This document shows, piece after piece, positions 1 through 50,547 of a stretch of 50,547 bases of DNA. A program made the position numbers and the translations under genes. The stretch's first letter is position 1. Every line of letters begins with the position of its first letter. Source of the stretch: Acidobacteriota bacterium (GTDB lineage Bacteria; Acidobacteriota; Polarisedimenticolia; Gp22-AA2); NCBI GenBank assembly GCA_018606725.1, contig JAGYID010000008.1, positions 2,501 to 53,047 on the forward strand. The letters are read 5' to 3'. The notes beneath the pieces were generated by a model. It did not search any database and had not been told where the DNA came from. It worked only from the letters and a program-made list of their open reading frames with translations.

Positions 1-1
1 G

Positions 2-34
2 GCCAAGGCCCGACTTGAACTGGACATTGAATAG
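2..34 (+). CDS. rimP: Ribosome maturation factor RimP, C-terminal end only (partial)
   Basis: Only the last ten codons lie in the window, reading AKARLELDIE and then TAG, with the stop 11 bases before nusA. RimP helps assemble the 30S subunit and is usually the gene just upstream of nusA. A basic-then-acidic tail with a KARL core fits the RimP C-terminus. The identification rests on position and this short tail, so it is moderate. Confidence 0.55.
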   Translation, partial: AKARLELDIE

Positions 35-45
35 GACCCCACCTC

Positions 46-1632
46 ATGAGCAACGAGATATTTCAGGCAATCGAGCAGGTCGGCCGCGAGAAAGGCATTG
101 AGGTCGACATCATCATTCAGGCGGTCGAAGACGCCTACGCGGCCGCGGCGAAGAAGTATTTCCGCACCAAGGAGGACCTCGGTGCGCGATTTGACCGGGA
201 CAATGGCTCGCTTGCCGTCTTTGCGAAGAAGAAGGTCGTCGATGAGGTCACGAACCCCGATCTCGAGATCAGCCCGAACGAGGCCGAGGAGCTGGCGCTA
301 CCCGCGAGCGAAGAGGGAATGGTGGAAATCCCCAAGCCACGCGAGGAATTGCTGCACCTCGGGCGAATCGCGGCCCAGGCTGCGAAGCAGATCATCTTCC
401 AGAAGGTGCGTGAGGCCGAGCGCGACAACATCTACAAGGAATACGCTGGTCGCGTCGGCGAGTTGATCAACGGGGTCGTCAAGCGATTCGAGCGCGGCAA
501 CATCATCGTTGATCTCGGACGCACGGAAGCGATGCTGCCCAAGAAGGAGCAGTCAAAGGCGGAACGATACAGTCAGGGGGATCGCCTGCGGGCCGTGATC
601 ATCGATGTCGACCGCAACGCCAAAGGGCCTCAGGTCATAATCTCGCGCACCGACGAGCGGCTCCTGATGAAGCTTTTCGAGATGGAGGTCCCGGAGATTT
701 ACGATGGCACGGTCGCCATCGAGCGCGCCGTACACGATCCCGGTGATCGAGCAAAGGTCGCGGTTCGCTCGAAGGATCGCGATGTCGATCCGGTTGGCGC
801 CTGCGTCGGCATGAAAGGTTCCCGGGTGCAATCGATCATCCGCGAACTGCGCGGTGAGAAGATCGATATCGTCCAGTACTCCGACGACATCAGCGCATTC
901 GTCACCAACGCCCTCAATCCGGCCAAGATCAATCGCGTCCATCTCACCGACCCGGAGACCAAGACGCTCGAGGTGGTGGTCGATGATGAGCAGCTGTCTC
1001 TCGCCATCGGCAAGAAGGGTCAAAACGTGCGACTCGCCTCACGGCTCGTTGGTTGGAAGATTGATATCAAGAGCGAGCAGGAGAAGAAGCGCGAAGTCGA
1101 GGCCGAGATGGAGAGGATGGCTCGCGATACGCGCGAGATGGAATCACTCAGCACGTCCGGGGTGGGTGAAAGAACGGTGCAGAAGGTCATCGAGGGAGGA
1201 TATCGCAGTCTCGACACCATCCTTGCTGCTGGGCTCGACGGCCTGACGCAGGCCCAAGGTATCGGCCCAAAGTCCGCTGAACGAATACTGGCGGCGGCGC
1301 AGGAATTGATGGATCAGCGTCTGCAGCGCGAGGAAGAGGATCGTCAGACGCAGGAGAGCGCCGCTCAGGCGGCTGCCGAGGCGGAGGCGGCGGAGGCCGC
1401 AGCGGCTGAGGCGGAGGCCGCCTCCAGCGCCGAGGCGGCGGCAATGGATCGGGATGAATCGATTCAGGGTGGCAACGGTGGCAATTCCGACAGTGACACG
1501 CCTCCAGACGAGGAGTCGCAGGAGGCCGGCGAAGGGCCGGCCTCGGTGCGCCCCGACGGAGAGGGGGAGGCACCGACCTCCGACCTCGATGCCCCTGGGA
1601 GCGACAGCCAGGAGAGCAGGGAGAGCGACTAG
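46..1632 (+). CDS. nusA: Transcription termination/antitermination factor NusA
   Basis: NusA binds RNA polymerase and nascent RNA and tunes pausing, termination and antitermination. The 528-residue product has the usual order: N-terminal polymerase-binding domain (about 1-130), S1 domain (about 133-202), KH1 with a GMKG loop at 255-258, KH2 with a GKKG loop at 322-325, and a helix-hairpin-helix region (about 368-425). The tail from about 428 is unlike most NusA: an Ala/Glu-rich, probably helical stretch and then an acidic Ser/Gly/Asp-rich end. The ATG start follows the rimP stop closely. The stop abuts the infB start with no spacer, so the two are surely co-transcribed, and the infB ribosome site (AGGGAGA) lies inside the last nusA codons. 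Confidence 0.97.
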   Translation: MSNEIFQAIEQVGREKGIEVDIIIQAVEDAYAAAAKKYFRTKEDLGARFDRDNGSLAVFAKKKVVDEVTNPDLEISPNEAEELALPASEEGMVEIPKPREELLHLGRIAAQAAKQIIFQKVREAERDNIYKEYAGRVGELINGVVKRFERGNIIVDLGRTEAMLPKKEQSKAERYSQGDRLRAVIIDVDRNAKGPQVIISRTDERLLMKLFEMEVPEIYDGTVAIERAVHDPGDRAKVAVRSKDRDVDPVGACVGMKGSRVQSIIRELRGEKIDIVQYSDDISAFVTNALNPAKINRVHLTDPETKTLEVVVDDEQLSLAIGKKGQNVRLASRLVGWKIDIKSEQEKKREVEAEMERMARDTREMESLSTSGVGERTVQKVIEGGYRSLDTILAAGLDGLTQAQGIGPKSAERILAAAQELMDQRLQREEEDRQTQESAAQAAAEAEAAEAAAAEAEAASSAEAAAMDRDESIQGGNGGNSDSDTPPDEESQEAGEGPASVRPDGEGEAPTSDLDAPGSDSQESRESD

Positions 1633-4443
1633 ATGGCGAAGATCCGGGTAGGACAGCTCGCGAAGGAGCTGCATTTGAAGGTCGCCGACACGATCGCTCA
1701 CCTGGAGCGGCTCGGGGCCCACGTCAAGACCAACTTGAGCACGGTGGAGGACGATTTGGCCGCCCGGCTGCGCCAGGCAGTCGCTGGAGGCCTTGCCGAG
1801 CACCGGACCGCCCCGGCACCGGCGGAGACTCTGAAACCTGCCGCCAGGTCGCGGAAGACATCCACCAGCACGACCGATGTGACAACGGCTTCGAAGAAGC
1901 CGGTGGGCACCCGCGTGCCCGCCAAGCCGGCTCCGGCGTCCGCGAAGCCATCAGCCACCGGGCCTGTTCCGAGTCATGCTGTCGCAGTCGCAGAGAAAGC
2001 TGAGCCGAAGTTACATTCGACCACCTCGACCGCCAAAACACCGGTGACCACGCCAGGCGCCGCGAAGCCATTCAAGCCCGCCGCCGCCGCCGCCGCCGCC
2101 TCGGCTCGGCCGGCTGTCGCGACCACGGGCGCCCCGCCACCGGCGGGGAGCCATCGACAACCGGTCCCGCCGGGAACTCGTCCCGGTGTGACCACTGCGT
2201 CGACAGTCACCCCGCCCCGGGGTGTCTTGGCGACCAAACCGATGACCCCACTCACGTCCGCGACAGGGGTGAGGCCGTCCACCGCCCCTACCCAGCGACC
2301 GGCGGCCCTCAGGCCGCCTGGAACTGTGCCGACCATCCCCCGGCCGACCACGCCCGGTGTGGTGCCGGCGCGTCCTGCCGGCACCTCCGCGCAGGCTGGC
2401 TCCAGGACCGGTATGCCACCAATCCGGTCGGGAGCGGCTTCTTCGGCTGCGCCTCGTCCGGTAGGCGGTGTGGCAACCCCGGCTGGCGGAATTAGACCCG
2501 GGTCCGCTGCCCCGCGGCCAACCCCGCCAGGCTCACCTCAATCCCGATCCATCACCCCGGCCGCTCACGGTCCCCGGCCTGTCGCCGGCCCGCTGGCAGC
2601 CAAACAGGCCCCGGCCCGGCCCCTCCGTCAGGAGCCCCCTGCACCGCTTCGACCGGTGGCGCCCGTCATCCCATCGGTCCCGGAGGTGCTCAAGCCGATC
2701 ACGATCACCGAGGGGGTGACCGTGAAAGAGCTGTCCGAGAAGATGGAGCGGAAGGCCAAGGACATCATCACCAAACTGCTGGGCAGGGGCATCCTGGCAA
2801 GCATCAATCAGTCACTCGACACCAAGATCGCCATCGACATCTGTCGAGAGCTGGGCTTCGAAGCGAAGATCATCAGCTACGAAGAGGAAGTTGAACGCGA
2901 GCAGCAGCAGGAGGCGGTGCCGGCGAATCTCAAGACGCGCGATCCGGTCGTGACCATCATGGGCCACGTCGACCACGGCAAGACGTCGTTGCTCGACGCG
3001 GTCCGCTCGTCGGATGTCGCGGCCGGCGAGGCGGGCGGGATCACGCAGCACATCGGCGCCTACCACATCCGGCGCAAGGAGCGCGGCATTACGTTCATCG
3101 ACACGCCGGGTCATGAGGCGTTCACGAAAATGCGTGCCCGCGGCGCCAAGGTCACCGACATCGTGGTGCTGGTGGTGGCGGCGGACGACGGAGTGATGCC
3201 GCAGACCATCGAGGCGATTCACCACGCGCGCGCCGCCGGTGTGCCGATGGTCATCGCCATCAACAAGGTGGACAAGCCGGGCGCCAACCTCGACCGTGTC
3301 AAGAAGCAGCTCTCCGATCAGGGCCTGCTGGTGGAGGACTGGGGAGGCACCGTCGTGTCGGTGCCGGTGTCGGCCAAGCAGAAGACCGGCATCGACGACC
3401 TGCTCGAGATGATCCTGCTGGTGGCGGATCTCGGCGATCTCAAGGCCGATCCGACGAGCGCCGCCTCCGGCACCGTGCTCGACGCACGACTCGACCGTTC
3501 GCGCGGTCCGGTCGCCACCATCCTCGTGCAGCGCGGGACGCTGCGCATCGGCGATCCGTTCATCGCCGGCGCCGTACACGGCAAGGTTCGCGCCATGTTC
3601 AACGATCTCGGTCACCGCGTTCGCGACGCCGGCCCATCGATCCCGATCGAAGTGCTCGGGTTGGAAGGCGTCCCCCAGGCCGGCGACGCGTTCCAGGCCA
3701 TCGAGGAGGAATGGAAGGTCCGACAGATCGGCGCCTTCCGCCAGCAGAAGCTGCGCCAGGAGGCGATGGCGAAATCGTCCCGGCTGACGCTCGATCACCT
3801 CTATCAGCAGATCAGCGAAGGGACGGTCAAGGAGCTGCCGCTCGTGGTCAAGGCTGATGTCCAGGGATCGATCGAGGCGCTCTCGAAGTCGTTGTCCGAC
3901 CTGCCATCCGACAGGGTCAAGATCAAGATCGTGCACGCCGGCTCCGGCGCCATCACCGAGACCGACGTCAACCTCGCTTCGGCCAGCAACGCCATCATCG
4001 TCGGCTACAACGTCCGCCCCGAGCGCAGCGCGCAGGATCTCGCCGACAAGGAGAAGGTTGACATCCGCCTTCACTCGGTGATCTACGACATCACCAACGA
4101 GATCCGACAGGCGATGGTTGGCCTGCTCGAACCGGAGACCAAGGAGGCTTACCTCGGACGCGCACAGGTACGGGAGGTCTTCAAGGTTCCCAAGATCGGC
4201 AACATCGCCGGCTGTTTCGTCTCCGACGGACGAATCCCCCGCAGCGCCGAAGTGCGCCTGCTGCGGGACAACGTCGTCGTTTATACGGGCAAGGTGTCGT
4301 CCCTGAGGCGTTTCAAGGACGACGCCAGCGAGGTCAAATCCGGGTACGAATGTGGCATCGGGTTGGCCAACTTCAACGACATCAAGGTCGGCGACGTGAT
4401 CGAGGCGTTCCGGATCGAGAAGATCGCCGTCAAGAGCCTCTAG
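1633..4443 (+). CDS. infB: Translation initiation factor IF-2
   Basis: IF-2 is the GTPase that places fMet-tRNA in the ribosomal P site and promotes subunit joining. The 936-residue product opens with an IF2_N module (about 1-50). A very long Pro/Ala/Thr-rich linker (about 55-345) follows, then a second IF2_N module (about 353-425). The G domain starts near residue 440 with GHVDHGKT (G1), DTPGHEAF (G3) and NKVDKP (G4). The domains after it match IF-2 domains II to IV and end near [13 protein letters not shown]. The linker is low complexity and holds a (GCC)7 run. ATG directly follows the nusA stop. Confidence 0.97.
2080..2100 (+). repeat. (GCC)7 trinucleotide run in infB
   Basis: Seven consecutive GCC codons encode seven alanines in the IF-2 linker. 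Runs like this can change length by replication slippage without breaking the frame. Confidence 0.85.
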
Positions 4444-4453
4444 ACGCCTGTCT

Positions 4454-4469
4454 GGACCCGGGAGGGTCC
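4454..4469 (+). promoter_or_regulatory. Small hairpin overlapping the ribosome-binding site of the DUF503 gene
   Basis: GGACCC (4454-4459), a GGGA loop and GGGTCC (4464-4469) form a perfect 6-bp stem. The likely Shine-Dalgarno GGAGGG at 4461-4466 lies in the loop and 3' arm, six to nine bases before the GTG start at 4475. The pairing is seen directly; an effect on translation is inferred. Confidence 0.4.
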
Positions 4470-4474
4470 GATCC

Positions 4475-4777
4475 GTGGGCGGGAACACCTCGCTGAACGT
4501 GGCTCTCTGCGTCATTGAAGTTCACCTGCCGGGCGTAGGCTCCCTGAAAGAGAAACGCCAGGTGTTGCGCAGCCTCAAGGATCGACTGCGCGAGCGCTAC
4601 AACGTGTCGGTCGCCGAGGTCGACCACCAGGACCTGTGGCAGCGCGCCACCCTCGGGGTGGTCGGCATCGCCTCGGCACGCACGCCGCTTGAGCAGACCT
4701 TCGAGGCGATCCGTGGAGAAGTCGAGCGCCGGTTGCCCGGCGAAGTCCTGAAGTGCGAAACGGAATTTCTGTCGTGA
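4475..4777 (+). CDS. DUF503 (YlxP-like) protein
   Basis: This 100-residue protein matches the DUF503/YlxP family of small proteins often found between infB and rbfA in Gram-positive, deltaproteobacterial and acidobacterial genomes. The family core is visible as the LPGVGSLKEKR segment, the VAEVDHQDLWQRATLGV segment and a final hydrophobic strand. The function is not established; genomic linkage points to ribosome maturation or translation. It starts at GTG with GGAGGG upstream. It lies 31 bases after infB and 9 bases before rbfA, so it belongs to the same operon. Confidence 0.88.
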   Translation: MGGNTSLNVALCVIEVHLPGVGSLKEKRQVLRSLKDRLRERYNVSVAEVDHQDLWQRATLGVVGIASARTPLEQTFEAIRGEVERRLPGEVLKCETEFLS

Positions 4778-4786
4778 GGCCGGCCG

Positions 4787-5158
4787 TTGACGACCCGTCA
4801 GGACAGAGTCTCCGATCTCATCAAGGATGAGGTCTCCCGGCTGCTGCTCCGCGAGGTGCGTGACCCCCGCGTCGGCTTCGTGACCGTCACCGGCACCTCC
4901 ATCTCGCCCGACCTGAAGAATGTGCGGGTATTCGTGAGCGTGCTGGGTGATCTCCCGGCCCGGGAGGCGTGCCTGAAGGCGCTCAACAGCGCTGCCGGAT
5001 TCTTCAGGAAGAATCTGTTCAAGAACCTGCGCCTGCGGTTCGCGCCCAGCGTCGCCTTCATCCACGATGACTCCCTCGACCGAGGCGACCGCATCGAGCG
5101 GGTCCTGCGCCAGATCCACGAGGCGGAACACCCCGCCGACGATGAAGAGGAGGAATGA
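4787..5158 (+). CDS. rbfA: 30S ribosome-binding factor RbfA
   Basis: RbfA is a single KH-like domain protein that binds the 30S subunit during late 16S rRNA maturation and is needed for cold adaptation in model species. The 123-residue product shows the family hallmarks: DRVSDLIKDEVSRLLLREVRDPR near the N-terminus, then VTVTGTSISPDLKNVRVFVSV, and the late segment LRFAPSVAFIHDDSLDRGDRIERVL. The acidic tail ends in DDEEEE. TTG at 4787 is the only usable start, because an in-frame stop (the end of the DUF503 gene) lies 12 bases before it. The stop overlaps the truB start. Confidence 0.95.
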   Translation: MTTRQDRVSDLIKDEVSRLLLREVRDPRVGFVTVTGTSISPDLKNVRVFVSVLGDLPAREACLKALNSAAGFFRKNLFKNLRLRFAPSVAFIHDDSLDRGDRIERVLRQIHEAEHPADDEEEE

Positions 5159-6075
5159 TGGCCGCGCCGGAAGGCGTCCTGCTGGTCGACAAGCCCGAGG
5201 GACCGACCTCGCATGACGTCGTCGAATCGGCGCGCCGAGCCCTGCGGACCGATCGAATCGGACACGCCGGCACGCTTGACCCGATGGCCACCGGCCTTCT
5301 CGTCCTGATGATCGGCAAAGCGACGCGGCTCGCCACCTTCCTGTCGGGCGTCGACAAGACCTATCGGGGCACCCTGCGCCTGGGCCTCCAGACCGACACA
5401 TACGACCGGGATGGAGCGCCCGTCGGAGAGCGACGCGAGGTGCGGGTCGACGAGTCTGCCGTGAGGACAGCCATGCGTGGGTTCCTCGGCAGCGTCAGCC
5501 AGGTGCCGCCGGTGTTCTCCGCGAAAAAGGTGCGTGGTACACCGATGCACCGTCTTGCCCGCCGTCACGCGCCGGTTTCTCCGACCCCGGTCACGGTCGT
5601 CTTCCGCCACCTGGAGTTCCTGGAACTCAGCGGTGACGAGGTGGCGTTCGAGGCCGAGGTATCGGCGGGGACCTATCTGCGCTCGTTCGCGCACGACCTC
5701 GGCCAGGCGCTCGGCTGCGGCGCCCACCTCAGTTCCCTGCGCCGCACCTCGGCCGGACCGTTTCGCGTCGAAGCGGCGCTGACCCTGGACGCGCTCAAGG
5801 CGGACGGGCAGGCGGCCGCCCGCCTGATCATGCCGATGGAGGCGATACCGCTGGGGCTTCCGACGCTGGTCCTGACCGCGACCGGCATGCACGCGATCCG
5901 ACACGGACGCCCGTGCGGGCTGGGCGAGGTCGCTGCGCCCCGACCACCCCTGCCGCCCGGACGCTGCCGTCTGCAGGGGCCGGAGGGGGGTCTGCTGGGC
6001 ATCGGCGAGGTCCTTCTGCAGGTGGCGGCCGGGGCCCGACCGATCATCCGACCGCAGATCGTCTTCAGCCGCTGA
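5155..6075 (+). CDS. truB: tRNA pseudouridine(55) synthase TruB
   Basis: TruB converts U55 of the tRNA T-loop to pseudouridine. The catalytic aspartate is D42 in the HAGTLDP motif. The TYRG segment and the SAGTYLRSFAHDLG segment also match the family. The protein is 306 residues, normal for TruB with a C-terminal PUA-like extension. Two ATG codons at 5155 and 5158 are possible; the first overlaps the rbfA stop by four bases, the second starts at the last base of that stop. Confidence 0.96.
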   Translation: MMAAPEGVLLVDKPEGPTSHDVVESARRALRTDRIGHAGTLDPMATGLLVLMIGKATRLATFLSGVDKTYRGTLRLGLQTDTYDRDGAPVGERREVRVDESAVRTAMRGFLGSVSQVPPVFSAKKVRGTPMHRLARRHAPVSPTPVTVVFRHLEFLELSGDEVAFEAEVSAGTYLRSFAHDLGQALGCGAHLSSLRRTSAGPFRVEAALTLDALKADGQAAARLIMPMEAIPLGLPTLVLTATGMHAIRHGRPCGLGEVAAPRPPLPPGRCRLQGPEGGLLGIGEVLLQVAAGARPIIRPQIVFSR

Positions 6076-6092
6076 TCGGGTGACCCGCCTTG

Positions 6093-6112
6093 GCCGGAAC
6101 CTCTTTTCCGGC
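6093..6112 (+). terminator. Hairpin after truB, possible weak terminator
   Basis: GCCGGAA and TTCCGGC pair perfectly across a 6-base loop, 17 bases after the truB stop. No clean T-run follows, so it may instead be an RNA-stability or processing stem. It lies just upstream of the rpsO promoter. Confidence 0.35.
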
Positions 6113-6133
6113 GACGGGATCTTCCCCCGCCGC

Positions 6134-6163
6134 TTTACAGTTTTGATCGCTTTGTGCTAGAGT
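6134..6163 (+). promoter_or_regulatory. Probable sigma-70 promoter for rpsO
   Basis: TTTACA (6134-6139) and TAGAGT (6158-6163) are separated by 18 bases. The predicted transcript would begin near 6170 and give a leader of about 45 bases before rpsO. The stretch is AT-rich compared with its surroundings. Confidence 0.5.
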
Positions 6164-6214
6164 TTCGCCCGCGTCGTGGATGATCCGCAGCGCACCAAGG
6201 GAGTTGCAGGCCCC

Positions 6215-6484
6215 ATGTCACTCACGAAAGACCGGAAGTCCGAAATCATAACCACGTATCAGGTCCATCCGACTGACACCGGATCTCCGGAGGTCCAGAT
6301 CGCGATTCTCAGCAAGAGGATCGAAGACCTGACCGATCACTTCAACGCCCACGCCAAAGATCATCATTCCCGCCGCGGTCTTCTCAAGATGGTCAGCACC
6401 CGTCGCCGTCTCCTTGACTATCTCAAGGGCGGGAACGCGGAGCGCTACCGCGAGTTGATCAAGAGACTCGGGATCCGCAAATAG
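6215..6484 (+). CDS. rpsO: 30S ribosomal protein S15
   Basis: S15 binds the central domain of 16S rRNA and nucleates platform assembly. The product is 89 residues, the standard length, and carries the conserved segments [23 protein letters not shown] and [12 protein letters not shown] at 6215 was chosen over an in-frame codon at 6176 because it gives the family N-terminus MSLTKDRK and has AAGGGAG at 6197-6203 upstream. In many bacteria rpsO and pnp are linked, as here, and S15 represses its own mRNA; such control is inferred only. Confidence 0.97.
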
Positions 6485-6566
6485 GAAGGCCGGATCACGG
6501 GTGCGTCGAAAGCCGGGCGGGTCGGCGCAGGACAGGCGGTCGCACTCGGGCGTGACCGGGGTGAAC

Positions 6567-6617
6567 TGAAGGGTAGCCATTTCGCCATCATCCTTCATCT
6601 TCATAAATTACCCTTCA
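6567..6617 (+). repeat. Inverted repeat in the pnp leader
   Basis: TGAAGGGTA (6567-6575) and TACCCTTCA (6609-6617) are perfect reverse complements around a 33-base loop. As RNA this could be a processing site or one arm of a larger fold. Confidence 0.45.
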
Positions 6618-6703
6618 CCTTCGCCTCCCGGGACGAACCCGAATCGACCGTGCTCCTGCCGCGTGACGCACCCGGCAGGGTTCCACCCCGCCTTCCCACA
6701 CAC

Positions 6704-6731
6704 GTTCCGCCGCGCCGAGCGCGGACGGGAC
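6704..6731 (+). promoter_or_regulatory. Strong hairpin in the pnp leader
   Basis: GTTCCG-CCGCGC (6704-6715), a CGA loop, and GCGCGG-A-CGGGAC (6719-6731) form a 12-bp stem with one bulged A at 6725 and one G-U pair. It ends 52 bases before the pnp start. By analogy with enterobacterial pnp leaders it is a candidate RNase III or PNPase autoregulation site; the pairing itself is read directly. Confidence 0.5.
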
Positions 6732-6783
6732 CGGGTCGCCGGCGCCGGATCGCATCCGACCTGCGCGCCCTCTGGAGGATGAC

Positions 6784-8982
<2,199 letters not shown>

Positions 8983-9050
8983 GGCCGCGGCGGGTGGCGC
9001 GCCGCTGAAGCCCGTGCGCCGCGCCCGGATGGAGTCCCCGGGGGATCAGG

Positions 9051-10406
9051 GTGGCCGACAAGCTTGGTGACTGGCTGCTGAAGAAGGGTCGAATCGCGCC
9101 CGAGCAGTTGGACCGGGCGCTGCGCGATCAGGCGTTCTTCGGCGAGCGGCTGGGAAATACGCTCGTCAAGCTCGGCTTCATCGACGAGGACGTTCTCGGC
9201 GAGTACCTCGCCGATACATCGCACACGCGTTTTGCACCGGCCCGTCTCCTGGAGAAAATCGCCCCCGAGGTCATCGCCACGGTCCCGGCCCGCGTGGCGG
9301 CCAAGTACTGCATCATCCCGATCGCCATCGAGAAGCGCAAGCTGCACCTGGCGATGCGCGACCCCAAGGACCTGCTGGCCCTCGATGAGATCGCCTTCCT
9401 GACGGGCATGGCGGTCGAGCCCTTCGTCGCCGCCGAGTTCCGCATCGTCAAGGCAATCGAGGTTTACTATCAGATCTCGATTGGCACCAAGGCGATCCCC
9501 GTCGCCGAGGGTCCCGGCGACACGGGTATCACCCGCACGACAATGAAGGCGCCCGCCGCCTCGCCGTCCTCCCCTGCCCCTACGGGTCCGGAAATCGGTC
9601 TCGACGGCCTGCCCCTCGATGCCGACCCGGGCGATGTGGACCAGCCGTTCGTGAGCGGGCCTGGCATCGCGCCACCGGCGATGCTCGAGGGAAGCGGCCC
9701 GATCCCGACCTCCCTGGAGAACTGGCGGGCCGAGGAGGAAGGCCCGCATCATCCAGCCGCCGTCGCGCCGCCTCCTTCCGGCCCGACTGCGGTCGCCCGG
9801 CCGGGGGCGGCGCCTCCGGCGCGGGTCACGCAACCGGTGCCGGCGTCGGCCGGCTTGCCCGGCGCGGCCGCGGCCGTCCTCGTCCCGACGGCCGCCGCCA
9901 CGCCGGCGGCGGCGCCGAACTCGATGGAGGCGATTGCCGCCCGGCTGCGCCAGGCCGAGACACGCGACGATGTCTTCGGGGCCATCCTCGACTTCACGAC
10001 CGCGCAGTTCCGCCGCGCGGCGCTGTTCGTCGTGCAGCAGCACAACGTCCTGGGGTGGAGCGGCCGCGGAGCCGGGCTCTCGCCGCTGCGAATCCGCAAT
10101 GTGGTGGTGCCGCTCGACCGCCCCTCGCTGTTCGTGTTCTTCCGCTCGGGCGCCGATTACTACTACGGGCCGGTCCCGGACCTGCCGGCGAACGCGAAGT
10201 TCTACCTTGACCTTGGGTGCCCGCCACCGGCGCGGGTCCTGCTCCTGCCACTGGCGATCAAGGAGAAGCCGGCGGTCATCCTGTACGCCGACAACGGCCC
10301 CGACGCGGCGCTGGTGCCCGACGTCCAGTTGTATCGCCGGCTGCTGCACAAGGCGGCGCTGGCTCTCGAAGTGCTCATCCTGCGCAACAAGATCATGATG
10401 GTGTGA
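9051..10406 (+). CDS. Orphan MshEN (GspE N-terminal) domain protein with a C-terminal GAF-like region
   Basis: Residues 1 to about 145 match the MshEN/GspE N-terminal fold, including LGDWLLKKGRI and the segment LHLAMRDPKDLLALDEIAFLTG. In type II secretion and type IV pilus ATPases this fold binds cyclic-di-GMP or contacts the inner-membrane platform. Here no ATPase domain follows. Instead there is a Pro/Ala-rich linker (about 165-300) and a C-terminal alpha/beta region (about 305-451) that could be GAF-like, though this is uncertain. It starts at GTG behind GGGGGA, 68 bases after pnp. Its GTG-TGA end overlaps a possible start of the next gene. Its role is unknown; it may be a c-di-GMP adaptor. 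Confidence 0.8.
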   Translation: MADKLGDWLLKKGRIAPEQLDRALRDQAFFGERLGNTLVKLGFIDEDVLGEYLADTSHTRFAPARLLEKIAPEVIATVPARVAAKYCIIPIAIEKRKLHLAMRDPKDLLALDEIAFLTGMAVEPFVAAEFRIVKAIEVYYQISIGTKAIPVAEGPGDTGITRTTMKAPAASPSSPAPTGPEIGLDGLPLDADPGDVDQPFVSGPGIAPPAMLEGSGPIPTSLENWRAEEEGPHHPAAVAPPPSGPTAVARPGAAPPARVTQPVPASAGLPGAAAAVLVPTAAATPAAAPNSMEAIAARLRQAETRDDVFGAILDFTTAQFRRAALFVVQQHNVLGWSGRGAGLSPLRIRNVVVPLDRPSLFVFFRSGADYYYGPVPDLPANAKFYLDLGCPPPARVLLLPLAIKEKPAVILYADNGPDAALVPDVQLYRRLLHKAALALEVLILRNKIMMV

Positions 10407-10414
10407 GACGGCAC

Positions 10415-10984
10415 ATGGCCGAGGCGCCGAAGCCGCTGACCGGGGATGAGCGCTCGTTCCTGTTGGATCTCGCCCGCCGGTCGGTCGAGGCGCGGCTGCA
10501 GGGCCTGCCCCCGCCGGATCTGTCATCCGCTCCGTCGCGATTGCGCGCCGGGCGTGGCGCCTTCGTGACCCTGCAGCGCTCAGGCGAGTTGCGCGGCTGC
10601 ATCGGCTGGATGTCGACCAATCGGCCGCTCTGCGAAGTCGTGCGGGACGTCGCGGCCGCGGCCGCGACCGAGGACCCCCGCTTCCCGCCGTTGACGTCGG
10701 AGGAGCTCCGCGACCTGGACATTGAGATCTCTGTGCTGTCGCCGGCTGAACAGGTGCACGATCGATCACGCATCGCCGTCGGTCGTCACGGCCTGATGGT
10801 GACGCAGGGACCCTGGCGCGGTGTGTTGCTGCCTCAGGTGGCGATCGACCAGGGATGGGACGCGGCGACCTTCGTGAGACAGACCTGCCTGAAGGCGGGG
10901 TTGCCGCCCGACGCATGCGATCGGGGCGCGACGCTCGAGGCGTTTGAGGCCGAGGTGTTCTCGGAGGTGGAGCCGGCCGGCTGA
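10415..10984 (+). CDS. AMMECR1-domain protein (AmmeMemoRadiSam system protein A-like)
   Basis: This 189-residue protein carries the AMMECR1 domain, including the conserved LRGCIG motif, an RFPPLTSEEL segment and the LLPQVA segment near the C-terminus. The domain often co-occurs with a MEMO-like protein and a radical SAM enzyme, but neither gene is in this window. Its biochemical function is not known. ATG at 10415 gives a sensible N-terminus. A GTG at 10403 is in frame and would overlap the previous stop by four bases, so the true start may be there. A terminator-like structure follows the gene. Confidence 0.88.
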   Translation: MAEAPKPLTGDERSFLLDLARRSVEARLQGLPPPDLSSAPSRLRAGRGAFVTLQRSGELRGCIGWMSTNRPLCEVVRDVAAAAATEDPRFPPLTSEELRDLDIEISVLSPAEQVHDRSRIAVGRHGLMVTQGPWRGVLLPQVAIDQGWDAATFVRQTCLKAGLPPDACDRGATLEAFEAEVFSEVEPAG

Positions 10985-11017
10985 CCTGCCGGCGATGCCG
11001 CCGGACGGCCGGGTTTT
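10973..11017 (+). terminator. Terminator-like double stem between convergent genes
   Basis: An inner perfect hairpin (CCGGCG 10989-10994, ATGC loop, CGCCGG 10999-11004) is nested in an outer 7-bp pairing (CCGGCCG 10973-10979 with CGGCCGG 11006-11012). GTTTT follows at 11013-11017. This fits an intrinsic terminator for the plus-strand AMMECR1 gene, and the stem may also serve the convergent LysM gene. Confidence 0.5.
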
Positions 11018-12497
11018 ACTGCACCACGACCGAGTCGCCGATCTCGATTTCCCGCACTGACTGGATGATCTTGACCGTTGCCGTGTGCTTCTCGGTCATC
11101 AGCACGACCCCCTGCCCGATCACCTTCTGCGGCAGCGCGTTCTTGTAGTCGACGTGCGTCTCGGGGGCGTAGAGATGCGTGTTGCCCCACATGTAGTCGG
11201 CCTTGAGCGGCTTGTAGCTGACCCTCGGCTCCGGCTGGACGAAGACCATCAGGAAGTCCCCGGCCTTGAGTCCATCGTCGAAGCCGAGGTCGATGTCGAC
11301 CGTGGTGCCGGTCCCGGCCCGGGCGACGTTGTCTTCCATGTGGACGATGTAGCCGGAGGGCTTGTCCGGATCGATCGGAGCAATGCGGCTGAAAGCCGGC
11401 GCCGGCTTGGCGGGCAACGGCGTCACCGTCAGCGGCACGAGGTCGTAGCCGGCCCGGATGTCGTCGCAGGCGACGGTGATCTCACCGACCGCGGTGTATT
11501 CCTGATACGCCAGCACCTTGACCGTGCCGAGACGCTTGTAATAGATGCCCAGCCGCTTGTGGGTGACCGGATGCTCGACCGCGCCAATCCGCACGACGAT
11601 GCTGTACTCGGTCCCCGGCTCGACGTGGCCGTTCTCCTGTCCCCGGTTCATGTAGATGATGTCGCCCTCGGTCAGGCTGATCTTGCTCTCTTCCTCCTGG
11701 CTGGCGATGAAATAGTCCGCCTTGTTGTCGTGACGGGCGATGTAGCCGGAGCAACGGATATCATGCTCGTCCGCCAGCGGCTCGATCTTTGGGACCGATC
11801 GGGGCGCATGGGCGCCTGCGTCGGGCATCGGAGCGCTGGTCTGCCTCGCTGGTGCGGCCGGCTCTTCCTCCGGCGCCTCGGCGGTCAGAGCCTCTTCGGG
11901 CGCCTCATCCTGTTCCTGCGTCTCATCAGCGGCGGGCGCCGGCGGCGGAACGGCAAGTTCGACGGGCGGCGCCCCCTCTTGACCCTGTGGAACGACCTCC
12001 GAGACCACCGTCGGGCGCGCCGGGAGAAGGAGCGGGTCCCCCGGGTAGATCCAGTGCGAGTCCAGGATGTACCGGTTCTCGTTCCAGATCTGCGGCCACA
12101 GATACGGGTTCCCGAACGCCAGGTCGGCGAGGTCCCACAGCGTGTCGCCTGGCACGATGATGTGGAGCGTGGCGTCCTTGGGGAAGCTCTCCGGGTCAGG
12201 CGGATCGTAAGGGGTCCAGTGGTCGCCGACCTTCTTGAGGTTCTTCGGCGGCAGGGTCGACCCGGGCTGCAGCGGCACTTGTGCCCGCGACCCGCCCGGT
12301 TGATTCGCGTCCTCGCCCGCCTCGGCGGCCGTCCCCGCCGAGGTCGCGGTAACGCCCGCACCCGCATCGCCATTGGAGCCGGCCCGATCACCGGTTCCCT
12401 GGGACTCCTGTCCGGTAGCCGGCTCCGGAGCGATCAGGGCCCAGACCAGGAGCACGGCAACCGCAGCGCCCAGGAACAGCTTCACCGACATCCGCAT
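11016..12497 (-). CDS. LysM-domain envelope protein with a tandem C-terminal domain
   Basis: The 493-residue product begins with an uncleaved anchor or signal peptide (SVKLFLGAAVAVLLVWALIA). A LysM module (about 105-160) follows, with VPGDTLWDLADLAFGNPYLW and an NPYLWPQIW core, expected to bind peptidoglycan. A Pro/Glu/Ala-rich linker then leads to two related beta-rich segments. Each begins SGYI and holds a GDIIYM or GDFLMVF strand, resembling FlgT_C-like or SH3-like folds. ATG at 12497 was chosen because the ribosome site TGGAGGAGA sits six bases upstream; a GTG at 12515 would lie upstream of that site. The gene has its own promoter-like sequence. Confidence 0.82.
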   Translation of the reverse strand: MRMSVKLFLGAAVAVLLVWALIAPEPATGQESQGTGDRAGSNGDAGAGVTATSAGTAAEAGEDANQPGGSRAQVPLQPGSTLPPKNLKKVGDHWTPYDPPDPESFPKDATLHIIVPGDTLWDLADLAFGNPYLWPQIWNENRYILDSHWIYPGDPLLLPARPTVVSEVVPQGQEGAPPVELAVPPPAPAADETQEQDEAPEEALTAEAPEEEPAAPARQTSAPMPDAGAHAPRSVPKIEPLADEHDIRCSGYIARHDNKADYFIASQEEESKISLTEGDIIYMNRGQENGHVEPGTEYSIVVRIGAVEHPVTHKRLGIYYKRLGTVKVLAYQEYTAVGEITVACDDIRAGYDLVPLTVTPLPAKPAPAFSRIAPIDPDKPSGYIVHMEDNVARAGTGTTVDIDLGFDDGLKAGDFLMVFVQPEPRVSYKPLKADYMWGNTHLYAPETHVDYKNALPQKVIGQGVVLMTEKHTATVKIIQSVREIEIGDSVVVQ

Positions 12498-12555
12498 CTC
12501 GTCTCTCCTCCACACGGCCGCCGCTTCGCTGGCGGGCGGGGTGCCTCCGGGTGGA

Positions 12556-12583
12556 AAAATATGTACGGGGAGCGGGAAGTCAA
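12556..12583 (-). promoter_or_regulatory. Probable sigma-70 promoter for the LysM gene
   Basis: On the minus strand TTGACT (12583-12578) and TATTTT (12561-12556) are 16 bases apart. The -10 lies about 59 bases before the start codon. Confidence 0.45.
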
Positions 12584-12587
12584 GACG

Positions 12588-12616
12588 CGGCGGCCAACTG
12601 AAGAAAATCGCCGCCG
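12588..12616 (-). terminator. Hairpin after the TPR lipoprotein gene
   Basis: CGGCGGC (12616-12610) and GCCGCCG (12594-12588) pair perfectly across a 15-base loop, about 45 bases after the stop. No T-run follows on the minus strand, so it could be a weak terminator or a 3'-end stability stem. Confidence 0.3.
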
Positions 12617-12660
12617 ATTACAATCCCGTCATCGCGAGAAGTTTGCGGCTGGTGCGGGCG

Positions 12661-13248
12661 TCAGCGGTGCGGCGCGGGCGCCGCCGCGATCCGGTCGCGC
12701 GCGACAGGCGCACGATCGCTCGCCGGGAAGCGCGACAGGAGCGTCTCGAAGACCTGGACCGCGTCACTCTGTTTGCCGGCAGCCAAGAGGCTTTCGCCGA
12801 GCCAGAAGAGCCCCTGGTCGGCATGCGGGCTGGCCGGACGCACCTGCAGGTAGGCGCGTAACGCCTGTTCGGCGGCGGCGTAATCGCCGCGATGGAACAG
12901 GGCGTATCCCTGACGATAGAGCACCTCCGCCTCGGCGGGGTTGAGCGCCGACCTCTGGGCGGTGCGCGCCGGCGCGGTGGGCGGCTGATCCTCAGGGACC
13001 GCCTGGGCCTGTGGCCCCGCCTGGACCCGGGGCGGGGCCGTCAACGACTCAAGGGCGCGGTGCAGCCGTTCCTGCTGGGCCCGTGCCTGGTCGACTCCGA
13101 TCCGGATCCCGGCGATTTCGTCGGCCACCGGGGAGGACGACCCGCCGCTCGCACATCCACACATCCCGAGGAGGCCGGCGAGAACCATCGTGGCCAGGAG
13201 CCTGTCCGGGCATTCGGCCGGGCGACAACGGTTCCGGATCATCCTCAC
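12661..13248 (-). CDS. YbgF/CpoB-like TPR lipoprotein
   Basis: The 195-residue product has an N-terminal signal with a lipobox-like end (LLGMCGCASG, acylated cysteine probably C32). A short coiled-coil segment (about 43-70) and a Pro/Ala linker follow. Residues about 105-185 form two to three TPR-like helix pairs (ALFHRGDYAAAEQALRAYL, then LFWLGESLLAAGKQSDAVQVFETLL) of the YbgF/CpoB type. That family links outer-membrane constriction to peptidoglycan synthesis, but no tol-pal genes are nearby, so the role is inferred. GTG at 13248 overlaps the rsmD stop by four bases; ATG at 13242 is an equally good start with a better spaced GGGAGA. Confidence 0.78.
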   Translation of the reverse strand: MRMIRNRCRPAECPDRLLATMVLAGLLGMCGCASGGSSSPVADEIAGIRIGVDQARAQQERLHRALESLTAPPRVQAGPQAQAVPEDQPPTAPARTAQRSALNPAEAEVLYRQGYALFHRGDYAAAEQALRAYLQVRPASPHADQGLFWLGESLLAAGKQSDAVQVFETLLSRFPASDRAPVARDRIAAAPAPHR

Positions 13249-13841
13249 TCTCCCGCAGCCGGTCCGGGCACGGAACCGGCCGCCGCGTCCCGGCCGGCCG
13301 GATCGGCCAGGAACAGGCTCAGGGTCGTGTCCCCGTGAGGGTAGGCCTTCCGCAGCTTCAGGCTCGGGGCCCCCGGCGGTGCCTGTGAGGACCGGTGCTC
13401 GACGAGCAGGCGACCACCGGCAGCCAGCAGGGTCGCCGAGGCCGCCACGGTCACTGCAACATCCGGCCGATCGTACGGCGGATCGAGAAACACCACGTCG
13501 AATTCATCGCCGCGCCGCCGCAGGGCGCCGATGGCCCGTCCCGCGTCACCGTCGATGACCTCGCATTTCCCGCTCCATTCGCCCAGGAGAAGGTTGTCGC
13601 CGATCAGGACGAGATTGGCGGGTCGGCTCTCCAGGAACACCACTCTCGAGGCACCGCGGCTGAGCGCTTCGATCCCGACCGCGCCGGTGCCCGCGAAGAT
13701 ATCGAGGAAGCTCGAGCCGCTGATTCGGGGGCCGAGGATGTCGAAGATCGCCTCGCGCACCCTGTCGGCGGTCGGCCGGGTCTGGCTGTCCCGAGGTCCC
13801 CGCAGCCGTCGGCCTCTCGCTTCGCCCCCGGTGATCCGCAT
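13245..13841 (-). CDS. rsmD: 16S rRNA (guanine(966)-N2)-methyltransferase RsmD
   Basis: RsmD methylates G966 of 16S rRNA in the assembled 30S subunit using S-adenosylmethionine. The SAM-binding motif DIFAGTGAVGIEA is at about 47-59 and the catalytic DPPY at 120-123; the N-terminus MRITGGEARGRRL is typical. ATG at 13841 has GGGGGAGG just upstream and matches the family start, so the 12-codon extension upstream was dropped. A TATAAT -10 element lies 28 bases before it. The end overlaps the lipoprotein gene by four bases. Confidence 0.94.
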   Translation of the reverse strand: MRITGGEARGRRLRGPRDSQTRPTADRVREAIFDILGPRISGSSFLDIFAGTGAVGIEALSRGASRVVFLESRPANLVLIGDNLLLGEWSGKCEVIDGDAGRAIGALRRRGDEFDVVFLDPPYDRPDVAVTVAASATLLAAGGRLLVEHRSSQAPPGAPSLKLRKAYPHGDTTLSLFLADPAGRDAAAGSVPGPAAGE

Positions 13842-13868
13842 GACGCCTCCCCCACCGCACGCGCGCCG

Positions 13869-13874
13869 ATTATA
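13869..13874 (-). promoter_or_regulatory. Consensus -10 element for rsmD
   Basis: A perfect TATAAT reads on the minus strand 28 bases before the rsmD ATG. No good -35 hexamer is visible at the expected distance. Confidence 0.4.
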
Positions 13875-13900
13875 CACCGCACCGAAACTGCTCCATTTCC

Positions 13901-13929
13901 TTGACTTCCACCGATCCGCCCGGTAGGAT
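13901..13929 (+). promoter_or_regulatory. Probable sigma-70 promoter for the secreted repeat protein
   Basis: TTGACT (13901-13906), a 17-base spacer and TAGGAT (13924-13929) make a good sigma-70 match, about 70 bases before the gene. It is divergent to the rsmD -10 element. Confidence 0.55.
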
Positions 13930-13998
13930 TCCGGTCATTCAAATGAGCCGGTTCGAGACGGGCGAGAGGCACCCCATGACGGGACAATTTCGGGAGCG

Positions 13999-16900
13999 AT
14001 GACGCCCTCGGTCGCGCGCCGGGTCGCCCCCGGCGCTCTGTGCTTCATCGCCGGGACCCTGCTGCCGCTTGCGCCGGGGGCCGCCGGCGCTGCCCATCCC
14101 CTCCTCGCCCTGCGACCCGGCCCGATCGAGAGGCCCCTCAGCTTCGTCAGCACCGACTTCGACAGGGACGGCTGGCCCGACCTCCTGATCGCGAATTTCC
14201 AGGCGGGAACGATCACGGTCCTGATCAACCAGCTTGACGGCACCTTCGCGCCGCATCGCGACTCACCAATCCCGGTCGGCATCGCCACGGTGAGCCAGCC
14301 GAGCGCGGGTCCGCTGTATCTCCTGACCGCCGACCTCAACCCGGAGGACGTCGACTCCGACGGCAAGAGCAACGCCGCCGATAATTGCCCTAACGTGGCC
14401 AACGCGGCGCAGACTGATGGCACCAGCACGACCGCCGCCAATGGCATCGGCGACGACTGCGAGACCAAGGACGTGAGCGGGAATCCGATCACCATGGATA
14501 GCGACGGTGATGGCGTCCTCGACTACGACGCGTCGAAGGTGACGCCCGGGGCGTTCGCGCCCGCGGCCCTCGACAACTGCCCGCACATGCCCAATCCCGG
14601 CCAGGAGGACCTCAACAACGATCGCGTCGGCGACGCCTGCGCCTCCAGTCCCGACCTGCTGATCCTCGAAACCAGCCTGGGCGCGGGACTCACGACCGGC
14701 ATCGTTCGCGTGCGGGTCAATACCGGCAACGGCGGGACCGCCAGCCGCTTCTCACTGGCGACCGGTCCCGGCCCCCAGTCGATGACGCTCGGCGACTTCA
14801 ATGACGACATGCACGCGGACCTGGTGCTCTCCAACGCCGGCGCCGACACTCTGAGCCTGTTCAACGGCAAGACCGACGGCACCTTCGATACAGTCAAGAC
14901 CCTGATCACGGGCGACGGACCGGCCGGGCTGGCCGCGGCCGATTTCGACGGCGATGGCGACGTCGACCTGGCGGTCGCCGAACACGGTGCCGGCGATATC
15001 CGCTTGTTCCTGGCGGCGTCGGCCTCGCCGACCGGTCCGCCGGCTCTGCCGACGACATCGTCGGACACGCGTCTCACGGCGCCGGCCCCGAACGACCTGC
15101 TGGCTGGCGACCTCGACGGCGATGGTTGCGCCGATCTCGTGGTTCTAACGCAGGGCTCCACGCAGGGCACGATTGACATCTTCACCCACGCCGCCTGCCC
15201 CGGCCCGCTGACACCATTGTCGAGCACGCCGCTCGGCGGCACTCTGCGACCACGGGGCGGTCTGTTGCTCAAACTCGATACCGGCCCGACCCTCGATCTC
15301 GCTGTGGCAGCGTTCGATGGGGACCAGGTGCTGCTGTACAGCGGCAATGGGGCCGGCACCTTCACGCCGGTGCCGGCCCTGACCGCCGCGCTGTCGCAGC
15401 CTGCGGCCCTGGGCGCGCTCGATTACGAGCCCGGTGGACCGGGTCCCGACCTGGCGGTTCTCAGCCATGGCAACGCCCGGCTCGACGTGTTCGTCAACGG
15501 CGGCGGACTCGCATTCAGCCCGGCGCCCCAGACGCCCGCCACTCCGTGGCGTTCGACCTCCGCCATGGCGATGTTCGCCGCCGACGCCTCGGTCGGGGTC
15601 GACCTCGTGCTGCTGCAGCGATCCGGCCGGGTCGATGTCCTGTCCGGTCTGGGGAATACCTTTTTCAGGCCGCTGCCCGCTTTCAACCTCACTTCGGCGA
15701 TCGATACCACGAGCATGGCAGTCGGGGATCTGATCAAGGACAATTTCCTGGATCTCGCCATCGCCGACGCCGGCGCGAACTCCGTCACGGTCGTGAAGGC
15801 CCTCGCCTCGGGGTCCCTGGCCCAGGGCAGCACGGTGTCGCTGCCGGCGGCACCGGGCCGGCCGGCCATCGGCAGTCTCCTCAGCGGCACCAACGACTAC
15901 GATCGGGACGGCATCGTCGATCGGCTCGATGACTGCCCGACGCGCTACAATCCGCCTCTCTGCAAAGCGGACGACCCGGCCTGCGCGGTGACCATCCTGT
16001 GCACGACGGGCCTCAAGACCTGCGACCCCGCACCGATGAGCGGGCCGTCCCAGCTCGACCCGACGACGATGCAGTGCGACAGCGATCGGAACGGCATCGG
16101 CGACGTCTGCCAGCTCGCCGCCGCCTGTCCCACCTTGACGACCGATCCCCAGACCGACACCGACGGCGATCTGGTGCCCGACTATCGCTCCACCGCGCTG
16201 ACCCAGCTCGGGCCGGGGGCGGGAGATTACGATCGCGACACGGTGGCCAACGCGATCGACAACTGCCCGACCACCTCGAACAGCAACCAGGCCGATGCGA
16301 ATGGCAACGGCATCGGCGATGCCTGCGAAACGACGATCGATACAGACAAGGATGGGGTCAGCGACTACGATCCATCGAAGGTGACGCCGGGGGTTTTCGC
16401 ACCAGCGGCCCTCGACAACTGTCGGACCATCTACAACCCGGGCCAGGAGGACAATGACGGCGACCACGTCGGCAACGCCTGCATCGTGAAGGCGGCGCTC
16501 GACAACTGCCCCTGGGCGGCCAACGCGGCGCAGGTCGACGCCAACCACGACAACATCGGCGACGACTGCGCCCCGATCGACCCGACTGCGACCGACCTGG
16601 ACACCGCCGCGAGCCTCGGGAACCAGATCAACGATCTGGTGGCCGTGATGCCTGGCTCGGGGCAAGTCGCCATCCTGCTCGGCGATGGCTCGGGCACTTT
16701 CAGGCCGGCACCCGCTTCGCCTGTCGGCATGTTTGCCCGGCCGACCGCGGCTCTGGTCGGCTCGTACACGCTGAGCTGTGTCGCTTTTGTGTGCAGCGAA
16801 GATGCCGCGCGCGACATCATCATCGCCGACCCCGGCCTGCCCGGATCGGGCGACGACGGCCTGGTGCTCGTGGCCGGGAACGATCAAGGCAACTTCTCGG

Positions 16901-17769
16901 TCGGCCTCCCGGTGGCGGCACAGGGGGACCCGGACCTTCTGTTGCAAGGCCCCGATCAACTGGTCTGCGGGATTCCCTACTACATCCCGACATCACCCGG
17001 CTCGAGGTTCGACAGTGACAACCGCACCAGCGTGATCGCCGCGGTCGAACCCGGTACCTCGACGATCGGCATCTACCTGCCGGGTACCTTCGGGCTGGTC
17101 CCGCCGATCGCGCACCCGGCTCCCCTGCCGGTCAACGGACCCCTGGTGGCGGCAGTGATGACCGACCTGAACCGGGACGGGCTGGACGACCTCGTCGCCT
17201 TGTCGAGCGGCGACGGCGCACCCGCCACTCCGAATCTCACCATCTACATCGGCCTGGGCAACGGCCTGTTCTTCACCGATCCGACCATCAATCCCGCCGG
17301 CACCGACATACCCGACGGATTCACCAAGATCACCGCCGGCAATGCCGACCTTGTGACGGATCAGACGTACCCCGACATCGAGATCTGGAACAGCGTCGAC
17401 TTCAGCCCCGTGGTGGTCAAGAACGTCCTGACGGAGAGGGCCGACATCGACGGATCCGGGCGCGTCGACGGCTTCGATCTGGCGGTGCTGGCGTCCGCCT
17501 TCGGGGCAACGCGCGGCGAGGACTACACCCTGCAGGCGGACGGGACTCTCCTGCAGGGCGGCTCGGGCGTGTCGCGGAAGGTGGTCGGCAGCGGGACGTC
17601 GACCGATGGCCAGGACTTTCCGAGCGACACGCCGCGGGGTCCCGAGTGCGACCACAGCTTGCAGACCGTCAGCCCCGACTACGGGCTGCCGGTCGACATC
17701 AACCTCGACGGCATCGTCGACGGGACCGACCTGGCGATCATGGCCAGCCGGTTCGCCCAATCGTTCTGA
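13999..17769 (+). CDS. Large secreted FG-GAP/thrombospondin type 3 repeat protein with C-terminal dockerin-like pair
   Basis: The 1256-residue product has a signal peptide (likely cleaved near 31). Seven FG-GAP/VCBS-type blades have calcium-loop cores such as DFDRDGWPDLLIANF, DFDGDGDVDLAVAEH and DLNRDGLDDLVALS. Between them are thrombospondin type 3-like stretches (about 116-154, 166-214, 633-705, 721-858) built from DxDxDG loops and DNCP...GDxC units. The C-terminus has two dockerin-like F-hand loops near 1150 and 1232 (DIDGSGRVDGFDLAVLASAF and DINLDGIVDGTDLAIMASRF). It is surely an exported calcium-binding protein; surface display, matrix or adhesion is inferred. No cohesin partner is visible. 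ATG at 13999 is the first good start behind a matching promoter. Confidence 0.88.
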   Translation: MTPSVARRVAPGALCFIAGTLLPLAPGAAGAAHPLLALRPGPIERPLSFVSTDFDRDGWPDLLIANFQAGTITVLINQLDGTFAPHRDSPIPVGIATVSQPSAGPLYLLTADLNPEDVDSDGKSNAADNCPNVANAAQTDGTSTTAANGIGDDCETKDVSGNPITMDSDGDGVLDYDASKVTPGAFAPAALDNCPHMPNPGQEDLNNDRVGDACASSPDLLILETSLGAGLTTGIVRVRVNTGNGGTASRFSLATGPGPQSMTLGDFNDDMHADLVLSNAGADTLSLFNGKTDGTFDTVKTLITGDGPAGLAAADFDGDGDVDLAVAEHGAGDIRLFLAASASPTGPPALPTTSSDTRLTAPAPNDLLAGDLDGDGCADLVVLTQGSTQGTIDIFTHAACPGPLTPLSSTPLGGTLRPRGGLLLKLDTGPTLDLAVAAFDGDQVLLYSGNGAGTFTPVPALTAALSQPAALGALDYEPGGPGPDLAVLSHGNARLDVFVNGGGLAFSPAPQTPATPWRSTSAMAMFAADASVGVDLVLLQRSGRVDVLSGLGNTFFRPLPAFNLTSAIDTTSMAVGDLIKDNFLDLAIADAGANSVTVVKALASGSLAQGSTVSLPAAPGRPAIGSLLSGTNDYDRDGIVDRLDDCPTRYNPPLCKADDPACAVTILCTTGLKTCDPAPMSGPSQLDPTTMQCDSDRNGIGDVCQLAAACPTLTTDPQTDTDGDLVPDYRSTALTQLGPGAGDYDRDTVANAIDNCPTTSNSNQADANGNGIGDACETTIDTDKDGVSDYDPSKVTPGVFAPAALDNCRTIYNPGQEDNDGDHVGNACIVKAALDNCPWAANAAQVDANHDNIGDDCAPIDPTATDLDTAASLGNQINDLVAVMPGSGQVAILLGDGSGTFRPAPASPVGMFARPTAALVGSYTLSCVAFVCSEDAARDIIIADPGLPGSGDDGLVLVAGNDQGNFSVGLPVAAQGDPDLLLQGPDQLVCGIPYYIPTSPGSRFDSDNRTSVIAAVEPGTSTIGIYLPGTFGLVPPIAHPAPLPVNGPLVAAVMTDLNRDGLDDLVALSSGDGAPATPNLTIYIGLGNGLFFTDPTINPAGTDIPDGFTKITAGNADLVTDQTYPDIEIWNSVDFSPVVVKNVLTERADIDGSGRVDGFDLAVLASAFGATRGEDYTLQADGTLLQGGSGVSRKVVGSGTSTDGQDFPSDTPRGPECDHSLQTVSPDYGLPVDINLDGIVDGTDLAIMASRFAQSF
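14521..14580 (+). repeat. Direct repeat copy 1 inside the secreted repeat gene
   Basis: This 60-base segment encodes DYDASKVTPGAFAPAALDNC. A diverged copy with the same reading lies at 16363-16422, indicating an internal duplication. Confidence 0.8.
16363..16422 (+). repeat. Direct repeat copy 2 inside the secreted repeat gene
   Basis: It encodes DYDPSKVTPGVFAPAALDNC and pairs with 14521-14580. Three residues differ, and several silent changes show that the duplication is not recent. Confidence 0.8.
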
Positions 17770-17809
17770 GCCGCCCGGGCCACCGCCCGCCGCGAGTCAA
17801 CGATCCGGT

Positions 17810-19045
17810 CTAGCGGAACCCCTCGACCTCGCCCCACATCATGTTGTACAGAAAGCAGACCGTCACGCCTTCCCGGTCCTTCGGGTAGCCCTCGGGCAGC
17901 GGCGGAATGACGCTGGCCGCGAGCGCGTCGGTGGCGGCCCGGTTGAACGGCGGCACCTGCGCCGGGAGCACGACCGTGATGCCGGTGACCGCACCATTCT
18001 TCTCGATGGCGAATCGGACGCAGGTATAGCCGCGCAACCCCTCGCGGGCGGCGAGCGGGATGCGCGTGTACCATGCGTTGCCGATCGCCTTCATGACCTT
18101 GTGTCCGTAGTCGCCCCACGGGAAGTCCTGCGTATCGAACGAGAGCTGCCCGAGCGTGGCGCTGCGCAGGTAGCCGGGGTTGAAGAACGTCTCCTTCCGC
18201 TCCCCGCCTTCGGAGTTCTCCAGCGCCCGGCGCAGTCCGTCCCGGGCCTCGGCCGACAGGCCATCGATGGCGCCGAGCCGCCCCGGAGATCCGGCCGGGC
18301 CGCCGCCCGACGCCCCGGGCCGGTTGCCCGCCCCGCCGGTGCCGCCCCGGGAACCTCCGCCCATCCCGTCTCCGGCGGTCGATCCCTGCCCGGTGTCCCC
18401 CGAAACGCCACCCGGCTCCGCGGCCCCCGTCGGCTCGTCCGGATCGCCCGACGGACCACCCCGTGCGATCGCCGGACCAGCGGCGCTTTCCCGCGCCGCC
18501 GGATCGTTTTCGAGCTCCGACTGGGGGCGTGAAGGATCGGGTCTGACCATCTGGTCGGTGTTCCCCTCCCCATGCGGGTTGATCGATTCGCGGGCATTCG
18601 CCGGCGTCGGGACCTCCTGACGCGCCCGTCGGTTCAAGTCGGACAAGAATGGGGCATTCGGATTCTTCTCCGCCGGCGTGCGGTCCGGAACCTTGACGAA
18701 AGTCCCGAACGGATTTTGCTCCGGGAGTCTCGCCGGGGGCCTGGCCGGGGCGGTTTCGGACCGCCTCGGGACGGCCTGTTTCTGAACCGGCTGGCGATAG
18801 GCGAACTTGAGCGGGATCGGCGGTTCTTTGAGCTGGGCCACCTCCATCGACGGACGCGTTTGATCGCTCGATGGTGCCGGGCGGGAGGCGAGGAAGGCCA
18901 GGAGCGACGGGGGCAGATGCCGCGGCACGACAAAGACCAGCAGGGCACCCAGAACGTGCACCGCCAGTGACAGGACCAGCGCCTCGGCGCGCGTCAGGCG
19001 TCGGGAGACGGGCGGTTCCGGATCGAGCAGAGAAAGAAATTCCAT
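17810..19045 (-). CDS. TonB-family energy-transduction protein
   Basis: The 411-residue product has a short cytoplasmic N-terminus and one membrane segment (about 19-45). A long Pro/Gly/Ser-rich periplasmic spacer (about 50-270) follows. The C-terminal TonB-like domain (about 310-400) includes NAWYTRIPL and VRFAIEKNGAVTGITVV. Proteins of this type span the periplasm and pass proton-motive force to outer-membrane transporters, or act as structural linkers. No exbB or exbD is in the window. It is the last gene of the long minus-strand run, 35 bases after the serine hydrolase. No clear ribosome site is seen, so it may depend on coupling. Confidence 0.85.
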   Translation of the reverse strand: MEFLSLLDPEPPVSRRLTRAEALVLSLAVHVLGALLVFVVPRHLPPSLLAFLASRPAPSSDQTRPSMEVAQLKEPPIPLKFAYRQPVQKQAVPRRSETAPARPPARLPEQNPFGTFVKVPDRTPAEKNPNAPFLSDLNRRARQEVPTPANARESINPHGEGNTDQMVRPDPSRPQSELENDPAARESAAGPAIARGGPSGDPDEPTGAAEPGGVSGDTGQGSTAGDGMGGGSRGGTGGAGNRPGASGGGPAGSPGRLGAIDGLSAEARDGLRRALENSEGGERKETFFNPGYLRSATLGQLSFDTQDFPWGDYGHKVMKAIGNAWYTRIPLAAREGLRGYTCVRFAIEKNGAVTGITVVLPAQVPPFNRAATDALAASVIPPLPEGYPKDREGVTVCFLYNMMWGEVEGFR

Positions 19046-19080
19046 CGCTAGTCAGGCCCCCGCCAGTCGAGGAGGGCGTC

Positions 19081-20175
19081 TCAGAGGGTCGCGGCGAGAC
19101 GGTGGAAGTCACGCCGCACGGCGTTCATACTGAACTCCCGGACGCGCGGGTGCACCCGGTTGGTCAGCAGGATGTAAACGCGCCCGCGTTCGGCATCGAT
19201 CCACAGCGATGTTCCGGTGAAGCCGGTGTGGCCGAATGCCGAGCCAGGCAGGGCGCCGGCCGCGGCGCAGCCGCGCGTACTGGCCAGCTGAAAGCCGACC
19301 GAGCGGTCTTCCTCGCCGCCGGGCGTCTGGTTGACCCGGAACATCTCCCTGTCGTGAGTTGCCAGGAGCCCCTCGCCTCGATCGAGAAACTGCAGGGCCA
19401 GGGCGTGCACGGCCCGCGCCGTGCCGAACAGCCCCGCGTGCCCCGCCACGCCGCCGAGCGTCCATGCATTGTGATCGTGGACTTCTCCCCAGATCACCCC
19501 GGTGCGCCAACCATTGTAGCGGTCCCCATCCGGCCCGGCCAGCTGCCGCTCTCGGGCGTTGCCCGCCTCGGTCGCCGCGATCCTGCGGCGCTCCTTCTCC
19601 GCCGGCCGGAACAGCAGGTCGGCGATTCCAAGGACACCCGTCACCCGCTCGGCGAACAGCGTCTCCAGGGAACGGCCGGTCATCCCCTCGAGGGCGAAGC
19701 CGAGCAGGATGTAGCCGAGGTCGGAATAGCCGACCCCAACACCGGGCGCGGCACGCAACGGGACCCGGCGCAGCCAGGCGACGCGGCCGCTTCGGTCGGA
19801 GGCGTGGATGTAGAGCGGCGCCCACGCCGGCAGGCCGGAGCGGTGGAGCAGCAGGTCCTGGAGGGTGATGTCATCCCGCTGGTCGCCGCCGATCCATTCC
19901 GGCAGGTGCTGTGCCACGCGATCTTCGAGCCGCAGCGTGCCGTCCCGCCGCAGCAGGATGGTGATCAACGCCGTCGCCAGGGGTTTGGTGAGGGAGGCGA
20001 GATCGTACAACGTCGCCAGCCCTGCCGGAATGATCTCCGGCTCGACGACGGCGCGGCCGAGGGCACCCTCGGCGAGGATCGTCTCGCCCTGCGCCACGAG
20101 ATAGGCGGCGCCCGGGAAATCGGCGGCGGTGATCCGATCGCGCAGGAACGTCTCGATGCCCGGCGAGGCTTTCAT
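19081..20175 (-). CDS. Serine hydrolase of the beta-lactamase/penicillin-binding (class C-like) family
   Basis: This 364-residue enzyme carries the SxxK motif as SLTK (S61, K64), a YSD in place of the usual YxN (in the GYSDLGYILLGF segment), and HTG as the third motif near the C-terminus (GHTGFTGT). These place it in the class C-like esterase/peptidase group. The substrate is unknown; peptidoglycan peptide trimming or ester hydrolysis are both possible. No signal peptide is seen, so it may be cytoplasmic. ATG at 20175 was chosen; a longer frame upstream only reads through the previous gene. Its position after lpxA and the oxidoreductase suggests an envelope role. Confidence 0.87.
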   Translation of the reverse strand: MKASPGIETFLRDRITAADFPGAAYLVAQGETILAEGALGRAVVEPEIIPAGLATLYDLASLTKPLATALITILLRRDGTLRLEDRVAQHLPEWIGGDQRDDITLQDLLLHRSGLPAWAPLYIHASDRSGRVAWLRRVPLRAAPGVGVGYSDLGYILLGFALEGMTGRSLETLFAERVTGVLGIADLLFRPAEKERRRIAATEAGNARERQLAGPDGDRYNGWRTGVIWGEVHDHNAWTLGGVAGHAGLFGTARAVHALALQFLDRGEGLLATHDREMFRVNQTPGGEEDRSVGFQLASTRGCAAAGALPGSAFGHTGFTGTSLWIDAERGRVYILLTNRVHPRVREFSMNAVRRDFHRLAATL

Positions 20176-20206
20176 GGCGTGCGGGCGCGGCTGTGGCGAG
20201 CCATTC

Positions 20207-21211
20207 CTAGGAGCCGACGAGGCGAATCTGATCGACGATCCGCAGAGCGGCGCGCAGCGCCAGCAACCCCTCATCGGCGCTCACGACCGGGGCATCCCCT
20301 CCCCGGACCCGCTCCGCGAAGGCGCGCAGCTCGGCGTCGAGCGGCTCGCCGGCGGTGACCGCGATCGCCTCGCGGACGATCTCCGGGTGGGAGGCGCCGC
20401 GACGCAGCGTATAGGCCATCGCCTCCTGCTGCGCGCAGTCGATGGCCACGTAGCTGTCGCGCGTGAACACCCGGATCTTGCGCACCCGCTCGGCGCTGAT
20501 CCGGCTGGCGGTCAGGTTGGCGACGCAGCCGTTTTCGAAGCGCAGCCGCGCATTGGCGATGTCGACCTTGTCGGTGAGCGCATGCACGCCGACGGCGTCG
20601 ATGGCGGCGATGGGCGACCTGACGGAGCTCAGGACGATGTCCAGGTCGTGAATCATCAGGTCGAGCACGACGTCGACGTCGGTGCTCCGGGCGGTGAAGA
20701 CGCCCAGGCGGTGCGCCTCGATGAAGCGCGCTTCGCGCAGGCGCGGCGCGGCGGCGCGGAACGCTGGATTGAAGCGCTCGGTGTGCCCGACGCACAACAG
20801 CCGCCCGGCGCGGCGCGCCGCCGCGACCATGCGCTCGGCGTCCTGCAGGTTCGCCGCCATCGGTTTTTCGACCAGGACGGCGTACCCCCGGCCAAGGCAC
20901 TCCTCGACGACGACGGCATGGGCCGACGTCGGGACGGCGACCGTCACCGCGGCGAGGTCCGCCGGCAGGTCCCCGATCGACCCCAGCGCGCGCGTGCCGT
21001 GGCGCGCGGCGATGTCGGCGGCGCGATCCGCGTCCCGATCGACCACCGCCGCGAGGCGCACCCCGGGCATCCCGGACAGGAGCCTGGCATGGTGCTGCCC
21101 GAGGCTGCCGACGCCGATGACGGCGACCCGGAGCGCCTCCGCCTCGCTCAGCGAATCACCCCCCGCTCGCTGTCGCGGATGAAGGCAGCCAGGTCGCGCA
21201 CTTCGGCGCAC
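20207..21211 (-). CDS. Gfo/Idh/MocA-family oxidoreductase next to lpxA (GnnA-like candidate)
   Basis: The product is a typical NAD(P)-dependent sugar dehydrogenase with an N-terminal Rossmann fold (VAVIGVGSLGQHHA), the family motif EKPMA and a C-terminal beta-sheet substrate domain. In Acidithiobacillus a related enzyme, GnnA, oxidises UDP-GlcNAc at C3 between lpxA and lpxB, feeding amide-linked lipid A. The position after lpxA suggests the same here, but no GnnB aminotransferase is in the window. GTG at 21211 is the nearest standard start, giving 334 residues and a 64-base overlap with lpxA. A CTG at 21151, forming a CTGA overlap with the lpxA stop and preceded by GGGGG, would give a cleaner N-terminus (MSEAEALRVAV) and may be the real start. 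Confidence 0.86.
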   Translation of the reverse strand: MRRSARPGCLHPRQRAGGDSLSEAEALRVAVIGVGSLGQHHARLLSGMPGVRLAAVVDRDADRAADIAARHGTRALGSIGDLPADLAAVTVAVPTSAHAVVVEECLGRGYAVLVEKPMAANLQDAERMVAAARRAGRLLCVGHTERFNPAFRAAAPRLREARFIEAHRLGVFTARSTDVDVVLDLMIHDLDIVLSSVRSPIAAIDAVGVHALTDKVDIANARLRFENGCVANLTASRISAERVRKIRVFTRDSYVAIDCAQQEAMAYTLRRGASHPEIVREAIAVTAGEPLDAELRAFAERVRGGDAPVVSADEGLLALRAALRIVDQIRLVGS

Positions 21212-21933
21212 TCCCCAACCTCGGCGTCGAGCCGTTCGAGCGCCTCCTTCTGGGCCATGCGCGAGCGAAACAGGATGCGGTAGGCCCGCTTGAGGGCCTG
21301 GATGGCCTCGGGCGAAAATTTCTTGCGTTCCAGTCCGATGACGTTGATGCCGAAGCTCCTGGCGCGGTTGCCGACCGTCAGAACGAACGGCAGCGCATCC
21401 TGGGTGATGACGGAATAGCCGCCGATGTAGGCGTGCTGGCCAATCCGGCAGAACTGATGCACACCGGAAAAGGCTCCGACCGTGGCCCCGTCCTCGACGG
21501 TCACGTGACCGGCGAGGGTCGCCGCATTGGCGAAGATTACCCCGCTGCCGACCTGGCAGTCGTGGGCGACGTGGCTCCCGGCCATCAGCAGATTGCCGGA
21601 GCCGATGCGGGTCACCCCACCCCCGCCCGCGGTGCCGCGGTGAACGGTGACTCCTTCGCGGAACGTGTTGTCGTCGCCGATCTCGAGGGTCGTCCGCTCG
21701 CCACGGTATTTCAGGTCCTGCGGCGGCGTTCCGAGGCAGGCGAACGGGAAAACCCGGCAGCGCGCCCCGATCCGGCTGGGTCCCTCGATGACGGCGTGCG
21801 GACCGATCATGCAGTCGGCGCCGATCGACACGTCCGGACCGATGACGCTGTAGGCACCCACGACCGTCGCCTCGCCCAGCACCGCGCCGGGGTCGACGAC
21901 GGACATCGGGTGAATTTGAGGCTGCCGGCTCAT
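21148..21933 (-). CDS. lpxA: UDP-N-acetylglucosamine acyltransferase LpxA
   Basis: LpxA transfers a 3-hydroxyacyl chain from acyl carrier protein to UDP-GlcNAc, the first lipid A step. The 261-residue product is a left-handed beta-helix of hexapeptide repeats. The conserved GSHVAHDC segment includes H121 and the catalytic H124. A helical C-terminal domain closes the protein. Its ATG overlaps the fabZ stop (ATGA). It lies in the classical lpxD-fabZ-lpxA order. Confidence 0.96.
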   Translation of the reverse strand: MSRQPQIHPMSVVDPGAVLGEATVVGAYSVIGPDVSIGADCMIGPHAVIEGPSRIGARCRVFPFACLGTPPQDLKYRGERTTLEIGDDNTFREGVTVHRGTAGGGGVTRIGSGNLLMAGSHVAHDCQVGSGVIFANAATLAGHVTVEDGATVGAFSGVHQFCRIGQHAYIGGYSVITQDALPFVLTVGNRARSFGINVIGLERKKFSPEAIQALKRAYRILFRSRMAQKEALERLDAEVGECAEVRDLAAFIRDSERGVIR

Positions 21934-22403
21934 GGCCGTCCTGCCGGAGTCCCGTCGCGGTCAACCATCGAGGAGAACAACTCCGCTTCCGCGACCAGCG
22001 CGTCGTCCACGAACGCTTCGCCGCGCAGCCGCGCCGACCGGCTACGCGCCTTCAGGACTTCGACCACGAAGCGCAACTGGTCCCCGGGCACCACGGGACG
22101 CCGGAACCGGGCGCGATCGATGCCGGCGAAATAGACCAGCTTCCCGTCCCGGTCGGGGACGTTGCGCAGCATCAACACGGCGCCGACCTGGGCCATCGCC
22201 TCGACGATCAGCACACCGGGCATCACCGGCAGGCCGGGGAAGTGCCCCTGGAAGAACGGCTCGTTGAAGGTGACGTTCTTGATGCCGACGATCTTGCGAT
22301 CCCCCTCGATCGACACGATCCGATCGACCAGCAGGAACGGGTACCGGTGCGGCAGGATCTCCATGATCCGCCTGATGTCCAGGACCGTGCGGTTTTCCTC
22401 CAT
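21930..22403 (-). CDS. fabZ: 3-hydroxyacyl-ACP dehydratase FabZ
   Basis: FabZ dehydrates 3-hydroxyacyl-ACP in fatty acid elongation and competes with LpxA and LpxD for the same substrate pool. The 157-residue hot-dog protein has the catalytic pair H54 (GHFPG) and E68 (EAMAQ). ATG at 22403 follows a GGGGGAGC ribosome site. It is 63 bases after lpxD and overlaps lpxA by four bases. Confidence 0.96.
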
Positions 22404-22466
22404 GCTCCCCCCATCCGCGGTTGCCGCGGCGCCTGCGCTGCCGGCCCGATCGTCCGTCCGTGCACT

Positions 22467-23585
22467 CTACCGGCGCACCCGGGGCTTCCGATTCGGGTCC
22501 GCCTTCCGCGCGGCCGACGTCCGACGGCGTCCGACCCGGGCCGAAACCTCCGACGCCGATGTCCCGCCGGGTGCCAGCCGCAGCGCCGCCTCCAGCCGGG
22601 CAACCCTGTGCAGCAATTCCGGAAGCCGCCGGAGGGCAGCCCGGGTCTGCTTCCATTCCCGGTGGTCGACGGCCGGGATCCCGAGCACGAACGCCCCCGG
22701 TCCGACATCCTGCAATGCCGCGGATTTCGCCCCCACGCGCGCCCCGTCACCCAGCACCAGGTGACCGGCCACCCCCGCCTGGCCCGCCAGGATCGCACCG
22801 CGTCCGAGACGCGTGCTGCCGGCGATCCCCGACTGCGCCACCAGGACGGCGTCCTCCCCCACCACGACGTTGTGCGCCACCTGGACGAGATTGTCGATCT
22901 TGGCGCCGCGCCCGATGACCGTGCTGCCGAAGGTGGCGCGGTCGACGGTGACGCAGGCGCCGATCTCCACGTCGTCCCCGACAACCACGTTGCCGACCTG
23001 GGCGATCTTGGCGCGACCGCCGCCGACCTCCGCATAGCCGAACCCGTCGCTGCCGAGGACGCTGCCGGCGTGCACCATCACGCGCTCGCCGATCACCGTG
23101 TGCGCGTAGACGACGACACCGGGGTGGAGCACGCTGTCGGCACCGACGGTCACATCCTCCCCCAGGATCACCCCGGCCATGAGCGCCGCCCGCTCCCCCA
23201 CCCGGCTGCGGTCACCGACGACCGCGTACGGACCGATCGAGACGTCCTTGCCCAACTGCACCCCCTGACCGATGGCGGCGAGAGGGCTGAGCCCCGGGGC
23301 CGGACGCGGCAGCGCGAAGAACAGGTCCATGACGGCCGCCAAGGCGGCATAGGGGTTCGGCACCACGATCAGATTGAGCCCGGGAGCAACGTCCCCGTCG
23401 GACGCGATCAGACCGGCTGCCCGCGAGGCGGCAGCGGCGTGGCGGTAACGCGGGTGGGCGACGAAGCTCAGATCCTCGGGGCCGGCCGTCTCGAGCGGTT
23501 GGAGCCCGGCGACGCGTCGACTGCCGTCCCCGCGCACCGTGCCACCGACACGCGAGGCGATCTCGGCGAGCGTGTAGGATCCCAA
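22467..23585 (-). CDS. lpxD: UDP-3-O-acylglucosamine N-acyltransferase LpxD
   Basis: LpxD adds the second, N-linked hydroxyacyl chain in lipid A synthesis. The 372-residue product has an N-terminal uridine-binding domain (about 1-100), a hexapeptide-repeat beta-helix with the catalytic H238 (QVAHNVVVG), and a helical tail. The tail carries an extra basic Arg/Lys-rich end (about 345-372) beyond the usual length. The start is TTG at 23585, ten bases after the skp stop, the only in-frame start that gives a family-like N-terminus. Confidence 0.95.
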
Positions 23586-23595
23586 GGGACACTCT

Positions 23596-24234
23596 TCAAT
23601 GGCCGCCGTCGCTGCCCTTCGGAGCCTCTTTCGGCTTCTCCGCCGGCTTCTTGTCCGCCGGTTTGTCGACCGGCTTCCTGGCGGGTGTCTTCGCGGCGGT
23701 GGGGACGACGGCCTTGTGCATCTCGTTGAACTTGGCGACCAGTTCCTGGGTGACGTCGATGCTCGGCGCGTTGTAGTCGATGACCCCCTTGTTGAGGATC
23801 AGGAGCAGATTCTTCTCCTTGCCAAAGGCCTCGACGGTCTCCACCAGCATCTGTTGAAATCGATTCTGGACGTCGCCGAGCTGGGATTTCATCTCCCGGG
23901 TCGCGTCGTCGTTCATCCGGTTCAGCTCGATCATCTTGTTCTGGACGTCCTTGCTCATCTGCGCCATCCTGTCGTCGCTGAGGCTGGCGGACTGCTGCCG
24001 CATCTTTTCGCGCAGTGCGTCGATCTCCTGCTGCTTCTTGTCGATATCCCCCTGCAGCCGATCCCGCGACGTCGACAGGTCGGCGTTGAACTGCTTGCCG
24101 ACCTCGGTCACCTTCCACAGCGTCTCGGGATCGAACACGCCGATCTTCGGGGCCTCGGTCTGGGCCGAGGCAACGGCGGCGCCCAGACTCAGGGACAAGG
24201 CAAGGATCAGGACCGAACGCGGCAAAGGTGGCAT
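23596..24234 (-). CDS. skp: Periplasmic chaperone Skp/OmpH
   Basis: Skp binds unfolded outer-membrane proteins in the periplasm and delivers them to the BAM complex. The 212-residue product has a signal peptide (cleavage likely VASA-Q, after 24) and a start strand IGVFDPETLW. A long helical coiled-coil region (about 45-135) follows, then a final strand with LLLILNKG. A Lys/Pro-rich tail (about 178-212) exceeds the usual length. ATG at 24234 has GAGGAG seven bases upstream. An extended -10 promoter lies 41 bases before it. The bamA-skp-lpxD order is classical. Confidence 0.93.
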   Translation of the reverse strand: MPPLPRSVLILALSLSLGAAVASAQTEAPKIGVFDPETLWKVTEVGKQFNADLSTSRDRLQGDIDKKQQEIDALREKMRQQSASLSDDRMAQMSKDVQNKMIELNRMNDDATREMKSQLGDVQNRFQQMLVETVEAFGKEKNLLLILNKGVIDYNAPSIDVTQELVAKFNEMHKAVVPTAAKTPARKPVDKPADKKPAEKPKEAPKGSDGGH

Positions 24235-24274
24235 CGGGGTCTCCTCACATCGCGACGCGACAAGAAGAAGGCGC

Positions 24275-24283
24275 ACTATATCA
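24275..24283 (-). promoter_or_regulatory. Extended -10 promoter for skp-lpxD-fabZ-lpxA
   Basis: TGATATAGT on the minus strand contains TATAGT (24280-24275) and the TGn extension. It lies in the 111-base bamA-skp gap and is about 41 bases before skp. No good -35 is seen, as is common for extended -10 promoters. Confidence 0.45.
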
Positions 24284-24345
24284 CACGGGTTGCGCGGCGA
24301 CACGAGCCGCCGCCGGCCGCCGAACGGCTGCGCGGGGCCGCCGGG

Positions 24346-27300
24346 TCAGAAGGTCGTTCCGATGCTGAAGATGAAGTTGCTCGGATCCTCGCCTCCGCGC
24401 GGGTTCTGGATCCAGCCGTAGATCAGCCGCAGCGGCGCCTGGAAAACCGGCAGGTAGAAGCGCATCTCGATGCCGTAGTCGACCCGCAGGTCCTTCAGAC
24501 TGACGGACTGACCGTTGTCGTAGGCGTTGCCGGCATCGTAGAAGAACGTGAACTCGACGGTGTCGGACAGGGGGATGTTGTACTCGCCGTTGAACATGAT
24601 GTACTGCTTGCCGCCGGGGTACACCGCCCCGTACACGCCGTCGCCGTTGGTGTCCTCTCCCGGGTCGAGGGCGCAGTTGCCGCCCTGACCCTCGCCGTCG
24701 ATCGGCTGCGGCAGTCCGTCCATGTTGAGGTCATCGGCGGGGCAGAATGGCGTGAAGAGTCCGTCGAATGCGTCCTCGCCGGGATCCAGCCGATTGTTTC
24801 CGTTGTGGTCCTCCGTGTCCAGCACCCCGTTGCCGTTGAAGTCCTCCCCCGGGTCGAGAACGCCGTTGCGGTTCAGATCCTCGGTGTCCAGGATGCGGTT
24901 CCCGTTCTGATCCTCATCCGGGTCGAGGAGGCAATTGCCGTGGTCGCTCTCGCCCGGGTCCTGCATGCCGTTCATGTTGACGTCATCCGCCGGGCAGAGC
25001 GGCGTGAACGAGCCGTCCGGGGTATCCTCGGGTCGCCCGATGAAGCCGTTGCCATTCACGTCCGTATCAAGCCGCACCGGGCTGACGGAACGGGCCGGGA
25101 ACAGTCGCAGGCTCCGCTCACCGCCGAGAAAGAAGCGCTCGTAGGTCGGGATGACCCTGCCGCCGAACGGCTCGATATAGCCGTAGGACGCATTCAGCCC
25201 GACGTAGTGGCGCTTCATCAGGCCGGGCAGGAACAGCGTGCCGTCGAGACGCGGCTTGTAATAGTAGTTGTCGCCGCCGAGCGGGCCCCCGGCGAGCTCG
25301 ACGCTCGCCAGCAGACGGTAGCCGTGCGTCGGGTGGAAGTAATTGTTGCGGGTGTCCATGCTCCAGGCGCTGGTGACGCTGCTGGTCGTGCTGCGCGGCT
25401 GGTTCACCACGTAACCGGCCCGGGTCGGGATGAAGTCGGTGGTCTGCAGGCCATAGATCACGTCGAACCGGCTGAAGGCGCCCAGCAGGCGCCCGACGGA
25501 AACCGTGCTCCCCTGGTCGCGGCGCCTGAACCCGACGTAATCGGTCTGTCGATTGAACAGCGAGAGCCCCAGAGTCCAGGGCTTCCCGAGAAACCACGGC
25601 TCGGTGAAGCTGATGGAGTAGCGGTCGGCGCGCTTGCCGGTCTGGATGAACAGTGACAGCACTTCGCCCCGCCCCAGGAAGTTGCGCGTCGAGTAGGACG
25701 CCTGAAAGAATCCGCCCTCCAGACCGGAGACGCCGCCGCCGACCTGGATCTCGTTGCGGCTGGTCTCGGTCCCCTTGACCTCGACATCGACCTTGTTGCT
25801 GCCCTCGAGGGGCTGCACGTTGGGATCGTCCCCCACCTGAAAGTAGCCGAGCTGCGCGATCTTGCGCACCCCGAGCCGCAGCCGCCGGACGTTGAACAGG
25901 TCCTCCTCGATCAGCGGCACTTCGCGCCGCAGCACGGTGTCGCGCGTCGTCGTGTTGCCGACGAACTCGATCCGGTCGACGAAATACTTCTTGTCCTCCG
26001 TCACCACCAGCTTCAGGTCGGCGGTCTGCTCGTGCTTCTCGATCTGAGGATCGAGGGAGACATAGAAATAGCCGCGCTCGCCGTAGTCATCCTCGATCCG
26101 CTTGGTGGCGAACTTGAGCAGCGCGTCGTTGAACACCATGCCCGGGCGCAACCGGAGGCGGGACAGGATCTCAGGGGAGCTGAACACGCTGTTCCCCTCC
26201 ACGCTCATCCGGCCGACCTTGTATTGCTGCCCTTCCTCGATCGGAACCGTGACCAGGACCTGCTTCTTCGCCGGCTTCTCAGCTTTCTTCTTCGCCTTGA
26301 GCTCCGCCTCGACGCGCTTCTTGCGCTGCTTCTCGGTCTCGCCGGGCGGCGCCGGCGAGGGGACCGCCGGCTCCCAATCGTCGACAGCGGGGTCATCGAC
26401 CGGCATCGGCGCGTGCGTCTTGCCCTTGCCCACGAGATCGACGATCTCCGGCTTGACGTTGATGTCGAGATATCCGACGGCCTTGTAGGCGCTGCGGATG
26501 TTGTCCGAATCCTGGTCGAACTTGGCCGGGTGGTAGAGCACCTTGCTCGAGGCAAACGACGACAGGAAGCCCATCTGCTTCGTCAGCTTCAAGGTCTTGC
26601 GGATCTCCCGGTCCGTGAACACCGTGTTGCCCACGAAGTCGATTTCCTTGATCTTGGTCTTGCCCCCCTCGCGGATGTAGAAGGTCACCTCGCGCTGCCC
26701 CTGGCTGAGCGGCGTCAGGCGGGACTTGACCCTCGCCTCCAGGTAGCCTCTCTCCTGGAGCAGCTGGCTGATAATGGCCTCCGCCTTGTGGAGCACCGAA
26801 AAATCGACCGGTTGGCCGCGCCGCACTTCCACCTTGGCCTGAGTCAGACGCTCCTGAATGTTCGCCTCGGTGATCGCCTTCATGCCGACGTAGGCCACGC
26901 CGCTGATCAGCGGCCGGTCGCGCACGTGGAAGATCAGGTCGATCGTGTCGGTGCCGCGTTGCCGCGATTCCACGGTGATGTCGTCGAACAGATCCAGGCC
27001 CCACAGACGACGGAATTCGTCCGCAACGGCTTTCGCGTCGAACGGGTCCCCGGGCTTGAGCCTGAGGCTGGAGAAGAACGCGCTGTCGGAGACGCGGATG
27101 TTGCCGTCCACGAAGATCTTGCCGATCACCTTGCCGCTCGCGGGGCCGGCGGCTTCGGGGGGGCCGGTCGTCTCGTCGGCGGGCGCCGGGGCCGCTCCAT
27201 CGTCCGGCGGTCGACTCTCACCCGGGACCGTCTCCTGGGCGGCGGGCGGCGGAGCCTGATCGGCTGGCGGACCGGCCGGGGCTTCGTGGCCCGGTTCCGG

Positions 27301-27432
27301 CGTCGGTTCCTGCCCGGCGGCGCGGCAGGGCAGCGGCCCGGCGAGGCCCGCCAGCATGGCGAGCACCGCCACGGCGCGCCCGGCGGCGCGCCCGCGCTCC
27401 CGGCGCGCGCTCACCCGCGAGCAGCGGCGCAT
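24346..27432 (-). CDS. bamA: Outer-membrane protein assembly factor BamA with a calcium-loop insertion
   Basis: BamA inserts beta-barrel proteins into the outer membrane. The 1028-residue product has a signal peptide, a Pro/Ala/Glu-rich spacer (about 40-95), five POTRA domains (about 98-530) and a C-terminal Omp85 barrel. It is longer than most BamA because of the spacer, a Lys/Glu-rich insertion in the POTRA3 region (about 331-392), and a DxNxNG-type repeat insertion (about 789-935) after the predicted loop L6 motif. That motif reads LRLF rather than VRGF. The barrel resumes with KQYIMFNGEYNIPL and ends in FIFSIGTTF, a typical aromatic-ended terminal strand. ATG at 27432 yields the signal peptide; no clear ribosome site is seen. 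skp follows. Confidence 0.95.
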   Translation of the reverse strand: MRRCSRVSARRERGRAAGRAVAVLAMLAGLAGPLPCRAAGQEPTPEPGHEAPAGPPADQAPPPAAQETVPGESRPPDDGAAPAPADETTGPPEAAGPASGKVIGKIFVDGNIRVSDSAFFSSLRLKPGDPFDAKAVADEFRRLWGLDLFDDITVESRQRGTDTIDLIFHVRDRPLISGVAYVGMKAITEANIQERLTQAKVEVRRGQPVDFSVLHKAEAIISQLLQERGYLEARVKSRLTPLSQGQREVTFYIREGGKTKIKEIDFVGNTVFTDREIRKTLKLTKQMGFLSSFASSKVLYHPAKFDQDSDNIRSAYKAVGYLDINVKPEIVDLVGKGKTHAPMPVDDPAVDDWEPAVPSPAPPGETEKQRKKRVEAELKAKKKAEKPAKKQVLVTVPIEEGQQYKVGRMSVEGNSVFSSPEILSRLRLRPGMVFNDALLKFATKRIEDDYGERGYFYVSLDPQIEKHEQTADLKLVVTEDKKYFVDRIEFVGNTTTRDTVLRREVPLIEEDLFNVRRLRLGVRKIAQLGYFQVGDDPNVQPLEGSNKVDVEVKGTETSRNEIQVGGGVSGLEGGFFQASYSTRNFLGRGEVLSLFIQTGKRADRYSISFTEPWFLGKPWTLGLSLFNRQTDYVGFRRRDQGSTVSVGRLLGAFSRFDVIYGLQTTDFIPTRAGYVVNQPRSTTSSVTSAWSMDTRNNYFHPTHGYRLLASVELAGGPLGGDNYYYKPRLDGTLFLPGLMKRHYVGLNASYGYIEPFGGRVIPTYERFFLGGERSLRLFPARSVSPVRLDTDVNGNGFIGRPEDTPDGSFTPLCPADDVNMNGMQDPGESDHGNCLLDPDEDQNGNRILDTEDLNRNGVLDPGEDFNGNGVLDTEDHNGNNRLDPGEDAFDGLFTPFCPADDLNMDGLPQPIDGEGQGGNCALDPGEDTNGDGVYGAVYPGGKQYIMFNGEYNIPLSDTVEFTFFYDAGNAYDNGQSVSLKDLRVDYGIEMRFYLPVFQAPLRLIYGWIQNPRGGEDPSNFIFSIGTTF
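24630..25068 (-). repeat. EF-hand/TSP3-like repeat array in the BamA barrel loop
   Basis: About ten calcium-loop units, mostly D-x-N-x-N-G-x-x-D-x-x-E-D at a spacing of 11 to 13 residues, span residues about 789-935. Two larger modules repeat the pattern DG(S/L)FTP(L/F)CPADD...GNC(L/A)LDP(D/G)ED, at about 25018-24918 and 24765-24660. Each module has two cysteines. The array is inserted before the strand KQYIMFNGEYNI. Confidence 0.9.
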
Positions 27433-27466
27433 CGTCAGGAGTTGCAGCCCCGGTCGTGGAGTGGGG

Positions 27467-29890
27467 TCAGCGGGGGATCTCGATCGGCTCCCGGAAGGCG
27501 AGCCGTTCCTGGTCGACGAAGATTTCGATTTCCCCGCGTTCCGGGAGCTTGCCGAGAATGAGGTTTTCCGAAAGCGCATCCTCGATGTTCTTCTGAATGG
27601 CACGGCGGAGCGGGCGCGCGCCGTAGGAACGATCGCCGCAGGTCTTGTCGATGAGCCAGCGGTAGGCATCATCGGTGACCTTGAGCTGAATCCCCCTCTC
27701 GGTCAGGCTGGCGTTGAGCTGGTTCACCATCAGTCCGCAGATCGCCAGCAGGTCTTCGTCGGACAGCGCATCGAAGACGATGATCTCGTCCACCCGGTTG
27801 ATGAACTCCGGATTGAGGACCGACTTCACCTCCTTCAGGACCAGCTCCCGGCGGGCGCGGTAATCGGCCTGCCGATCATCGGGTTCCCGGAACCCGAGGG
27901 TGTGGGACTTCTGGATCAGGTGCGATCCGATGTTCGAGGTCATGACCACCAGACCGTTCTTGAAATCGATGGTGTCGCCGAACGCGTCGGTGATCTGGCC
28001 GTCCTCCAGCACCTGGAGGAGGACATTCAGGACGTCGGGGTGCGCCTTCTCGATCTCGTCCAGCAGGACCACGCTGTAAGGTTTGCGCTTGACGCGCTCG
28101 GTGAGCTGACCACCCTCCTCGTATCCGACGTAGCCCGGCGGCGAGCCGATCATCTTGGCAATCGCGTGCTTCTCCATGTACTCCGACATGTCGAAGCGAA
28201 TGAGGGCCTTCTCGTTCCCGAACAGGAACTCCGCCAGTCCCTTGGCGACCTCGGTCTTGCCGACCCCCGTCGGGCCCAGGAAGATGAACGAGCCGACCGG
28301 CCGGAACGGGTTCTTGAGACCGGCCCGCGACCGCCGGATGGCGCGGGCGAGCGCCGAGATCGCCACGTCCTGGCTGACGATCCGCTTGTGCAGGAACTCC
28401 TCCATCTTCAGGAGGCGCTCGGCCTCCTCCTTCTTGACCGAGGAGATCGGGATGCCGGTCCACTTCGCGATGACCTCCTCGATGTCCTCCTGGGCGACCT
28501 CGATGACGGCGCGGCGCTCCTCGTCCTCGCGCAGCTTGTACTCGTCGTATTTCCTGCGCAGCGCGATTTCCTCGTCGTGCTGCCGGACCGCTTTTTCGAA
28601 GTCCTTGCGGAACAGGTAATTCTTCATGTTGCTGACCGCCCGCTCGATATCGCGCTCCAGCTCCCGGATTTCGCGGTAGTTCATCCGCCGTCGGAGCTTG
28701 ACGCGCGCCCCCGCCTCGTCGAGCACGTCGATCGCCTTGTCGGGAAGGAAGCGGTCGGTGATGTAGCGGTTCGACAGGTAGACGGCGCTCCGCAGACAGG
28801 CCTCGCCGTACTGAACCTGGTGAAATTTCTCGTAGCGCTCCTTGACGCCGCGCAGGATGTCGAGCGTCTCGTCCTCGCTGGGAGGGTGCAGCCTGATCGG
28901 CTGGAAACGCCGCACCAGCGCCCGGTCCTTCTCGATGTAGCGATGGTAATCCTTGGGCGTCGTCGCGCCGATGCACTGCACCTCGCCGCGCGACAGGGCC
29001 GGTTTGATGATGCTGGCGGCGTCGAGGGAGCCCTCGGCCGAGCCTGCTCCTATCAGCGAATGAATCTCGTCGATGAAGATGATGATGTCCTCGTTGCCGA
29101 CGATCTCTGAGATGATCCCCTTGAGCCGCTCCTCGAACTGACCGCGATACTTCGTGCCGGCCACGATCAGGCACAGATCGAGCGCCAGGATCCGCTTGCG
29201 CGACAGCGACACGGGCACCGCGCCTTCGACGATCCGCTGCGCCAGCCCCTCGACGAGCGCGGTCTTGCCGACGCCGGGCTCGCCCAGGAGCACGATGCTG
29301 TTCTTGCGGCGCCGCGACAGCACCTGGATCATCCGCTCCAGCTCGCTCTCTCGGCCGATCAGCGGGTCGAACACCTGGCGCCCGGCCATCTCCGAGAGGT
29401 CGCGGGCGAACTCGTTGAGGAAGGGCGTCTCCTTGACCTTCTTCGGCAGGGAGCGCTGCTTCCAGACCGCCACCGTCTCCTCGCGCAGGGCGTAGAGGCG
29501 CATCCCCTTTTCCGCCAGAATCCGGCCGGCCGCGGAGTCCTCCACGCGCAGCAGGCCAAGCAGGACGTGCTCGTCGCTGACGTACGGATGGAGAAGGCGC
29601 TCCGCCTCCTCCTCGGCGCACGCCAGGACCTTCTTCGATTCTTCGCTGAACGGGATCTCGATCGGGGCCGCCGGCTTCTCGCCGCTCGGACCACGCGCCT
29701 CGAGCTCGGCGCGGAGGAGATCGATATTGACGCCCGAGCGGTTGAAGAGATCGCGGACCAGCTCATCGCCCTCCTTGATCAGGCCGAGGAGGAGATGCTC
29801 CGAACCGATGACCTTGCTCCCCATCTGGCTCGCCTCATAGCGGGCCAGAAAGAGGACCTTCTTGGCTTTCTCGGTATATTTTTCGAACAT
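27467..29890 (-). CDS. clpC: ATP-dependent Clp protease ATP-binding subunit ClpC
   Basis: ClpC unfolds proteins and feeds them to ClpP. The 807-residue product has two Clp_N repeats (about 1-145), AAA1 (Walker A GEPGVGKT near 203, DEIHSL as Walker B), a UVR-like middle segment (near [13 protein letters not shown]), and AAA2 (GPTGVGKT near 537). A TLGF tripeptide-type loop in the second AAA domain fits the ClpP-binding loop, so it is likely ClpP-competent. No clpP is in the window. It starts at ATG 29890, 21 bases after lolD. In many genomes clpC is linked to ctsR/mcsAB, which are absent here. Confidence 0.95.
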
Positions 29891-29911
29891 GATCGGACCG
29901 GGCTCAGTATT

Positions 29912-30592
29912 CTAGCGGCTGCCCTCAGGTTCAGTCAAGGAACCGCGCTCCATCGTCAGGATGCGGCTGCAGCGCCCGGCCAGCCGGGGGCTGTGGGTCA
30001 CCAGCAGGGTGGTCATCCCCCGCCGGCGGTGCAGGTCGAGCAGCAGCCCGAAGACCGACTCGGCGTTGCGCTCGTCCAGGTTGCCGGTCGGCTCGTCCGC
30101 CAGGAGCAGCAGCGGCGCGCCGACGATGGCGCGCGCGATCGCGACCCGCTGCTGCTCGCCGCCGGACAACTCGGCGGGGCGGCGGCCCAGACAGTCGCCC
30201 AGCCCCAACTCCTGCAGGACGGCGGCGGCGCGGGCGTGCGCCTGCGACCTCCCCGTGCCGCGGATCAACAGCGGCATCATGGCGTTCTCGACCGCGGTGA
30301 ACTCCGGCAACAGGTGATGGAACTGGAAGACATAGCCCACGTCACGGTTTCGGTAGGCTGCCCGATCGGCCGGGGCCGCCGCCCCGACATCCCGCCCGCG
30401 CACCAGGATGCGGCCGCGGTCCGGCCGATCGATCGCCCCGATCAGGTGCAGCAGGGTGGTCTTCCCGGCCCCCGACTCCCCCAGGATGGCGACCATCTCG
30501 CCACGCTCGAGCTGGAGCCGCAGCCCGCGCAGGACCTCGACCCGCCGTCCCGGTGGGCCGAACGACTTGTCGAGATCCTCGCAACGCAGCAT
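29912..30592 (-). CDS. lolD: Lipoprotein-releasing ABC transporter ATP-binding protein LolD
   Basis: LolD powers release of outer-membrane lipoproteins from the inner membrane. Walker A is GESGAGKT (38-45), the signature is LSGGEQQR and Walker B is LLLLADEPTGNLD. The MacB/LolD-type sequence around QFHHLLPEFTAVENAMMPL fits LolD well. ATG at 30592 matches the family N-terminus MLRCEDLDKSF with GGTGAG upstream; a TTG at 30604 is a possible alternative four codons longer. It follows lolC directly. Confidence 0.93.
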   Translation of the reverse strand: MLRCEDLDKSFGPPGRRVEVLRGLRLQLERGEMVAILGESGAGKTTLLHLIGAIDRPDRGRILVRGRDVGAAAPADRAAYRNRDVGYVFQFHHLLPEFTAVENAMMPLLIRGTGRSQAHARAAAVLQELGLGDCLGRRPAELSGGEQQRVAIARAIVGAPLLLLADEPTGNLDERNAESVFGLLLDLHRRRGMTTLLVTHSPRLAGRCSRILTMERGSLTEPEGSR

Positions 30593-30607
30593 CGGCTCAC
30601 CCAAGGT

Positions 30608-31849
30608 TCACTCGTAGCGCAGCGCCTCGGACGGGTCAAGCCGCGAGGCCCGCCAGGCGGGATAGAGCGTGGCCAGGAAGGACACGCCGATGGTCATCGT
30701 CGCGACGATCGCCACGTCCAGGAGCCGGATGTGGAATGGCACGTAGGGAATGAAGTAGACATCCACCGGCAGGGACACCAGACGCCAGCGATCGAGGACG
30801 TAGGCGAGCGCGGCCCCCAGCACCACCCCGACCGAGGTCCCGGCGGCGGCGATGATCAGGCCCTGCAGGAGAAACACCCGGCGGATGCCGCGCGTGTCCG
30901 CGCCCATGGCCGCGAGCACGCCGATATCGCGCGTCTTCTCCATGACCATGAGGCTCAGGATGGAGATGATGTTGAGCGCCGCGACGACGACGATCAGGCC
31001 GATGGCGATCGACATGCCGAGCTTCTCGAGACGCAGGGCCGAGAAGAAGGTGCGATTCATCCGGATTAAATCGTTGACATAGTAGGCGTCACCGAGCGCC
31101 TCCTGCACCCGGCGCGCCGCGGCGGAGACGCGGTGGCGATCGCGCACCCGCGCCTCGATCGCGGTCGCCTGATCGGCCGAGAGCCCGCTGAAGCGGCGCG
31201 CCGCTTCCAGGGCGATGTAGACCCGGCTGCTGTCGTAGTCGTAGAAGCCTGCATCGGCGATGCCGGTGACCTCGAATTCCCGGCTGCGGGGCACGGCGAA
31301 GAACGGCGAGACGTTCGCTTGCGCGATGATCAACCGCACCATCTCTCCCGGCCCGACCCCGAGGCTGGTCGCCAGGTCCTTGCCCAGAATCGCCCGCTCC
31401 CGGCCGCCCTTGCCCGGCTTCGAGAGCCCGGGGAGGTCGCCGCGCACCTGCGATCGCAGCTCGGTGATGGACGCCTCGGAGAGCGGATCGACCCCCTTGA
31501 TCAGGACCGGCACCCCGGACGGGTTGAGCTGACTGGTCGCCATGCCCCGCTCGTAAACCACCGGCGCGGCGGCGGCGACGACATCGATGGACGTCAGGTT
31601 CCTGACCGCGGCGCCGGCGTCCTCGATCGGCCGTCCCGACCACCCCGAGAACACCGTCAGGTGGGCGTTGGCGCCGAAGATCTTGTCCTGGATCTGATCC
31701 TGGAAGCCGGTCATCAAAGCCAGCACCACCACGAGCGCCGCCACGCCGACGATGATGCCGAGGACGGAGATGAGGGAGATGACGTAGATGATCGCCTGCT
31801 TGCGGCGCGCGAGCAGGTAACGCCTGGCGATGAACAGCGGGTATCCCAT
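30608..31849 (-). CDS. lolC: Lipoprotein-releasing ABC transporter permease LolC/LolE
   Basis: The 413-residue permease has an N-terminal membrane helix (about 21-46), a large periplasmic domain (about 50-260) and three C-terminal helices, the LolC/LolE layout. The conserved segment ARRYLLARRKQAIIYVISLISVLGI and the FtsX-like region near ALRLEKLGMSIAIGLIVVVAALNI support it. Only one permease gene is present, suggesting a homodimeric (LolF-like) transporter; this is inferred. ATG at 31849 was chosen since the frame upstream only shadows the neighbouring gene. It ends three bases before the alternative TTG start of lolD. Confidence 0.93.
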   Translation of the reverse strand: MGYPLFIARRYLLARRKQAIIYVISLISVLGIIVGVAALVVVLALMTGFQDQIQDKIFGANAHLTVFSGWSGRPIEDAGAAVRNLTSIDVVAAAAPVVYERGMATSQLNPSGVPVLIKGVDPLSEASITELRSQVRGDLPGLSKPGKGGRERAILGKDLATSLGVGPGEMVRLIIAQANVSPFFAVPRSREFEVTGIADAGFYDYDSSRVYIALEAARRFSGLSADQATAIEARVRDRHRVSAAARRVQEALGDAYYVNDLIRMNRTFFSALRLEKLGMSIAIGLIVVVAALNIISILSLMVMEKTRDIGVLAAMGADTRGIRRVFLLQGLIIAAAGTSVGVVLGAALAYVLDRWRLVSLPVDVYFIPYVPFHIRLLDVAIVATMTIGVSFLATLYPAWRASRLDPSEALRYE

Positions 31850-31868
31850 AGGGCCGCCGGACTCGTTC

Positions 31869-32663
31869 CTAGTCGGCCTCCGCCCGTTCCGCCCGCTTCT
31901 TGGCCACCCACGAGCCGCTCGTCGGTTGCCCGCCCGACAGGATGTAGTTCTGCCAGGTGCCCCGGATCGTCTTGCCGTCCGCCGCGACCGTGCCCTCGAG
32001 ATCGGAGGACCGGCCGAGCTTGGAGTCGATCCGGTGCAGCAGGACCTTGTTGTCCACGAAGGTTCCCTGCAGGCTGCCCCTCCAGCCCCCTTCGAGCGAG
32101 TACTCCCCGACCAGGAGCGTTCCGGACTGGCGCAGGGTGAAGATCCCCTTGTCATCGCTCGGCAGGTAGACGACGTCCCAGGCGCCGGTGAGGGACTCGT
32201 TGTCCGACGGCAGCGTCTTGCGCAGCCGCGCGATCCGGTCACTGAGGAGGACGATGCGGACATGCGCGTCGCTGATCTGGCTGCGGATGTCCCGCGTCGC
32301 CCTGATCAGCGCCTCGTACTCCTGCTCGGTCTTCTGGACCTCTTCCTCCTTCGCCATGACCTCGTCGCGCTCGGCCGCGACCTGCCCGGCGATCATGTCG
32401 TCGAGCTCGCGGTTCAAGCGGGAGGCGCGGGCCGCGGCGGTGTCCCTGGCCGCGGCCCGATCGTTGTACGTCTGCAGCGCCTCGTCGAGACGACGCTGCT
32501 CGATCTCCAGCTGCACCCGGAGGCTGTAAATCGCCGCGAGCTGCTCCTCGGGCCGCTTCAAGTCCTGCGCGGCCGCGGGCCCGAACCCTCCCACAGCGAG
32601 ACCGACCAGCGCCACCGCGGCGGGGAGTGCGCCTCCCCGAAGCCCGGCCAGCATGCGTGTCAT
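31869..32663 (-). CDS. Secreted coiled-coil protein with C-terminal beta domain, unknown function
   Basis: I do not recognise this gene. The 264-residue product has a signal peptide (cleavage likely after AAA near 32) and a long heptad-rich helix (about 35-150). The C-terminal half (about 155-250) is beta-rich with regular strand repeats (GIFTLRQSGTLLVGEYSLEG, SLQGTFVDNKVLLH, LEGTVAADGKTIRGTW). This resembles a small lipocalin-like or avidin-like barrel. The coiled coil with a beta domain could be a periplasmic scaffold or lipid carrier. Its ATG overlaps the Asd-like stop by four bases and it ends 19 bases before lolC, so an envelope role with LolCD is likely. Confidence 0.7.
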   Translation of the reverse strand: MTRMLAGLRGGALPAAVALVGLAVGGFGPAAAQDLKRPEEQLAAIYSLRVQLEIEQRRLDEALQTYNDRAAARDTAAARASRLNRELDDMIAGQVAAERDEVMAKEEEVQKTEQEYEALIRATRDIRSQISDAHVRIVLLSDRIARLRKTLPSDNESLTGAWDVVYLPSDDKGIFTLRQSGTLLVGEYSLEGGWRGSLQGTFVDNKVLLHRIDSKLGRSSDLEGTVAADGKTIRGTWQNYILSGGQPTSGSWVAKKRAERAEAD

Positions 32664-33703
32664 GGCGTCGTCCTCCGGATTCCCCGTTCGACCAGCGTTT
32701 CGGCGATCCGAACGGCGTTCTGGACCGCCCCTGCCGCGAGATTGTCCGCCACCGCCCAGAGCCAGAACGAGGCGGGGCCGGACTCTCGGACGCCCGTCAA
32801 CATCATCGGCTTCTCCCCGGCCCTCTCGGCCGGTGTCGCCGGCCCTCCCGGCGGCGCCAGGAGGAAATCATCGCTGCCCCGGAAGCACTCCTGCAACCGG
32901 TCGCGGTCGATCGCCTCCGGCAGGACGATATGCGCCGCCACGGCGTGGCAGTGAAACACCGGCGCCAGGACCGTTTCCACGGAGACTTCGACCGCCTGGC
33001 CGAGGATGGCGCGCACTTCATGCTCGACCCGGCCCGGCGAGGCGCCGCCCGGCAGCTCGCCCCGGGGGTACAGCGCCGAGGGGAGGAGGTTGAAGGCCAA
33101 CTGGCGCCCGAAGATCCGCGTCGGCTGCTCCTGGAAGTTCAGCAGGCCGAGGGTCTGCTGGTAGAGCTCCGCGATGCCTTCATCGCCGCACTCCGAAACC
33201 GGCTGCAGGACCACCGCGGCGCACGACCGCAACCCCAGCGTCCGCTCGATCGGCGCCAGCAGGTTCGACAGCATCTGGGACGCCGGCTGCGGTGAGGCGA
33301 TCAGCCGCGGACGATCGCCGATCGCCCCCGGGTTGACGCCGGCGTTGACCACCGGCACATCCTTCGAATCCTGCGACGCGGACGTCAAGTCGATGGCGAC
33401 GAACCCCGCCCGCAGCGGCCAGTCGAGGTACTGCTCGCCGTCCCGCCGCGAGCCGCAGTAGAAGGCGATGTCCAGGGTGCCGAGCGTCTCGATGTCCGGC
33501 CTGGTGACCAGCATCGGTTCGCCCGCGAACTCGGTCAGATTGGCCTCCGGGTCCGGGCTGGAGGTGAACAGGCGCACCGAGGCGGCGGGGAACTTGCGCG
33601 CCACGAGCTGATCCTTCAGACCCTTCGCCAGCAGCGTCGTGGCGTCGAACAACGCCACGTGCGGGCGTCCGTGCGCCCGCCCCGACTCACGCGTCGGCAT
33701 CAT
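32660..33703 (-). CDS. Aspartate-semialdehyde dehydrogenase/Usg-1-like pseudoenzyme
   Basis: The 347-residue sequence aligns along its length with Asd and the Usg-1 paralogue. However, the NADP-loop GATGxVG reads DATTLLA (about 20-26), and the catalytic cysteine segment (usually NPNCST) reads SPQPAS (137-142), with no cysteine there. It is therefore unlikely to make aspartate semialdehyde and may be a structural or regulatory paralogue. It sits between pssA and a secreted protein. Two ATGs at 33703 and 33700 overlap the pssA end; the further upstream codons are shadow sequence. Its stop overlaps the next start (ATGA). Confidence 0.8.
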   Translation of the reverse strand: MMPTRESGRAHGRPHVALFDATTLLAKGLKDQLVARKFPAASVRLFTSSPDPEANLTEFAGEPMLVTRPDIETLGTLDIAFYCGSRRDGEQYLDWPLRAGFVAIDLTSASQDSKDVPVVNAGVNPGAIGDRPRLIASPQPASQMLSNLLAPIERTLGLRSCAAVVLQPVSECGDEGIAELYQQTLGLLNFQEQPTRIFGRQLAFNLLPSALYPRGELPGGASPGRVEHEVRAILGQAVEVSVETVLAPVFHCHAVAAHIVLPEAIDRDRLQECFRGSDDFLLAPPGGPATPAERAGEKPMMLTGVRESGPASFWLWAVADNLAAGAVQNAVRIAETLVERGIRRTTP

Positions 33704-34442
33704 TGCTGCCGGCCGGCGCCGGCCTCGGGTCATGCTTTCCCGCACGCCCCAGGCGCGGGAACAGACCGGAGACGAGGTACAGGAAACTGAGCCCCAGAGC
33801 GATCTGCTGGGGAAACCCGGCCATGACGAAGTACACCAGCGCCATGACGCCGACGATGACCCATGTCACCCGGCGGCGCAGGTCGATATCCTTGAACGAG
33901 CGGTATCGGAACTTGCTCACCATCAAGACCGACAGGATCGCCACGAGCAGGGACACCAGCCCGCCGGTGACCGGATCGCCGACCCGCTCCGGGCTGTAGA
34001 ACACGCACGCCGCCAGGCAGCAGGCGGCCGCCGGAATCGGCAGCCCGACGAAGTACCGCTTGTCCTGCGCCGGCGCCTGGACGTTGAAGCGCGCCAGGCG
34101 CATGGCCCCCGCCGTCAGGTAGAGAAACGGCGACAGGGTCCAGGGCCGCGGCAGCAACGACAACGCCCACATGTAGGCGAGCAGCGCCGGCGCCATGCCG
34201 AACGACACCACGTCGGCGAGCGAGTCGAGCTGCAGCCCGAAGTCGCTCGTCGTGCCGGTGAGTCGCGCCACCCAGCCATCGACCCGGTCGAGCAGGGCCG
34301 CGACGAAGATGGCGATCGCCGCCCACTCGTAGTCGCCATGCAAGCCCCGGATGATGGCGATGTAGCCGCATAGCAAGTTGCCGGTCGTGAACAGGCTCGG
34401 AATCAGGTAGGCACCCCGCCGGTACCGGATGCGAGGTCTCAT
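33687..34442 (-). CDS. pssA: CDP-diacylglycerol-serine O-phosphatidyltransferase PssA
   Basis: PssA makes phosphatidylserine from CDP-diacylglycerol and serine at the inner membrane. The CDP-alcohol phosphotransferase motif is complete: D52, D55, G56, A59, R60, G69, D73 and D77. About eight membrane segments are visible, and the 251-residue length fits the type II enzyme. ATG at 34442 overlaps the psd stop by four bases, matching the frequent psd-pssA pairing. Confidence 0.93.
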   Translation of the reverse strand: MRPRIRYRRGAYLIPSLFTTGNLLCGYIAIIRGLHGDYEWAAIAIFVAALLDRVDGWVARLTGTTSDFGLQLDSLADVVSFGMAPALLAYMWALSLLPRPWTLSPFLYLTAGAMRLARFNVQAPAQDKRYFVGLPIPAAACCLAACVFYSPERVGDPVTGGLVSLLVAILSVLMVSKFRYRSFKDIDLRRRVTWVIVGVMALVYFVMAGFPQQIALGLSFLYLVSGLFPRLGRAGKHDPRPAPAGSNDADA

Positions 34443-35077
34443 GAGCGGCTCCCCGCTCGGTCGGAGTCCCATAACGGCTCCCGTCCGATGACCGTCAAGC
34501 CGGCCCGCACGCGCCCCCCCAGTCGCACCAGCGGCTCCACTCCGAGAGGCAGGTGGAGGTCAGTGCGCGAGCCGAATTTGATCATGCCGATGCGCTCGCC
34601 CCGCCCGACGCTGTCACCCGGTCCCTTGCGGCAGACGATCCGGCGGGCCAGAAGGCCGGCGATCTGGGTGACGTCGTATCGTCCTCCCGGCGCATCGATC
34701 CGCAGGCGATTCCGCTCATTCTCAAAGGACGCCTCCCCCTGCCAGGCAGGGCGGAACCGGCCGGGGGTGTGGACGGCCTCGCGCACCGTTCCGCTGACCG
34801 GTGACCGGTTGATGTGGCAGTTGAACACCGACAGAAAGATAGAGACCCGGGTCCCGTCCGGCCCGCGCTCGATCCCGAGCACGCGACCGTCTGCGGGGGC
34901 CAGGACCAAGCCGTCGCCCTCGGGCGGGGTGCGTTCCGGATCGCGGAAAAAGAACAGGACGAAGAGGAAGAGAATGAGGATTGGACAGGCCGCCAGGAGG
35001 CCGAGAGTGGCGCCGGCAGCCGCCGTCAGCGCGCCGAGCACGACCAGGTAGGGTACGGCCTCGACCGCGACCGGCAC
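34439..35077 (-). CDS. psd: Phosphatidylserine decarboxylase
   Basis: Psd converts phosphatidylserine to phosphatidylethanolamine. The 212-residue proenzyme has two N-terminal membrane segments (about 9-44) and the self-cleavage pair G169-S170 in KFGSRTDL. The serine becomes the pyruvoyl cofactor after processing. The short length matches the archaeal/acidobacterial-type Psd. GTG at 35077 is the first usable start, because an in-frame stop (end of the DUF465 gene) lies upstream. It feeds directly into pssA. Confidence 0.93.
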   Translation of the reverse strand: MPVAVEAVPYLVVLGALTAAAGATLGLLAACPILILFLFVLFFFRDPERTPPEGDGLVLAPADGRVLGIERGPDGTRVSIFLSVFNCHINRSPVSGTVREAVHTPGRFRPAWQGEASFENERNRLRIDAPGGRYDVTQIAGLLARRIVCRKGPGDSVGRGERIGMIKFGSRTDLHLPLGVEPLVRLGGRVRAGLTVIGREPLWDSDRAGSRS

Positions 35078-35116
35078 GATCTCGTCTCCGAGGTTGAAAC
35101 GGACGCGATCTCCCGC

Positions 35117-35365
35117 TCAGTGCGGGAGACGGGCGCCCGCCTCGCGCTCCAGGTGCTGCCGGAGGATCGCCTCCATCCGGTCCTTCAATTGCAGCTTCTG
35201 CTTCTTGATGTTGACGCTCTCCAGCCTCTCCGTGTCGTCGAGGATGGCCTTTCCCTGAAGCTCGTGGAGCCGGGACTCGCAGCTGGCGTGTTCGGCGGCC
35301 AGCCGGCGGTACTCGTCGTTACTCTCCGCGAGGGACTGCCTGAGATCCTCCTCGAAACGCCCCAT
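35117..35365 (-). CDS. DUF465 (YdcH-like) small helical protein
   Basis: The 82-residue product is almost entirely helical, with the family core of a leucine/lysine stretch (LESVNIKKQKLQLKDRMEAIL) near the C-terminus. DUF465 proteins are small, widespread and of unknown function. The start has AGGAGG nine bases upstream and a good promoter, so it is the first gene of the psd-pssA operon. Confidence 0.8.
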   Translation of the reverse strand: MGRFEEDLRQSLAESNDEYRRLAAEHASCESRLHELQGKAILDDTERLESVNIKKQKLQLKDRMEAILRQHLEREAGARLPH

Positions 35366-35438
35366 CGGCCTGAACCTCCTGATTTTGGTGGGTGTTTGAC
35401 CGAATCTGGTCGAGGGTCACAGTGAACCTTCCGCTGTC

Positions 35439-35467
35439 AGTCTACCATCGAGGATCAGCCCATGCAA
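35439..35467 (-). promoter_or_regulatory. Probable sigma-70 promoter for the DUF465-psd-pssA operon
   Basis: On the minus strand TTGCAT (35467-35462), a 17-base spacer and TAGACT (35444-35439) form a good match. The leader to the DUF465 start is about 67 bases. This may drive the long envelope cluster. Confidence 0.55.
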
Positions 35468-35498
35468 GCGATCGTCGGAGCGGCGGGCCACGGTCGCG

Positions 35499-35990
35499 TC
35501 ACTCATCCGCACCCGGATCGATCGGCAGCCCCATGATGATGGCGTCCTCGTGGGTATCGGTGTAGTACTGCTTGCGCCGCCCGATCCGGGCGAAGCCGGC
35601 CCCTCCATAGAGGGCCAGCCCCGCCTCGTTGCTCGGCCGCACCTCCAGCGTCATCTCCCGGCATCCCTGGTTTCGGCCGAAGTCAATCAGGTGCTGCAGA
35701 AGCCGCCTGCCGACGCCGCGGCAGCGCCAGTCCGGGTGCACGGCGATGTTGTTCACCTTGATCTCCTGATCGACGACCCACACGCATGCGAAGGCGATGA
35801 CTGTGGCCGGATCGCGCCGCCTGACGACGAACAGGCTGGCGTATGGGTTCTCCAGCAGCTCGTACCGGAATGACGACTCGCTCCAGGGCGTCGGGAAGCT
35901 GCGGGTCTCGATCTCCATCACGCCGGGGATGTCGTCGAGCGTCATCGGCGAGATCGTCAACGCGATGTCACGCCGGCCGACCCTTTTCAA
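35499..35990 (-). CDS. rimI: Ribosomal protein S18-alanine N-acetyltransferase RimI
   Basis: RimI is a GNAT enzyme that acetylates the N-terminus of S18. The 163-residue product has the acetyl-CoA loop near RCRGVGRRLL and the typical IETRSFPTPWSESSF start, and ends with a YYTDTHEDAIIM segment. TTG at 35990 overlaps the tsaB stop (TTGA) and gives the full domain; a TTG at 35957 is an alternative. The tsaB-rimI pairing is common. Confidence 0.92.
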   Translation of the reverse strand: MKRVGRRDIALTISPMTLDDIPGVMEIETRSFPTPWSESSFRYELLENPYASLFVVRRRDPATVIAFACVWVVDQEIKVNNIAVHPDWRCRGVGRRLLQHLIDFGRNQGCREMTLEVRPSNEAGLALYGGAGFARIGRRKQYYTDTHEDAIIMGLPIDPGADE

Positions 35991-36676
35991 GACCGCCGCC
36001 TGGCCGCCTCCGCGTCCGACGGGCGGATGTAGTTGGGTTGCAGGCGGCCCGGTTCGTACCCGGATTCGGCGCGCACGGTCGCGGCGGCGTGCAGCGCCAG
36101 GACCGGCGCGAGCGGCGGGGTGGGCTCGAGGATGGCCAGATGCAGACCGGCGGCGGCCCCGCTGTCCCTCACGGTGACGGCCCCATCGCCGGCGAGCCGC
36201 GTTCCGGCGGGCAGCTCCGTGAGGAGATCGCCGGGGCGGAGCGAGCGATCCGGGCACAGGCGCGACGGTGGGTCCCCGTCACACCGGAACAGGGCGGCAT
36301 AGACCTCCCCGCGACCCGCCTCCATGACGGCGCACAGCACATCGGTGGGCACCGCCAGATCTCGCGCGGCGGCGCGCGCCAGTGCCTCGAGGGTCGACAA
36401 TCCGGTGACGCCGACGTGAAGCGCGTAGCCGAGGCCCTTCGCGGTCGCCATCCCGACCCGCAGACCGGTGAACGAGCCTGGCCCGATCGCCACGCCGATG
36501 CCCCGAAGCTCCGGCGGCTTCAGGCCCGCGCCTTTCAGGAGACGCTCGATCGCCGGGAGCAACTCGCGCGCTTGCCAGGCGCGCTCGCCGAGAAGTTCGG
36601 TTGCGACGACCCGCGCATCCCGCACCAAGGCGACGCTGCCCCGGCTGGTGGCCGTGTCAAGGCCGAGGTACGGCAT
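35987..36676 (-). CDS. tsaB: tRNA threonylcarbamoyladenosine biosynthesis protein TsaB
   Basis: TsaB, with TsaD and TsaE, installs the t6A modification on tRNA. The 229-residue product shows the GPGSFTGLRVGMATAKGL motif and the C-terminal YIRPSDAE box. ATG at 36676 starts MPYLGLDTATSRGSVAL, the classical N-terminus. tsaD and tsaE are not in the window. Confidence 0.94.
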   Translation of the reverse strand: MPYLGLDTATSRGSVALVRDARVVATELLGERAWQARELLPAIERLLKGAGLKPPELRGIGVAIGPGSFTGLRVGMATAKGLGYALHVGVTGLSTLEALARAAARDLAVPTDVLCAVMEAGRGEVYAALFRCDGDPPSRLCPDRSLRPGDLLTELPAGTRLAGDGAVTVRDSGAAAGLHLAILEPTPPLAPVLALHAAATVRAESGYEPGRLQPNYIRPSDAEAARRRS

Positions 36677-36699
36677 GGTCCGCTCCCGGGCCCCGTCCG

Positions 36700-37911
36700 T
36701 CAGCCGCTGGCCACCAGGCCGCCGCGACGCAGGAACTCCGTCACTTGGGCTTCCTGGTGCTCCCATTCGAGGAGGAATGCGGCCCCGACCTCGAAACGAC
36801 CCGGCTGGTCCTCCAGCTCTTCGATGCGCACCACCCGGGCCCGCAACGTCACGCGCGCCGTATCACGGGCATCCTGGCAGACGATCTGGATCTCCTCGCC
36901 GATCGCGTAGGCAGACTCGCTCTCGAACAGCAGGCCGCTCTTGCTGATGTTGCGCGGCTCCGTCGTGGCCGCCTCCGATTGGATTGGCGCGCCCTCGCTG
37001 CGCGACACGCGCAGCTGCAGGGTGCGTCGCTTGACGTCGAAGCGGATGTAGTTGCGGCGCTCCCGGTAGTAGACGCCAACAGTATTGCCGCCGCGCGCCT
37101 TGGCCTGGTGCATCGCCTCTTCGGCACGCCGCACCAGGCGGTCGGCGATGGCGGCGTCGTCCGGGTATTTCGCCAGGCCGATGGTGACCGTCAGGGCGAT
37201 CGGCCGTCCGTCGATGTCGCGGCGGACGAAATGGCGCTCGACCTCGCGCCGGATGCGCTCGGCCACGAGGAACGACCCCATCCGCTCAGTCTCGGGAAGG
37301 ATCAACCCGAATTCCTCGCCGGCCATGCGGGCCGCCATGTCGATGTCACGGATCTTGTTTTTCAGAAGAATGGCCACCTCGCGCAGCAGGATGTCTCCTA
37401 CCAGGTCGCCGTGTCGCTCGTTGATCTCACGGAAGTCATCGATGTCCAGGTACAGGACGCACAGATCAAGCTCATAGCGCTTGGCGCGACGGGTCTCCTT
37501 CTGCAGCGCGGACAGGAACTGGCGGGCGGTCCACAACCCGGTCTGCGCATCCACCGGCGAAGTCGGCTCGTGCCGGTCCTGCAGCGTCAGGTCGATCAGC
37601 CGGGGGCTGGTCAGCTGGCGGTTGACGTTCAGGAAGTAGTCGAGCACCGCGACGCGCAGGCCGACCTCGCGCTGCAGCTTGCCCGTCAGCCCGCGCCGGT
37701 GCCCCAGGATCCCCTCCCAGTGCCTGCGGGCCTCGGTCTCCTCGAACGCCAGCCCGGTCAGGATCATCAGCAGGGCGGCATAGACCTGCACCCCGCTCTG
37801 GGTGCGAATCTGGTCGAGCCGCCGGAGGATCCGTTCCTCGTTATGGGCGTCCTCCTGCAGGATTCCAACCAGTTCCTCCTTGTGGCGGGCGGCCTCCTCG
37901 AGAGTGATCAC
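36700..37911 (-). CDS. Diguanylate cyclase-PilZ fusion with intact I-site
   Basis: The 403-residue protein has an N-terminal helical region, a GGDEF domain (about 118-282) and a PilZ domain (about 284-395). The signature is AGEEF (197-201), a variant of GGDEF that may still be active. The inhibitory site R188xxD191 lies five residues before it. PilZ has RNYIR (286-290) and NISKSG (321-326), both matching the c-di-GMP binding motifs. It may therefore make and sense c-di-GMP. GTG at 37911 overlaps the upstream gene by four bases. A 23-base gap separates it from tsaB. Confidence 0.85.
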   Translation of the reverse strand: MITLEEAARHKEELVGILQEDAHNEERILRRLDQIRTQSGVQVYAALLMILTGLAFEETEARRHWEGILGHRRGLTGKLQREVGLRVAVLDYFLNVNRQLTSPRLIDLTLQDRHEPTSPVDAQTGLWTARQFLSALQKETRRAKRYELDLCVLYLDIDDFREINERHGDLVGDILLREVAILLKNKIRDIDMAARMAGEEFGLILPETERMGSFLVAERIRREVERHFVRRDIDGRPIALTVTIGLAKYPDDAAIADRLVRRAEEAMHQAKARGGNTVGVYYRERRNYIRFDVKRRTLQLRVSRSEGAPIQSEAATTEPRNISKSGLLFESESAYAIGEEIQIVCQDARDTARVTLRARVVRIEELEDQPGRFEVGAAFLLEWEHQEAQVTEFLRRGGLVASG

Positions 37912-39047
37912 CGACGCCCCGGGCCCTGATTCGCATCACCTGCGAGGGCGGCGAGAAGACCGGCGATGACCGAGCGGTCGCCGCGCTCCGGGAGGAAGGC
38001 GACGCCCGCCGTGATTGGCGGGCCCTCGTCCGGACGCGGCGCATCCGACACCCTGACCGTGCGGGCCTGCATGGTCACCACCCGGCCACGCGGCCCATCC
38101 TCCCGGAGGGTCAGCCGCAGCGGCGCGCCGGGTTCCGGACGCTGTCGCAGTCGCAGGCAGGCTCCGCCGATCGACAGATCGACGAGTTCCGCGGCGTGTT
38201 CGTCTCCGTCGCGACGGATGATCGCCCGCAGCGCACTGCCGGCCGGCCGGCGCGGATGACCGCGGCGTTCCAGACGGTGAGCGTGGCTGCGATCGCCCCC
38301 ATCCTGGCGCGCCGTCGCCAGCGCCCGGCGCGCGTCACGCAGCATCGTCACTGGATCCGGGGGCGCGCCGGCGGGGGCCGCCACGCCGGCGCTCCAGCAG
38401 ATGTCCCCGCCGAGCCGCAGGACGGCCCGGAGACGCTCCGCCGTCAGCAGGGCCCGCGCTGCGTCAGTGTGTGGCAGGATGAGCGCCAGGCTGTCCTCCA
38501 GAATAATCGGCCGATCGTCGACGTCGCGCGCGGCATCGCGCAGCGCGGTGGCGCCGGCCCGCAATTCCCGTCCCCCGGCGCTCGCCGCATCGGGCGCCAG
38601 CAGGACGACGGAGAGGGGGCGTCCGTAGCGTTCGCAACGCCGGCCCTCGACCGCGGCCGAGGCGAGGAAGCTCGCTTCGCCAAGCCCGCTGTCTCGCTCC
38701 CCCGCAGGCGCCTCCGGGGACACAACGTCATCGAGCCCGGAGCCCCGTGCCGGGTCGGCGACGTCGCTCAGGAGGTCGTGCGCGGCCACGGCGAATCCGG
38801 GATCCCGCCCCAGCTGCTGCTCGAGCATCGCGCGGTGCTCCTCGATCTGCACCACGGTGCGATGCGCCTGCGTCTCGGGCACATCGAGGCGGGTCAGCAT
38901 CAAGAGCAGCGTGCGAAACGCGTGCGGCTCATCGCGCCCCCCGATCTCGTCAAGCGCCTGGGCCAGGCGCGCTCCGCGCATCGAGGGTTCATCGAGGATT
39001 TCCTGGATCCGGTCGCGGAGCTCTCGTCCGAGGTCGCGCGGGTTCAC
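37908..39047 (-). CDS. Degenerate GGDEF-PilZ protein
   Basis: The 379-residue protein has the same architecture as the next gene: N-terminal helices, a GGDEF-like fold (about 130-260) and a C-terminal PilZ domain (about 270-370). The GGDEF signature is lost (LEDSLALIL in its place), so the domain is probably catalytically dead. The PilZ motifs RGHPR and DLSIGG are intact. It may be a receptor that partners the active copy. GTG at 39047 was chosen because the -10 element of the promoter overlaps the ATG at 39074, which would lie outside the transcript; GAGGGGAG sits just before the GTG. Confidence 0.75.
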   Translation of the reverse strand: MNPRDLGRELRDRIQEILDEPSMRGARLAQALDEIGGRDEPHAFRTLLLMLTRLDVPETQAHRTVVQIEEHRAMLEQQLGRDPGFAVAAHDLLSDVADPARGSGLDDVVSPEAPAGERDSGLGEASFLASAAVEGRRCERYGRPLSVVLLAPDAASAGGRELRAGATALRDAARDVDDRPIILEDSLALILPHTDAARALLTAERLRAVLRLGGDICWSAGVAAPAGAPPDPVTMLRDARRALATARQDGGDRSHAHRLERRGHPRRPAGSALRAIIRRDGDEHAAELVDLSIGGACLRLRQRPEPGAPLRLTLREDGPRGRVVTMQARTVRVSDAPRPDEGPPITAGVAFLPERGDRSVIAGLLAALAGDANQGPGRR

Positions 39048-39072
39048 GGGCTCCCCTCTGCGATATGGTCGC

Positions 39073-39102
39073 ATGTTAGCCGTGCCGTCGCCGCCCTGTC
39101 AA
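39073..39102 (-). promoter_or_regulatory. Probable sigma-70 promoter for the GGDEF-PilZ operon
   Basis: On the minus strand TTGACA (39102-39097), an 18-base spacer and TAACAT (39078-39073) form a strong match. Its -10 overlaps the ATG at 39074, which argues for a start further downstream. Confidence 0.55.
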
Positions 39103-39200
39103 ATGATCCGCCCGGCTCCGGCCCCAAACCGCTTCGGCAGCACGCGATGCCGCGGAGTGGCCACATCGAACCGACGAAAAATGGCGCCGGGAAAATCTTT

Positions 39201-39229
39201 TTGACAATTCCTTGACTGGGCCTTATATT
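39201..39229 (+). promoter_or_regulatory. Near-consensus sigma-70 promoter for prkA
   Basis: TTGACA (39201-39206), a 17-base spacer and TATATT (39224-39229) are close to ideal. The leader to prkA is about 26 bases. A second TTGACT lies in the spacer. In enterobacteria the homologous yeaGH operon is stress-controlled; no such operator is identified here. Confidence 0.7.
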
Positions 39230-39261
39230 ACCGGACAGTCGAGGGTTGTGCCGAGGAAAGC

Positions 39262-41397
<2,136 letters not shown>

Positions 41398-41411
41398 GAG
41401 CCACACATCCG

Positions 41412-41463
41412 ACGCCCCCGCGGGGCGCGCGGTCGCCTCGATCTCGCGGGCCCCTGGGGGCGT
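41412..41463 (+). promoter_or_regulatory. Long nested stem-loop between prkA and yeaH
   Basis: ACGCCCCC (41412-41419) pairs with GGGGGCGT (41456-41463), and inside it GGGGC (41422-41426) pairs with GCCCC (41450-41454). A TTTGTTG stretch follows. It resembles a partial terminator or processing site that would lower yeaH-spoVR relative to prkA. Confidence 0.5.
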
Positions 41464-41485
41464 TTGTTGCAGGGGACGCGCGGCC

Positions 41486-42595
41486 ATGATCCTCAGGATC
41501 GAGCAGGACCACAACCGCTTCAAGCAGATCGTCCGCGGCCGCATCAAGAAGGATCTCAAGAAGTACATCAGCAGCGGCGAGCTGATCGGACGCAAGGGGA
41601 AGGATCTGATCTCGATCCCGCTGCCGCAGATCAACATTCCGCAGTTCATCTACGGGCAGAAGCAGACCGGGGGCGTCGGGCAGGGAGATGGGGCGGTCGG
41701 CACGGTCCTCGGCGCGGGCGAGGCCGAAGGCGACGGCAAGGGCCAGGCCGGCAACGCCCCCGGCGCCCACATCCTCGAGGTCGACATCTCGCTGGACGAG
41801 CTGGCGGAGATGCTGGGCGAGGAGCTCGAGCTGCCCGAGATCAAGCCACGCGGCCGCAAGAACATCATGTCCACCAAGGACCGCTACACCGGGATCTCGC
41901 GTTACGGACCGGAGAGCCTGCGGCACTTCAAGCGGACCTACAAGGAGACCCTCAAGCGCACCATCTCGACCGGCACCTACCGGCCGGACGCCCCAATTCT
42001 CATCCCGATCCGGCAGGACAAGCGCTTCCGCTCGTGGAAGAGCGCGGTCATGCCCCAGGCCAATGCCGCCATCCTCTACATGATGGACGTGTCGGGGTCG
42101 ATGGGCGAGGAGCAAAAGGAGATCGTCCGCATCGAATCGTTCTGGATCGACACCTGGCTGAGGCACCACTACAAGGGCGTCGAGATCCGCTACATCATCC
42201 ACGACGCCGAGGCGCGCGAGGTCGACCGAGACACCTTCTACCACACGCGCGAGTCCGGCGGCACCGTGATCTCGGCCGCCTACAAGCTGTGCGCGCGGAT
42301 CATGGAGACCGAATATCCACCCGATGAGTGGAATATCTACGCACTGCACTTCTCGGATGGCGACAACTGGTCGCAGGGCGACACCGAGGAGTGCATCACG
42401 CTGCTCAAGGAGAAGATGCTGCCGCGCGTCAACCTGTTCTGCTACGGACAGGTCGAGAGCCCCTACGGCACCGGACAGTTCCTCGTCGACCTCAAGGAAA
42501 CCTACGCCGACGACGAGCGCGTGGCCCTCTCCAAGATCGAGAACAAGGACGGCATCTATCAGTCGATCAAGGACTTCCTCGGCAGGGGGCGCTAG
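41486..42595 (+). CDS. yeaH: YeaH/YhbH family (DUF444) von Willebrand-type protein
   Basis: The 369-residue product has an N-terminal helical region with [14 protein letters not shown], a Gly-rich low-complexity loop (about 62-92) and a vWA-like domain with the MIDAS motif DVSGS (201-205). The family acts with PrkA and SpoVR in stress and sporulation, but its precise biochemistry is unknown. ATG at 41486 is 88 bases after prkA, with a structured spacer. spoVR follows after five bases. Confidence 0.92.
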
Positions 42596-42600
42596 GGCGC

Positions 42601-44088
42601 ATGGCTCAGCTTCCCAAGAATCTTCAAGCGCTCCAGGAAGAAATCGAAGGCCACGCCCGCGCTTACGGGCTCGATTTCTTCCCGGTCATCTTCGAGCTCC
42701 TCGACTACCGGGGCCTCAACCAGGTCGCCGCCTTCGGGGGCTTCCCGACGCGCTATCCGCACTGGCGTTTCGGCATGGAATACGAGTACCTCACCAAGTC
42801 GTACGCCTACGGTCTGTCGAAAATCTACGAGATGGTGATCAACAACGATCCCTGCTATGCGTATCTGCTCGAGTGCAATGCCGAGGTCGACCAGAAGCTC
42901 GTGATGGCGCACGTGTACGCCCATTGCGACTTCTTCAAGAACAACCTGGCGTTTTCAAAGACCAACCGGAAGATGATGGATGACATGGCGAACCACGCCA
43001 CCCGCATCCGCCGATACATGGACAAGTGCGGCGTCGAGACGGTCGAGAACTTCATCGATGTCTGTCTGTCGCTGGAGAACCTGATCGACCCGCACTCCCC
43101 GTTCATCGTGCGCGAGCGTCCGAAGACGGATGAGGAGCCCGCCCGCCCGGTCGTGCGGCGTCTCAAGAGCAAGTCGTACATGAACGACTTCATCAACCCG
43201 CCCGAGTACGTTGAGGCGCACCGCAAGAAGCTCGAGGAGGAGGCGCATCGTAAGAAGCGCTTCCCCGAGGACCCGGTCCGCGACGTGCTGAAGTTCCTCA
43301 TCGACCACTCCCCGCTCGAGAACTGGCAGCGCGACATCCTGTCGATCGTGCGCGAGGAGGCCTACTACTACGCGCCGCAGGCGTCCAGCAAGATCATGAA
43401 CGAGGGATGGGCGACGTACTGGCATTCGAAGCTGATGACCGAAAAGGTGCTGAAGGACAGCGAGGTCATCGATTACGCCGATCATCACTCCGGCACGCTG
43501 GGTGGTCGCACCGGGCGCCTGAATCCCTACAAGCTGGGGGTCGAGCTGTACCGCAACATCGAGGAGCGCTGGAACAAGGGACGCTTCGGCAAGGAGTTCG
43601 ACGACTGCGAGGACCTGGTGGAGCGCAATCGCTGGGACCGCAAGCTCGGCCAGGGGCGGGACAAGATCTTCGAGGTTCGCCGGCATTGCACCGACGTGAC
43701 CTTCATCGATAACTACCTCACCGAGGACTTCTGCCACGAGCACAAGCTGTTCATCTACGATTTCAACCCCAAGACCGGCATGTACCAGATCACCGATCGG
43801 GATTTTCGCAAGGTCAAGCAGCGTCTGCTGTTCCAGCTGACCAATTTCGGTCAGCCGTTCATCGATGTTGTCGACGGCAACTACCGCAACAAGGGCGAGC
43901 TGCTGCTGAAGCACAAGTACGAGAGGATCGAGTTGAAGCACGATTACGCCCGCGAGACCTTGCGCAACATCCAGAGGATCTGGCAGCGCCCGGTCAACAT
44001 CGAGACCGTCGTTGACGAGAAGGTTCGCCGTGTCACGTTCAACGGCGAGGAGTTCGAGGAGAAGGACATCTCCGACAAGGTGGCGTGA
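42601..44088 (+). CDS. spoVR: SpoVR family protein
   Basis: SpoVR (YcgB) proteins are co-expressed with PrkA and YeaH. In Bacillus, SpoVR is linked to spore cortex formation, but the activity is unknown. The 495-residue product shows the family segments HVYAHCDFFKNN, NEGWATYWHSKLM and EDFCHEHKLFIYDFN. Several conserved His/Glu residues resemble a metal site; this is inferred. ATG at 42601 is the obvious start. Its stop overlaps the next start (GTGA). Confidence 0.93.
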   Translation: MAQLPKNLQALQEEIEGHARAYGLDFFPVIFELLDYRGLNQVAAFGGFPTRYPHWRFGMEYEYLTKSYAYGLSKIYEMVINNDPCYAYLLECNAEVDQKLVMAHVYAHCDFFKNNLAFSKTNRKMMDDMANHATRIRRYMDKCGVETVENFIDVCLSLENLIDPHSPFIVRERPKTDEEPARPVVRRLKSKSYMNDFINPPEYVEAHRKKLEEEAHRKKRFPEDPVRDVLKFLIDHSPLENWQRDILSIVREEAYYYAPQASSKIMNEGWATYWHSKLMTEKVLKDSEVIDYADHHSGTLGGRTGRLNPYKLGVELYRNIEERWNKGRFGKEFDDCEDLVERNRWDRKLGQGRDKIFEVRRHCTDVTFIDNYLTEDFCHEHKLFIYDFNPKTGMYQITDRDFRKVKQRLLFQLTNFGQPFIDVVDGNYRNKGELLLKHKYERIELKHDYARETLRNIQRIWQRPVNIETVVDEKVRRVTFNGEEFEEKDISDKVA

Positions 44089-45914
44089 TGGACTCGATGG
44101 GAACGACGAACGCCGACGCCTCTCCCGCCGCGGCCTCCGCGCCGACGGCGTCCCGTGCCACCCCGACGAGGCCCTCCGTGTGGGCCCTGGCCGGGGGCAA
44201 GGGCGGCGTTGGGCGCACGCTATTGACCGCCAATCTCGGGATCCAGCTGGCGCGCTCCGGTCGCCGGGTCGTGCTGGTCGATCTCGACCTGCAGGGGGCA
44301 AATCTGCAGGCCTGCCTCGGCTATCAACGGCTGCCCCGCAGTCTCGTCGATTTCGCTTCCGGCAAGGTCGCCCTGCTGTCGGAGGCGGCATGCGAGACGC
44401 CGACGGCACACCTGCGACTGGTCGGCGGTCTGCAACGCGGCGAGCTGCGGGATGATCCGGTCGCCTTCGTCCGGCGCGTCGCCGAGCAGTTCGCCACCCT
44501 GTCGGCCGACCATGTGATCGTCGACTGCGGCTCCGGCCGCTCGCCCGCCACCATCGCCGCCTTTGCCGAGTCGGACATCGGCATCCTGGTGACCACTCCC
44601 GAGCCGGCGGCGCTCGAATCGGTCTATCTGTTCGCCGAAGCCCACCTGCGTTGGTGCCTCGTGCGGGCCCTTACCGGCGAGGCGATGGCCGCGGCAGAGG
44701 CGAAGTTGACTCAGGCGGGGCTCCAGCCGGCGACCCTGTCATTTCGCGCCTTCATGACACATCTCGGCCGCCTCGACCCGACGTCGCGGGAGGCGGTGAC
44801 GGGAACGGTGCGTCGCACGCGCCTCGAGCTCCTGCTCAACCAGGTTCGCGGCGAGGCCGACGAGGAATCGGCGGCGTGCCTTCAGAGCGGCTTCCGCAAG
44901 TGCTTCGGCCTGAGCCTTCACACGATCGGGGTCATCGAACACGACCTGTCGATCCTGCAGGCTGTCCAGAAACGCCGGCCGCTATCGCAGCAGTACCCCA
45001 ATGCCGCTTCGACCAGGGGAATCGCCCGCGCCGCCACCCGACTCCTGTCGGTGGCGATCGGGCCGGAGCGCGACGCCGGCGAGGAATGGGAGGATCTCGG
45101 CGCCATCGATCACTATCGGGTCCTCGAAGTCGTCCCCAAGGCATCGCCCAAGGAAGTCCAATCGGCCTACCAGCTGCTGAAGAAGACCTACGACCCCGAG
45201 ACGACCTTCCTGTCGTCGCTGCTCGACGCGCCAGGTCTGCGGGACCTGCAGGCACGCATCGAATCGGCCTACCGCACCCTGATCTTCCTGGAGAGCCGCT
45301 CCGACTACGACCGCCAGATGCAGCGGACCGGCCGGCCCGGCGACGATCAGGTGCGGGGCCTCCAGCCCGTCCCCGCCCAGGTCCCGGCGGCGGCACCCGA
45401 CCTGGAACTCGCGGGCGGTCGCGCCGCGCCTGCGCCCGCGCCACCGGAACCCGTCGCAGCGGCCGCCGCCGATGCGGTGGCCGCGAGTCCCGCCCCCCCT
45501 AGCCCGCTTTCAGCCGGGCCCGGGGATCCCCCACCCCCCGCGGCAGCGAGTGCGGCAGCCGGAGGTCCGGTCGCCGACTCCGCCCCCGCCGCGTCCGGGT
45601 CCGCCGAGGGCGGGATGCCCCCGGCCACCCCCAGCAGCGGCGCCGAGCTGCGGGACGAGCGCCAGAGGCGGCGACTGGCGATCGAGTCGATCGCCGAAAA
45701 AACCAAGATCCGCCGCGCCTACCTGCAGGCGATCGAGGAGGAGCGGTTCGGCGAGCTTCCGGCGCCGGTCTTCGTGCGCGGGTTTCTGAGGGAGTACGCC
45801 CGCTGCCTCGGCCTTCCGGGCGAGGAGGTCACCCGCCTCTACATGAGGAGATACCAGGACTGGCACGAGTCGCGCAGCGCCCCGGGCCTGCCTGGTGACG
45901 GCGCGAGCTCCTAG
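44085..45914 (+). CDS. MinD/ParA-like ATPase fused to a J-like domain and a RodZ-type HTH_25 domain
   Basis: The 609-residue product has three parts. Residues about 31-330 are a MinD/FlhG-like deviant Walker ATPase with GGKGGVGRT (37-45) and D65/D67, in which the usual second lysine (KGGxGK) is R44. Residues about 340-410 resemble a J domain (DHYRVLEVVPKASPKEVQSA), but HPD is replaced by YDPE. After a Pro/Ala-rich linker (about 425-515), residues about 519-590 are an HTH_25 domain of the RodZ type, with LRDERQRRRLAIESIAEKTKI and FVRGFLREYARCLGLP. GTG at 44085 overlaps the spoVR stop. Function is unknown; it may position or regulate the PrkA module. Confidence 0.82.
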   Translation: MMDSMGTTNADASPAAASAPTASRATPTRPSVWALAGGKGGVGRTLLTANLGIQLARSGRRVVLVDLDLQGANLQACLGYQRLPRSLVDFASGKVALLSEAACETPTAHLRLVGGLQRGELRDDPVAFVRRVAEQFATLSADHVIVDCGSGRSPATIAAFAESDIGILVTTPEPAALESVYLFAEAHLRWCLVRALTGEAMAAAEAKLTQAGLQPATLSFRAFMTHLGRLDPTSREAVTGTVRRTRLELLLNQVRGEADEESAACLQSGFRKCFGLSLHTIGVIEHDLSILQAVQKRRPLSQQYPNAASTRGIARAATRLLSVAIGPERDAGEEWEDLGAIDHYRVLEVVPKASPKEVQSAYQLLKKTYDPETTFLSSLLDAPGLRDLQARIESAYRTLIFLESRSDYDRQMQRTGRPGDDQVRGLQPVPAQVPAAAPDLELAGGRAAPAPAPPEPVAAAAADAVAASPAPPSPLSAGPGDPPPPAAASAAAGGPVADSAPAASGSAEGGMPPATPSSGAELRDERQRRRLAIESIAEKTKIRRAYLQAIEEERFGELPAPVFVRGFLREYARCLGLPGEEVTRLYMRRYQDWHESRSAPGLPGDGASS

Positions 45915-45950
45915 GAACCGGTCCGGGTCTTCAGCCGGGCCACGCCTCGA

Positions 45951-45982
45951 GGCCGGATGCCGCAGTGCTGCGGCCGGATGCC
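45951..45982 (+). repeat. 11-bp direct repeat flanking a hairpin before gshA
   Basis: GGCCGGATGCC occurs at 45951-45961 and 45972-45982. Between and within them GCCGCAG (45959-45965) and CTGCGGC (45968-45974) form a tight palindromic stem. It could be a terminator for the fusion gene or an operator for gshA. Confidence 0.45.
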
Positions 45983-45996
45983 ACGATCTTCGATGA

Positions 45997-46002
45997 TAGA
46001 AT
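45997..46002 (+). promoter_or_regulatory. Probable -10 element for gshA
   Basis: TAGAAT lies 22 bases before the gshA GTG, so transcription would start near 46009. No convincing -35 is visible. Confidence 0.35.
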
Positions 46003-46023
46003 CCGGGCTTGTCCGGGGAGCCC

Positions 46024-47412
46024 GTGAGCGCACCGCAACCCATCGAGCACGAAGACGATCTCATCGCCCATTTCGCGGCCGGCGCCAAGCCGCGGGAGCG
46101 ATGGGGCGTCGGCGTCGAGTATGAGCGGATCGGCGTGTTCAGGGAATCCGGTCACGCCGTGCCATACGCGGGCGAGAAGTCCGTCGAGACCCTCCTGAAC
46201 GTCCTGGTCCGCGACCGCGGCTGGGAGCCGCACGGCGAGGACGGCCGGGTGCTCTCCCTCGCCCGTGGCGGGGCGCACGTCACTCTCGAGCCCGGCGCCC
46301 AGGTCGAGCTGTCGACCGGCGTGCACCGTTCGCTGATGACGTTGCGTGACGAGCTGCGCGTCTGCCTGGCGGAGATCGAGGAGGCGTCCCGCCCTCTCGG
46401 GATGGCCCTGCTGGGTCTGGGGCTGCAACCGTTCACGGGACTCGAGGACATCGAGTTCATCCCCAAGAAGCGCTACGCCATCATGCGCGAGTACCTGCCC
46501 CGTCGCGGCGCCCGCGCGCACATCATGATGAAGCAGACCGCCAGCATCCAGGTGAATCTCGACTACGGCAGCGAGGGGGACGCGGCCGACAAGCTCCGGA
46601 CCGCCATGGGGCTGTCGCCGCTGGTGACCGCCCTGTATGCCAACTCCCCGATCCGCGAGGGGGCCCTGACCGGGTACATGAGCTTCCGCGCCTGGGTCTG
46701 GCAGGACACCGACCCCGACCGCTGCGGCCTGCTGCCGTTCGTCTTCAAGGATGGTGCGGGGTTCGCCGACTACCTCGACTATGCCCTCGATGTGCCGATG
46801 TTCTTCGTCGTGCGGGACGACGTCTGGCGATCCGCTCAGGGCATGACCTTCCGCAAATTCATCCGCAAGGGGTTCGACGGCGCGCGCGCGACTCTCGATG
46901 ACTTCGTGCTGCACCTCTCCACCCTGTTCCCGGAAGTGCGTCTGAAACAGTACGTCGAAGTGCGCGGCGCGGATTCCGGCGATCCTGCGTCGGTGCTGGC
47001 GCTCGCCGCCTTCTGGAAGGGGCTCCTCTACGACGGCGCCTCCCGCCGGGCCGCCTGGGACCTGGTCCGCGACATGACCTTCAAGGAGCGGCAGCGCCTG
47101 CTCGAGGAGGTCAGCCGCTCCGGCCCGGCGACGCGCTTCGCCCATGCGACCGCCCGGCCGGATGGACCGGCCCCCCGGCCGCTCCTGGTGCGTGATCTCC
47201 TCATCGATCTGGTGCGGCTCGCCCGCCAGGGTCTCAACAACCAGGGCGCCGCCGCCGAGGAGATCGCCTTTCTGGACGCCCTCGATCGACGTCTCGGCGG
47301 TGAGGGAGGCTGCCCCGCCTACCGGCTGGCCGCCGACTGGGAGGGCCCGCTGGGCCGCAATCCGCGCGCCCTGGTCGACAGCCTGGCCCCCGCCGGACAG
47401 GAGATCCCGTGA
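46024..47412 (+). CDS. gshA: Glutamate-cysteine ligase (plant-type GCS2/GshA)
   Basis: This enzyme joins glutamate and cysteine, the first step of glutathione synthesis. The 462-residue product matches the plant/alphaproteobacterial type: GVEYERIGVF near the N-terminus, EPGAQVELSTG, an MMKQTASIQVNLDY segment and the LRHL/GADSGDP-type C-terminal region. GTG at 46024 was chosen because GGGGAG sits three bases upstream; a TTG at 46009 is less likely. gshB is not visible. The stop overlaps ftcD (GTGA). Confidence 0.92.
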   Translation: MSAPQPIEHEDDLIAHFAAGAKPRERWGVGVEYERIGVFRESGHAVPYAGEKSVETLLNVLVRDRGWEPHGEDGRVLSLARGGAHVTLEPGAQVELSTGVHRSLMTLRDELRVCLAEIEEASRPLGMALLGLGLQPFTGLEDIEFIPKKRYAIMREYLPRRGARAHIMMKQTASIQVNLDYGSEGDAADKLRTAMGLSPLVTALYANSPIREGALTGYMSFRAWVWQDTDPDRCGLLPFVFKDGAGFADYLDYALDVPMFFVVRDDVWRSAQGMTFRKFIRKGFDGARATLDDFVLHLSTLFPEVRLKQYVEVRGADSGDPASVLALAAFWKGLLYDGASRRAAWDLVRDMTFKERQRLLEEVSRSGPATRFAHATARPDGPAPRPLLVRDLLIDLVRLARQGLNNQGAAAEEIAFLDALDRRLGGEGGCPAYRLAADWEGPLGRNPRALVDSLAPAGQEIP

Positions 47413-48323
47413 GCGGTGCCCGCCGGCTGGTCGAGTGCGTGCCGAATTTCAGCGAAGGCCGGAGTCGCGACATCATCGACGCCGTCGCCGATGCGGTGCG
47501 CCGCAGCGGGCCGGCGCGCCTCCTCGATCTGTCCTCCGATCCCGATCACAACCGATCGGTCCTGACGATGGCGGGCGACCCCGAGTCGCTGCGCCTCGCC
47601 ACCCTGGCTCTGGTCGCAGTCTGCGTCGAGCGCATCGACCTCACCCGGCATCGTGGCCGGCACCCCCGCATGGGAGCCGTCGATGTCATCCCGTTCGTGC
47701 CGATCCGCGGCGTCTCGATGCAGGATTGCGTCGGCCTGGCGCGCGCCCTCGGCGAGGAGATCGCCCGGCGGCACTCGCTGCCGGTGTACCTGTATGAGGA
47801 GGCGGCCGCCTCGACGGGGCGGCGCAACCTGGCCGACATCCGCAAGGGCGAGTTCGAGGGCTTCCCCGCCAAGATGGCGAGCCCGGACTGGAAGCCGGAT
47901 TTCGGCCCCGACCGCGTCCACCCGACCGCCGGCTGCGTGGCGGTCGGCGCCCGGCCGTTCCTGATCGCCTACAACATCAATCTGGCGACCGATCGGCTCG
48001 AGGTGGCCAGGTCGATTGCCGCCGCCATCCGCCACAGCAGCGGCGGACTGCGCTGCGTCAAGGCGATGGGACTGTTCCTGGAGGATCGCCGCCAGGCGCA
48101 GGTGTCGATCAACATGACCGACTTTCGAAGCACGCCGGTGCACCGGGTGTTCGAGATGGTGCGCAGCGAGGCGGCCCGCTTTGGCGTGGCGATCGCCGGC
48201 AGCGAGATCGTCGGCCTGGTGCCCCAGGATGCGCTGATCGAAGCGGCTTCCCACTACCTGAGATTGGAAGGCTTCGACCCGTCGCGCGTGCTCGAGCGAC
48301 GACTGGAGGAGGACGACGTGTGA
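47409..48323 (+). CDS. ftcD: Glutamate formimidoyltransferase
   Basis: FtcD moves the formimino group from formiminoglutamate to tetrahydrofolate, the last step of one histidine degradation route. The 304-residue product holds only the transferase domain, without the cyclodeaminase. Family motifs include CVPNFSEGR, HPRMGAVDVIPFVP and the YNINLATD segment. Start GTG at 47409 overlaps gshA by four bases. No hut genes are in view. The pairing with gshA suggests a shared glutamate link but is not proof of function. Confidence 0.93.
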   Translation: MSGARRLVECVPNFSEGRSRDIIDAVADAVRRSGPARLLDLSSDPDHNRSVLTMAGDPESLRLATLALVAVCVERIDLTRHRGRHPRMGAVDVIPFVPIRGVSMQDCVGLARALGEEIARRHSLPVYLYEEAAASTGRRNLADIRKGEFEGFPAKMASPDWKPDFGPDRVHPTAGCVAVGARPFLIAYNINLATDRLEVARSIAAAIRHSSGGLRCVKAMGLFLEDRRQAQVSINMTDFRSTPVHRVFEMVRSEAARFGVAIAGSEIVGLVPQDALIEAASHYLRLEGFDPSRVLERRLEEDDV

Positions 48324-49222
48324 GCCCGCGTCGCCGCTCCGGCGCGGCCCGCCGGCCCGGCTCCCCGCGCAGCGGCACCCGGCGGCGCCCCGCGCTGCGC
48401 GTTGCCATCCAGGGGGAACGGGGCGCCTTCTCCGAGCTGGCGGCGCGCGCGCTGTTCGGACCGCGCGTCCGCATCCTCCCCTGCCCCGATTTCGACGGCC
48501 TGTTCAGGGCCGCCGAGAGCGGCCGGGCGCGCTATGCCCTGGCGCCGGTGGAGAACACCATCGCCGGATCCATCCACCGGGTGCACGACCTCCTGCTGCA
48601 TTCACCATTGAAAGTGGCGGGCGAGGCGATCGTGCGGGTGTCGCATGCCCTCATCGCGCTTCCCGGCGTCCGGCTGACCGACGTCAGGCGCGTCTATTCG
48701 CACCCCGTCGCCCTGGCGCAGTGCGAGAAATTCTTCAAGAGTCATCCGCGGTTGATGCCGGTGGCCACGCACGACACGGCCGGCAGCGTCCGCGCCCTGA
48801 CCGAGTCGGGTGCGCGGGATGCCGCCGCCATCGCCTCGGACCTGGCGGCGCGCCTCTACGGAGCCCGCGTCCTCAAGCGCCATCTCGAGGATCATCGCGC
48901 CAATTTCACCCGTTTCTTCCTGCTGTCCCGGGATGGCCGGCCGCTGGCGCGGCCGGACAAGACGTCCGTGCTGTTCGCGACCCGCCATCAGCCCGGGGCG
49001 CTGTTCCGTTGCATGGGCGCGTTCGCCCTGAGGGACATCAACCTCTTGAAGATCGAGTCGCGGCCCATGGTCGGCCGACCCTGGGAGTACGTCTTCCACG
49101 TGGATTTCGAGGGTTCCGATCGCGGTCAGAGCGGCCGCAACGCCCTGCGTCATCTGGAGGAGGCCTGCACCTTCGTGAAGGTCCTCGGCTCCTACCCGAG
49201 GGCGCGCACGCCCCGGGTCTGA
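48320..49222 (+). CDS. pheA: Prephenate dehydratase
   Basis: It converts prephenate to phenylpyruvate on the way to phenylalanine. The 300-residue product has a basic N-terminal extension (about 1-28), a catalytic domain with NFTRFFLLS including the TRF motif, and an ACT regulatory domain containing LKIESRPMVG. The ESRP motif suggests phenylalanine feedback. No chorismate mutase domain is fused. GTG at 48320 overlaps ftcD by four bases. A hairpin follows the gene. Confidence 0.94.
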   Translation: MSPRRRSGAARRPGSPRSGTRRRPALRVAIQGERGAFSELAARALFGPRVRILPCPDFDGLFRAAESGRARYALAPVENTIAGSIHRVHDLLLHSPLKVAGEAIVRVSHALIALPGVRLTDVRRVYSHPVALAQCEKFFKSHPRLMPVATHDTAGSVRALTESGARDAAAIASDLAARLYGARVLKRHLEDHRANFTRFFLLSRDGRPLARPDKTSVLFATRHQPGALFRCMGAFALRDINLLKIESRPMVGRPWEYVFHVDFEGSDRGQSGRNALRHLEEACTFVKVLGSYPRARTPRV

Positions 49223-49228
49223 CCGCGT

Positions 49229-49249
49229 CGCCGACGGACCACGTCGGCG
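49229..49249 (+). terminator. Hairpin between convergent pheA and pyk
   Basis: CGCCGACG (49229-49236), loop GACCA, and CGTCGGCG (49242-49249) form a perfect 8-bp stem seven bases after the pheA stop. No T-run follows, so it could be a bidirectional Rho-assisted or stability stem. Confidence 0.4.
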
Positions 49250-49289
49250 GCAGCGACCCGGCCCGGCGCTCTTCCCCCCGCCGCCCCGC

Positions 49290-50547
49290 TCAGATCGATT
49301 GGCCGATGCGGTGCAATTTCATCAGATTCGTGGCACCCGGACGCGGCGTGGTCCCGGAGACGACGACCACCGGATCGCCCTTGCGCAGGAGCCCCGCCCG
49401 CAGGGTGGCGCGCTCTCCATCACGCAGCATGGAATCGAGGCCGCGCGCGAACGGCATTGCGAGCGGCAGTACGCCCCGGTACAGCGCCATGCGGCGCCGC
49501 ACCGCCTCGTTCGGGGCAATGGCGATGATCGAGCAGGCCGGCTTCAGCTTCGACAGGATGCGCGCCGTGGAGCCGGTCTGGGTGTAGACGATGACGGCCC
49601 TGACGCGGGCCTCCTGTGACGCGTCGGCGGCGGCATGCGCTACGGCGAACACTCCGAGCTCTCCCCCGCGCGGCGGAGTCGAGGTCGCCCGCGGCAGCAG
49701 TCCGCTCTTTTCGGTCTCGCGGATGATTCGATCCATGACGGCGACGGCCCGCAGCGGGTGGCGTCCGGACGCGGTCTCCGCCGACAGCATGACCGCGTCG
49801 GTGCCGTCGAGGACGGCGTTGGCGACGTCGGAGGCCTCGGCTCGCGTCGGGCGGGGCTGTTCGACCATCGACTCGAGCATCTGCGTGGCGGTGATCACCA
49901 CGACCCCGGCGCGGTTGGCCGCCGCCAGGATCGACTTCTGCAGGGCCGGGACGCGCTCGAGCGGGACCTCGACGCCCAAATCGCCGCGCGCCACCATGAC
50001 TCCATCGGCGGCGCGCAGGATCTCGTCCAGCCGGTCGACGGCGTCGCGGCGCTCGAGCTTGGCGATGAGCGGTGTGGCCCGGGCGTGGCGCGGCAGGAGC
50101 GCGCGCACCCGCTCGATGTCGGAGGCCCGGCACACAAACGACAGGGCGACATAGTCGACCCCCTGGCGGACGGCGAACGTCAGATCGGCGCGATCCTTCG
50201 GGGTCAGCGGGGCCACCCCCATGTCGGTCTGCGGCAGGTTCATCCCCTTGTGCTCGCCCAGCGGGCCGCCGGCCCGCACGACGCAAACCACGTCGCGTCC
50301 ACGGACCCGCCGGACCTCGAGTTCGATGCGACCGTCGTCCAGCAGGATGGGGTCGCCGCGGCGGACATCCCTTGCCAGGGCCGCGTAGGAGGTCGGGATC
50401 TCGCCCGGGGCGTCCGGCCTGGAGCGGGGCGTAAGGACGACTTCATCGCCGCGCCTCAGGCGCACCGGTCCCCCGCCGGGGAGGCGCCCGACCCGCACCT
50501 TCGGCCCCTGCAGGTCGGCGAGAATCGCCACCGCCCGGCCGCTCCGT
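49290..50547 (-). CDS. pyk: Pyruvate kinase, N-terminus cut by the window edge (partial)
   Basis: Pyruvate kinase makes pyruvate and ATP from phosphoenolpyruvate in glycolysis. About 418 residues are present, and the frame remains open to the end of the window. Motifs are ADLQGPKVRVG, NLPQTD, AKLERRDAVD, VARGDLGVEVP, ITATQMLESM and an EASDVANAVLDGTDAVMLSA segment; a C-terminal allosteric domain is present. The gene lacks the first barrel segment and its start. It is convergent with pheA. Confidence 0.95.
   Translation of the reverse strand, partial: RSGRAVAILADLQGPKVRVGRLPGGGPVRLRRGDEVVLTPRSRPDAPGEIPTSYAALARDVRRGDPILLDDGRIELEVRRVRGRDVVCVVRAGGPLGEHKGMNLPQTDMGVAPLTPKDRADLTFAVRQGVDYVALSFVCRASDIERVRALLPRHARATPLIAKLERRDAVDRLDEILRAADGVMVARGDLGVEVPLERVPALQKSILAAANRAGVVVITATQMLESMVEQPRPTRAEASDVANAVLDGTDAVMLSAETASGRHPLRAVAVMDRIIRETEKSGLLPRATSTPPRGGELGVFAVAHAAADASQEARVRAVIVYTQTGSTARILSKLKPACSIIAIAPNEAVRRRMALYRGVLPLAMPFARGLDSMLRDGERATLRAGLLRKGDPVVVVSGTTPRPGATNLMKLHRIGQSI

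Follow-up and report, generated by a model that had tools for sequence, protein, structure and literature searches.

An acidic calcium-loop-like array in extracellular loop L6 of BamA in one order of Acidobacteriota

In one order of Acidobacteriota (the gp22/AA152 relatives, represented by soil and groundwater genomes) the extracellular loop L6 of BamA carries an acidic array of calcium-loop-like repeats, about 150 residues long in the gene described here. A new observation is that arrays are also present in the LptD of the same order, in most of its sampled TonB-dependent receptors and in an OmpW-like barrel. BamA assembles the outer membrane and is essential in diderm bacteria that possess one. 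No description of a BamA with an EF-hand, TSP3 or calcium-loop array was found in the open-access literature. The chances appear about even that the array is an extracellular, probably calcium-loaded, rigid structure on the outer part of L6 and that it belongs to a structural trait of the whole envelope.

The bamA gene and its surroundings

The window, i.e. the whole 50,547-nucleotide stretch of DNA that was analysed, encodes BamA on the minus strand at 24349..27435, with the stop codon at 24346-24348 of the same strand. The gene product has a signal-like N-terminus, a proline-rich linker, five POTRA repeats and a 16-stranded barrel. It scores 484.5 bits against TIGR03303, the curated equivalog cut-off of which is 297.15. 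Pfam recognizes five POTRA stretches; its Omp85 match is in two pieces, separated by the insertion. The best PDB matches of the modelled protein in a Foldseek search are BamA structures. Together with the AlphaFold2 model described below, these results bear out the identification as BamA made in the original prediction. The genes of OmpH/Skp and LpxD, recognized by Pfam, directly follow bamA, and next come frames that are FabZ- and LpxA-like in their translations; the gene is set among outer-membrane biogenesis genes.

Several other features of the window and its genome were recorded. A charged, Lys/Arg-rich linker of ~55 residues is found within or beside POTRA3 (BamA residues ~336-391, window 26263-26430, minus strand). 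Its sequence differs between the window's family (f1) and the sister family that shares the array (f2); in f5 and f9, two other sister families, it is short. A serine beta-lactamase-family protein (PF00144) is encoded at 19081-20274 on the minus strand, downstream from the lpx cluster by a few genes. The genome contains a second Omp85 protein (L001, G000:C89), which has the canonical VRGF, a short L6 and no array.

Composition of the array

The array comprises BamA residues 788-937 (24625..25074, minus strand), as delimited by motif count, by the model and by alignment across relatives. It had been predicted as a calcium-loop-type repeat array of about 145 residues and about ten loops at 24630-25068, and the prediction stands with refined limits, a length of about 150 residues and nine motifs. 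These nine motifs, of the form D-x-[ND]-x-[ND]-[GN], compare with one in the remainder of BamA; in 5,000 shuffles of the array's own composition the number of motifs averaged 0.6 and never exceeded 6. Aspartate and glutamate account for 24% of the residues and lysine and arginine for 3%, and the net charge is about -31. Some of the loops are degenerate in the window copy (DTPDG, DLNMDGLPQP).

All parts of L6 are encoded on the minus strand. The array is preceded by the inner L6, RFFLGGERSLRLFPARSVSP (25075..25134), which contains the site of the VRGF motif, LRLF here, and was assigned by profile alignment to FYAGG..VRGFQxxTIGP of E. coli BamA and by motif comparison. The first cysteine module (24931..24996; CPADDVNMNGMQDPGESDHGNC) contains C814 and C835 in the motif CPADDVNMNG...GNCLLDP, and both cysteines are present in 6/6 intact f1 sequences and absent from 4/4 f2 sequences. 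The central loops (24808..24912; DQNGNRILDTE / DLNRNGVLDPGE / DFNGNGVLDTED), which have a period of 11-12 residues, are common to f1 and f2. The second module (24673..24744; CPADDLNMDGLPQPIDGEGQGGNC) contains C898 and C921 in the motif CPADDLNMDG...GNCALDP; both are again present in 6/6 intact f1 sequences and absent from f2. The two modules with CPADD, GNC(L/A)LDP and paired cysteines are thus present as had been described. The array is followed by the L6 return (VYPGGKQ), strands 12-16, the C-terminal FSIGTTF and the stop codon (24346..24624), a region defined by the second half of Omp85 (53.5 bits) and by the modelled strands.

Disulfides C814-C835 and C898-C921 may be formed within the two modules; DsbA-family genes are present in the genome, and no VKOR-type oxidase was found in it. 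At the DNA level the array contains only 2.1 copies of a 36 bp unit with a 76% match, and because the copies have diverged to this extent, the repeats are considered to be old.

Position of the array in L6

The AlphaFold2 model of the window BamA, for which an alignment of 31 relatives was the input, contains POTRA5 and 16 strands. Strand 11 comprises model residues 267-276 and strand 12 residues 467-478; the array lies between the two, a place that corresponds to extracellular L6, and in the cell it would be exposed at the surface. In the profile alignment to E. coli BamA, the family sequence RxFxTRxxSP sits against VRGFQxNTIGP, and the array falls between VRGFxxxTIGP and the conserved VGG. 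The array had been predicted to lie in L6, right after the L6 region proper. The assignment to L6 agrees with both model and alignment, and the strand count leaves the repeats inside this loop; the second part of the description has to be changed, since the array is itself the outer part of L6. The pLDDT is mostly 70-95 in the barrel and mostly below 50 in the array, and because of these low values nothing is concluded from the shape of the array, which is uninformative in the model.

In E. coli, L6 is in contact with substrates that are being folded, and no stretch of the superfamily is more conserved than the VRGF region (PMC6887485). The motif that follows GGERS in the window BamA is LRLF, as had been noticed earlier; the Arg and Phe of VRGF/Y are kept and the Gly is replaced. 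Many relatives in the class read GPRxFETR, in which the Arg and the aromatic residue are also kept. A link between LRLF and the array, which the original prediction implied, was rejected because a sister family (G018, L046) has the same LRLF, in the sequence GGERTLRLFE, and a 45-residue L6 without the array.

Relation to known folds and systems

The loops of the array fit the 12-residue EF-hand loop pattern with ligands at positions 1, 3, 5, 9 and 12, for example DLNRNGVLDPGE. The array resembles TSP3 (PF02412), EF-hand and dockerin proteins in its tandem acidic loops of the type D-x-[ND]-x-[ND]-G-x-x-[DE] and, in f1, in the interspersed cysteines. It differs from TSP3 and EF-hand proteins in several respects. 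The Pfam matches of the arrays to EF-hand models are sub-threshold and limited to the 12-residue loop (in the f2 array, four stretches match), and no family scores above its cut-off on the BamA array. TSP_3 has no match to the BamA arrays up to E=10, and a PDB sequence search with the array found no relative, the best E being 0.81. The loops follow each other every 11-12 residues and therefore leave no room for the helices of an EF-hand; the helix-loop-helix arrangement is absent, with no helices of note in the low-confidence model. An EF-hand or TSP3 fold in L6, which had been suggested as something to look for, thus reduces to the sub-threshold loop matches, and the Pfam results and the loop spacing place the array in neither family. 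The loop pattern nevertheless suggests that the array binds calcium, and it may be rigid.

The window BamA shares with the BamA of E. coli and other Proteobacteria the POTRA repeats, the 16-stranded barrel, the location of L6 between strands 11 and 12 and the Arg and aromatic residue of VRGF. The profile alignment also reveals two cysteines in the outer L6 of E. coli BamA. This outer L6, however, has a few tens of residues and no loop repeats, as opposed to about 150 residues, nine motifs and two cysteine pairs in the window. The closest described case is the canopy that lies over BamA in the Bacteroidota BAM. One of its components is the lipoprotein BamM, which contains seven calcium ions and is bound to L5, extended there by 76 residues (PMC12611786). 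Both systems have lineage-specific extensions of the outer BamA loops, L5 and L6 in the Bacteroidota, where a calcium-rich protein is situated above the barrel; there, however, the calcium is in a separate lipoprotein, the platform is L5, and L6 is only 16 residues longer, whereas the loops of the window protein are within L6 of BamA itself (PMC12611786). In BtuB, a TonB-dependent B12 receptor, calcium sites are situated close to the binding pocket on the outside (PMC7360065). Here, too, aspartates at the outward face of a barrel bind calcium, which orders a loop, but the site holds two ions and is linked to the substrate, unlike a long tandem array (PMC7360065).

Distribution and selection

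A scan of named genomes for relatives of the window bamA returned only Acidobacteria; those with the gene are gp22 AA2, AA3, AA4, AA152, PMV_2.74 and groundwater MAGs. The array is present in 10/10 sampled genomes of the order in which L6 is readable in frame. The L6 of f1, measured between the motif and the conserved GG that follows it, has 156-160 residues and four cysteines, and that of f2 has 106 residues, about eight loops and no cysteine. Two f1 members were left out of the intact set: in G001 (L012) the array is in a shifted frame near a contig end, which may be an error or a real lesion, and in G007 the bamA gene is cut by a contig end. Outside the order, L6 has 19-61 residues in the 20 distinct relatives measured, as compared with 106-160 within it. 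The length was taken from a text pattern; some relatives, in which the pattern did not work, were read by eye in the alignment, and none of them has the array. When 396 genomes of the phylum were compared with the C-terminal model, among the matches listed only those from this order run through the array.

In a tree built without the array columns one change suffices to explain this distribution, and the order has a support of 100/98. The array was thus gained a single time, in the ancestor of the order. In the nearest sister families, f9 and f5, L6 has 45 and 61 residues, respectively, with two cysteines each. The homologue search and tree mapping proposed earlier therefore confine the insertion to one order among the Acidobacteriota sampled, with a single gain, and a multitude of known BamA proteins with the same insertion was not encountered within the Acidobacteriota surveyed. 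The BamA proteins L015, L018 and L019, of families f11 and f12, contain one EF-type loop in L6, e.g. DRNGDGILDRND. These single loops were considered as a forerunner of the array, but in the tree they belong to a different clade from that of the array bearers, and such an ancestry is unsupported.

Loop ligand positions (D1, N3, N5, D9, E/D12) make up most of the invariant columns in the array. The pairwise dN of the array is 0.09-0.31 and the dS is 0.6 or more in f1 and f2, close to the values of the barrel, and dN/dS is about 0.07-0.35, like that of the barrel. Judged by these substitution patterns, the array is under purifying selection.

Arrays in other proteins of the order

The genome was searched with an idealised array, and the matched proteins were named by Pfam. 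Three TonB-dependent receptors of the window's genome have an array (they are of the OMP_b-brl_4 type, and the two complete ones also match CarboxypepD_reg and Plug), as does an OmpW-like barrel, for which the analysis covered this one genome. A kelch/TSP3 protein is also among the matches; its array resembles those of the receptors, as does that of a 502-aa protein of the order. At E<=1e-4 the idealised array has matches in 5/5 genomes of the order as against 3/144 other genomes of the phylum, with one match each. When a receptor is counted as array-bearing if it has three or more loops within 110 residues, the array is present in 13/17 OMP_b-brl_4-type receptors of the order (three genomes) and in 0/12 of three related families, a comparison to which no probability is attached because the receptors are related to each other. 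The arrays of the receptors and of the OmpW-like barrel are assumed, from the usual topology, to lie outside the cell. In the LptD of the order, a loop-rich insertion separates strands 13 and 14; in a low-depth model (pTM 0.51), strand parity places it on the outside. G010 has a long version of this insertion, G008 and G009 have short ones, and the LptD of related families lacks it.

Calcium-loop motifs also occur in L140, L141 and L142, which are three open frames with a length of about 3,050 aa. L140, the one that was scanned, is among the proteins matched by the idealised array and has TSP_3 repeats and no other Pfam match at E<=0.01. A common GCEG..RED.DCDG module with two cysteines is found in L136, L146 and L150, which are a kelch/TSP3 protein and further proteins that are not receptors, and in the f1 TonB receptors L137-L139, L144, L145, L147-L149, L164, L165 and L167; this gives the impression of a single cassette that has been passed from one surface protein to another. 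The arrays of the different proteins could also be convergent, low-complexity acidic loops.

Possible role of the array

The following sequence of events may be envisaged. The ancestor of the order would have gained about eight EF-type loops in an unbroken series, with no helices at their flanks, and in f1 the array would have been enlarged by two modules, probably closed by disulfides, near either end. The acidic chain, with its net charge of about -31, would be disordered without cations and stiff with calcium. Calcium bound in the D-x-N-x-N-G loops would then turn it into a stiff rod or cap above the BamA lumen, beside the lateral gate, while the inner L6 contacts, with the Arg and aromatic residue of VRGF, would be retained. 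The role common to the arrays on LptD, the TonB-dependent receptors and the OmpW-like barrel would be that of a calcium-stiffened or calcium-bridged surface layer.

Calcium-dependent gating was one of the possibilities named in the original prediction, beside an extracellular contact and a stabilising cap. In a calcium gate specific to BamA, calcium bound at L6 would determine whether the lateral gate or the lumen is open or closed. The contact of L6 with folding substrates in E. coli and the conservation of the VRGF region (PMC6887485) are in its favour, as is an L6 substitution that suppresses a bamH mutant in Flavobacterium (PMC12611786). As the leading idea such a gate is not supported, and it seems quite improbable, as the same order has arrays in LptD, in TonB-dependent receptors and in an OmpW-like barrel, none of which shares such a gate, and as the inner L6 motif keeps its key residues. 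Because the order decorates all these proteins, a shared role at the surface, in stiffening, spacing or calcium bridging, is preferred. The array may instead serve for the docking of a partner, either secreted or a lipoprotein, which would build a canopy above BAM; the secreted array proteins of the order would be the candidates. This is unlikely: BamM on the 76-residue L5 insertion of Flavobacterium BamA is a precedent (PMC12611786), and the kelch/TSP3 and 502-aa proteins bear receptor-like arrays, but no obvious partner gene is found beside bamA in the window and the array also occurs in proteins that have no known docking role.

It is also improbable that the array is an acidic low-complexity repeat that has grown in an exposed loop, where it is tolerated and has no function. 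Exposed loops do tolerate inserts, the number of loops varies between families, and one MAG of the same family has the frame-shifted array close to a contig end (L012). Against this, dN/dS in the array is like that in the barrel, the ligand positions and, in f1, all four cysteines are conserved over deep branches, the DNA repeats are old and diverged, and the array is kept throughout the order. A gene fusion, or an assembly error joining two genes, has nothing to recommend it but the oddity of the insertion; its probability is practically nil, since the gene is located mid-contig and independent genomes have the array in frame and flanked by barrel strands.

If the arrays have a surface-layer role, as their occurrence on several envelope proteins suggests, a more far-reaching and rather doubtful possibility is that the whole outer-membrane surface of these bacteria is a calcium-dependent protein layer, in which external calcium would stiffen, space or cross-link the essential assembly proteins BamA and LptD, the nutrient receptors and other barrels. 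A selected 150-residue insertion, present throughout an order at the conserved L6 of the essential BamA, is unexpected. It extends the finding of a calcium-bearing outer canopy of the Bacteroidota BAM to a case in which the calcium may reside within BamA itself, and it raises the question of whether external calcium organises the bacterial surface via barrel proteins, rather than by an S-layer or LPS alone.
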